Below, piece by piece: positions 1 through 30,714 of a stretch of 30,714 nucleotides of DNA. Each line of letters opens with the position of its first letter. Position 1 is the stretch's first letter. The DNA comes from a virus. The stretch covers positions 1-30,714 of IMG/VR virus record IMGVR_UViG_3300012269_000016; one strand, given 5' to 3'. The notes under the pieces are model-generated. The model was not told the DNA's origin, ran no database searches, and saw only the letters and a list, made by a program, of their open reading frames with translations. A program made the position numbers and the translations under genes.

Positions 1-252
1 GACGCCGGGAGAGAAGACGAGTTAAAAACAGACAAGATACCTCTGAAAGATCGCTACATGTGGGTTCTTGACAATGAAGAGATTATAGTTGCGTACGCAG
101 AAAATCCTAAGTTGAACCAAGGGTGGATGAAGGCAGATAAGCCCTGGCAGTTTATTGCTGCATGCTTTGAGATGTTGAAATTGAGACAGCATCAAATGGG
201 TGATTTCGAGGACTTCTCTTATGAATCAGGATTAGAAGCATATCTTGACGGT
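1..252 (+). CDS. Phage RNA polymerase, exon 1 (5' end outside window)
   Basis: Part of a single-subunit, T7-type DNA-dependent RNA polymerase that transcribes phage genes. The frame is open from base 1, so the gene starts upstream. The visible 84 residues match the T7 region before motif A: the segment DKPWQFIAACFE parallels T7 DSPFCFLAFCFE. The exon ends with Asp-Gly (GAC GGT, 247-252); this Asp aligns with catalytic D537 of T7. Translation without splicing would stop at 256-258. The exon end pairs with an internal guide sequence at 263-268, which fixes the splice point after U252. Joining to 1014 restores a continuous motif, DGSNNGSQH, against T7 DGSCSGIQH. Confidence 0.93.
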
Positions 253-1013
253 TTGTAATGGGGCCGTCGTTAAACTGTGTGAATTCGGTGAACACCCCAC
301 GTGGGCAATACCGAGCCAAAGCTACGCAAATAGCGTTTCTAGGTGTAACGACTATCCCGAAAGGGAGTACACTCAAGTGAGTGGAAGCGCACAGCAGCTG
401 TAAAAGGCTGAAGATATAGTCTAATCTACATGGTAACATGTAGCAGCTTGGCGGCTAAACATAAGGAATAGAAATGATTTGGAAATTAATTGAAGGCAAG
501 TATGAAGTATCGAATACAGGGCTTATTAGGAACAGCGAAACGCTTCAAATAATTAGGCCAAGAATAGATAAATACGGCTATCTCATAATAACCTTGTGGA
601 CAAATAACATAGCTGCTACTAGGAAAGTGCACAGACTTGTGGCACTGGCATTTTTGGCAAATCCCAATCAGCTCGCTACTGTTAATCACAAGGATGGGGA
701 AAAGACAAATAACCACAATACTAACTTAGAGTGGATGAGCGCAGGTGACAATATGCGTCACGGTTTCCAAACAGGCCTCCACTCTGTAGGAGAAGGCAGA
801 AAAGCAGGTAGAAAAGTAAAATTATGTGATGCAGATATACCGGTGATCCGCGCAATGATTAAAGAGGGGATGGGGAATACTGCCATTGGAAAAGAATTCG
901 GAGTGTCTTGCGGATGCATTTACTCTATAAAAATGCAAAAATCCTGGACACACATTTAATAGACTTGCCGCCAAGCGGTCTAGAATTAACGACTCTAGGC
1001 GAATATTTTAATG
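253..1013 (+). ncRNA. Group I intron (td-like, IA2) in the RNA polymerase gene
   Basis: A self-splicing intron of 761 nt. P1 forms between exon end GACGGU (247-252) and GCCGUC (263-268), with the usual U-G pair at the splice site. UGGG (259-262) can pair with the first exon-2 bases UCCA (1014-1017) as P10. P7 is GACUAU (350-355) with AUAGUC (416-421). P9 is CUACAUG/CAUGUAG (426-443) closed by a GUAA tetraloop. The 3' end AATATTTTAATG resembles the T4 td intron end, and the intron ends in the expected G (1013). The core resembles T4 td around P7 and P9. An HNH endonuclease gene lies in the part between P9 and the 3' end. Confidence 0.93.
474..959 (+). CDS. Intron-encoded HNH homing endonuclease
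   Basis: A 161-aa nuclease that probably cuts intron-less alleles of the RNA polymerase gene and so spreads the intron. A NUMOD4-like N-terminus (YEVSNTGLIRN, residues 10-20) precedes an HNH_3 core (VNHKDGEKTNNHNTNLEW, about 70-87), with His72 and the Asn-rich loop as metal and catalytic region. Residues 118-161 form a helix-turn-helix-like DNA-binding unit ending in SWTHI. The ATG at 474 has AAGGA a few bases upstream. The reading frame is independent of the exons. It is a relative of the nuclease in the terminase intron (28852-29499) but has only one C-terminal HTH unit where that protein has two. Confidence 0.93.
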   Translation: MIWKLIEGKYEVSNTGLIRNSETLQIIRPRIDKYGYLIITLWTNNIAATRKVHRLVALAFLANPNQLATVNHKDGEKTNNHNTNLEWMSAGDNMRHGFQTGLHSVGEGRKAGRKVKLCDADIPVIRAMIKEGMGNTAIGKEFGVSCGCIYSIKMQKSWTHI

Positions 1014-2084
1014 TCCAACAACGGAAGTCAACATCTATCGGCTTTGATGCTAGATGAGGAGACGGCACCACATGTGAACTTAGTGCCCTCAGATCTTCCG
1101 GGCGACCTTTATATGTTTGTCGCATACCACATGTGGGCTGAACTTGAGAAAGAAGTCAGTGAAATGACTTCAAGGACTAAGAAGAGTCTGGACAAATGCA
1201 TTGATACCCTCATCGAAATGAAGAAGCAGATCAATGCAACAGAAGCTAAGAGCGAGCAACGCCAAAAGCTTATTGAGATCTATAAGAATTACAAGCTGAA
1301 AAACAAGGAGATCATTAAAAGGGCTGCTCCGGTCTTCTGGTTGAGAGTCAACGAAGATAAGCAAAAAAGAAAGATATGCAAGAGAGGTGTAATGACTCTC
1401 CCGTACGGCTCTAAGCCTTATGGTCTGGGAGAGCAAGTAATAAATGACTCTCGCAAACACGGCATTGAGTTATTAACTTACATGGAACACACTTGGGGTG
1501 CTTATTTCGGAAGAGATCTTTTCAGAGTTTGTATGGATTGTCTTAAAAAGCCGATGCGTCTACTCTCAACATTTGAGCAAGCGGGCAAAGCAGCGGAACA
1601 ACGCGGTGAGTTCCTGTCCTGGACTGTTCCAATAACCAACTTTCCTGTAGTGCAGCATTACATTGAAGGCGAAGTTAAGAAGACTTGGGTGCAATACGGA
1701 GCGCCTAAAGGCAAGAGATTGAACACAGGGTACTACGAGAATACGTACCAACTGATGATCTCTTATCTGGAGCAGCCAAAGCCCTCTAAAAATAAGCAAT
1801 CTCAAGGTGCCGCACCGAACATAATTCACAGCCTTGATGCGGGCCATCTCATACTGACAGTCTGCAGAGCGCCATTCCCGGTGACAACAGTCCATGATTC
1901 CTACGGAGCACTGCTAGGTGACATGAATGACCTGTTCAGGATTGTCAGAGAGACTTTTGTTGAGCTGTATCTTAAAGACCCACTGACATCGATTTTCAAT
2001 GACATAGGAGCAGACATCACAACAATAGAGAAAGGTAAATTAGACTTGACACTGGTTCTTGACTCGGAGTACGCATTCGCATGA
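1014..2084 (+). CDS. Phage RNA polymerase, exon 2
   Basis: The C-terminal 356 residues of the T7-type RNA polymerase. Motif A continues as SNNGSQHLSALM. Motif B is CKRGVMTLPYGS, with the Lys and Tyr equivalent to T7 K631 and Y639. The conserved SQGAAPNIIHSLDAGH precedes motif C, TVHDSYGAL, whose Asp matches T7 D812. The protein ends SEYAFA, as in T7 (SDFAFA). All catalytic residues are present, so the spliced enzyme should be active. An ATG at 1011 exists, but its A, T and G are the last intron bases and probably not a start. The stop overlaps the next gene by ATGA. Confidence 0.95.
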   Translation, partial: SNNGSQHLSALMLDEETAPHVNLVPSDLPGDLYMFVAYHMWAELEKEVSEMTSRTKKSLDKCIDTLIEMKKQINATEAKSEQRQKLIEIYKNYKLKNKEIIKRAAPVFWLRVNEDKQKRKICKRGVMTLPYGSKPYGLGEQVINDSRKHGIELLTYMEHTWGAYFGRDLFRVCMDCLKKPMRLLSTFEQAGKAAEQRGEFLSWTVPITNFPVVQHYIEGEVKKTWVQYGAPKGKRLNTGYYENTYQLMISYLEQPKPSKNKQSQGAAPNIIHSLDAGHLILTVCRAPFPVTTVHDSYGALLGDMNDLFRIVRETFVELYLKDPLTSIFNDIGADITTIEKGKLDLTLVLDSEYAFA

Positions 2085-2479
2085 TAATCTGCAGAACACT
2101 TGAAGACATTGAAGCAATTGAAGATCCTATGCTCAACAGACTTGCTCTTAATAACTATCAACTAAGTATTGAAGAGTGGGTGGGACAGGGTAACAAGATG
2201 TCAGAGATCGGCATAATTGTTATTTTAGAAACAGCTGAAGACTTTAGCAAGGAGGAAGCTTATCTAACAAGTGATAAAGGTTTTTTATTGCATCTGACAA
2301 TGGTTGCACATGATGAAGCCTTTGTAAATTGGGAGTATTTAGAAGAGTACGAGAATGCATGGGAAATCTTGCACCTTGTAAACGATGAGTTCGGTGTTGT
2401 TTATTTGTTCAGAAATGACATAGATATCCCTCAGAGAGTACGAGCTGCGCTGTCTGTTTTTAACCAATCAACCCGTTAG
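2081..2479 (+). CDS. Hypothetical acidic protein
   Basis: A 132-aa protein that I do not recognise. It starts in an ATGA overlap with the RNA polymerase stop, so it is translationally coupled to it. It is acidic (many Glu and Asp), has no predicted membrane segment and no cysteine cluster. The stretch EAFVNWEYLEEYENAWE is rich in aromatic and acidic residues, which is common among small phage proteins that bind host factors, but nothing specific can be claimed. Its stop codon (TAG, 2477-2479) lies inside the putative phage promoter at 2471-2487. Confidence 0.8.
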   Translation: MIICRTLEDIEAIEDPMLNRLALNNYQLSIEEWVGQGNKMSEIGIIVILETAEDFSKEEAYLTSDKGFLLHLTMVAHDEAFVNWEYLEEYENAWEILHLVNDEFGVVYLFRNDIDIPQRVRAALSVFNQSTR

Positions 2480-2487
2480 ATTAACCC
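2471..2487 (+). promoter_or_regulatory. Putative phage RNA polymerase promoter, copy 1
   Basis: The 13-base core CCCGTTAGATTAA (2472-2484) recurs, with only A for G at one place, at 18286 and 27508. All three lie upstream of genes expected to be strongly expressed, here SSB. The shared sequence extends to CCC in copies 1 and 2. Its role as promoter for the phage enzyme is inferred from position and recurrence; no start site is visible. Confidence 0.5.
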
Positions 2488-2497
2488 TGAAAGGGTT
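2483..2497 (+). other. Small hairpin in the SSB leader
   Basis: AACCCT (2483-2488) pairs with AGGGTT (2492-2497) around a GAA loop, directly after the putative promoter core. There is no U-run after it, so it is not a typical terminator. It could stabilise the 5' end of the SSB mRNA or be a processing signal. Confidence 0.45.
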
Positions 2498-2525
2498 TCA
2501 ACCAAACACATAGGAATTTTCTAAA

Positions 2526-3128
2526 ATGATGTTATACGATTGCGAATTATGGTATATTAGGCTTGACCCTGCAAACCCAAACACCAAGTTTAGCAAAGTG
2601 CGCCCTTCTTGGGAAATTCAAATCAGAACAACTAAGAAAGAGCAAATGAAAGAGTGGCAAGCTGCCGGTCTGAAGGTAACACCTCAAACAGACGACCACG
2701 ATAATCTCTTCTATTTTGTGAACTTGAAGCGCAGAGCAGTCAAAGCAGACATGACGCCTGTGGTATGCCCAGAGCTGATTGACGGAGACCTGAAAAGCAT
2801 TGATCCGCGTACTGTCGGAAACGGCTCTGAAGGCCACGTCCGAATTTTCCAATACAACCAGGAAGCAATGGCAGCAAGCGGCGACAAGCCTGCAATGCCA
2901 GCTAAGCTTGTCAGCATACTGATGGGCGTTCAAGTGACAGTGCACAGAGTATATGTCCCCAAGCCGTCTGAAGACCGTGAAGAATTCGCTGTAACCAAGA
3001 CAAAAGTACTGGGTGAGCTCCCCAAGTATGAGAGTGAAGATGACGCCGACAGAGCTCCTTCTGAGTCTTTCAAGAAAACAGCGCCACCGGAAGGTTCAGA
3101 CAAGGCTCGTGAATCCGTTAAATTCTGA
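2526..3128 (+). CDS. Single-stranded DNA-binding protein, gp2.5-like
   Basis: A 200-aa protein with the layout of T7 gp2.5: an OB-fold-like beta-rich core followed by a disordered acidic C-terminal tail with a terminal Phe. Residues about 78-110 (VVCPELIDGD, then GNGSEGHVRIFQYN) parallel the gp2.5 VVDSKGKK and GGGSKLKVKY segments. The segment near residue 130 (AKLVSILMGVQV) parallels gp2.5 VKLQLESVMLVEL. The tail (about 165-200) is rich in Glu, Asp and Ser and ends in ESVKF. gp2.5 coats ssDNA and contacts polymerase and helicase through its acidic tail. AGGAA lies about 9 nt before the ATG. Assigned by pattern, not by search. Confidence 0.7.
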   Translation: MMLYDCELWYIRLDPANPNTKFSKVRPSWEIQIRTTKKEQMKEWQAAGLKVTPQTDDHDNLFYFVNLKRRAVKADMTPVVCPELIDGDLKSIDPRTVGNGSEGHVRIFQYNQEAMAASGDKPAMPAKLVSILMGVQVTVHRVYVPKPSEDREEFAVTKTKVLGELPKYESEDDADRAPSESFKKTAPPEGSDKARESVKF

Positions 3129-3137
3129 GACTGATAT

Positions 3138-3752
3138 ATGAAATACGTAATAGACGTAATAGACTACAAACGTGATTATCGAGTCGCAACCACAACAGAT
3201 CCGCTTCTGCTTAATGTTCTAAGTGACTTGAAGCTGGCCGAAGTCAGTGAACTCTTCATAGGTCACAATCTTTCAGTATCGGTCAATGGTCGTCAAGACA
3301 TTACCTTAAGCAATTTTGAAGACTATGAAGGTTGGATTATTGGTCTTGAAAGAGCAACTGCTTGGCAATCTGGTATAGAAGAAAAAATGACAGGTAAAGA
3401 CCTTGCAGAGCCATTAATCGAAACAGCTCATATTGGAGTATCCTCAGCAGTTGACCCGAGCCACTATCGCGGTATGCTGGCGGGACTCCCTGACTACGGC
3501 TGGATTGACATTGAGAGTCGAAAAGCCAAGTACAAAGACCCCACAGTGTTTCTTGGCGCGGTGGATTTGCAAGAAAGTAAATACATGGAACGTCTGGGCC
3601 AAAAAGACGAGCCGCTTCAAGAGCGCAAAAAGAGCTTGTTCTACAAAATGTACGCAATACTGTACATGGAGAATGGCTGTCTGCCGATAAAGGCTGACGA
3701 AGTTCACAAGTGGATTGCGGCAATGCCTGCCATGCCACACAAGACTATGTAA
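3138..3752 (+). CDS. DUF3310-like protein (compare T7 gp1.7 C-terminus)
   Basis: A 204-aa protein. The C-terminal half begins VDPSHYRG and continues with FLGAVDLQESKYMERLGQKD, a paired helix pattern like the DUF3310 signature (HPSHY, then a helix of the type NALKYLLRAGRK). In T7 this domain sits in the nucleotide kinase gp1.7, so a role in nucleotide metabolism is possible. The N-terminal 95 residues are not recognised. The start is ATG 3138 with only a weak Shine-Dalgarno. A partial promoter-like match, CCGTTAAATT (3115-3124), overlaps the end of SSB just upstream. Confidence 0.55.
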   Translation: MKYVIDVIDYKRDYRVATTTDPLLLNVLSDLKLAEVSELFIGHNLSVSVNGRQDITLSNFEDYEGWIIGLERATAWQSGIEEKMTGKDLAEPLIETAHIGVSSAVDPSHYRGMLAGLPDYGWIDIESRKAKYKDPTVFLGAVDLQESKYMERLGQKDEPLQERKKSLFYKMYAILYMENGCLPIKADEVHKWIAAMPAMPHKTM

Positions 3753-3788
3753 AGGAGAGAGGGCTGTAGTGGCCCTCTTTAACTTATG
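3751..3788 (+). promoter_or_regulatory. DNA polymerase leader: Shine-Dalgarno and AUG separated by a hairpin
   Basis: AAAGGAG (3751-3757) is the only good ribosome-binding sequence for the polymerase start at 3786, but lies about 28 nt away. Between them AGAGGGC (3758-3764) pairs with GCCCTCT (3772-3778) around a 7-nt loop. Folding would bring the SD to about 7 nt from the AUG. The stem plus TTT could alternatively act as a weak terminator. Confidence 0.55.
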
Positions 3789-5660
3789 TCAAGATACGTA
3801 TTCGACATTGAAACTGACAATTTGCTTGACAAGTTGACCTGCATGTGGCTTATTTGTTTCAGAGATATAGAAACAGATGAGCGCTTCTATTGTACTCAAG
3901 AGGATATGCGTTGGAAAAAAGTGCTGCAAGAAGCCGAGCTTGTTGTAGGCCATAACATTATTAATTTTGATTTAAAAGCGCTTAAAAAGATTTATGGCTT
4001 CACTTTGAGCCCAGACACTCGAATTCATGATACTCTTATTATGAGTCAGGTTCAGGACTACAAGCGATTTGGAGAAAAGGGCCACGGCTTAAAAGTTTGG
4101 GGCGAGTACCTGGACTACCCTAAAATAGAGTTTGATGACTACTCTGCTTATACTCCCGAAATGCTCACTTACGGTCAACAAGACGTTGATCTCAACACTG
4201 AAGTTTACAGAGTTCTGTTAACTGAATTTGAGGCGCTTGCTGAGCGTAATGAGAGCATAATACCTTATATGCGAGCTGAACACGCAGTCGGCCAATGGTG
4301 CGCGGACGCAGCAGAGTATGGCTGGCCTTTTGACAAAGAGGGCGCAATTGAGCTTCTCACAACTCTCAAGGCTTTGTTAGACTCCACCACAGAAACACTT
4401 GAAGCAAAACTTGGTATCAAGACTGTGGCGACTGACATGGTCAAAGGTGTCTGTGAAGTCAAAAAGCCTAAATGGAAAAAGGATGGCGATTACAATCATC
4501 ACACATGCGCATGGTTTGGCATTGAGCCCGAGGAGGGACAAGAGGATGGTACAAGAGAGATTAACGGAGAGTACTGCAGAGTTGAGTTTAAAAAACTAAA
4601 GTTAAGCTCTCCTGCAGATGTTAAAGTGTTTCTCTACCGCAACGGCTGGATTCCTGATCAATGGAACACTAAAGTCAATCCCGTGACTTTTGAGAAGACA
4701 AGAACTTCACCGAAAATAACAGACAGCTCCCTTGAGTTTCTTGGGAGTGACGGCAAGCTCTACATAGAGTATCTTACAGTACAGTCCCGCTACGGCATCA
4801 CAAAAACTTGGGTAGAGAACGTTGGTGAAGACGGTTGTCTGAGGGGTGATTGCTTCCCAATAGGCACGCCGAGTATGCGGGCCAGACACAAGATTATTGT
4901 GAACGTACCAAGCGCAGACTCCGACTACGGCCCCGAAATGCGCCGCCTGTTCCGATCCAAGCCGGGCTGGAAACTTGTCGGGTGCGACTCCTCCGGCAAC
5001 CAGGCGCGTGGTCTCGCACACTACCTGAACAACGATGAGTTCACCAGAATCCTGCTGCATGACGATATCCATACTTATAACGCGCAAAAGTTGACAGAAG
5101 TTTTGCGTGAGATGGGAATGGATCACGTTGTAGAGAGAAGCGTTGCAAAGAGGATTTTGTATGCTTTCTTGTTCGGAGCTTCTGGTGGGAAGCTCTGGGG
5201 CTATATCTTTGGACAGCCCAATGAAAAACGTGGCGCAACTCTGAAGAAAGGCTTTACAAAGGCAGTTCCAGGGTTCAAGGATCTCTTAGATAAACTGGAT
5301 CGTGTATTCAATCAAACCAAGAGAGAGAACAAAGGCTATGGTTTTATTCCGTCTATTGCCGGCACTCGCATATATGTTGACTCTAAGCATAAACTGCTTG
5401 TTTACCTGCTGCAGTCACTTGAGAAGATTACTTGCGCGGGTGCATGCCTGCTGCTGACCCAATGGCTAAAGGAAGAAAACATTCCTTACAGCCCTTGTAT
5501 ATTTATGCACGATGAATTACAATTTATAGTCCCTGAAGAGCACGCTGAAAGAGCTGCAGAGCTGGGCGTAAAGGCGTTTCAAGAAGGCCCTAAGCTGTTT
5601 GGAGTTACAATTATGAATGGCGATAGTAAAATAGGAAAAGACTGGTATGACACCCACTAA
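3786..5660 (+). CDS. DNA polymerase, family A (T7 gp5-like) with 3'-5' exonuclease
   Basis: A 624-aa replicative polymerase, slightly shorter than T7 gp5 (704 aa). The exonuclease domain has DIE (D7, E9), GHNIINFD (D62), HDT (D82) and QQDVD (D133). Polymerase motif A is GCDSSGNQARGLAHY (D401). Motif B has R451, K455 and Y459, with Tyr at the position that in T7 is Y526. Motif C is MHDE (H575-E577). All catalytic residues are present, so both proofreading and synthesis should work. The region of roughly 240-340 between the domains is poorly conserved and would hold any thioredoxin-type processivity loop. The stop overlaps the next gene. Confidence 0.96.
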   Translation: MSRYVFDIETDNLLDKLTCMWLICFRDIETDERFYCTQEDMRWKKVLQEAELVVGHNIINFDLKALKKIYGFTLSPDTRIHDTLIMSQVQDYKRFGEKGHGLKVWGEYLDYPKIEFDDYSAYTPEMLTYGQQDVDLNTEVYRVLLTEFEALAERNESIIPYMRAEHAVGQWCADAAEYGWPFDKEGAIELLTTLKALLDSTTETLEAKLGIKTVATDMVKGVCEVKKPKWKKDGDYNHHTCAWFGIEPEEGQEDGTREINGEYCRVEFKKLKLSSPADVKVFLYRNGWIPDQWNTKVNPVTFEKTRTSPKITDSSLEFLGSDGKLYIEYLTVQSRYGITKTWVENVGEDGCLRGDCFPIGTPSMRARHKIIVNVPSADSDYGPEMRRLFRSKPGWKLVGCDSSGNQARGLAHYLNNDEFTRILLHDDIHTYNAQKLTEVLREMGMDHVVERSVAKRILYAFLFGASGGKLWGYIFGQPNEKRGATLKKGFTKAVPGFKDLLDKLDRVFNQTKRENKGYGFIPSIAGTRIYVDSKHKLLVYLLQSLEKITCAGACLLLTQWLKEENIPYSPCIFMHDELQFIVPEEHAERAAELGVKAFQEGPKLFGVTIMNGDSKIGKDWYDTH

Positions 5661-5886
5661 TACAAGGCAAGATCTGTGGCATTCCCTGATGAAAATTAAT
5701 TGCAAACAATCCAAATTTAGCAGGCTATGGGTAAATAGCTGTGTTGATGCAGATAACGACCTCTGCTTAGCACTGGAGGACTACGAGAATTATGTATCTG
5801 TATACCTCAGCCTTGAAGAGATTTCAATATTGCAAAAACATCTTGCTGAGGTCTTGAAAAAGCATGCGAGAGACTCTGTTAGTTAA
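5647..5886 (+). CDS. Hypothetical protein
   Basis: A 79-aa unrecognised protein starting at ATG 5647 inside the end of the polymerase gene, with AGGAAAAG seven bases upstream. The C-terminal half (EEISILQKHLAEVLKKHARD) looks like an amphipathic helix. There are no cysteine pairs or membrane segments. It overlaps the following small gene by 23 nt, which fits the compact packing here. Confidence 0.7.
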   Translation: MTPTNTRQDLWHSLMKINCKQSKFSRLWVNSCVDADNDLCLALEDYENYVSVYLSLEEISILQKHLAEVLKKHARDSVS

Positions 5887-6043
5887 TATAAAAACTGATA
5901 TTGAATGGCAACTTGCCTGTGAGGCTAGCAAGCACGCCGAACTTAATAAGCGGCTGAAGCTTGTTTACGAAGTTTTCGGAGGTGACATCACAATAATTGT
6001 GCAGAGCAATGCGCAGCAAACCACCATAAGGAGAGTCCAATGA
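5864..6043 (+). CDS. Hypothetical small protein
   Basis: A 59-aa frame, ATG 5864 to TGA 6041-6043, filling what would otherwise be a 150-nt gap between 5647-5886 and the zinc-ribbon gene. Its stop overlaps the next ATG (6040) as ATGA, the junction used all through this genome, which supports it being real. It is helical and charged in the middle (ACEASKHAELNKRLKLVYEV), then beta-like (GGDITIIVQS). No family is recognised. GAGG lies about 12 nt before the start. Confidence 0.65.
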   Translation: MRETLLVNIKTDIEWQLACEASKHAELNKRLKLVYEVFGGDITIIVQSNAQQTTIRRVQ

Positions 6044-6237
6044 CTTTTAAATGTGCGCACTGCGAGGTTAGTGTCGAGTCACAGCCTTGGGCCAATACCA
6101 GTCTAGGTCTCTGCAGAGATTGTTACAGGGAATGGTACGAGTGTATAGACTGCGGCGATCGGGTATATGGCCCAAGTCAACTTGAAGATGCATTATCACT
6201 GCAACAGTGCAATGACTGTTTTCTGAGGCGAGTCTAA
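6040..6237 (+). CDS. Zinc-ribbon microprotein with two knuckle pairs
   Basis: A 65-aa protein with four CxxC pairs: CAHC (5-8), CRDC, CIDC and CNDC. They could form two zinc-binding ribbons. The second half (YECIDCGDRVYGPSQLEDAL) is clearly repeated in the 39-aa gene that follows. AAGGAGAG lies well placed before ATG 6040. Such phage zinc microproteins often bind host RNA polymerase, nucleases or nucleic acid, but the target here is unknown. The stop overlaps the next start as TAATG. Confidence 0.8.
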   Translation: MTFKCAHCEVSVESQPWANTSLGLCRDCYREWYECIDCGDRVYGPSQLEDALSLQQCNDCFLRRV

Positions 6238-6356
6238 TGATTTACAAATGCAGCGGCTGTGGTCAAATGGTGGATTCCCAAGAAGAGTTGGAAGGTGCGT
6301 TTGACGAAGAAGAATGTAATCAGTGCTACATGGAGAAGGATCAATGCGAAGAGTAG
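6237..6356 (+). CDS. Zinc-ribbon microprotein, half-size paralogue
   Basis: A 39-aa protein (ATG 6237, TAG 6354-6356) with CSGC and CNQC at residues 5-8 and 27-30. It aligns with the second half of the preceding gene: YKCSGCGQMV against YECIDCGDRV, then LEGAFDEEECNQC against LEDALSLQQCNDC. This suggests a tandem duplication. It overlaps the stop of its neighbour by one base and the exonuclease start by 13 nt. Function unknown. Confidence 0.7.
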   Translation: MIYKCSGCGQMVDSQEELEGAFDEEECNQCYMEKDQCEE

Positions 6357-7159
6357 CCATAATTGACGGAGATATTATCTGTCATGATGCCGCAGACCTC
6401 CACTGGCGTAAGAAGGTCAGTCAGTGGGAGTTGCACGGCCTTAATATTGCGCCTCTCAAGGGGCTGGGCTATGTACCCGGCTATGATTACACAACAGACT
6501 TAGCTATGCAAGAAAAATGCTGGGCCACTTTTCTGGAAATGCTTGAGGCTGCAGTGGAGGCAAGTTATTGCACAGAGTACGTCATGGCGGTCAAAGATGG
6601 CAAGTCGTATCGAGACGTGATCTACCCTCAGTATAAGCTGAAACGCGGCAAGTACAATGTGCACAATCCTTTTGTGGAGTATCTTCGAAAGCGAGCTATA
6701 AAAGAAGATCTTGCGCTGGGTGCCACAGGCAAAGAGGCAGATGACTTAGTAAGGACATGGGCAACCGAGTGCAAAGAGCACGGAATTGAATTTGTGGTGG
6801 GCACTATTGACAAAGACTTGAGATGCATTGAAGGCACACATTACCATCTCAGTAAAAAAGAGCTCTCAAAAGTCAGTAAAGAAGAAGGCATGTGGCTTTA
6901 CTACGCTCAGCTCCTTTCCGGTGACCCTACAGATCATATACCGGGGCTTCCTGGCATTGGACCTGTTAAAGCACAAAAGGCAATTGCAGGAACAGAGGAA
7001 GACTGTCAAGAGGCAGTGGTGGCAATGTACTTAGAAGCCTACGGAGATGATTGGGAAAGCCATTTGCTTTCTAATGGCAAAATGATCTACATTCAGGAGC
7101 ACTGGAATGCACACTTTACTATTCGAGAATGGCCCATCGTTAAAGAGTTGCGTGGATAG
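6344..7159 (+). CDS. 5'-3' exonuclease (FEN/T7 gp6-like)
   Basis: A 271-aa nuclease that removes RNA primers and degrades DNA from 5' ends. Motifs of the 5'-nuclease family are in order: IDGD (D8, D10), YPQYKLKRGK (about 94-103), EADDLV (E131, D133, D134), VGTIDKDL (D156, D158) and the helix-hairpin-helix GDPTDHIPGLPGIGPVKA (193-210). All metal-binding acids are present. I use ATG 6344 because GAAGGA sits 6 nt upstream; an in-frame GTG at 6323 would add 7 residues of poor similarity. It lies between polymerase and primase-helicase. Confidence 0.93.
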   Translation: MRRVAIIDGDIICHDAADLHWRKKVSQWELHGLNIAPLKGLGYVPGYDYTTDLAMQEKCWATFLEMLEAAVEASYCTEYVMAVKDGKSYRDVIYPQYKLKRGKYNVHNPFVEYLRKRAIKEDLALGATGKEADDLVRTWATECKEHGIEFVVGTIDKDLRCIEGTHYHLSKKELSKVSKEEGMWLYYAQLLSGDPTDHIPGLPGIGPVKAQKAIAGTEEDCQEAVVAMYLEAYGDDWESHLLSNGKMIYIQEHWNAHFTIREWPIVKELRG

Positions 7160-7166
7160 AAACTTA

Positions 7167-7343
7167 ATGATAGAACTCGATAAATGGGATTTTGAATGTT
7201 TTGCAATGGATGGTGAAGACGCAATCCGTGTACAATGTAAGCAAGGTAGTTGGGATGGGAGTTTTGATCCAAAGCTAATGCTACTTACTCCTGACTCCAC
7301 TTTAGAGCCACTAAACATACATTCAGTAATCGTCAAAGAATAA
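7167..7343 (+). CDS. Hypothetical protein
   Basis: A 58-aa unrecognised protein. ATG 7167, seven bases after the exonuclease stop, is preferred; an in-frame ATG at 7107 would require a long overlap with the exonuclease. It is slightly acidic and beta-like, with two Cys (FECFAM and VQCKQG) but no metal-binding pattern. The Shine-Dalgarno is weak (GGAT), so coupling to the exonuclease is likely. Confidence 0.65.
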   Translation: MIELDKWDFECFAMDGEDAIRVQCKQGSWDGSFDPKLMLLTPDSTLEPLNIHSVIVKE

Positions 7344-7366
7344 CCCTCCCAGATGAGTAGGTTGTC

Positions 7367-7387
7367 GGTTCCTCGACTGAGAGAACC
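7367..7387 (+). promoter_or_regulatory. Hairpin covering the ribosome-binding site of the GIY-YIG gene
   Basis: GGTTC-CTC (7367-7374) pairs with GAG-(A)-GAACC (7379-7387) around a GACT loop with one bulged A. The GAGAG that would serve as Shine-Dalgarno for ATG 7390 is within the 3' arm. Translation would need the stem to open. No U-run follows, so it is not a terminator. Confidence 0.5.
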
Positions 7388-7389
7388 CA

Positions 7390-7848
7390 ATGAAACTTTC
7401 AGTACCAGATAACTACGTACCCTCCGCCTCAAAGTTCAACAACGGTCATTGGAAGTTTGACCAACAGATGGGCAAAGGGGCGGGCTTTGTTTACATAATC
7501 CGCGATAATTTAATGGAGAAATTTTACTTAGGCAAAAAATCTTTCAGAGTCAGCAGTGGCTATGAGACAAACTGGCGTAAGTACACGTCTTCCTCAAACA
7601 TATTAAATAGCTTGCTGGAAGCAGGTGATAAATCAGACTTTGATTTCTTTTGTCTTGAGCAATACAGGATGACGGGTACTGTGAGCTACGCAGAGACATG
7701 GTCCTTGTGTCTAGTGGAGGCGCCTACAACAGATCGTTGGTATAACAAGCGCATTGAAAAAGTTGCATGGAATGTCAGCGAAAAATTATCTGAAAGGCAT
7801 AAACGCAGACTGGATATAATCATCAACATGGGAGACCCCGATGCTTAA
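7390..7848 (+). CDS. GIY-YIG-like endonuclease (SegE-type)
   Basis: A 152-aa protein with a degenerate GIY-YIG pattern: GFVYIIRDN (32-40) and FYLGKKSF (45-52), followed by NWRKYTSSS (61-69), a conserved Glu in SYAETWS (about 102) and WYNK (117-120). The KY-SSS feature is typical of the phage SegE-like GIY-YIG group. It could be a free-standing homing endonuclease. Alternatively it could serve as the junction-resolving or DNA-degrading nuclease of this phage, since no T7 gp3-like endonuclease I is seen. Its leader hairpin could delay expression. It overlaps the next gene by 8 nt. Confidence 0.65.
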   Translation: MKLSVPDNYVPSASKFNNGHWKFDQQMGKGAGFVYIIRDNLMEKFYLGKKSFRVSSGYETNWRKYTSSSNILNSLLEAGDKSDFDFFCLEQYRMTGTVSYAETWSLCLVEAPTTDRWYNKRIEKVAWNVSEKLSERHKRRLDIIINMGDPDA

Positions 7849-8026
7849 GTTCAAACGTTTTTTATTTGTAATCCTCACACTCATTGCCGCTGTGGGTTTA
7901 ATTGCCAGCTGCATTTTGATGGGAATGGAAGCATTGGGGGTTGCTGAAGACAACGGCCTGTCCAACATTAAATTAATGCTATCTTCTTTAATATTAGGCT
8001 TTATTGCGAACACAATGAGGAAGTAA
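7841..8026 (+). CDS. Small two-helix membrane protein
   Basis: A 61-aa protein with a basic start (MLKFKR) and two hydrophobic stretches, about residues 7-27 and 44-57. It is an inner-membrane protein, perhaps an exclusion or accessory factor. It overlaps both neighbours: its ATG is in the end of the GIY-YIG gene, and its stop forms TAATG with the primase-helicase start. No family is recognised. Lysis genes would not be expected here, so holin is unlikely but not excluded. Confidence 0.72.
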   Translation: MLKFKRFLFVILTLIAAVGLIASCILMGMEALGVAEDNGLSNIKLMLSSLILGFIANTMRK

Positions 8027-9696
8027 TGGGCAAAATCGTCAAGCGAAATCAGCCCTGCTTGGCTTGTGACTCAACTGATGCACGTCAGATATATGAAGAC
8101 GGCGGTTCAAAATGCTTCTCATGCGACAAAAGTTTTAAATCTGATGAAGCAGTCAAGCCAGCACCCAGAATGTACAGTCCTAAAAGGATAAATCCAGAAG
8201 AAATAAAAACATACGCAACAAGAGGCTTTGAAGCAAGAGCTATTACCAAAGCAGTCTGTGCTTTTTACAATGTGAGAGTTTCTTACAATTCAGACGGTAA
8301 TATTGACACACATTACTACCCCTATGAAAAAGAAACACATTATAAAATCCGCAAACTCCCCAAAGAGTTTCAATGGACACCGTCCGGTTCCAAGTCCCTA
8401 TTTGGTATGGAACACTTTAACGGCGGCGGCAAGCGTTTAATTATATGCGAAGGTGAATGCGACACTCTTGCAGTAGCCGAGGCATCCCACCAAAGATACA
8501 ATAAGTTTTACCCAATAGTGGGTATTTCTTCTTCCGCAATGGCAGAGCACCTTGTAGAGCATCGCTCTTGGATTCGCTCTTTTCAAGAAGTTGTGATTTG
8601 TTTTGATGAAGACGACGCAGGCTTGAAGGCACAAAAAGAAGCTATAAGAATCATTGGTTACGATAAAGCGCGTGTCACAAAACTCCCGAAAAATGATGCA
8701 AATGACGTGCTTGTCGAAATGGGTGGCAAAGAGCTACTTCAATGTGTCTTTGACGCAACTACGTTTGTACCCTCCGGGATCATAAAGCGAACTGCTATAT
8801 GGGAAGCAATTGTAGCAGCAAGTAAAGTTGTCTCAATTCCATTTCCGCCTTGTCTTGCCGGTCTCAACAGCAAGCTGAAGGGGATGAGAGGTGGAGAGAT
8901 CACTCTCTTTATCTCCGGTACAGGTTCCGGTAAGAGTACAATAATGCGAGAAATAATCTTGCATGTTCTAGAGACATCTAAAGAAAAGATTGGCGTAATA
9001 AGCCTAGAGGAAGCCCCCGGTGAGACCGGTAAATCTCTTGCAAGCATGCAGTTGAAGCGTAATAAAGCCTCGGAAGAGATCTCTTTGGAAGATCTTGAAG
9101 TCGGCTTTAATGAAGTCTTTAAAGAAGATCGAATTGAGTTATTGGATCACCAGGGCTCAGCCAACGACGGCAGTATTGTGGATCGCATTGAGTACATGTG
9201 TCTAGTCGGCTGCAAAAAGATTTTCATTGACCACATCACAATACTTGTATCGGAGGGAGCTGAAAACTTACAAGGCAATGAGGCTCAAGATAAGATAATG
9301 AACGACTTGCTGCGTATTGTGAAGCGCTATCCTGACGTATGGATCGGTCTTGTGTCGCATCTACGCAAGACGCCTAACGACAAAAAGTCATTTGAAGAAG
9401 GCAGGTTACCGTCATTAGATGATATAAAAGGATCTGCGTCAATAAAGCAAATCTCATTTGACATAGTGGCCTTTGCAAGAAACATGACAGCCGAGTCAGA
9501 GACAGAAAGAAACACGATAGACATGGCAGTGCTGAAAGCCAGAACAATTGGCTTAACAGGCAGAGTTGCAGGTCTGCGATTTATTCCGTCAACAGGCCGA
9601 ATGGCTGCAGTAGATTTTATTGAGGAAAAAGCAAGTGAAGAATCCTTCAACAAAACAGAAAAAGGAACTAAAATTGTCGCAGTCGACATCTTGTGA
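8026..9696 (+). CDS. Primase-helicase (T7 gp4-like)
   Basis: A 556-aa bifunctional replication protein, near the T7 gp4 length (566 aa). The N-terminal zinc ribbon has C11, C14, C30 and C33. The TOPRIM primase core has CEGECDTLA (E142) and CFDEDDAGL (D194-D197). The RecA-like helicase has Walker A SGTGSGKST (297-305) and Walker B KIFIDH (D402). It makes RNA primers on the lagging strand and unwinds DNA ahead of polymerase. GAGGAAG sits before ATG 8026. The last 23 bases overlap the next small gene. Confidence 0.96.
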   Translation: MGKIVKRNQPCLACDSTDARQIYEDGGSKCFSCDKSFKSDEAVKPAPRMYSPKRINPEEIKTYATRGFEARAITKAVCAFYNVRVSYNSDGNIDTHYYPYEKETHYKIRKLPKEFQWTPSGSKSLFGMEHFNGGGKRLIICEGECDTLAVAEASHQRYNKFYPIVGISSSAMAEHLVEHRSWIRSFQEVVICFDEDDAGLKAQKEAIRIIGYDKARVTKLPKNDANDVLVEMGGKELLQCVFDATTFVPSGIIKRTAIWEAIVAASKVVSIPFPPCLAGLNSKLKGMRGGEITLFISGTGSGKSTIMREIILHVLETSKEKIGVISLEEAPGETGKSLASMQLKRNKASEEISLEDLEVGFNEVFKEDRIELLDHQGSANDGSIVDRIEYMCLVGCKKIFIDHITILVSEGAENLQGNEAQDKIMNDLLRIVKRYPDVWIGLVSHLRKTPNDKKSFEEGRLPSLDDIKGSASIKQISFDIVAFARNMTAESETERNTIDMAVLKARTIGLTGRVAGLRFIPSTGRMAAVDFIEEKASEESFNKTEKGTKIVAVDIL

Positions 9697-9820
9697 ATGT
9701 AACACTACAGTAAGCTTGATGTCCCTTAATTTAAAGAAATGTGTAGACTGCGGCAAAGAGACGCCGTGGACATTAGACAAAGGGCAATCCTCACTTCTCA
9801 TAAAAGGTTTAAAAGGATGA
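9674..9820 (+). CDS. Zinc-ribbon microprotein with TTG start
   Basis: A 48-aa frame from TTG 9674 to TGA 9818-9820. AAGGAAC is 7-8 nt upstream of the TTG. It has CEC near residue 9 and CVDCG near 24-28, then TPWTLDKGQ, a metal-ribbon pattern. Its stop overlaps the ligase ATG (9817) as ATGA. That both supports this gene and indicates that the ligase starts at 9817. The start codon is uncertain, as ATG 9719 in frame is also possible. Function unknown. Confidence 0.6.
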   Translation: MSQSTSCECNTTVSLMSLNLKKCVDCGKETPWTLDKGQSSLLIKGLKG

Positions 9821-11169
9821 TTAACAACTCAGATGATGTGTTTGAAATTATTGAGTACATCGCCGCAACGTCCAGTACAAAGGCTAAACAAGATATTATT
9901 GAAGCGTGCCTAGAAACCGAACTATTCAAAAAAGTAATCAAATTTGCTTGTGAACCACTTCTTAGGTTTGGTCTGTTAGACATGCCTGCCGTAACTTCAG
10001 GTTACAATACCTTGAATGATGAGTCTTGGCGAATCTTAGATTGTCTCGCCTCAGGTGAGGTTCGACGTTCCATTGATACAATTGATCTTGTTACTGACCA
10101 CCTGGGGAGTCTAACAGCAGACTCTCAAGAGTTGTTTCGCCGAATCCTTAAGAAAGATTTACGGGCAGGCTTTGGTACAGCAATCATAAACAAAGCTTCA
10201 AAGAAGGTTAATGGCTCTGCCTTGATCACTGACTTTCCTTACATGCGGTGCTCATTACCCAAGCATGTGAATCTCGAAGAATGGCCCTGGGCCTCAGGCA
10301 TTGACAGTGAAGTGAAACTCGACGGTATGTTTGCCAGCCTGTCTGTAGTGGGCAGCGGAGGACAGATGCACACACGCAAGGGTCAGCTATTTGATCTTGG
10401 CTTGGCGTCTTGGGAGGGTCTGAATAAAGACATTCGATTGTTGCCTCCCGGTTTCCGCTTTTCCGGCGAGCTGATTGTTGTCAGAAACGGGCAAACAATG
10501 AAGCGTCAAACCGGTAACGGTTTCATCAATGCACTGTTAAACGGCAATGACACGTTGCCTGATGATTGCCACGTTGCGTACACAGTGTGGGATATGGTGC
10601 CTCTACAAGCCGCCGCAGATAATTTCTATGACCGCACAAGAGCCCAACGTAAAGCCGCACTGCTGAGCATCTTATCTTTCCAAGATTTCAGTGACATAAG
10701 CTTTGTGGAGACACGGCAAGTCTTCAGCTTGGAAGAAGCACAAGCACATGCGCAAGAAGTTATGGATTCGGGCGGTGAAGGTACTGTATTGAAACATCCC
10801 AATGGCCTATGGAAAAAGACAACTTCGAAGCATGAGATCAAGATTAAAGCTGAACACACTGCAGATCTTCGGATGTTGTCGTTGACGCCGGGTACGGGCA
10901 AGAATGAAGCTACATTCGGCTCAATCACCTGCGCAACAGACGATGGGAATGTCATTGTAGATGTTTCAGGCTACACCGACGAGCTGAGAAAAGACATCTA
11001 TGAGAACTGGGAGAATGTTTACGAAGGTCGCTTGATGGAGCTGACCTTCAATGACTTGCTCAGCAAAAGAAACAGAGAGACGTTCTCATTGTTTCTGCCC
11101 AGGTTCAAAGAGTTCAGATTTGACAAAGATGACACCGACAGCTACGAGTCTATAAAAGCGATGATTTAG
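9817..11169 (+). CDS. ATP-dependent DNA ligase
   Basis: A 450-aa ligase of the T4 gp30 type that seals nicks using ATP. Nucleotidyltransferase motif I is EVKLDGMF with the AMP-accepting Lys at 167. Motif Ia-like HTRKGQ, motif III FSGELIV (E218), motif IV EGTVLKH (321-327) and motif V IKIKAEHTADL (341-351) follow in order. The N-terminal 150 residues (LFRRILKKDLRAGFG) form the DNA-binding helical domain seen in T4 and eukaryotic ligases. ATG 9817 is chosen because of the ATGA overlap and AAAAGG upstream. A longer frame from 9739 is possible but would overlap the zinc microprotein gene. Confidence 0.94.
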   Translation: MINNSDDVFEIIEYIAATSSTKAKQDIIEACLETELFKKVIKFACEPLLRFGLLDMPAVTSGYNTLNDESWRILDCLASGEVRRSIDTIDLVTDHLGSLTADSQELFRRILKKDLRAGFGTAIINKASKKVNGSALITDFPYMRCSLPKHVNLEEWPWASGIDSEVKLDGMFASLSVVGSGGQMHTRKGQLFDLGLASWEGLNKDIRLLPPGFRFSGELIVVRNGQTMKRQTGNGFINALLNGNDTLPDDCHVAYTVWDMVPLQAAADNFYDRTRAQRKAALLSILSFQDFSDISFVETRQVFSLEEAQAHAQEVMDSGGEGTVLKHPNGLWKKTTSKHEIKIKAEHTADLRMLSLTPGTGKNEATFGSITCATDDGNVIVDVSGYTDELRKDIYENWENVYEGRLMELTFNDLLSKRNRETFSLFLPRFKEFRFDKDDTDSYESIKAMI

Positions 11170-11178
11170 GTATCTTAT

Positions 11179-11340
11179 ATGAAAAGAACAGCGTCAGGCC
11201 ATGTATGGTATGTTGACATGGGTATCATTTGCTTCTCAAATAATCTGCAAGACCTGGAAATTGACAAAGCGGATTTAAAAAGAATGACAGAGGCCCTTGA
11301 AAAATATGTACCACCCAAACCGCAGCCGATGGAGTATTAA
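11179..11340 (+). CDS. Hypothetical small protein
   Basis: A 53-aa frame (ATG 11179, TAA 11338-11340) that fills the space between ligase and the next gene without a gap. It begins MKRTASGHVWYVDMGIICF, contains a short helix (KADLKRMTEALEKY) and ends Pro-rich (VPPKPQPMEY). AGG is 9 nt before the start. It may be a short member of the same family as the next genes (short beta unit, then a helix), but the similarity is slight. Confidence 0.62.
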   Translation: MKRTASGHVWYVDMGIICFSNNLQDLEIDKADLKRMTEALEKYVPPKPQPMEY

Positions 11341-11535
11341 ATGTTAACAAGCGCAATGGACGAGTGGAAGCTTTTAGGGAAAGATATTAGTGTATACTCT
11401 GATGGCCAGTCTACAAATCTTTCCAAAAAAGATCTAGCAAAAATGCTGCTGGCAATACTAGACAATGAAACTGACGCCGGTTTCGAGTTCAGTGATCCAG
11501 CAATACTCGCAAGACTGCTAAGAGACATACACTAA
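11341..11535 (+). CDS. Hypothetical protein, MLT-DEW family member 1
   Basis: A 64-aa protein starting directly after the previous stop. It shares a pattern with its neighbour at 11536: MLT, two to three residues, DEW, then VYSDGQSTNLSKKDLAKML against VYIFPDNQSVSLTRNNLLDML. So the two arose by duplication. No known domain is recognised. The start codon directly abuts the upstream stop, so it is probably translated by reinitiation. Confidence 0.7.
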   Translation: MLTSAMDEWKLLGKDISVYSDGQSTNLSKKDLAKMLLAILDNETDAGFEFSDPAILARLLRDIH

Positions 11536-11802
11536 ATGCTTACAGCATCAAATGATGAATGGGTAGTATCTGAAAACGCACCGGTTGTTTACATATTTCC
11601 GGATAACCAAAGCGTCTCATTAACCCGAAATAATTTGCTGGATATGCTGGCTGAACTGCCACTTAAAGGCTTTTTGCAAGAGTCTCCACCCTGGTTAGTT
11701 GACGCGGATCTTGACATTAAGATAGGTAATGACACGTATTTTGGTGAAGACGATTTATTAGTCATGTTGCAAGCAATAAGGAGAGCAAAAAATGCAACCT
11801 AG
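11536..11802 (+). CDS. Hypothetical protein, MLT-DEW family member 2
   Basis: An 88-aa acidic protein, paralogous to the previous gene (shared start MLTASNDEW and QS..L...NLLDML). The C-terminal part seems to repeat the unit: IKIGNDTYFGEDDLLVMLQ is again a beta strand pair followed by a helix. The ATG abuts the previous stop. Function unknown. Confidence 0.7.
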   Translation: MLTASNDEWVVSENAPVVYIFPDNQSVSLTRNNLLDMLAELPLKGFLQESPPWLVDADLDIKIGNDTYFGEDDLLVMLQAIRRAKNAT

Positions 11803-12133
11803 TAATACAGAATTTGTGACAGAGCTAATGGAGTTCTCAGACTTCGGCGGCTTGACGCAAGTAGCCGTTATTGAAGCTCTCCGCTTCTACAGCGAGTTGG
11901 TTGTCAAGCAAGAGCGCCCCCAAGAAGACAACGGCGCAATGCTGAGTAATCAAACTTGGTGGGATGTGAATGCAGATTTACATCGCCGAATGATGGCAAG
12001 GCTCCATCCCGAGCACGCTAAAAAGATTGAGGAGGAGCTCAAAGAAAGGCAGACACTCAGCGGAGCCGAAATGCTGGGTAGACAGGCGGAAGCCTTGTTC
12101 AGGCAGCATGAGTGGAAAAAGTTTAACAGTTAG
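11792..12133 (+). CDS. Hypothetical protein
   Basis: A 113-aa helical, charged protein that I do not recognise. AAGGAGAG is well placed before ATG 11792, which lies inside the end of the previous gene. The C-terminal half is strongly helical (HAKKIEEELKERQTLSGAEM). A stable hairpin follows the stop (12143-12163), marking the end of this gene group. Confidence 0.72.
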   Translation: MQPSNTEFVTELMEFSDFGGLTQVAVIEALRFYSELVVKQERPQEDNGAMLSNQTWWDVNADLHRRMMARLHPEHAKKIEEELKERQTLSGAEMLGRQAEALFRQHEWKKFNS

Positions 12134-12142
12134 ATTAAAAAG

Positions 12143-12163
12143 CCCCCGACATAATGTTGGGGG
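12143..12163 (+). terminator. Hairpin, possible weak terminator or mRNA-processing site
   Basis: CCCCCGACA (12143-12151) pairs with TGTTGGGGG (12155-12163), nine pairs around a TAA loop. It is followed by TTAAAATCAAAAGGAG instead of a U-run. The same loop-proximal G-rich arm and the tail TTAAAATCAAAAGG recur at 20095-20115, before another small gene. It could be a partial terminator or a stabilising leader element. Confidence 0.55.
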
Positions 12164-12184
12164 TTAAAATCAAAAGGAGCAGTT

Positions 12185-12544
12185 ATGTTAATACTTCTCA
12201 CGGCGTCTAACGATGTCACCTATTTAGTTGACGAGGCGGATTTACATGAAGGTGGCGACTTAGCCGAACTTTGCATTTGTGCTTATAAAGACTTTATGAA
12301 TTTTTATATTTACCCTGAAGACCTCAGAAAATTTTTAAGAGTGGCTTTTTCAGACCATGTGGAAATAAGGTTTAATGAGACTTCATACTTTATGGCGACT
12401 TCTATTTTTAAAGAAATGAAAGAAACATCTAACACATTCCAATTGTCAAATGCCGTTGCTAATTCAAAAGTCTTTTTAAAAGATCGCTTCGGTGCTACAC
12501 AGATTGTAAAAATGTACATTGAGGAGATGCAAGGAAATGTATAA
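12185..12544 (+). CDS. Hypothetical protein
   Basis: A 119-aa protein preceded by AAAAGGAG. The start LLTASND recalls the MLTASNDEW start of the gene at 11536. The middle (FYIYPEDLRKFLRVAF, then VEIRFNETSYFM) has the same strand-helix-strand order as the next gene (YYVQDFEIFTLLL, then FKITIEDSVFYVF), so these two are probably diverged paralogues. Its codons are more AT-rich than in the replication genes. No known domain. Confidence 0.72.
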   Translation: MLILLTASNDVTYLVDEADLHEGGDLAELCICAYKDFMNFYIYPEDLRKFLRVAFSDHVEIRFNETSYFMATSIFKEMKETSNTFQLSNAVANSKVFLKDRFGATQIVKMYIEEMQGNV

Positions 12545-12902
12545 AATTGTGACACCTACTAACCGCACTGTTTTCTTCTGTTCTGTTGGTTGGAACAGTT
12601 ATAAAAACGCAACACATGAAAAAGGCGACGCTCTCGATCATTTTGACGACTATATGATGTTTTCAATTGAGCCGAATGGTGAGTATTACGTTCAAGATTT
12701 TGAAATCTTTACACTCCTTTTAAGTAATACTACTTTTAAAATAACTATAGAAGACTCGGTCTTTTATGTTTTTAATACTCAAGTTAACAAGACTGTCTCT
12801 GAGTGCATTAAGTCGGCTTGTCTGCAATTAAATACAACGCATCCCAGAAAAATAATAGATTGCAAACTAGATTTAGAAACAATGTGGAATAATTATGAAT
12901 AG
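12537..12902 (+). CDS. Hypothetical protein
   Basis: A 121-aa protein starting at ATG 12537, with AAGG just upstream. An in-frame TTG at 12519 is less likely. It overlaps the previous gene by 8 nt and the next by 8 nt. It is rich in aromatic residues and Thr, probably beta-rich, and resembles the preceding gene in layout. Function unknown. Confidence 0.7.
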   Translation: MYKIVTPTNRTVFFCSVGWNSYKNATHEKGDALDHFDDYMMFSIEPNGEYYVQDFEIFTLLLSNTTFKITIEDSVFYVFNTQVNKTVSECIKSACLQLNTTHPRKIIDCKLDLETMWNNYE

Positions 12903-13434
12903 CTCTGACCGGATAAAGGCAATACGTGAAGGCGGATTTGTCAAACGCTGTCACACAAAATTTATGCATCGAGAGTATACAGTAGGTCAACACAGCTTCA
13001 ACATGCTGGCACTGCTGATGGTGTTTCACCCCAATCCTTCTACAAACTTAATGAAAGCAGTTGTGCTGCATGATGTCCCGGAACGGTGGACAGGTGATCT
13101 GCCGACTCCCGTAAAGTATTTGGCCCCCGGAATGAAAGCTGAAATATACGCATTTGAAAAAGCAATCCTCAAACAAATTCACCCTGAAATTGAGTTGACT
13201 GCCGAAGAAACTTTCTGGCTTAAGTCAGTAGACATGGTAGAATTGTGGCAGTGGTGCCAAGAAGAGCAAGCACTCGGAAATACCTCTGTCAAAGCCATGA
13301 AAGACGAATGCTTAGCAATAATTTGGAGGCTTGATAGTGACGGCGTATTTCCTCCCGAACTTGCAGGGTATGTTCTAAGTGAGAAGCGACACACATTCCT
13401 CAGCGACATGCCGAACAAGGTGTTTGACTTATGA
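12895..13434 (+). CDS. HD-domain 5'-deoxynucleotidase, YfbR-like
   Basis: A 179-aa hydrolase of the HD superfamily. The metal ligands are visible as GQHSFN (H33), LHDVPERWTGDLPTPVKY (H59, D60) and KSVDMVE (D113). The motif TGDLPTPVK is characteristic of the YfbR group, which dephosphorylates deoxynucleoside 5'-monophosphates. In a phage it would adjust dNMP pools, recycle host DNA breakdown products or blunt nucleotide-based defences. It starts in a small overlap with its neighbour and ends in an ATGA junction. Confidence 0.85.
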   Translation: MNSSDRIKAIREGGFVKRCHTKFMHREYTVGQHSFNMLALLMVFHPNPSTNLMKAVVLHDVPERWTGDLPTPVKYLAPGMKAEIYAFEKAILKQIHPEIELTAEETFWLKSVDMVELWQWCQEEQALGNTSVKAMKDECLAIIWRLDSDGVFPPELAGYVLSEKRHTFLSDMPNKVFDL

Positions 13435-13802
13435 AAATTGCACCAGTAACTTTGCTTAAGATATTTGAGAATTCTTACATTGACGGTAATGCGCTAGACA
13501 AACACTTACGATTTCAAAATGCATTAGAAGAGCACGGTGAAGTGATGACGCGCAACGAGGCCAAAGCGTTGTACCACAGAATTCTATATAACGGAGTTGC
13601 GTACCACAGCCAACAGAGTGAAGAGAAAAAATATCTTGACAGACTGACCGATGACTTTGCTGGAAGATTTATGTCTTTTGCATTAGAAAACAGTTCTCTC
13701 AACTTAAATACAGACGAGGCAATAGCTAGGCTCTGCACTGATACTGCCTATCGTATTGCCAAAGAAATGGTCGAAGCAAGACACAGGAGCATGACTGAAT
13801 GA
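13431..13802 (+). CDS. Hypothetical protein
   Basis: A 123-aa helical protein of unknown function, coupled by ATGA overlaps on both sides. It contains His-rich helices (EEHGEVMTRNEAKALYHRIL) but no metal-binding signature that I can name. Being directly behind the HD nucleotidase it may share its expression, but a shared role is not shown. Confidence 0.7.
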   Translation: MKIAPVTLLKIFENSYIDGNALDKHLRFQNALEEHGEVMTRNEAKALYHRILYNGVAYHSQQSEEKKYLDRLTDDFAGRFMSFALENSSLNLNTDEAIARLCTDTAYRIAKEMVEARHRSMTE

Positions 13803-14161
13803 GAAAACTGACCAAACAAGCCACATCATTAAATGACATCCCAGAGCTTTTGGGCATGCTCAGCAGGTTGGAAGATGCATTTGACGACATTATAATTGCG
13901 GCAAATGGCCCCAATACACGGCGGTTCAAATGGATAGTCCAGCGCGCCCAGTCAGCTTTGGACAATGATGAGACATGGCGAGATATGCCTCTGCCGGGGG
14001 ACTCTCACAAGCATCCCGACGAGATTGCAGTGCTGCGCGTCAGAGTGAAAGAACTGAGGAGTATTACAGTAGAGGCGCTGGTCAATCTGGCAATGCACGA
14101 ACCACAGAAAGCAAAAGAGTTGTCTGATATGATGACACAGGAGATTAAAAATGCTACTTGA
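13799..14161 (+). CDS. Hypothetical protein
   Basis: A 120-aa helical protein of unknown function. ATG 13799 overlaps the previous stop (ATGA). A long helix covers about residues 74-118 (DEIAVLRVRVKELRSITVEA). The end overlaps the next gene by 11 nt. No membrane segment or cysteine pair. Confidence 0.7.
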   Translation: MRKLTKQATSLNDIPELLGMLSRLEDAFDDIIIAANGPNTRRFKWIVQRAQSALDNDETWRDMPLPGDSHKHPDEIAVLRVRVKELRSITVEALVNLAMHEPQKAKELSDMMTQEIKNAT

Positions 14162-14432
14162 TGACTTAAGCGCTTTACTGGATACATTTGAAGAGTTAGG
14201 CTATGAGAGCAAAATAAATGCAACTCCTGACGGTTCAGACGCAATCCAACGTCTGGAGAATTTTGTGCAAATGCGTCCAGCTATTGTAGAAAGGACACCT
14301 TCTCAAGAGGCTATTGATGTAGGCGTGCGGACCGCCACAAATGGTAGTCTACTGGCGCAAGATTCTGAGATACCAATCGAGAGAGTCATCTACTGGGTAT
14401 ACCGTGAAATGGTTCGACTGGAGGCAAAATGA
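14151..14432 (+). CDS. Hypothetical protein
   Basis: A 93-aa acidic protein of unknown function. It starts within the end of the previous gene and ends in an ATGA overlap with the lipoprotein gene. It contains an N-terminal helix (LLDDLSALLDTFEELGY) and a C-terminal helix (ERVIYWVYREMVRLEAK). Confidence 0.68.
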   Translation: MLLDDLSALLDTFEELGYESKINATPDGSDAIQRLENFVQMRPAIVERTPSQEAIDVGVRTATNGSLLAQDSEIPIERVIYWVYREMVRLEAK

Positions 14433-14659
14433 AATTAATTGTGATCGTCCCGCTTTTGATGTTGTTTACAGGCTGCTTAAGCGATCTTACTGTTAATTTC
14501 AGTTCACAAGACGTAATAAACGAAGTGGCATTTGTTACCTATTTTACGCAGTGCAGCAGAAGTAAAGCTGTCAATCAAGACGGCGTTCTCACCGGCAGCC
14601 AGTTTATGGACTGCATGCTGCCTGCTTATAACTTGTCAATGCGCGAGAAATTAAAATGA
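14429..14659 (+). CDS. Small predicted lipoprotein
   Basis: A 76-aa protein with a signal peptide: a short basic start (MK), a hydrophobic core (LIVIVPLLMLF) and a lipobox-like TGC with Cys16 as the lipidation site. The mature part of 60 residues has three further cysteines. It would be exported and anchored in a membrane of a Gram-negative host. Small early phage lipoproteins such as T5 Llp block receptors for superinfecting phage, so a superinfection-exclusion role is a reasonable guess, not a demonstration. It is not an Rz1, because no Rz partner is nearby. Confidence 0.75.
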   Translation: MKLIVIVPLLMLFTGCLSDLTVNFSSQDVINEVAFVTYFTQCSRSKAVNQDGVLTGSQFMDCMLPAYNLSMREKLK

Positions 14660-14946
14660 TAAATGACCGAACAGAGTTTGAGGAGGTAATGCGTGGTAAT
14701 TTTAAAATACCCGCAGCGGCATTTAACACAAGGAGCGAGCAAGGTTACTATGACGGCCACCTTAATGCCTACTATAGAGTCTGGAAGCTTTGCGAAGAAA
14801 AGAAGAGGAAAAAAATTGCAGATTTTAAACTAAAACTTTGGGGTATAGCTGAAAGTGTAATACTAAGAAAACCCAATGCCGGCGCTGAGTTAGTGGCAAA
14901 ACAACTCTGCATAGATATCAGATCACATTTAGACGGAATCAGTTAA
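14656..14946 (+). CDS. Hypothetical protein
   Basis: A 96-aa basic protein of unknown function, coupled by ATGA to the lipoprotein and by TAATG to the next gene. It includes a Lys/Arg-rich segment (CEEKKRKKIADFKLKLWG) and a helical C-terminus (GAELVAKQLCIDIRSHL). The GYYDGHLNAYYR segment might be part of a binding surface. Confidence 0.7.
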   Translation: MINDRTEFEEVMRGNFKIPAAAFNTRSEQGYYDGHLNAYYRVWKLCEEKKRKKIADFKLKLWGIAESVILRKPNAGAELVAKQLCIDIRSHLDGIS

Positions 14947-15155
14947 TGACTTATCTGGAAGCTTTTGAAATCATTAAGATGAAACTCAAGCAAACAAGCC
15001 GTGCCACCGTAATTGAAAACGTGGGAGTGTGCGGAGGGACCTATGATAGTTGGTCCAGAGGAGAGGTTGAGTCTCCAAGTCTCAGAGTATTTGTGAGATT
15101 CTGTATCTATTTCGGCCTTGAAGTGTCAATGGCTGAACTCAAACATATGGTGTAA
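14946..15155 (+). CDS. Small helix-turn-helix protein
   Basis: A 69-aa protein whose length and helix order fit a minimal XRE-like DNA-binding domain. There is a first helix (LEAFEIIKMKLKQ), a turn-helix region (ATVIENVGVCGGTYDSWSRG) where YDSWSRGEVESPS fits the recognition helix and following loop, and then helices RVFVRFCIYFGL and MAELKHMV. It may regulate phage or host genes. Its start overlaps the previous stop. Confidence 0.6.
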   Translation: MTYLEAFEIIKMKLKQTSRATVIENVGVCGGTYDSWSRGEVESPSLRVFVRFCIYFGLEVSMAELKHMV

Positions 15156-15157
15156 TC

Positions 15158-15529
15158 ATGCTTAAAATATTGGAAGGGATCAATTCAGTTTACACCGGCC
15201 AAGACAGATTCAAGCTGCAAAAAGTCGGGCCTTTGAGTTTTGAAATAAAGCATGACTCACTGCAGGAAGCATACACTAATGACCGTATGAGAGTTCATAG
15301 ATACACTTTAGAAGTGGCAGTGAATTATGCTTTGCCGGGTAATGCAGGCAGTGTGGAGAAAGAAACCGCTAAAAGAAAAGTGGCGCATCATTTTAAAAGC
15401 TATATTTATGGAGAATTGTACGCTGAGCTTGTAGAAATAACCGCCTTGTTGTTTGAGGTTGGCTCGTATGAAGAAGATGTAGAGACCGCTAAAGAGCAAC
15501 TGATGCAGCTCTTGGAGAAGCTCCGATGA
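15158..15529 (+). CDS. Hypothetical protein
   Basis: A 123-aa protein, probably an alpha/beta fold: N-terminal strands (KLQKVGPLSFEIKHDSL) followed by long helices to the end (VETAKEQLMQLLEKLR). Function unknown. It ends in an ATGA overlap with the next gene. Confidence 0.7.
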   Translation: MLKILEGINSVYTGQDRFKLQKVGPLSFEIKHDSLQEAYTNDRMRVHRYTLEVAVNYALPGNAGSVEKETAKRKVAHHFKSYIYGELYAELVEITALLFEVGSYEEDVETAKEQLMQLLEKLR

Positions 15530-15723
15530 AAGAGTGCAAAATGAGTCTCCCGTTGGAGTCACTTCCTTTTGCTGTTGCTTGGGTGTTATCAGGGGACACA
15601 AAAGCGTTGCGAATAGAAGGAGGCGAGCTACCAACGCAGTACTTTACGGCGAAGTCTTCCAGGATTTCCATAGATAAGGACAAGGGAATTGAACTGTTTT
15701 ACTACATTATGGAGACAATATGA
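15526..15723 (+). CDS. Hypothetical protein
   Basis: A 65-aa unrecognised protein between ATGA overlaps. An internal ATG at 15541 could be the true start (MSLPLESLPFAVAWVLSG), as ATG 15526 has little Shine-Dalgarno. No domain is recognised. Confidence 0.65.
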   Translation: MKECKMSLPLESLPFAVAWVLSGDTKALRIEGGELPTQYFTAKSSRISIDKDKGIELFYYIMETI

Positions 15724-16532
15724 ACATTTTCTACACAAACAAAGATCCGCGCATTTCCGCCGAAGAGCTCTGCAATGTGCATCTGCGGGAGAAAATCCCA
15801 CACTACGCAATGCTGCTGTCTTCAGCACACCGAAAGCTGGACGGGTTCGGCCCACTGTGGGTTAAGCACGACGGCAATGACCGCAAGTGGTGGGTGCATC
15901 ACACAGACACTCTGGATGAAAGTGGTAAGAAGCCTCGCCTGACAGGTTACATACTGCTTGCCGGTGTGAACTTGGAACACCCTTGTGTGAATTGGCTGTG
16001 TGAGTCTACCGCCAATTACACTTGGCTGGTTCTGTGCTTCATCCGTGCGTGTACCCTCTATGAGAGGCAGCACGGCGAAAAACACGAGTACCACAACTTG
16101 CAGAATGTCTTGATGACAGCGCCTGAAAATCTCACGTATGAACACTTTACAGCTCCCATGCGTTTTGTTATGCCCGAGTTCAGACACATCCAAGACCCTT
16201 GCAAAGCATATCAGGCGCACGTAAATCATAAGTTGTCTCTGCTCAAGGACGTAGAATTCAACAGCATCACCCCTGATTGGCTGACTCATAAACCTGAGAA
16301 ATCGATTACACAGCTGAACAGGGAAAAGAAAACAGGGAGAGATGAAGGGCCGCCTCTTCAGCTTGCAAATAAAATAAATGCCGGGATGAAAAGAGGCAGC
16401 ACTCTCAATTTTTATGGAGCAAGCGCACCTAACATTGTTCACGCAATGGATGCTGAGACGCACAACAATGAGATCCGTAAAGCTCCTCCCAAGTTCAATC
16501 CACCACCTAAATTTAAGGTGCCGCCTAAATGA
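15720..16532 (+). CDS. Conserved phage protein with an RNA-polymerase-like C-terminal tail
   Basis: A 270-aa protein. Residues 1 to about 193 match a widespread but uncharacterised phage family that I remember by pattern: an N-terminal NIFYTNKDP, an ELC..HL helix, then HPCVNWLCESTANYTWL and MPEFRHIQDPCKAYQAH, ending near PDWL. The last 75 residues are extra. They contain ASAPNIVHAMDAETH, close to APNIIHSLDAGH of the RNA polymerase in this same window, and finish in a Pro/Lys repeat (PPKFNPPPKFKVPPK). The base composition is more GC-rich than the neighbours. Function unknown; the tail may be a recombination product. Confidence 0.75.
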   Translation: MNIFYTNKDPRISAEELCNVHLREKIPHYAMLLSSAHRKLDGFGPLWVKHDGNDRKWWVHHTDTLDESGKKPRLTGYILLAGVNLEHPCVNWLCESTANYTWLVLCFIRACTLYERQHGEKHEYHNLQNVLMTAPENLTYEHFTAPMRFVMPEFRHIQDPCKAYQAHVNHKLSLLKDVEFNSITPDWLTHKPEKSITQLNREKKTGRDEGPPLQLANKINAGMKRGSTLNFYGASAPNIVHAMDAETHNNEIRKAPPKFNPPPKFKVPPK

Positions 16533-16879
16533 GTAAAAATCTATTACACAAAAACAAATTAAATGAGTTTATAGCCTACTTAGACAAAAACGGCATTAAG
16601 CACAGGCCTGGAAAAGGCCCCTATCAGGTCATCCAAGTTGATGCTCCCGGACAAGGTTGGCAGGTTGTGTTCTCAAAAATAGACATGCCTGAACATTACA
16701 GCATCAACGTCTGCCTGGAGCTCACTGTAAGAGACTTTATAAAGAATTCAAAACAAGAGCGTAGCTTGTCGGACATCGGCAATGAGTTGCATAACTTAAG
16801 CTGCGAAGTTGTTCACTTTAATGAAGATTGGGCTATTCAAATGAGCAAGTTAGCGGAGGAATTATGGAAGAGGAAATGA
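16529..16879 (+). CDS. Hypothetical protein
   Basis: A 116-aa protein of unknown function that begins in an ATGA overlap. The N-terminal part is a helix (KNKLNEFIAYLDKNGIKHR) followed by strands (YQVIQVDAPGQGWQVVF), an alpha/beta arrangement. The C-terminal 40 residues are helical. Confidence 0.7.
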   Translation: MSKNLLHKNKLNEFIAYLDKNGIKHRPGKGPYQVIQVDAPGQGWQVVFSKIDMPEHYSINVCLELTVRDFIKNSKQERSLSDIGNELHNLSCEVVHFNEDWAIQMSKLAEELWKRK

Positions 16880-17121
16880 ATGACGCACCGTTCTTCATAA
16901 GGAAGGTAGATTCAACGCATATCCGTTTGATTGTCGGTGATTGGGCGTCGCTGCCGTTGAAGATCAGCACAAGCAAATATGACTCTATCTGGGATGCTGA
17001 ACCAGAATCTCAAGAGGTGAAAGTAATGGTGCGCAGGTACATGCGTAGATTGAATGCCCCTGATCACATAGTAAACAAAATTGAGGCTTGGTATGAAAGC
17101 AGAGACAACTTGGAAAAATGA
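16864..17121 (+). CDS. Hypothetical protein
   Basis: An 85-aa protein of unknown function. ATG 16864 has GGAGG five bases upstream; ATG 16876, in an ATGA overlap with the previous stop, would give an 81-aa form. It contains a basic helix (VKVMVRRYMRRLNAP). It ends 29 nt inside the following gene. Confidence 0.66.
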   Translation: MEEEMNDAPFFIRKVDSTHIRLIVGDWASLPLKISTSKYDSIWDAEPESQEVKVMVRRYMRRLNAPDHIVNKIEAWYESRDNLEK

Positions 17122-17320
17122 ACTAGACGACCTGCTTTTTGAAGTTGTTTCGCTTCTTGAATTCAAGTATTCTAAAGAAGTCATGGAAGGGGTGAATTCA
17201 GAAATCACTAGAAGGAGCGCGCTTATTGAAAGAAAAGTCAAGAGACACTCAAGGCGAGAGGCGGCTTTTTACAAGCGCAAATACCGACTTCACTTGAAGG
17301 ACACCGCATGCGATACTTAG
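17093..17320 (+). CDS. Hypothetical basic protein
   Basis: A 75-aa protein with an acidic first half (NELDDLLFEVVSLLEF) and a strongly basic second half (ERKVKRHSRREAAFYKRKYR). The basic part suggests nucleic-acid binding. ATG 17093 has GAGG six bases upstream; the in-frame TTG at 17081 is less likely. It overlaps the next gene by 13 nt. Confidence 0.66.
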   Translation: MKAETTWKNELDDLLFEVVSLLEFKYSKEVMEGVNSEITRRSALIERKVKRHSRREAAFYKRKYRLHLKDTACDT

Positions 17321-17616
17321 TTGTCACAGAGGCAGGAGTGATTGGGAGAGGTAACACACCTGCCGCCGCAGCAAAACAGGCAGGCATTCAAAGGAGCTAT
17401 GTAAGTTTAATAGTCTGCGAAGCTGTCGAAGGTCTTGTAGAAGGTGCTATTTTTGTTGATGCGTTTGGCAATCCCAGATGGCAAATGACAAGAGAGTGCG
17501 AGGCTGCTTGCCAATTTTCTCCTATGATGGGGGACTTTGTCATCCCCAGTGTCTTCATCTTCAGAGGCCGTGCAAGAGTGAACGGTAACAGACTTGAGAC
17601 TAAGGGGGAAATGTGA
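17308..17616 (+). CDS. Hypothetical protein
   Basis: A 102-aa protein of unknown function that starts inside the previous gene and ends in a GTGA overlap. The N-terminal part (GRGNTPAAAAKQAGIQRSYV) looks like a small helix-turn-helix of the kind found in phage transcription factors, but this is weak. The second half is beta-rich. Confidence 0.66.
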   Translation: MRYLVVTEAGVIGRGNTPAAAAKQAGIQRSYVSLIVCEAVEGLVEGAIFVDAFGNPRWQMTRECEAACQFSPMMGDFVIPSVFIFRGRARVNGNRLETKGEM

Positions 17617-17999
17617 TCTGTGAAGATTGCGGAAATGTTGCACAATTGTTATCCTTTGACGAAATGTGCGCCGACTGTGAGCATAAAGCAAAGATAAAGC
17701 TTCAAAAGTTTTTGCAAAGCAGAGTCGCGACCACAATTTATATGCAGGAGGTGTTTGACGAACTACCTAAGTCCAAACAAGCAATAATGAGACATTGCGA
17801 CGACTGTGTCTTCGGCAAGCCAAGTGCAGATCAAATGCATATGTCTTGCTTAAAGTATCACCGTCCTCGCTTCTTTCAACCTAAAAGTGGAGATTTCACA
17901 TCAGGTAAATGGGGATGGCAACGTAAGTGTACCGACTTTGCTTATCCCAAAGTTCTTGAAGAAGAGTTAGTGAAGGAGCTATTATATGATAGAGTGTAA
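17613..17999 (+). CDS. Cysteine-rich zinc-binding protein, GTG start
   Basis: A 128-aa protein starting with GTG 17613 in a GTGA overlap, with AAGGGGG upstream. The N-terminal ribbon has CEDC (3-6) and CADC (19-22). A second set (HCDDC near 61-65, SCLKYH, KCTDF) could bind another metal ion. Function unknown; the pattern suggests a nucleic-acid or protein-binding zinc protein. Confidence 0.7.
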   Translation: MICEDCGNVAQLLSFDEMCADCEHKAKIKLQKFLQSRVATTIYMQEVFDELPKSKQAIMRHCDDCVFGKPSADQMHMSCLKYHRPRFFQPKSGDFTSGKWGWQRKCTDFAYPKVLEEELVKELLYDRV

Positions 18000-18228
18000 A
18001 GCCTGTAGCGAGGGTAAAAAGTGTGTAGACCTGAGATGCAAACCCGAAGAATCTCTGGCGGAGTTCAAAGCCCGACAGGTGCGCTGTTACGCCGCCCACG
18101 CCGCTGCGACTGAGAGGCTGTCTGCTCTCGTCGGTGCAACGGGGTGGCCCACAGGCAGTGCGAGAGATGCCTTCCGGAGCAAATCCGGCGGGAGAGTTGG
18201 TGAAATAGAGGCTAACAGAAATAAGTGA
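17986..18228 (+). CDS. Hypothetical protein
   Basis: An 80-aa protein of unknown function, overlapping the previous gene by 14 nt. It has CKACSEGKKC and DLRCK near the start, a further small Cys cluster, then an Ala-rich helix (CYAAHAAATERLSALV). It is the last gene before the leader and putative promoter at 18286. Confidence 0.68.
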   Translation: MIECKACSEGKKCVDLRCKPEESLAEFKARQVRCYAAHAAATERLSALVGATGWPTGSARDAFRSKSGGRVGEIEANRNK

Positions 18229-18285
18229 GTTTTCCAAAGTCGTACCACAAGTTGTGACGGAGCCATGCAGGACATGGGCTGCGAC

Positions 18286-18301
18286 CCCGTTAAATTAACC
18301 C
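18286..18301 (+). promoter_or_regulatory. Putative phage RNA polymerase promoter, copy 2
   Basis: CCCGTTAAATTAACCC, identical to copy 1 (2472-2487) except one A for G, and sharing 13 bases with copy 3. It stands in a 138-nt non-coding leader, 66 nt before a gene with highly expressed-type codons. Just upstream, AGCCATG and CATGGGCT (18262-18281) can form a hairpin that may separate it from the upstream run. Confidence 0.55.
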
Positions 18302-18366
18302 AGAAGACGTAGTAAAAATAGGGCTGGCAATAATGCGAGTCCATCATAATCATCAAGGATTTAAAA

Positions 18367-18933
18367 ATGAGCGAAGTTAAGCCAGTATTCCAAGCAGCAG
18401 ACGGTACTCTTTTCAACACCAAAGCGGAAGCAGTTGATCACGGTCGCGCACCGAAAATTCGTGCGGCTCTGATGACAGCCACTGCCGGTAATGAGCAGAT
18501 GTCGGACTGGTTGTTGGAAAAGAAAGAAGACTTGGCACAAATCTTCGGCACAGGCACCGTTAAGCGTGTGACCAAGAGTGAGCGTAATAAGCTGACTAAG
18601 GCGCTGGAAGCTGTCGTTGAACAGCATAAAGATGAGCCTAAATTCGCATTTCTCGTTGCTCACTACGAAGACGTCGCAAAGTCTTTCAAGTGGCCTGGTC
18701 AGAAGCGTCTTAACGCTGACGAAAAAGCAGCTGCCATCAAAGAACTCCTGGTAGAAATGCTCGGCCCTGATAACGTTGAAGCTGCAGACTGGGTTGCCCA
18801 GAACGCTGAGTCTATCGAAGCCGCCTTTGAAGCCGGTAAAGTGAAGCGTGAAGTTTCACCGCAGGCTATGGAAGGTCTGGCCTTGCATCGTGCAAAAGTC
18901 AAGGCAGAGAAAGAAGCTGCCGCTGCTGAGTAA
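18367..18933 (+). CDS. Highly expressed protein with internal duplication
   Basis: A 188-aa soluble, helical protein. It has its own putative promoter upstream and a strong terminator downstream, AAGGAT before the ATG, and codons (CGT, CTG, GCT, GGT) typical of abundant proteins, unlike its neighbours. Residues 46-81 and 140-176 are a repeat: SDWLLEKKEDLAQIF then VKR, against ADWVAQNAESIEAAF then VKR. The C-terminus is Ala/Glu/Lys-rich (KAEKEAAAAE). I do not recognise a family; an abundant DNA-binding or host-modulating protein is likely. Confidence 0.82.
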   Translation: MSEVKPVFQAADGTLFNTKAEAVDHGRAPKIRAALMTATAGNEQMSDWLLEKKEDLAQIFGTGTVKRVTKSERNKLTKALEAVVEQHKDEPKFAFLVAHYEDVAKSFKWPGQKRLNADEKAAAIKELLVEMLGPDNVEAADWVAQNAESIEAAFEAGKVKREVSPQAMEGLALHRAKVKAEKEAAAAE

Positions 18934-19022
18934 ATAACCATTACCGCGTCAAGCGGATGTAATGTTTGCTTGGCGCAATGAATGGGAAGGCCCGTAGAGC
19001 CTAGACTTGTCTAAATCTGCAT

Positions 19023-19051
19023 GCCCCTGACCTAACGGTTGGGGGCTTTTT
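19023..19051 (+). terminator. Rho-independent terminator
   Basis: A stem of ten pairs, GCCCCTGACC (19023-19032) with GGTTGGGGGC (19037-19046), around a TAAC loop, followed by TTTTT. The same stem without the outermost pair is repeated at 20078-20099 without a U-run. It ends the single-gene unit that starts at 18286. Confidence 0.85.
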
Positions 19052-19071
19052 ACGCAACTTTGGAGGCTGCA

Positions 19072-19449
19072 ATGGCAATTTTTGTTGATTACGACGGTAC
19101 TGAGTATTTGATAGTAAGTGCTCGTGGGCGCTTATGTAATTCCAAGCTACTTACAGAAGTTAAAGAAAGAGGTGACATGCTGTTAGCAGATGTCAATACA
19201 GGCGCGTTGATAATAAAGCCTGGGCTTAACAAGGATAACAATTTGTTAATCCACAGGCACAGAGGGGATAAGTGGCTTCGTGTTAAAATGGATGCTGAGA
19301 CCGCTTACACTGCGCTCTGTAACGAGCTGTCCCGAGGCTTTATGACATCTTACTTATTTCGTAGTAAGAAACGCGTGTTTGCCGCAGATATCCTCAAAAG
19401 CTCATCGATTGTCAAAAAACAAATACAGGAAATGACAACAAATGTATAG
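19072..19449 (+). CDS. Hypothetical protein
   Basis: A 125-aa protein starting at ATG 19072 with GGAGG upstream; the longer frame from 19039 would run through the terminator tail. It begins with strands (AIFVDYDGTEYLIVSARG). LLTEVKERGDMLLADVNTG resembles GLKEVAERGDKRLTMTGS in the gene at 21002, so the two may be distant paralogues. Function unknown. Confidence 0.72.
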   Translation: MAIFVDYDGTEYLIVSARGRLCNSKLLTEVKERGDMLLADVNTGALIIKPGLNKDNNLLIHRHRGDKWLRVKMDAETAYTALCNELSRGFMTSYLFRSKKRVFAADILKSSSIVKKQIQEMTTNV

Positions 19450-19678
19450 CGAAATTTTCTCAAGAGCCAGTAAGAGAGCCACTCTGGATATTATGGTGCG
19501 TAAGCAGGCCCGTCTGCTTGGCATTGAATTCAGAGGAAATGAAGAGTATCTGCTGGCAGCCTTTGAGTATCCAGAAGATAAAGACATCTGCGCTATGTTC
19601 AGTGCGGCACACAACCAATTCAAGCGTATCAAGGAAGCAGAGTATGCAGTATCTAGTCCAAGCTGTTTGTTTGAATGA
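19442..19678 (+). CDS. Hypothetical protein
   Basis: A 78-aa protein of unknown function, mostly helical (LDIMVRKQARLLGIEF, then FSAAHNQFKRIKEAEYA). It starts within the last codons of the previous gene and overlaps the next by 35 nt. Confidence 0.7.
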   Translation: MYSEIFSRASKRATLDIMVRKQARLLGIEFRGNEEYLLAAFEYPEDKDICAMFSAAHNQFKRIKEAEYAVSSPSCLFE

Positions 19679-19877
19679 GTTGTGTTCTTTAGGCACAATT
19701 GAATTAGGATCTTCAGACCCCAATAGTAGAATCATAATGGATCTGCTGGAGTGTGAGTATATCCTTGACAAGAATGTACTGTTGGCAATCTCAGTACGTA
19801 GGAAGGTGATCCTTGTGAGCACCGATGAAGATGAACCAATTTTAATTCTCAGGAGAAATGATGTACAAATACAGTGA
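19644..19877 (+). CDS. Hypothetical protein
   Basis: A 77-aa protein starting at ATG 19644 (AAGGA nine bases upstream). A longer frame from 19518 would overlap the previous gene almost completely and is rejected. It is hydrophobic and beta-rich in its second half (LLAISVRRKVILVSTDEDE). Function unknown. Confidence 0.66.
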   Translation: MQYLVQAVCLNELCSLGTIELGSSDPNSRIIMDLLECEYILDKNVLLAISVRRKVILVSTDEDEPILILRRNDVQIQ

Positions 19878-20067
19878 AGGTAAAGTGATGTTGGGCGAGC
19901 AGATCGTCAAAGATTATGGCGATCACGATGCCAGTACAGAACTCGTGGGCGAGGCCTACGCTAAACTCCTGAATGACAAGCAGGGTCGAGCTGAAGAAAA
20001 AGAAGCTTTGACTGAGCTTTATGAAGAGTCTGTAAAAACCAAAGAAATGTCCAAACGTGCCTACTGA
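19858..20067 (+). CDS. Hypothetical acidic protein
   Basis: A 69-aa charged, helical protein. Two tandem ATG codons (19858, 19861) follow AGGAG (19851-19855); the second has the better spacing. Function unknown. A hairpin identical in core to the terminator at 19023 follows it. Confidence 0.68.
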   Translation: MMYKYSEGKVMLGEQIVKDYGDHDASTELVGEAYAKLLNDKQGRAEEKEALTELYEESVKTKEMSKRAY

Positions 20068-20077
20068 GTGATATTTT

Positions 20078-20099
20078 CCCCTGACCTAACGGTTGGGGG
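20078..20099 (+). terminator. Repeat of the 19023 hairpin, possible weak terminator
   Basis: CCCCTGACC (20078-20086) pairs with GGTTGGGGG (20091-20099), loop TAAC, identical to the stem at 19024-19045. It is followed by TTTAAAATCAAAAGG in place of a run of T, the same tail as after the hairpin at 12143. It may give partial termination or protect the following mRNA. Confidence 0.55.
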
Positions 20100-20120
20100 T
20101 TTAAAATCAAAAGGTGTCTT

Positions 20121-20270
20121 ATGTATGTCTTGTCTGTAAATAAAAAGTTTCCCTTAGACTTTTACTTTATAACAAATAAGAGAGAAAGCTACCTAATACA
20201 TTTTTTAAAAAGAAAAAATCTCCATGAATACCACTACACATTTAAAAAGGTGAAATTTGAAGATGAGTAA
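20121..20270 (+). CDS. Hypothetical small basic protein
   Basis: A 49-aa frame (ATG 20121, TAA 20268-20270) with AAAAGG upstream, overlapping the next gene by 8 nt. It is Lys- and aromatic-rich (LIHFLKRKNLHEYHYTFKK). Without it there would be a 200-nt gap, unusual here. Function unknown. Confidence 0.6.
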   Translation: MYVLSVNKKFPLDFYFITNKRESYLIHFLKRKNLHEYHYTFKKVKFEDE

Positions 20271-20658
20271 CACAACAGTAAGCGCGCATTTTTCCGGTGA
20301 AGATAAGCCCTATACTTTCCTATGCCCTTTAGACCTGGCCTCGACTCTGTCCTTTGGTGATATTGTGGTGGCGCATCCGGCCAACGGCCTGAAGATTGCC
20401 CGCATCCTGGAAGTGCATGAGACAAGTCAGGCAACAGGTCCATACAATTACAAATGGGTGTTCCAGAAAGTTAATATGGGGTATCTCACAGAGCTTGAGA
20501 CATGCGCAGAGGAGAAGCCAGTCTACAGCGCAGCCGAAGAAGCTGAGGCCATCGGAGCTGCGCTTGATAAGCTAAGAGTACCAGAGAAAGAGGTGGCCCC
20601 GGTGCGTGTAAACCCTACAGTCCCGAAGATGAAGATCCCGCACGTACCGAAGCTTTAA
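20263..20658 (+). CDS. Hypothetical protein, possible -1 frameshift gene (zero-frame form)
   Basis: A 131-aa protein of unknown function. ATG 20263 or TTG 20257 (AAAGG six bases upstream) could be the start. Residues 1-90 seem to be a beta-barrel-like domain (FGDIVVAHPANGLKIARILEV, with EVHETSQATG following). The last 20 residues are Pro/Lys-rich (VPKMKIPHVPKL). At codons 117-118 the slippery heptamer A AAC CCT (20610-20616) occurs, and the -1 frame stays open afterwards as a coiled coil. See 20616-20723. Confidence 0.7.
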   Translation: MSNTTVSAHFSGEDKPYTFLCPLDLASTLSFGDIVVAHPANGLKIARILEVHETSQATGPYNYKWVFQKVNMGYLTELETCAEEKPVYSAAEEAEAIGAALDKLRVPEKEVAPVRVNPTVPKMKIPHVPKL

Positions 20659-20723
20659 TAGCTGAACTGGAGAGGCGAGTAGTTAACATGCAGCGAGTCA
20701 TAGAGGATTTAAAGAATGCTTAA
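20616..20723 (+). other. Possible -1 frame extension of the preceding gene (coiled coil)
   Basis: After A AAC CCT (20610-20616) the -1 frame is open for 35 codons. It encodes YSPEDEDPARTE and then a perfect heptad helix, ALIAELERRVVNMQRVIE, up to TAA 20721-20723, which overlaps the next ATG (20716). The frame has no upstream ATG, GTG or TTG that could give this product. A Shine-Dalgarno-like AGAGGTGG (20589-20596) is about 13 nt before the slip site, as in dnaX-type frameshifts. A mutation or sequencing error that broke one gene is the alternative. Confidence 0.4.
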
Positions 20724-21021
20724 ATTAGTAGAGTTTGTAAGACCAAATGGCAGGCAGGTTGAGCACGTGTACGAAGGGCATTGTGAGTTTTTTGAAAACA
20801 ATAATATTGATATCAGCTTTGAGTTTGACAATGTAGGCTCTTTAATTTTTTATTGCACTTTGCGTGATTATCATGTCGACGATGATCCTCTTGAATTAAT
20901 TAAAATAGTCTCCAGAGAAAATATTTCGATTGCAGCAGCCTTGGCAGAATGCCAGTCCTTGTGTGAGGACTACATGTCAGACGTTTCAGTGGAGCAATAC
21001 ATTGAGCAACAGAAAGGATAA
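20716..21021 (+). CDS. Hypothetical acidic protein
   Basis: A 101-aa protein of unknown function. The first 65 residues look beta-rich (HCEFFENNNIDISFEF, then SLIFYCTLRDY), followed by helices. It overlaps the frameshift extension at its start and the next gene at its end. Codons are AT-rich. Confidence 0.7.
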   Translation: MLKLVEFVRPNGRQVEHVYEGHCEFFENNNIDISFEFDNVGSLIFYCTLRDYHVDDDPLELIKIVSRENISIAAALAECQSLCEDYMSDVSVEQYIEQQKG

Positions 21022-21289
21022 CGAGTATCGATACACAGTGGAGGGGTGGCTTACTGAAGCCGCCTTTTCTCAGGGCTTGAAAGAAGTCGCTGAAAGAGGA
21101 GACAAGCGGCTGACAATGACAGGCTCTCTAGGCATTGAGAATCACGTGAACCGTTACATAATCCACATAGGATTAGATGGCAAAACTTTGTATTTAAAGT
21201 CTGTGACTTCTCTTAAAAAGGCCAGAGAAATGTTTATCAAGCTTTGCTTAATCCATCGTCTTAATCACAAAAGGTATAATCCGCAATGA
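21002..21289 (+). CDS. Hypothetical protein, TTG start
   Basis: A 95-aa protein. TTG 21002 with GGAG seven bases upstream is the best start; the frame extends further upstream only in overlap with the previous gene. GLKEVAERGDKRLTMTGS resembles a segment in the gene at 19072. The end is a basic helix (LIHRLNHKRYNPQ). It ends in an ATGA overlap. Function unknown. Confidence 0.62.
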   Translation: MSNRKDNEYRYTVEGWLTEAAFSQGLKEVAERGDKRLTMTGSLGIENHVNRYIIHIGLDGKTLYLKSVTSLKKAREMFIKLCLIHRLNHKRYNPQ

Positions 21290-21504
21290 TCTTCGGCTCT
21301 AAGCTGGATAAACTTGTAAGCGGTAAATTGAAATACAACTTCAGGTATCACAGCAACGCGTTAACTCCTGATTTGGTTTTAGTTTACATAAATGGTAAGC
21401 CTGATAAGCATTACTATGCATACGCCTGGATTGACGCAGAGCAGGCGCATCCTGAATCTAAATTGGCAAAACTTCATACAATTTATAAGGAAAGCATCAA
21501 ATGA
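21286..21504 (+). CDS. Hypothetical protein
   Basis: A 72-aa protein of unknown function, between ATGA overlaps. It has a basic N-terminus (SKLDKLVSGKLKYNFRY) and a Tyr-rich middle (KHYYAYAWID). Confidence 0.68.
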   Translation: MIFGSKLDKLVSGKLKYNFRYHSNALTPDLVLVYINGKPDKHYYAYAWIDAEQAHPESKLAKLHTIYKESIK

Positions 21505-21836
21505 TCCTAATTGAAGAGCACCAAATCCTGCCACTGGTAAAAGCTGTCTACAATATGTCAAGCCCTGTGGGGATGGGTTTTCTACACTACACTCCAGAAG
21601 ACATGACAACTGAAGAAGCCGATAACGTAATCAGAACGGACGCAGCAGATTGTGTCGCAAGCATGGATTATGTTAAAGGTCGTCAATGCAAGTTCAGTAT
21701 TTTTAAAGTTGGCTACAAGTTTGCCGTAGCTGACTCCTGGGATGATCACAGCAAGTGGGAATACGCAATTTTACTCAATTCGGTAGGCATACCTTTGCCG
21801 CAACATCTACAAGGAGATCTGACGCATGCTGACTGA
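21501..21836 (+). CDS. Hypothetical protein
   Basis: A 111-aa protein of unknown function that begins in an ATGA overlap and ends 11 nt into the next gene. Alpha/beta composition, with SKWEYAILLNSVGIPLP at the C-terminus. No known motif. Confidence 0.7.
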   Translation: MILIEEHQILPLVKAVYNMSSPVGMGFLHYTPEDMTTEEADNVIRTDAADCVASMDYVKGRQCKFSIFKVGYKFAVADSWDDHSKWEYAILLNSVGIPLPQHLQGDLTHAD

Positions 21837-22224
21837 AGAGAAGCGAATAAAAGCAATAAGGCAAACTCAACTGGTTTACAGTATGTGCATTCGTCAAAAT
21901 GTATTCCCTTCGGCTCTTCAACAAATAGAGCACCTCCATGATGTGCTGGCCGCTGTTGATGAGCAGCCTGTTACGTTCAGATTTCGCAGGGAAGTTATTA
22001 ATGAGCACATTTTGCACATCTGTGATGACTTTCATTCAGAAGATCAAGGCGAAGCTGCTGATCTCGTGTGCAACAGAGAAGAACAAATGTGCATGAATTG
22101 CGGTGTCGTCGAGTTCAATGCGCCTTGTCATAATGTCAAGGGTGTTTGCCTCGAATGCAAACGGCATGTCGGTAAGTGTATTTGTCATGTGCCTTCATTG
22201 TACTACAGGGGAGTGCCTGAATGA
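21826..22224 (+). CDS. Cysteine-rich hypothetical protein
   Basis: A 132-aa protein with a helical N-terminal part (EEKRIKAIRQTQLVYSM) and a C-terminal cysteine cluster: CMNCG, NAPCHN, VCLEC, KCICH, enough ligands for two zinc ions. It may be a zinc adaptor. It ends in an ATGA overlap with the next gene. Confidence 0.72.
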   Translation: MLTEEKRIKAIRQTQLVYSMCIRQNVFPSALQQIEHLHDVLAAVDEQPVTFRFRREVINEHILHICDDFHSEDQGEAADLVCNREEQMCMNCGVVEFNAPCHNVKGVCLECKRHVGKCICHVPSLYYRGVPE

Positions 22225-22436
22225 AAACTTACGTAACATTTGGACAGGCGCACTTCCATCTAATCAACGGTGTAATCTTTGACAAAGACTGCGTGGCAGT
22301 TGTTGAAGGCGGACGTCAACAAGCCTTTGAACTATTTGGGACAACATTTTGCCTCGAATACACTGAGGCGGAATTTGACCATGACCTTATGCACTGTTTT
22401 CCAAGAGGCTTTATCAATGCAAATATGGAAGTATAG
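22221..22436 (+). CDS. Conserved small phage protein
   Basis: A 71-aa protein of the type KTYVTFGQAHFHLINGVIFD, followed by FELFGTTFCLEY and CFPRGFINAN. I remember this pattern as widespread in small phage proteins without known function. It starts in an ATGA overlap and ends 20 nt inside the next gene. Confidence 0.75.
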   Translation: MKTYVTFGQAHFHLINGVIFDKDCVAVVEGGRQQAFELFGTTFCLEYTEAEFDHDLMHCFPRGFINANMEV

Positions 22437-22680
22437 CCTATCATTCGAAAGACAGGAATTTTTGATGCCTGTGGGCGCCAGGATCATAAGTGCTAAAGTC
22501 CAAGGAACTGGAATCTGTCTGTGGGCAGTTGTTAATCCTGAATGCTTGCCTGCTTATTACGTGACAAAAACTATTATGTCTGTAATGACAGGTCAAGAAT
22601 GCGAGATACCTGATGAATGGGTCTTTATTGAGACAGTAATGCTGAATAGTATTGTAATTCACATATTTGAGGAAAAGTAA
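22417..22680 (+). CDS. DUF7352-like small phage protein
   Basis: An 87-aa protein. ATG 22417 (AGAGG eight bases upstream) gives the family-typical start MQIWKYSL, followed by EFLMPVGARIISAKVQ and GICLWAVVNPE. This pattern (strand, MPxGAKILSVxVQ, LWAxVxPE) is that of a common small phage protein without known role. An upstream frame to 22279 overlaps the previous gene and is rejected. Confidence 0.7.
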   Translation: MQIWKYSLSFERQEFLMPVGARIISAKVQGTGICLWAVVNPECLPAYYVTKTIMSVMTGQECEIPDEWVFIETVMLNSIVIHIFEEK

Positions 22681-24585
22681 ATGTCTAGATATTCAAGTCT
22701 GTTCACAACAGTTTCTTTGCGTGAAGGCCGTGAGAGCCTGGAGCACAATGTGAAACACAGCATCCAGTATGATCACTTGAGTGAATTTGAACGTATCCAC
22801 TTCAACAGCAGAGAGTTCTGTGCCCTGGTGAACAAAGCCGTGGAGAACGGCTACAGCATTGAGTATGTAATTGAAGAATACAGAGAAGCCGTGGCTGATT
22901 TGCTGAAGATGACTTTCGGCGACATCACAAGAAACAAGCTGACCAGCGCATCGGTCACTCTCAACGGACGTGTGTATCACCTCTCCAACGCTGCTGGGCT
23001 GCAGGATGCCCTGAGTCAGGCCCAGACATTTTTGGCGGAGGTTGGGCCTCTGGTGGCCTCTCGAAAGAGCCGCTCGGTGCCGAAAAACTCGGACAAAGCC
23101 ACTGAAGAGGTGCGCGAGTTTGTTATGAAACCGGCCCTCAACGAGATGTTGATTGCCGCAATGCTTCACAGGCGCTCTCCCAGAATTGTTCATTGGCTAA
23201 ACGAGAATGTACATGAGAAAGTGCATGTATACGGTCCACGCACAACATCCAAAGGGGATTTTATCCCTTACATTCATGAATACAATCTGATGGAACAGCA
23301 CTGCAAAAAACTGAGAAAAGAAAGCACGCATCTGGTGGCAACGGATCTTGTTAAGTACTTCAGCAATATCAAAGTTGAGGAGCTTGTCAAGATATTCTCA
23401 AAAATATTCGGGTCGTCCAAAGAAGCTATCTTCTTGGGAAATTTGCTGAAGTTCACATACATTGATAAAGATGGGGATCCAGCAGACGCTGAAAATGGTC
23501 TCACCATTGAGAGTAATTACCAGCATTACCTCGCCAACATTCTGATGGGGCAAATGCTGACTGAGTTTATCAACACTTCCAAAGAGAAGATGGGCAGGCA
23601 TCCCGATTATGAGATTGTGTCATATATTGATGACATTTATATTTTCTGTAAAGGCAAAGAGACACAGGCTCATGATCTGCTAGATGACTTCAAGATGTTT
23701 ATGAAGGCGACTTACGGGTTTGAGCTGAGTGATGCCAAGACCAGCGTTAAAAGCACGATGCAAGATTTGGCTCTGAAAGGTCTGGTGAGACTGCCCACTA
23801 TAAATTATTTTGACATACTCCCGGAGGTGAATAAAGACTTTACAGAAGAGCTTTCTGAAGAGCTGTTGCATTCTTATCAGCAAATCATTTCCAGGCTGGG
23901 CATGAGCAGCTTCAAAGTCGCAATAGCCTCAATGACGGATGCTCAAGTCAACTTGGTGTACAGTCTCGTACTGTATAGCTATCAGAGCGGACTTGAGTGC
24001 TTTAAAGCAAATGGCAGAGAGATTATACTGACACGCGTCCAGTGCATTCTTAAAAAACCTGTGATGATTGCTATTGCCAAGATGGCGATGCGTTCTGGAA
24101 AAAGCATAACTGAAATGATGGATGTTGATCATGTAAAAGGTCACAACAATTTCAGTCCTACACACGTTAGGACTTCTGCGTATGATTATAATTTGTCAAA
24201 AACGTACGAGGAGGCAATTCGGGACAATGCTTATCTGATCAAGACAGATATGGACGCCAATGACATTGAATTTTATATCCTGCGCTACAAGCAGTTCGAG
24301 TTCAGCTTTGACTGGTTTCGTCCAGGGCTACAGCGACCGATTCTGAGCACTCTGCAATACCTTTACTTAGTTCGCACCAAAAACTCGGGAGAGGCGCAAG
24401 TGGTAGTGGATAGCGCGCTGCGATTGCTGTCAGACAATCCCAATAAGTCGCGTTTTATTGCCGGTATTATTAAGAGGCAGTATCGCAGGGGACAATTACC
24501 TATGTTCAATTTTGAAGTGAAGCTGCCTCCTGTACTTCCGGGGGAAAGGTATGAACTGTTTAACTACAGCATGAGTCGCTTATGA
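22681..24585 (+). CDS. Reverse transcriptase-like protein (Abi/UG-type candidate)
   Basis: A 634-aa protein with the catalytic motifs of reverse transcriptases in order: motif A VATDLVKYFSNI (D222), motif B GLTIESNYQHYLANILM (273-289), motif C VSYIDDIYIF with YIDD at 315-318, and motif D FELSDAKT (347-354). The catalytic acids D222, D317 and D318 are present. The usual PQG and S of motif B are replaced (TIE, QH). About 215 N-terminal and 280 C-terminal residues flank the RT core. The C-terminal part is largely helical, as in AbiA/AbiK-type abortive infection RTs. No maturase or HNH, no retron RNA and no DGR repeats were seen. Codons of the first third are more GC-rich than its neighbours. Class not certain. 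Confidence 0.8.
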   Translation: MSRYSSLFTTVSLREGRESLEHNVKHSIQYDHLSEFERIHFNSREFCALVNKAVENGYSIEYVIEEYREAVADLLKMTFGDITRNKLTSASVTLNGRVYHLSNAAGLQDALSQAQTFLAEVGPLVASRKSRSVPKNSDKATEEVREFVMKPALNEMLIAAMLHRRSPRIVHWLNENVHEKVHVYGPRTTSKGDFIPYIHEYNLMEQHCKKLRKESTHLVATDLVKYFSNIKVEELVKIFSKIFGSSKEAIFLGNLLKFTYIDKDGDPADAENGLTIESNYQHYLANILMGQMLTEFINTSKEKMGRHPDYEIVSYIDDIYIFCKGKETQAHDLLDDFKMFMKATYGFELSDAKTSVKSTMQDLALKGLVRLPTINYFDILPEVNKDFTEELSEELLHSYQQIISRLGMSSFKVAIASMTDAQVNLVYSLVLYSYQSGLECFKANGREIILTRVQCILKKPVMIAIAKMAMRSGKSITEMMDVDHVKGHNNFSPTHVRTSAYDYNLSKTYEEAIRDNAYLIKTDMDANDIEFYILRYKQFEFSFDWFRPGLQRPILSTLQYLYLVRTKNSGEAQVVVDSALRLLSDNPNKSRFIAGIIKRQYRRGQLPMFNFEVKLPPVLPGERYELFNYSMSRL

Positions 24586-24769
24586 TAAAATTACTTGAAA
24601 GAATGCGGTAATTACGTTTATAGGCGGAGCCTCACTGTGTGTGCTGGGTGCTTTTGTCCTTGGCGCTTTGATTGCGACTTTCCCAAAAACAATTTTGGCA
24701 ATTATGATATTGTCATTAGGCATCTTTGCTGCACTTTTCATAAAACTGGCTTATGAGGAATACAAATGA
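24582..24769 (+). pseudogene. Two-helix membrane protein gene, apparently frameshifted
   Basis: ATG 24582 overlaps the RT stop (ATGA) but meets TAA at 24609 after nine codons. In the -1 frame an open stretch from about 24602 to TGA 24767-24769 encodes VITFIGGASLCVLGAF, then LGALIATF and KTILAIMILSLGIFAALFI: two hydrophobic helices ending KLAYEEYK, and it overlaps the next ATG. A GTG at 24641 could start a 42-aa version. So this is either a broken gene, a frameshifted gene or a short GTG-started gene. Confidence 0.5.
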
Positions 24770-25050
24770 AAAAGTTAAAAAACGCGATTTCTGAGTACGA
24801 AAGGCTTTTAAGCTTAAAGGCGAGGTATACAAAGGCAATAAAGTCTGTGCTTGATCGATCCGGGCCGGTAAGTGGTCGGGTCCAATTCCATGATAAATCG
24901 GAGGGCGCGTTCTATGTTGAAATGGGCGCAATCTTCAATGAAGACTCTGACAACTTGCACGACGCGTTGGTCTGTGCTGTTACGAGGCTTGATGAGAAGA
25001 TAGAGAAGATTGAGCCTTTGCTGAAACTTGCTGACGAGGCGTTAAAATAA
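24766..25050 (+). CDS. Hypothetical protein
   Basis: A 94-aa helical protein with charged helices at both ends (ISEYERLLSLKARYTKAIK; LDEKIEKIEPLLKLADEALK), and a short beta region between (GRVQFHDKSEGAFYVEMG). This could be a coiled-coil dimer. Starts in an ATGA overlap, ends in a TAATG overlap. Function unknown. Confidence 0.7.
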   Translation: MKKLKNAISEYERLLSLKARYTKAIKSVLDRSGPVSGRVQFHDKSEGAFYVEMGAIFNEDSDNLHDALVCAVTRLDEKIEKIEPLLKLADEALK

Positions 25051-25388
25051 TGGGGCATTTAATTGACAGTGATGAGGCTTACGAACACAAGTATGATGAG
25101 GCCAGGAGTGATGAAGCTGAGTTAGCTTGTCCAGAGGTTTGGCTTGGCAGTGGCGACAAGCTGGTAGCTGACATCTATGCCAATGACGGGAGTTGGGCGG
25201 GGGTAGGTATATTCAATCCACCAAATGGTAAGACGGGAGGCATCGGGGAAAAAGACGATCAAATTAACGGGATGTCTTTAGGTAAAAATAAAGCGCTTGT
25301 TTTGATTAAAAGCACCCGGCCTGAGTCGCTGCAAGTAGTTGTCGAAGAGCTGCAGGAAGCAATAGCCAAGATGGGGGACAGCCAATGA
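25050..25388 (+). CDS. Hypothetical acidic protein
   Basis: A 112-aa acidic protein of unknown function, Gly-rich in the centre (GIFNPPNGKTGGIGEKDDQI) and helical at the end (LQVVVEELQEAIAKMG). It begins in a TAATG overlap and ends in an ATGA overlap. Confidence 0.7.
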   Translation: MGHLIDSDEAYEHKYDEARSDEAELACPEVWLGSGDKLVADIYANDGSWAGVGIFNPPNGKTGGIGEKDDQINGMSLGKNKALVLIKSTRPESLQVVVEELQEAIAKMGDSQ

Positions 25389-25789
25389 GCGATTTATATG
25401 CAGAGCGCGACATCATAGAGCAGGGAAATCACTACTCTCGCCACACTTCAGCAATGACCGGCGAAGGTTTGCATAGCAAATCTGACATTGCAGCGGAGTT
25501 GGCGCACAGGGACATTGAAATTGAACGCTTGCAGGACCGGATTGCAGAACTGGAGAGCGTGACTGTGGCATATGAAAACATGGTGGCCGGGATGAGTGTC
25601 CCGAATGAGTTTCTTGAAGAAGAAAACATGCAGCTTAAAGCAGAAGTTTTTGAGCTGACCAAAAAGAACATTAACGAAGAAGAGTTCCAAAGGCTCAACA
25701 CTCGCATCCGACTTCTTAACGCAAATGTAGAGTATTGGAGAGACAAATTTAAAAGGTCGAGAGTCTGGAGGGAGGGAGAAATAACATGA
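25385..25789 (+). CDS. Coiled-coil protein
   Basis: A 134-aa protein with two coiled-coil segments, about residues 35-60 (DIEIERLQDRIAELESV) and 77-120 (EENMQLKAEVFELTKKN and following). Small coiled-coil proteins of this kind are common in phage accessory regions. An 83-nt gap follows, with only very short frames. Confidence 0.72.
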   Translation: MSDLYAERDIIEQGNHYSRHTSAMTGEGLHSKSDIAAELAHRDIEIERLQDRIAELESVTVAYENMVAGMSVPNEFLEEENMQLKAEVFELTKKNINEEEFQRLNTRIRLLNANVEYWRDKFKRSRVWREGEIT

Positions 25790-25872
25790 GGTGCAGTGGT
25801 GCAAATGCATTTATTTGCAGTCAAGTAATACAATGAATGGGAAATTATAGAACTTAAATTGAGGGACGTTGG

Positions 25873-26217
25873 ATGAAACATCTAATTTACAAAATGAACA
25901 ATCTCATTCAAACCGGAAAAATTAAAGTAGAAGACGTTAGAATTGTGCAGCATGCAAAACAAGATACAGTAACGCATGGCTTTATATCTTCTCAGCCTAA
26001 CTTAAAGAGTACAATAACGATCAAGTGCACTTCGAATTTCACTCCGGAAACATTTGACTATGCGTTGCCCCAAGACTGGGTCAATAAGATGACAGAGCGC
26101 GGGTTTGATCCCCGCGGCCACTTCGTCACACTGTACCCTAAAGTTGGCCCCGCATATATGGACCCGATCACAGAAGAAGGTGTCCGTATGGCCGCAATCA
26201 TAGCGAGTAATTTATAA
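25873..26217 (+). CDS. Hypothetical protein
   Basis: A 114-aa protein of unknown function with GAGG upstream of ATG 25873. It has a basic N-terminal helix, a Thr/Ile-rich beta stretch (NLKSTITIKCTSNFTPETF) and a C-terminal helix. The stop lies next to the start of the DUF551-Lar gene. Confidence 0.7.
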   Translation: MKHLIYKMNNLIQTGKIKVEDVRIVQHAKQDTVTHGFISSQPNLKSTITIKCTSNFTPETFDYALPQDWVNKMTERGFDPRGHFVTLYPKVGPAYMDPITEEGVRMAAIIASNL

Positions 26218-26237
26218 TGATAAAAGTTGAGGTAAAC

Positions 26238-26558
26238 ATGAGCTGGATTGATATAAACGATGAAAAGCCTGATTTCAACAAGCATGTGTTGGTTTGGCCT
26301 GTCAAAAATCATCTCGAAAATGAGCCGATACATGTTATGTATTTTGTTGCTCAACCGAATAGATTTAAGTATAACTGTGGCAACACTGAATCTTGGGCAG
26401 TTGGCACTGTCACACATTGGCAAGAACTGCCGGAAGGCCCGCTGCGGGATTGCCCTTTCTGCGGTAGCGGAGATCTTTATTTTCACATTGATGAGGTAGG
26501 GTGCCAGAATTGCAGTGCCACCGCAATTTCGAGAGCCAAATGGAATATGAGAAAATGA
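26238..26558 (+). CDS. DUF551 domain fused to a Lar-like restriction-alleviation zinc ribbon
   Basis: A 106-aa protein of two parts. Residues 1-68 match DUF551: MSWIDINDEKPDFNKHVLVW at the start and VTHWQELPEGP at the end. Residues 70-106 match Lar: DCPFCGSGDLYFHI, then VGCQNCSATAISRAKWN, with four Cys for a zinc ion. Lar of the Rac prophage lessens type I restriction, so an anti-restriction role is plausible. ATG 26238 is chosen because of GAGGT five bases upstream; ATG 26217 would add 7 residues. Confidence 0.8.
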   Translation: MSWIDINDEKPDFNKHVLVWPVKNHLENEPIHVMYFVAQPNRFKYNCGNTESWAVGTVTHWQELPEGPLRDCPFCGSGDLYFHIDEVGCQNCSATAISRAKWNMRK

Positions 26559-26944
26559 TCGATAAACAAATGCAAACATTAGAAGAGATCATGTCTCCTT
26601 ACATGTTCGACACTAGTCGACGAGCCAAAACCGGAGCTTCCTGTCTGTACCTGACAAGCGACAACAGAAAATGTGCCGTGGGGAGCATGTTGACTGATTC
26701 GGCTTTGGATGAGTTCGGGGGATTCATAGGCGGTGTCAACACGTTGTCAGCACAAGCTAACGGTCTGAAAAAGCTGCTCAGGCACAGGTACAAGTGCCAC
26801 GCAACCCAACTTGATTATTTGAATGCGTTGCAAGGTTTTCATGATGCATCGGAGAACTGGGACGAGAACGGCATGACAAACACAGGGCGTATGAACTTGC
26901 AAGTTCTTAAAGACAGGATTAAGGCGGGTGACTATGTCAATTGA
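26555..26944 (+). CDS. Conserved phage protein with CAVG motif
   Basis: A 129-aa protein. SCLYLTSDNRKCAVGSML, followed later by LNALQGFHDASENW, matches a pattern I remember in small phage proteins (KCAVG..., HD..., W) of unknown function. ATG 26555 is in an ATGA overlap with the previous stop; ATG 26543 would add 4 residues. Confidence 0.68.
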   Translation: MIDKQMQTLEEIMSPYMFDTSRRAKTGASCLYLTSDNRKCAVGSMLTDSALDEFGGFIGGVNTLSAQANGLKKLLRHRYKCHATQLDYLNALQGFHDASENWDENGMTNTGRMNLQVLKDRIKAGDYVN

Positions 26945-27104
26945 TGAACAAGTGCGCATAATGGAAGGACAGATAAATGGTCCTGCAGGGTTCACATTAA
27001 TTGAAAAGCTGTACTACCTCAAAACTTTCTTTGAAAACGACCCTGAATACACAAAAGAGGCGATAGATATTGTTCGTCATAATTTAGCCAGGAGTCTGAA
27101 ATGA
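26934..27104 (+). CDS. Hypothetical small protein
   Basis: A 56-aa frame (ATG 26934, TGA 27102-27104), preceded by AAGGCGGGTG. It overlaps the end of the previous gene by 11 nt and the next start by ATGA, so it fits the pattern of real genes here. The C-terminal part is helical (EAIDIVRHNLARSLK). Function unknown. Confidence 0.68.
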   Translation: MSIDEQVRIMEGQINGPAGFTLIEKLYYLKTFFENDPEYTKEAIDIVRHNLARSLK

Positions 27105-27415
27105 ACATAAGACTGACTGAAAAGCAACACAAGCTATTCAAACGTGCCGCAGAAGTTGAAGGGGTCTCTCTGAGCAGCTTTGTCAGGAAGTCACTGGTGG
27201 ATGCCGCCCGAGCCACTATAAGAGAGCATCACATAATTTCTGTCACATTAGAACAAGGAGACAAAATGATGGCTATCTTGGAGGCCACTCATAAGTGTAA
27301 CGGTCTCTACTATAAAGAGGAGGACGGAGAGGCGTATGTACTCGGCTTGAGCGGTGTATGGCTGAGGTCTAAAGGTGGCCCATTGGCACTACGGCATAAT
27401 ATGGCAGAACTGTAA
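27101..27415 (+). CDS. DUF1778 (TacA-like) antitoxin domain protein, orphan
   Basis: A 104-aa protein. Residues 1-60 have the ribbon-helix-helix pattern of DUF1778 antitoxins: RLTEKQHKLFKRAAEVEGVS, then LSSFVRKSLVDAARATI and EHHIISVTLEQGDKM. In TA pairs such antitoxins bind a GNAT acetyltransferase toxin (TacT) that acetylates tRNA. No toxin gene is nearby: the neighbours do not show a GNAT fold. Residues 61-104 (GLYYKEEDGEAYVLGLSGVW) are not a usual antitoxin tail. It may neutralise host toxins or repress genes. A strong terminator follows. Confidence 0.8.
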   Translation: MNIRLTEKQHKLFKRAAEVEGVSLSSFVRKSLVDAARATIREHHIISVTLEQGDKMMAILEATHKCNGLYYKEEDGEAYVLGLSGVWLRSKGGPLALRHNMAEL

Positions 27416-27423
27416 AACCCCAC

Positions 27424-27477
27424 TTACCCACTGCATCCTTCGGGGTGTGGTGGGTAACCCTTTATTTTTTTTTTTTT
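27424..27477 (+). terminator. Strong Rho-independent terminator
   Basis: A 15-pair stem: TTACCCACTGCATCC (27424-27438) with GGGTGTGGTGGGTAA (27443-27457), loop TTCG, followed by CCC and a T-tract to 27477, interrupted by one A. It ends the accessory run before the late genes. Confidence 0.93.
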
Positions 27478-27507
27478 CGTTTTATCTCACGGGTCTGTTA
27501 ATGCCAA

Positions 27508-27520
27508 CCCGTTAAATTAA
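27508..27520 (+). promoter_or_regulatory. Putative phage RNA polymerase promoter, copy 3
   Basis: CCCGTTAAATTAA, followed by AGGAAGAGG, the same 13-base core as at 2472 and 18286 (one position varies). It stands 31 nt after the T-tract of a strong terminator and 330 nt before the terminase genes, so it is placed where a late promoter is needed. Confidence 0.55.
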
Positions 27521-27851
27521 AGGAAGAGGTACTCCTCTGACGACAAGGAAGGACTTATGTCCCCTTAAGTGTTATCCCGGTCATATTTGAGGTGATTGAC
27601 GTTTGTCACCTACCGTTTAATATAGTTTAAGTAGCGTTTTAGCTACGTTCAATAACTGTAGGGAGATCCTACATGTACCCTTAAGGGGTAATCTTGCTTA
27701 TTTATTAGTCCTGAGAAATAATGACAATATCTGAGATGTCTTTAACAAGGTATTTTGAAAGATTTCTTGGAACAGCACTCTTTCAAAGTATCTTAAACAG
27801 CCCATCTGAGCAGAACAACGCTTGGGTGGGCTTAAAACTTAATGGTGAACT
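27521..27851 (+). other. Structured non-coding leader before the terminase genes
   Basis: About 330 nt without a gene of notable length but with a series of possible hairpins: AGAGG/CCTCT (27524-27537), AAGG-GGAC/GTCC-CCTT (27545-27566), AGGTGA/TCACCT (27590-27611), GTAGC/GCTAC (27631-27646), GTAGG/CCTAC (27658-27672), a 16-pair stem with two wobbles (27747-27762 with 27779-27794) and a 12-pair stem (27800-27811 with 27820-27831). Two three-codon frames, ATG TCC CCT TAA (27558) and ATG TAC CCT TAA (27673), each follow a Shine-Dalgarno-like sequence. It may be a late-mRNA leader, a packaging signal or an untranslated RNA. Confidence 0.6.
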
Positions 27852-28247
27852 ATGACAGATATAATGCCTCCAGGCTATGTAAAGCCTCTGCAGCGGACGA
27901 GGAGCAAGATAGCTAAAAGAGCTACGGATAAGATGAACAGCAGAGGTTATGATCCAATTGATGGACAATTAGATTTATATGATAGACTGATTGATGAAGA
28001 CAGAGTTATGTGCGCGATACGTGACGGGAGTCTTGTGAAGATCACTCCTTCAGGTCCGACTCAAAGATATTCCTCTATGGCTCACGCGGCAATCCTGGCT
28101 CAGATCAACAAGTTGCATGGTGACTTACTGCGATTCGGTTATGCTCGTGTGTCTGAAACAGTGATCGAACAGAAAGCTGTGAGGAGTCCTCTTGTGATAG
28201 AACTTGAGGGAGATGACGTGAGGGTCATTAACGATGAGCAGGATTAA
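27852..28247 (+). CDS. Probable small terminase subunit
   Basis: A 131-aa protein directly upstream of the large terminase and overlapping it by 14 nt, the usual place and size for TerS, which recognises DNA to be packaged. It begins with a basic region (GYVKPLQRTRSKIAKRAT) and has a central helix (SSMAHAAILAQINKLHGDLL). There is no clear sequence signature, so the call rests on position and size. GGTGAAC is just before ATG 27852. Confidence 0.6.
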   Translation: MTDIMPPGYVKPLQRTRSKIAKRATDKMNSRGYDPIDGQLDLYDRLIDEDRVMCAIRDGSLVKITPSGPTQRYSSMAHAAILAQINKLHGDLLRFGYARVSETVIEQKAVRSPLVIELEGDDVRVINDEQD

Positions 28248-28608
28248 GCTTCATAAAGGACAGACACAGATCTTCAGGGCTCTCTTTGTGGAGATGACTA
28301 AGAAATTTGTGACTGCATGTTGCTCTCGGGGTTTCGGCAAGAGCTATAAGGCTGCTGTTGCCGCAACGACTGCCGTGTTTGAATTGATGGAGATGGATGA
28401 AGAAATTCCCAATAAGACCGTCTACATCATCGCACCTACACTTGATCAAGCTAAAGAGATCTATTTCCCGTTACTTGTGCATGAGTTTCACCTTGATGAT
28501 TACTGCATAAAGCCGCCAAGCGCTGACACAGGTAAGTTTGACTTCGGTAAAGGTGTGACATTACGATTGGTGTCCTTTGAAGCCATAGAAAGACTGCGTG
28601 GCAAGGGT
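28234..28608 (+). CDS. Large terminase subunit, exon 1
   Basis: The first 125 residues of the packaging ATPase-nuclease. Walker A is CCSRGFGKSYKAA (SRGFGKS at 31-37). TVYIIAPTLDQAKEIY is the typical next strand-helix, and RLVSFEAIERLRGKG ends just before Walker B. Read through without splicing, the frame stops at 28636-28638 in intron sequence. The exon end CAAGGGU pairs with a guide sequence GCCCUUG at 28619-28625, fixing the splice site after U28608. Confidence 0.93.
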
Positions 28609-29552
28609 AAAAATACCTGCCCTTGTAAAATTCCGTGAATTCGGTGGAACTCCCTAAGGGACAATACCGAGCCAAGCTTATCCAGGAATGGATTTGAAGG
28701 TGTAACGACTAGGACATACGATCCAGAACGGATTATGAAGTCCATAGGGCTAAGCGGCCCGAAGCGCGGAAGCATCACTTGTGATGTATGATATAGTCTG
28801 ATCTGCACGGCAACGTGTAGTAGTGCTCGCCAAGCACATGTGAGAAATTTTATGGAATGGAAAGAATACTCAAACTATTTTGTGAGCAATACTGGTAAGA
28901 TTTTTAGCAATCATATCAATGCTGAACTTCAAATAAACACCGGTAGATATAAGATGGCTGATTTGCGTTTAAAAACAGGGCCACTTAAGATAGGTGTCCA
29001 CAGACTTGTAGCTACTCTGTTTTTAGAAAATCCTCATGATCACCCTTGCGTAAACCATAAAGACGGTGACAAGCATAATAATCATGTTGATAATCTAGAG
29101 TGGTGTACTTATTCTGAAAACACAATTCATTCTTATGCCACAGGTTTGCAGACCATAGGTTCAGAAAAAACATTAGCATTGCTTAACGAAGAGGATGTAG
29201 TAGTAATACATCAGCGAATGCTAAATGGTGAGAAGGATCACATTCTCGCACGAGACTACAATGTCACTTCGGGTGTTATTTCGTCGATAAGACTTAATAA
29301 GACTTGGAAACATGTGACAAGAGAGGCTCTGCCACGCTCTGGAGCTAACCCTAAAAAGAAGCTTTCAGGAGAGGACATTCCGATAATCCGTGGAATGATT
29401 GCAGAAGATACGAGTGATGCTGCTATTGCAAGAGTATTCGGTGTAGCACGCGCTACAATAAATCAAATACGTCAGGGCAAGACTTGGCGTAATTATTAAT
29501 TAACTTGGCGAGACACAGGCAGAGTATTAGCGGACTCTGTTGAACATTAATG
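28609..29552 (+). ncRNA. Group I intron (td-like, IA2) in the large terminase gene
   Basis: A self-splicing intron of 944 nt. P1: CAAGGGU (28602-28608) with GCCCUUG (28619-28625), U-G at the splice site. P7: GACUA (28707-28711) with UAGUC (28794-28798). P9: CUGCACG/CGUGUAG (28803-28820) with a GCAA loop. The segments GTGAATTCGGTG and ACAATACCGAGCC near the 5' end, and TGTAACGACTA, are almost the same as in the RNA polymerase intron. The last base is G29552 in GAACATTAATG, the same ending as T4 td. P10 is less clear than in the first intron (AUAC 28613-28616 with GUAU 29555-29558). Confidence 0.92.
28852..29499 (+). CDS. Intron-encoded HNH homing endonuclease with two HTH units
   Basis: A 215-aa nuclease in the terminase intron. 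NUMOD4-like start (MEWKEYSNYFVSNTGKIFSN), HNH_3 core (VNHKDGDKHNNHVDNLEW, about 67-84, His69), then two tandem C-terminal units, 111-155 and 171-215. Each ends in a similar motif (IRLNKTWKHV, IRQGKTWRNY). The related protein at 474-959 has only one unit. ATG 28852 matches the start of that relative; an in-frame GTG at 28840 would add 4 residues. It probably directs spread of the intron into unoccupied terminase genes. Confidence 0.92.
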   Translation: MEWKEYSNYFVSNTGKIFSNHINAELQINTGRYKMADLRLKTGPLKIGVHRLVATLFLENPHDHPCVNHKDGDKHNNHVDNLEWCTYSENTIHSYATGLQTIGSEKTLALLNEEDVVVIHQRMLNGEKDHILARDYNVTSGVISSIRLNKTWKHVTREALPRSGANPKKKLSGEDIPIIRGMIAEDTSDAAIARVFGVARATINQIRQGKTWRNY

Positions 29553-30485
29553 GCGTATTTCGTTGTGTGTGATGAGGTTAGCTCATGGAGCAAGAAGCCA
29601 GGCTTTAAGGCTGCATGGGAAGGCATTATACAACCTATGATAGTGACACGTTGGCCTGTCCTCGGGAGAGCCCTGATCATAAGCACTCCGAAAGGTTACA
29701 ACTACTTTCATGATCTGTGTATGCTGTCCAGAGAGGATCCCGATTGGGGTTTCTTTCATTTCACCTATCGTGACTCTCCCTTCTTATCTATAAAAGAAAT
29801 TGAGAAAATCAAGAGCAGAATTGACCCTATTGAATTTGCCACAGAGTATGAGGCTGATTTCAAAGACTCAGGCAACTCTGTGTTCTACATGTTTGATCGT
29901 AACATACAAGTCCGCAAGATGGACTGGTTCGAGGAGAAAGAAGATGTCTACATCGCAATCGATTTCAACGTTAGCAGGCAGTGCACATCCATATGGCGTA
30001 AGATGGGAAACGAATTGTGGGCCGTTGACGAAATGCAAGGGCATCCCGATACAGAGACTCTCGCTATTGCCTTGGAAGAAAGATTTGTCAGCAAAGGACA
30101 TGAAGTCTATGCCTTTCCCGACCCTTCCGGAAATTCCAGATCAACGAAAGCACCTGTCGGCACAACTGATTTCACCATCCTCAAGAAGCATGGGATACGA
30201 GTACTGGCTCACAAAGCCGCTCCCGGAATCGTTGACTCAGTTGCAGCCGTAAATGCTAAATTGATGACAGCGAAAGGTGTGACAACTCTTTGGTTTCATC
30301 CCCGATGCAAAGGTCTCATTAAGTCAATGGAGCGGACTGTTTGGATTGACAACAACAGTGACACGGCAAGTATAGATAAATCAGGCAATGATGAGCATTA
30401 CTCAGATGGTGTTCGATATATATGCGAATACTTATGGCCCATTAAGAGAAGTGGTGGCAGATCGTCGCGAGGATTCGGATTCTGA
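29553..30485 (+). CDS. Large terminase subunit, exon 2
   Basis: The last 310 residues; the joined protein has 435. Walker B opens the exon, AYFVVCDEVSS (D132, E133 in the joined protein). ALIISTPKGYN is the coupling motif. The RNase H-like nuclease has AIDFNVS (D262), FPDPSGN (D315) and EHYSDGVRY (D410). It pumps DNA into proheads and cuts it. The length and motifs fit the Terminase_3/6-type rather than the longer T7 gp19. The ATG at 29550 is made of the last intron bases and is probably not used as a start. The stop overlaps the next gene by TGATG. Confidence 0.94.
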   Translation, partial: AYFVVCDEVSSWSKKPGFKAAWEGIIQPMIVTRWPVLGRALIISTPKGYNYFHDLCMLSREDPDWGFFHFTYRDSPFLSIKEIEKIKSRIDPIEFATEYEADFKDSGNSVFYMFDRNIQVRKMDWFEEKEDVYIAIDFNVSRQCTSIWRKMGNELWAVDEMQGHPDTETLAIALEERFVSKGHEVYAFPDPSGNSRSTKAPVGTTDFTILKKHGIRVLAHKAAPGIVDSVAAVNAKLMTAKGVTTLWFHPRCKGLIKSMERTVWIDNNSDTASIDKSGNDEHYSDGVRYICEYLWPIKRSGGRSSRGFGF

Positions 30486-30694
30486 TGATTATTTTTGGCA
30501 AAGACATTCATCCAAGTGTCATAGTGAAAGTTGACAACGTAGAGCAGAGAGATGTGATAGAAATTGATCTATTGGCTTGCACTCTCACAAAAGCAAATAC
30601 GGGTAGTACTTTTAAGCAAAGTGATGAGCCTATTGTATTGAAAGGTGCAATAAGCCTGGAAATACCAAATATCCATGTTGTTACACGAAAATGA
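30485..30694 (+). CDS. Hypothetical protein
   Basis: A 69-aa, probably beta-rich protein (VIVKVDNVEQRDVIEIDLLA) directly after the large terminase, with which it overlaps by one base. In this position a small virion or packaging accessory protein is possible. It ends in an ATGA overlap with the next gene. Not recognised. Confidence 0.68.
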   Translation: MIIFGKDIHPSVIVKVDNVEQRDVIEIDLLACTLTKANTGSTFKQSDEPIVLKGAISLEIPNIHVVTRK

Positions 30695-30714
30695 CCGTCG
30701 TCAATATAGACTCA
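30691..30714 (+). CDS. Start of the next gene (cut by the window end)
   Basis: ATG 30691 overlaps the previous stop as ATGA and is open for the remaining 8 codons (MTVVNIDS). By position after the terminase it could be the portal protein, but the fragment is too short to tell. Confidence 0.45.

Follow-up and report, generated by a model that had tools for sequence, protein, structure and literature searches.

A reverse transcriptase-fold polymerase family carried by phages, with an altered motif B

Introduction

The reverse transcriptases (RTs) known from phages belong mostly to DGRs, or are defence RTs of temperate prophages. Two features of the RT active site bear on what these enzymes make. 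The Gln and Gly of the LPQG sequence in motif B usually touch the template and the base that is coming in, and at the steric-gate position an aromatic residue keeps out ribonucleotides. Among the described systems, AbiK and AbiA produce untemplated, tyrosine-primed ssDNA (PMC9508834, PMC11077055). Drt3b offers a further model of such a mechanism (PMC13174585).

Here we analyse an RT gene in the virus record IMGVR_UViG_3300012269_000016. The window is the whole stretch of 30,714 bases of that record. The encoded protein resembles AbiA (Lactococcus, PDB 8oz7) in having an RT fold followed by a region predicted to be helical, but differs from it in motif B and in the residue before YxDD. With the class-1 UG RTs (AbiK, Abi-P2, Drt4, Drt6 and Drt3b) it has in common a fingers motif, a palm and a C-terminus that is predicted to be helical. 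Against the UG9 and UG21 RTs it reaches 31-46 bits, when compared to 772 for a true UG9 on its own model. As for group II intron RTs, the likeness is one of generic palm similarity, whereas the maturase domain and the intron RNA are missing and motif B is altered.

Results

The RT gene occupies positions 22681-24585 (+ strand, as are all RT coordinates below), begins with ATG and encodes 634 aminoacids with no internal stop. Pfam RVT_1 matches residues 205-357 (E=4.9e-11; 43.2 bits against a cut-off of 29.6), and both relatives, each scored alone, also exceed the cut-off (40-44 bits). An intact RT with D222, YIDD at 315-318 and a motif D had been proposed in a preliminary description of this DNA, and the unbroken frame, the profile match and the presence of K353 bear this out. 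With RVT_1 above cut-off, a motif A Asp, YxDD and a predicted palm fold all present, a genuine RT-fold polymerase is strongly supported.

The closest relative, 90% identical over the whole length, is encoded on the IMG/VR sister contig L001 (53.9 kb). Between the two, dN/dS is 0.21 for the whole gene and lowest in the RT domain (0.14), where purifying selection is strongest, which indicates that the gene is maintained for function. Residues 451-500 (24031-24180) have a dS of 0.83 and a dN of 0.34 in the same comparison, with the RT domains about 95% identical. The high dS of this patch, within the helical region, suggests a segment exchange between the sister phages rather than selection alone.

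The other relative is g096 of the Yersinia jumbo phage phiR1-37 (AJ972879.2, 690 aminoacids, product unnamed), 27.6% identical over residues 20-379 (tblastn 7e-20). It has every family motif in common with the window RT, but it lies in a jumbo phage genome, has a longer C-terminus and is surrounded by other genes. GenBank phages held no relative besides phiR1-37. Protein-motif scans of IMG/VR viral contigs returned only L001 and phiR1-37, and those of GTDB genomes returned none; because the scans require short exact protein motifs, diverged members may be missed. No plasmid matched the window protein by tblastn at E<=0.01, and with the phiR1-37 protein as query (E<=10) the plasmid matches listed were mainly to group II RTs. 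On a Falsirhodobacter plasmid (L026, 1953-4753), a UG9 RT gene overlaps an annotated DNA polymerase gene. The phiR1-37 query also gave a weak match in phages (H15, 1e-3), and another (H16) that is apparently an RT from a group II intron and was set aside. The family is phage-borne and has at least three members: the window phage, its sister contig and phiR1-37. A separate phage RT family of more than 1000 aminoacids may exist (BFVD A0A218KIR8, 1058 aminoacids; phrog_1423, a profile of 1040 positions); its profile similarity to the window RT is weak (3.5e-5).

The catalytic residues D222, YIDD and K353 are all in place, and the enzyme is apparently active. Motif A (D222-LVKY-F227-SNI, 23344-23370) contains the catalytic Asp, invariant in 18 sequences, and F227 takes the steric-gate position at D+5. 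Since this residue is aromatic, the product is probably DNA rather than RNA. The catalytic YIDD (residues 315-318, 23623-23634) sits on a beta-hairpin (E310-315/E318-323), and K353 belongs to motif D, AKTS in the alignment (23734-23745).

Several further motifs are invariant between the window RT and g096, across only 27% identity. At the N-terminal we find SIQYDH (residues 27-32, 22759-22776), in which Tyr30 is one candidate priming tyrosine. The fingers motif VPKNSDKAT...R145 (23077-23115), invariant in its VPKNSDKAT part, aligns with NKDG..WRP of Abi-P2 and YIPK..RP of group II RTs. The family-specific YIHEY (residues 197-201, 23269-23283) stands before motif A. Finally, the junction LVRLP...YFDI (residues 368-379, 23782-23817) follows the palm and contains Tyr376, a second candidate for priming.

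Motif B reads GLTIESNYQHYLANI in the window RT, so the absence of PQG and Ser noticed earlier is real. When compared with 18 reference RTs, its core GLTIESNYQH (23497-23526) has Ile for Gln and Glu for Gly of LPQG, and no Ser. Where other RTs carry LPQG..SP, or some version of it, the three family members have GLTIES..QH, invariant even between the window RT and g096. The residue before YxDD is Ser in the window RT and Phe in phiR1-37, against Arg in 18 of the 18 reference RTs. The loss of Ser is not unique, being seen also in Abi-P2. On these alignments, the unusual features are the two replacements inside LPQG and the loss of Arg before YxDD.

In terms of family profiles, the PADLOC (2023) groups score at best 34-46 bits, mostly over the RT core, with UG21, UG33, AbiA, UG9 and Abi-P2 leading. 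For scale, each of nine UG/Abi references reaches 380-770 bits when run against its own model, and the models of sister groups often give 60-330. Membership of a named UG/DRT group is not supported by scores so far under the 380-770 bits of members. For AbiA the protein reaches 30.4 bits against a cut-off of 250, and membership is likewise not supported; the AbiA profiles extend beyond the palm, to residues 481-490. A HEPN motif, R-x(4-6)-H, does not occur after residue 212, in a protein whose C-terminal fold is modelled at low confidence. In profile-profile comparison the scores are 82 for group II, 76 for UG9, 68 for the class-1 set, 54 for Abi-P2, 46 for UG17 and 45 for DGR, when controls within class 1 give 115-120. 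The group II RT profile gives 45.9 bits against a cut-off of 300, a match that is generic, as AbiK itself scores 41 on that profile. Retron-type profiles give 13-21 bits, when the cut-off for the St85 family is 235, and no match to a retron RT family was obtained.

In the RT-core tree, the window RT, the L001 homologue and g096 form their own clade (96/91), outside the clade of AbiK, Abi-P2, Drt6 and Drt3b (97/97). The nearest single reference is UG9, weakly (83/72). By the AU test, grouping with Abi-P2 is rejected (p=0.004), and grouping with the class-1 set (p=0.325) or with group II (p=0.229) is not. The three proteins thus appear as a deep separate lineage joining no tested family, a conclusion limited by a tree that holds no AbiA sequence. 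This matches the separate deep branch that had been anticipated as one outcome; of the other, placement with UG/Abi, the AU test rejects the grouping with Abi-P2 and not that with the class-1 set. The Abi/UG class proposed at the outset stands for the build, which is Abi-like with AbiA as top structural match, and lacks support as membership of AbiA, AbiK, Abi-P2 or a named UG group. So far as the searched literature and libraries show, this is a new, undescribed RT family in phages, and we found no description of a phiR1-37 RT in the literature.

When given just the three family members, AlphaFold reached a pLDDT of 31, and that model was discarded. The model used rests on an alignment of 18 sequences; viral Abi-P2 and group II proteins were among them, and AbiA was not. 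Residues ~150-360 are predicted to adopt the palm and fingers of an RT (pLDDT mostly 80-94), with YIDD on the expected hairpin, in agreement with the palm fold expected around this site. Because RT relatives were in the input, the palm is supported, though not independently of homology, and the Abi-P2 and group II sequences make the palm model lean towards their folds. AbiA was ranked first both by Foldseek (4.9e-9) and by VIA (Z 18.8, rmsd 3.7, 276 aligned), tied with group II RT structures (Z 18.0-18.2). Abi-P2, DRT6 and AbiK come next (Z 14.4-15.6), and DRT9 and DRT2 are also among the matches. In the viral structure library, the best match is G4KK35, a 690-aminoacid entry that from its length we take to be g096.

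The C-terminal region (residues 380-634, 23818-24582) is predicted to be almost all helical, with pLDDT below 50. At about 260 residues, it appears in the model to replace the thumb/maturase region. The large terminal regions had both been considered unknown. Part of the N-terminal one is now assigned to the fingers (VPKNSDKAT...R145). The C-terminal one, for which an alpha-repeat had been suggested, is predicted to be helical at low confidence.

The window phage carries a T7-type gene set, with a single-subunit RNA polymerase, a family-A DNA polymerase, a primase-helicase, a ligase and a terminase, as expected from the preliminary description of an RT inside a phage with replicative and packaging genes. 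The nearest relatives of its primase-helicase are in the roseophages CRP-7 and DSS3_PM1/VP1 (45-48%). Directly before the RT start codon, with no gap, lies a DUF7352 gene (22417-22680, + strand, Pfam 8.3e-15). It is missing at the corresponding place in L001, where the alignment breaks and another ORF overlaps the RT start. The RT stop is overlapped by the start of a small membrane-protein-like ORF (24582-24611, + strand), recognised by comparison with L001. There it encodes 66 aminoacids (9902-10102), and in the window it is frameshifted by a short deletion. A downstream membrane-protein partner was considered and set aside, the frame being broken in the window. The genes beside the window RT include no known effector, toxin or defence gene.

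In both the window and L001, the RT gene touches or overlaps the genes next to it, leaving no intergenic space for a cis ncRNA. The phiR1-37 gene g096 is flanked by a predicted promoter and a predicted terminator, its leader being roughly 25 nt long. Several of its neighbours are marked as structural proteins, and g096 itself is not. Of the ten new ncRNAs found by phiR1-37 RNA-seq, none is at the g096 locus (54.2-56.2 kb), and g096 is not among the genes listed without reads (PMC4848604). With no flanking room and none of those ncRNAs at the locus, no cis ncRNA is evident in either phage; one overlapping a coding region or encoded elsewhere could still serve the enzyme.

Retron RNA, DGR repeats and a maturase domain, which the first reading of the sequence did not find, were not recovered by Rfam, repeat searches or Pfam. 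Rfam identifies only group I introns in the window and no retron RNA, a search that an undescribed RNA could escape. Within 21200-25100 there are no suitable inverted repeats of the retron msr/msd type. As for a DGR template/variable pair, the window fragment holds only a repeat of the intron cores and one 36-nt repeat at 75%. Pfam finds RVT_1 only, with no maturase domain, and Rfam finds no group II RNA. On these features (repeats, maturase, RNA), a DGR RT and a group II intron protein are ruled out.

The first group I intron (158-443, Rfam 75.6 bits) lies in the RNA polymerase region and is followed by a NUMOD4/HNH endonuclease ORF (474-959). It looks optional, since the L001 RNA polymerase frame is long (749 aminoacids) with no stop. 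The second (28564-28820, 58 bits) and an HNH endonuclease (28840-29499) directly precede the terminase large subunit frame (29550-30485). The cores of the two introns are 74% identical over 57 nt.

Discussion

The reading we favour, tentatively and with somewhat less than even confidence, is that of an AbiA-like, possibly self-primed DNA polymerase that works independently of RNA and serves phage-host or phage-phage conflict. Fingers and palm would be followed by a helical C-terminal region, as in AbiA, AbiK and Abi-P2. DNA would be made with no cis-encoded RNA template, in an Abi-like mode, which we propose because of the architecture, the lack of space for an RNA and the altered motif B. Synthesis would probably begin on one of the protein's own tyrosines, with Tyr30, Tyr376 and Tyr629 as candidates; an invariant Tyr is weak evidence here, because priming tyrosines differ in place among Abi proteins. 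The active site is changed, from LPQG to LTIE, just where other RTs touch the incoming base and template. The gene itself would be an accessory conflict gene, directed at a rival phage or at some system of the host. We infer the DNA product from the aromatic steric-gate residue, and likewise template independence, protein priming and conflict role are our inference; against this reading counts that no sequence-family or tree test joins the window RT to an Abi group. A bolder version, an RT-fold lineage of lytic phages making template-free DNA with an Ile-Glu motif B on a covalent protein primer, as weapon or counter-weapon, seems to us rather doubtful.

The strongest alternative, in our view unlikely, is a defence RT of the class-2 DRT kind, whose template would be a small RNA from another place in the phage genome or from within a neighbour gene. 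UG9 as the nearest, weakly placed tree reference, UG21 and UG9 among the best profiles, and DRT9 and DRT2 among the structural matches all agree with it. Yet there is no intergenic space beside the RT gene in two unrelated phages, Rfam gives group I introns only, and LPQG, the part of a templated RT that binds base and template, is altered.

Less probable again is a role in counter-defence, in which the RT would block or decoy a host retron or DRT, or its DNA would neutralise a host sensor. It fits the distribution of the family, which occurs in phages whose gene sets are lytic and is absent from the bacterial genomes and plasmids searched. The C-terminal patch that diverges highly between the sister phages, as is often seen in recombining conflict genes, points the same way, although its high dS points to segment exchange and not selection alone. 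A pure decoy, however, would not need intact catalytic residues, and no partner was identified.

A housekeeping enzyme of replication, repair or end processing, unconnected with conflict, we regard as more improbable still. That the gene is kept, under purifying selection, both in a podophage of the T7 kind and in a jumbo phage would suit such a role. But the RT is absent from related GenBank phages, even though the primase-helicase relatives CRP-7 and DSS3_PM1/VP1 are there, and its gene sits among small variable ORFs. Lastly, the RT might be what is left of a group II intron protein, or might assist the two group I introns of the window. Those introns and the group II profile match speak for this reading, which is very improbable given a score far below the cut-off and close to that of AbiK, the absence of both maturase domain and group II RNA, and a sister phage that retains the RT with its RNA polymerase frame unbroken.

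Returning to the AbiA-like polymerase, the presence of a distinct RT family in one phage with T7-type genes and in the lytic jumbo phage phiR1-37 suggests a chemistry kept for the phages' own use. With its invariant departures in motif B and before YxDD, the family also provides a naturally varied RT active site. Furthermore, phiR1-37 has been isolated and sequenced and has transcriptome data, which makes the function of g096 directly testable.

Follow-up and report, generated by a model that had tools for sequence, protein, structure and literature searches.

What is the role of a strongly folded, apparently gene-free stretch of DNA directly upstream of the terminase genes of a virus? The stretch lies in IMG/VR virus record IMGVR_UViG_3300012269_000016, whose 30,714 bases were analyzed in full and are referred to here as the window. 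An original prediction had marked out 330 nt without a gene at this place and suggested, among other uses, a late-mRNA leader, a packaging signal or a stable RNA. When ORFs of at least 50 aa are considered, the full gap extends over 436 nt (27416-27851), from the end of one ORF at 27415 to the start of a terS-like ORF at 27852, and it opens with a terminator. It contains, in order, an intrinsic terminator, a repeated motif and a leader, folded and about 330 nt long, that continues up to terS. The best-supported reading of the region is a boundary between middle and late genes, and we consider it fairly probable that the gap constitutes a late-gene switch in which a terminator, a promoter for the phage polymerase and a leader formed as a chain of hairpins precede the packaging operon terS-terL.

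Genes flanking the gap and relatives of the window

The terS-like gene (27852-28247, + strand) is assigned to the small terminase subunit by its position; it has its own ribosome site (GGTGA) and recurs upstream of terL in relatives. The terL gene follows on the same strand in two parts. Exon 1 (28234-28563, 3' end approximate) belongs to phrog_2, and exon 2 spans 29550-30485 (5' end approximate); between them lie a group I intron core (28564-28820, + strand; Rfam RF00028, 58 bits) and the HNH endonuclease ORF of that intron (28840-29499, + strand; phrog_59). Exon 2 is nearest to EBPR siphovirus 1 (57%) and then to roseophages of the Naomviridae (about 50%). The window also encodes a fragment of a T7-type RNA polymerase at 1011-2084 (PF00940, E 4.7e-42), nearest to roseophage polymerases (37%). 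A second group I intron at 158-443, which with its HNH ORF occupies 158-959, lies just upstream of this fragment, and the middle region encodes a reverse-transcriptase-like protein of 634 residues at 22681-24585 (PF00078, E 4.9e-11).

Relatives were collected with a profile built from three terL sequences, which retrieved 80 terL relatives from IMG/VR, at 57% identity at best. A terS profile made from eight sequences, the window's included, found matches upstream of terL in many of them. Searches of IMG/VR by terL or terS protein alone yielded no close homologue of the window leader, and among the 20 of 90 matches listed from a blastn search of the region against phage records, all fell within query positions 1201-1772, in the intron and HNH ORF. 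One relative that recurs below, L246, is contig QNFP01000100, which was binned with a Gammaproteobacteria MAG and whose terL is 56% identical to that of the window. Counts of signals upstream of terS refer to 45 loci with a terS match and enough upstream sequence, a set that includes the window and was not de-duplicated.

A terminator and a candidate phage promoter open the gap

The upstream gene cluster is closed by an intrinsic terminator hairpin on the + strand at 27424-27457, with 15 pairs (7 of them G-C) and a UUCG loop. Only CCCTTTA separates its stem from a run of 13 T (27465-27477, + strand), giving the G+C-containing stem with a T run close behind that defines an intrinsic terminator. 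Relatives carry 9-29 T in a run at the equivalent place, and a poly-T tract of at least 8 within 1.5 kb upstream of terS is found in 31 of the 45 loci.

Past the terminator lies a candidate phage-RNA-polymerase promoter, AACCCGTTAAATTAA (27506-27520, + strand), one copy of a repeated motif and here followed by AGG instead of CCC. The consensus of the window-type motif is A[ACG]CCCGTTA[AC]TTAACCC, and its copies in the window, at 2472 (one mismatch), 18286 and 27508, are all on the + strand with a gene behind each, the next ORF beginning after 41, 68 and 331 nt, respectively. The copy at 27508 departs from the consensus in its last three bases, reading AAAGG where the consensus has AACCC, and a few other copies do likewise. 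In related contigs of 65-79 kb the motif occurs 4-7 times per contig in all six that were searched, always on one strand, for a total of 32 sites; the reversed control pattern had no match in the same six contigs. An invariant A two bases upstream of the motif, outside the searched pattern, accompanies it in the 35 listed sites. Upstream of terS, the window-type motif was present in 21 of the 45 loci and a second motif, TACCTGACGTTTAAGAATA, in 6. In the window and in the six related contigs the motif is thus repeated, on the coding strand and before genes, as expected for a set of promoters, and from this pattern we infer that the T7-type RNA polymerase of the phage itself uses it as a promoter. 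A search for host sigma-70 promoters gave none beyond chance (8 found, 8.8 expected), and among the papers listed by literature searches none dealt with the motif or with the leaders described here.

Several further features accompany the motifs. A few bases past some copies, and absent past others, is a second conserved box resembling CGTCCCCCCT, followed by an A+T-rich stretch (L094-L097, L100, L101, L104, L106 and L112). L246 has the motif at 2920, before terS, and its reverse complement GGGTTAATTTAACGGGG at about 3183, inside the leader, possibly an antisense promoter or one side of a long-range stem. The second motif, which was searched for in at least 120 contigs, is often doubled (L121, L127, L132, L135, L140 and L145), with the copies about 80-100 nt apart, a hairpin between them, and another gene behind.

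Folding of the window leader

The original prediction that this stretch is strongly folded was borne out. The folding energy of 27478-27851 on the + strand is -113.4 kcal/mol, compared with a mean of -86.4 +/- 5.0 in dinucleotide shuffles (z -5.4), and none of 100 shuffles was as low; the - strand gives z -2.9. When pairs are limited to a span of 60 nt, 27521-27851 also folds beyond chance, with z -4.8 on the + strand and -4.4 on the - strand, and removal of the two long hairpins leaves a z of -3.1 under the same limit, with 1 of 100 shuffles as low. Because the - strand is likewise folded beyond chance, strand bias does not demonstrate selection at the level of RNA. When 382 segments of 200 nt spread along the record are ranked by folding, 27681-27880 comes second (z -4.2). 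The segment that ranks first, 5041-5240 (z -5.7), is inside the DNA polymerase ORF. The whole window contains 11 stems of at least 12 pairs, the six longest having at least 13, and three of these six, the terminator counted, are within 27424-27832; six shuffles of the whole window produced 2-5 stems of at least 12 pairs and 0-3 of at least 13.

Local folding resolves the leader into ten stem-loops, six of them confident (mean pair probability at least 0.89) and four uncertain (0.10-0.47), where at least seven hairpins had been proposed. All are read on the + strand. Downstream of the hairpin that adjoins the motif, described below, a stem-loop of 8 pairs at 27545-27566 (pair probability 0.23 without the span limit) and a branched stem of 17 pairs at 27569-27623, which contains GGTGA-TTGACGTTTG-TCACC (0.47), are followed by three short stem-loops at 27631-27646 (5 pairs, 1.00), 27657-27673 (6 pairs, 0.97) and 27676-27690 (6 pairs, 0.89), and then by one of 12 pairs at 27697-27735 (0.26). 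An 18-nt repeat links 27673-27690 with 27557-27574 (83% alike). The first long hairpin, at 27747-27794, has 16 contiguous and 2 inner pairs and is placed exactly where it had been claimed; the second was also correctly located, with slightly different limits, comprising 13 pairs at 27799-27832 and ending 19 nt before the terS ATG rather than 12 pairs and 20 nt. Both long hairpins have mean pair probabilities of at least 0.89.

A covarying hairpin beside the candidate promoter

Directly after the candidate promoter, local folding and covariation both identify a short hairpin, P1 (AGAGG-UACU-CCUCU, 27525-27538, + strand); the confident stem-loop predicted at this place spans 27522-27541 (mean pair probability at least 0.89). 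Leaders found through the AAAGG form of the motif share the arrangement GGA-hairpin-GACG with the window, and in these window-type leaders all five pairs of P1 are kept, three of them through compensatory changes. The alignment, anchored on the flanks, has nine rows that represent four distinct sequences, and its covariation score was reached by 1 of 500 shuffles. It leaves out L116 and L119, which appear to be chance matches in coding sequence, as well as L239, and also L238, which is near-identical to L237 and L240. At the position of P1, L246 has GAAGAG/CUCUUC, a hairpin of 6 pairs that was not entered into the covariation because it is shifted by one base. Eight of the nine rows precede a gene other than terS; judged by its sequence, this gene would encode an acidic, scaffold-like protein, for which Pfam had no match over the stretch tested. 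Since the next gene in leaders of the AAAGG form is not terS, P1 goes with the promoter and not with terS. Among the sequences compared, P1 is the sole element of the window leader with comparative support; neither the two long hairpins nor the leader as a whole has a homologue among them.

A hairpin at this position is not a general rule. Hairpins occur beside the promoter at 24 of 52 de-duplicated sites, where 11.8 are expected from shuffles and 20.7 from offset windows further along the leaders. The proposition of a hairpin at the start of each such transcript was ruled out, as the offset windows are nearly as rich; the leaders are therefore rich in hairpins throughout, and their 5' end is nothing special in this respect. 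The pattern promoter-gap-TGACG has four more matches, all rejected: three of them represent a single sequence whose leader is different and G+C-rich, and the fourth is an apparent chance match in coding sequence.

Leader folding across relatives

Strong folding before terS recurs but is not universal. Of 39 loci, 15 have a z of -3 or lower in the 370 nt before terS, compared with 2 of the 39 coding controls (Fisher p 6e-4, Wilcoxon p 1.4e-4); 19 hand-picked near-duplicates and 6 loci that were too short or contained N had been left out of this set. Leader z values among relatives range from +1.1 to -8.4, with many near zero, and in a subset of 26 loci (the window and loci numbered up to L043) only 7 are at or below -3. 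L246 has the full order of 11 T, the motif with AAAG, a hairpin, a 364-nt leader and terS, and this leader shows no unusual folding (z -0.6). Given this wide spread, the 7 of 26 in the subset and the unfolded leader of L246, a conserved fold of the whole leader is unsupported. The original prediction held that absence of the stems from close relatives would count against a function, and this was found in part, since L246 and many of the 39 loci lack the strongest folding. The compensatory changes that it named as support are present in one short hairpin, P1, and strongly so in another RNA that occupies this position in marine relatives.

A pseudoknotted leader RNA in marine relatives

This marine RNA was found by following the most strongly folded relatives (L056-L081). 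It sits after the second motif and upstream of terS, and its fold consists of an outer two-part stem around two hairpins whose loops pair with each other to form a pseudoknot. Examples are at L056:7817-7967, L059:8085-8287, L060:610-773, L068:3005-3166, L079:384-531 and L081:2057-2222, among others. The alignment was reduced from 35 sequences to 26 that are not near-identical and then to 24, the cut-off L166 and L169 being dropped and some ends trimmed. In these 24 sequences, 98.3% of 881 cells pair and 20 of 37 pairs show compensatory changes, against a shuffle mean of 11.8. The covariation score is 0.358, compared with 0.149 for shuffles and at most 0.084 when partners are slid by 1-3 columns. 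Within the pseudoknot helix 5 of 6 pairs have changed on both sides; the alignment came from a filter that demanded complementary pseudoknot strands, and the pairing of all sequences in this helix is therefore partly by construction. L055, which the covariance model reached without the filter, adds a further matching pseudoknot variant, TGCATC/GATGCA.

The covariance model matches 33 loci in a set of 100 and 25 in a set of 88, counts that include some loci of the same contig and exclude fainter reverse-strand echoes. The RNA is carried by ten of the terL loci, and its distance upstream of terS in these is about 0.1-1.2 kb. Five loci with the RNA were scanned against Rfam in relaxed mode, and no family matched it. 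This clearly evolved and apparently undescribed folded RNA is more novel than the window leader. Membership of the window in this class was ruled out with the same model (R1), for which the best score in the window, with filters off, is 3.5 bits (E 0.99).

Proposed role of the gap and alternative explanations

In T7-type late units, a single-subunit phage RNA polymerase transcribes from a short, specific promoter, and the late mRNA of T7 carries a 5' stem-loop, as before gene 10. By the same logic, the terminator of the window would end the middle genes, and the phage's T7-type polymerase would start the late transcript just after it, probably within or just after AAATTAAAGG. The late mRNA would then begin with P1 and continue into the chain of further hairpins. 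Less certain are the steps that follow: the hairpins might shield the 5' end of a long late mRNA from 5'-dependent decay and might hold the approach to terS in local structure, preventing long-range misfolding, with terS then translated from its own GGTGA site. The leader probably functions in mRNA stability, a role assigned to the hairpin chain by analogy with T7 late mRNA. The late-mRNA leader in the original prediction gains support from the promoter-like motif directly upstream and from the terminator with its T run before that motif.

Other explanations concern parts of the gap or its folding as a whole. The gap holds no ORF of at least 50 aa, and its gene-free status is nevertheless uncertain because an ORF of 44 codons (27721-27855, + strand), whose stop overlaps the terS start by 4 nt, contains both long hairpins. 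For the same reason the original statement that the gap must have a use goes too far, since the gap may hold this small gene. The 3' half of the leader could be a translated gene that the ATGA overlap couples to terS, a reading we regard as possible but lean against; we lean against, to the same degree, its corollary that the long hairpins are incidental or tune the translation of the small gene and that the non-coding leader ends at 27720. An open frame as long as this at that stop appears in only 1.3% of shuffles, and an exact 4-nt overlap is found in 12 of 33 neighbouring ORF pairs of the window (in a hand-made ORF list). Against this, the codon score is intermediate (2.3% of in-frame segments are as low and 2.5% of off-frame segments as high), and 35% of shuffled ORFs match or exceed it; the ORF has no homologue among the loci compared and no Pfam family, and it is preceded by a weak ribosome site (GAG) only, while terS has its own. 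That the folding is incidental, the product of a relaxed A+T-rich spacer in which many hairpins arise by chance, fits the unconserved sequence of the leader, the spread of z among relatives and the unfolded leader of L246. We nevertheless judge it unlikely in view of the depth of the folding (0 of 100 shuffles as low), its rank of 2 among 382, the covariation of P1 and the comparison of 39 loci, in which folding exceeds that of the controls.

Two further proposals seem more improbable still. Sites for cos or pac cleavage often adjoin terS, and the gap could be such packaging DNA for TerS, its repeats and hairpins acting as sites of recognition or cleavage; the folding of the - strand would agree with this, and so would the ends of the large related contigs L021 and L024, which lie upstream of terS at a distance of about 600 nt. 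Those ends may be assembly breaks, however, and other large contigs end elsewhere; the stems include G-U pairs, which are unpaired in DNA, and the commonest words shared by 21 leaders, the promoter motif aside, are T runs and short A+T-rich words. We give equally little credence to a stable trans-acting or cis-regulatory RNA released from the leader, such as a small RNA, a switch or an RNase-processed fragment. The pseudoknotted RNA of marine relatives, which covaries and lies upstream of terS, would offer a parallel, and the 18-nt repeat of the window leader could pair with itself at a distance, but the window gives no match to the model of the marine RNA. At the gathering threshold, moreover, Rfam recognizes only group I introns in the window, elsewhere than in the leader, and a relaxed scan of 27380-27900 gives U2 and snoZ118 below threshold, at chance level. 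Returning to the late-gene switch, a wider form of it is speculative and on balance rather unlikely: many terL-related phages with T7-type polymerases may open their packaging operon with dedicated leader RNAs, fast-evolving in sequence with folded 5' modules kept, a range with the window's chain of hairpins at one end and the marine pseudoknot at the other, and with effects on the late mRNA or on the packaging of DNA itself.

Comparison with known systems

DSS3_VP1 is a phage with deoxyuridine DNA (PMC12697855), and the passages on it in that paper contain no text on promoters or terminase; the phage and pseudoknot passages of PMC2864571 likewise contain none on terminase. DSS3_VP1 and DSS3_PM1 (Naomviridae, Noahvirus) have terL about 50% identical to that of the window and the closest RNA polymerases. 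Upstream, DSS3_PM1 also shows a strong 22-T terminator together with a folded gap (z -4.4), but this gap is displaced upstream by one gene, its terS homologue is directly preceded by 289 nt that are unfolded (z -0.1), and the window-type motif is absent from the stretch examined. Its region 5566-5956 (L003), with a very long terminator stem, the 22 T and repeated words of the CTAATAGGG type, is possibly the roseophage version of the switch. EBPR siphovirus 1 (JF412302; terL identity 57%) and L246 (56%) have a long-T terminator, a variant of the motif, a leader and terS-terL in the same order as in the window. The gap of EBPR siphovirus 1 differs in measuring 284 nt and contains N, which prevents folding, and the leader of L246 differs in not being unusually folded.

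The marine pseudoknotted RNA occupies the same place as the window leader, between a promoter-like motif (TACCTGACGTTTAAGAATA) and terS, but has a defined fold, a conserved sequence and a pseudoknot, to which the window has no match. Its strong pseudoknot covariation, together with its place upstream of the packaging genes, makes a role for RNA in late expression or packaging directly testable. For the window itself a close model is the T7-type late unit. The window has a gene for a T7-type polymerase, and its motif is short, strand-specific and repeated before gene clusters, with a hairpin directly after it at 27525. It differs in the motif, A[ACG]CCCGTTA[AC]TTAACCC, which is a candidate promoter, and in a leader that extends over about 330 nt, contains ten stem-loops (six confident, four uncertain) and has terS-terL first behind it. 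The region is best read as a probable phage late promoter with a structured leader, a known arrangement in a poorly described phage group. For this group, known mostly from metagenomes, it provides a concrete candidate promoter and terminator, which makes it possible to predict late transcripts in the genomes of the group.
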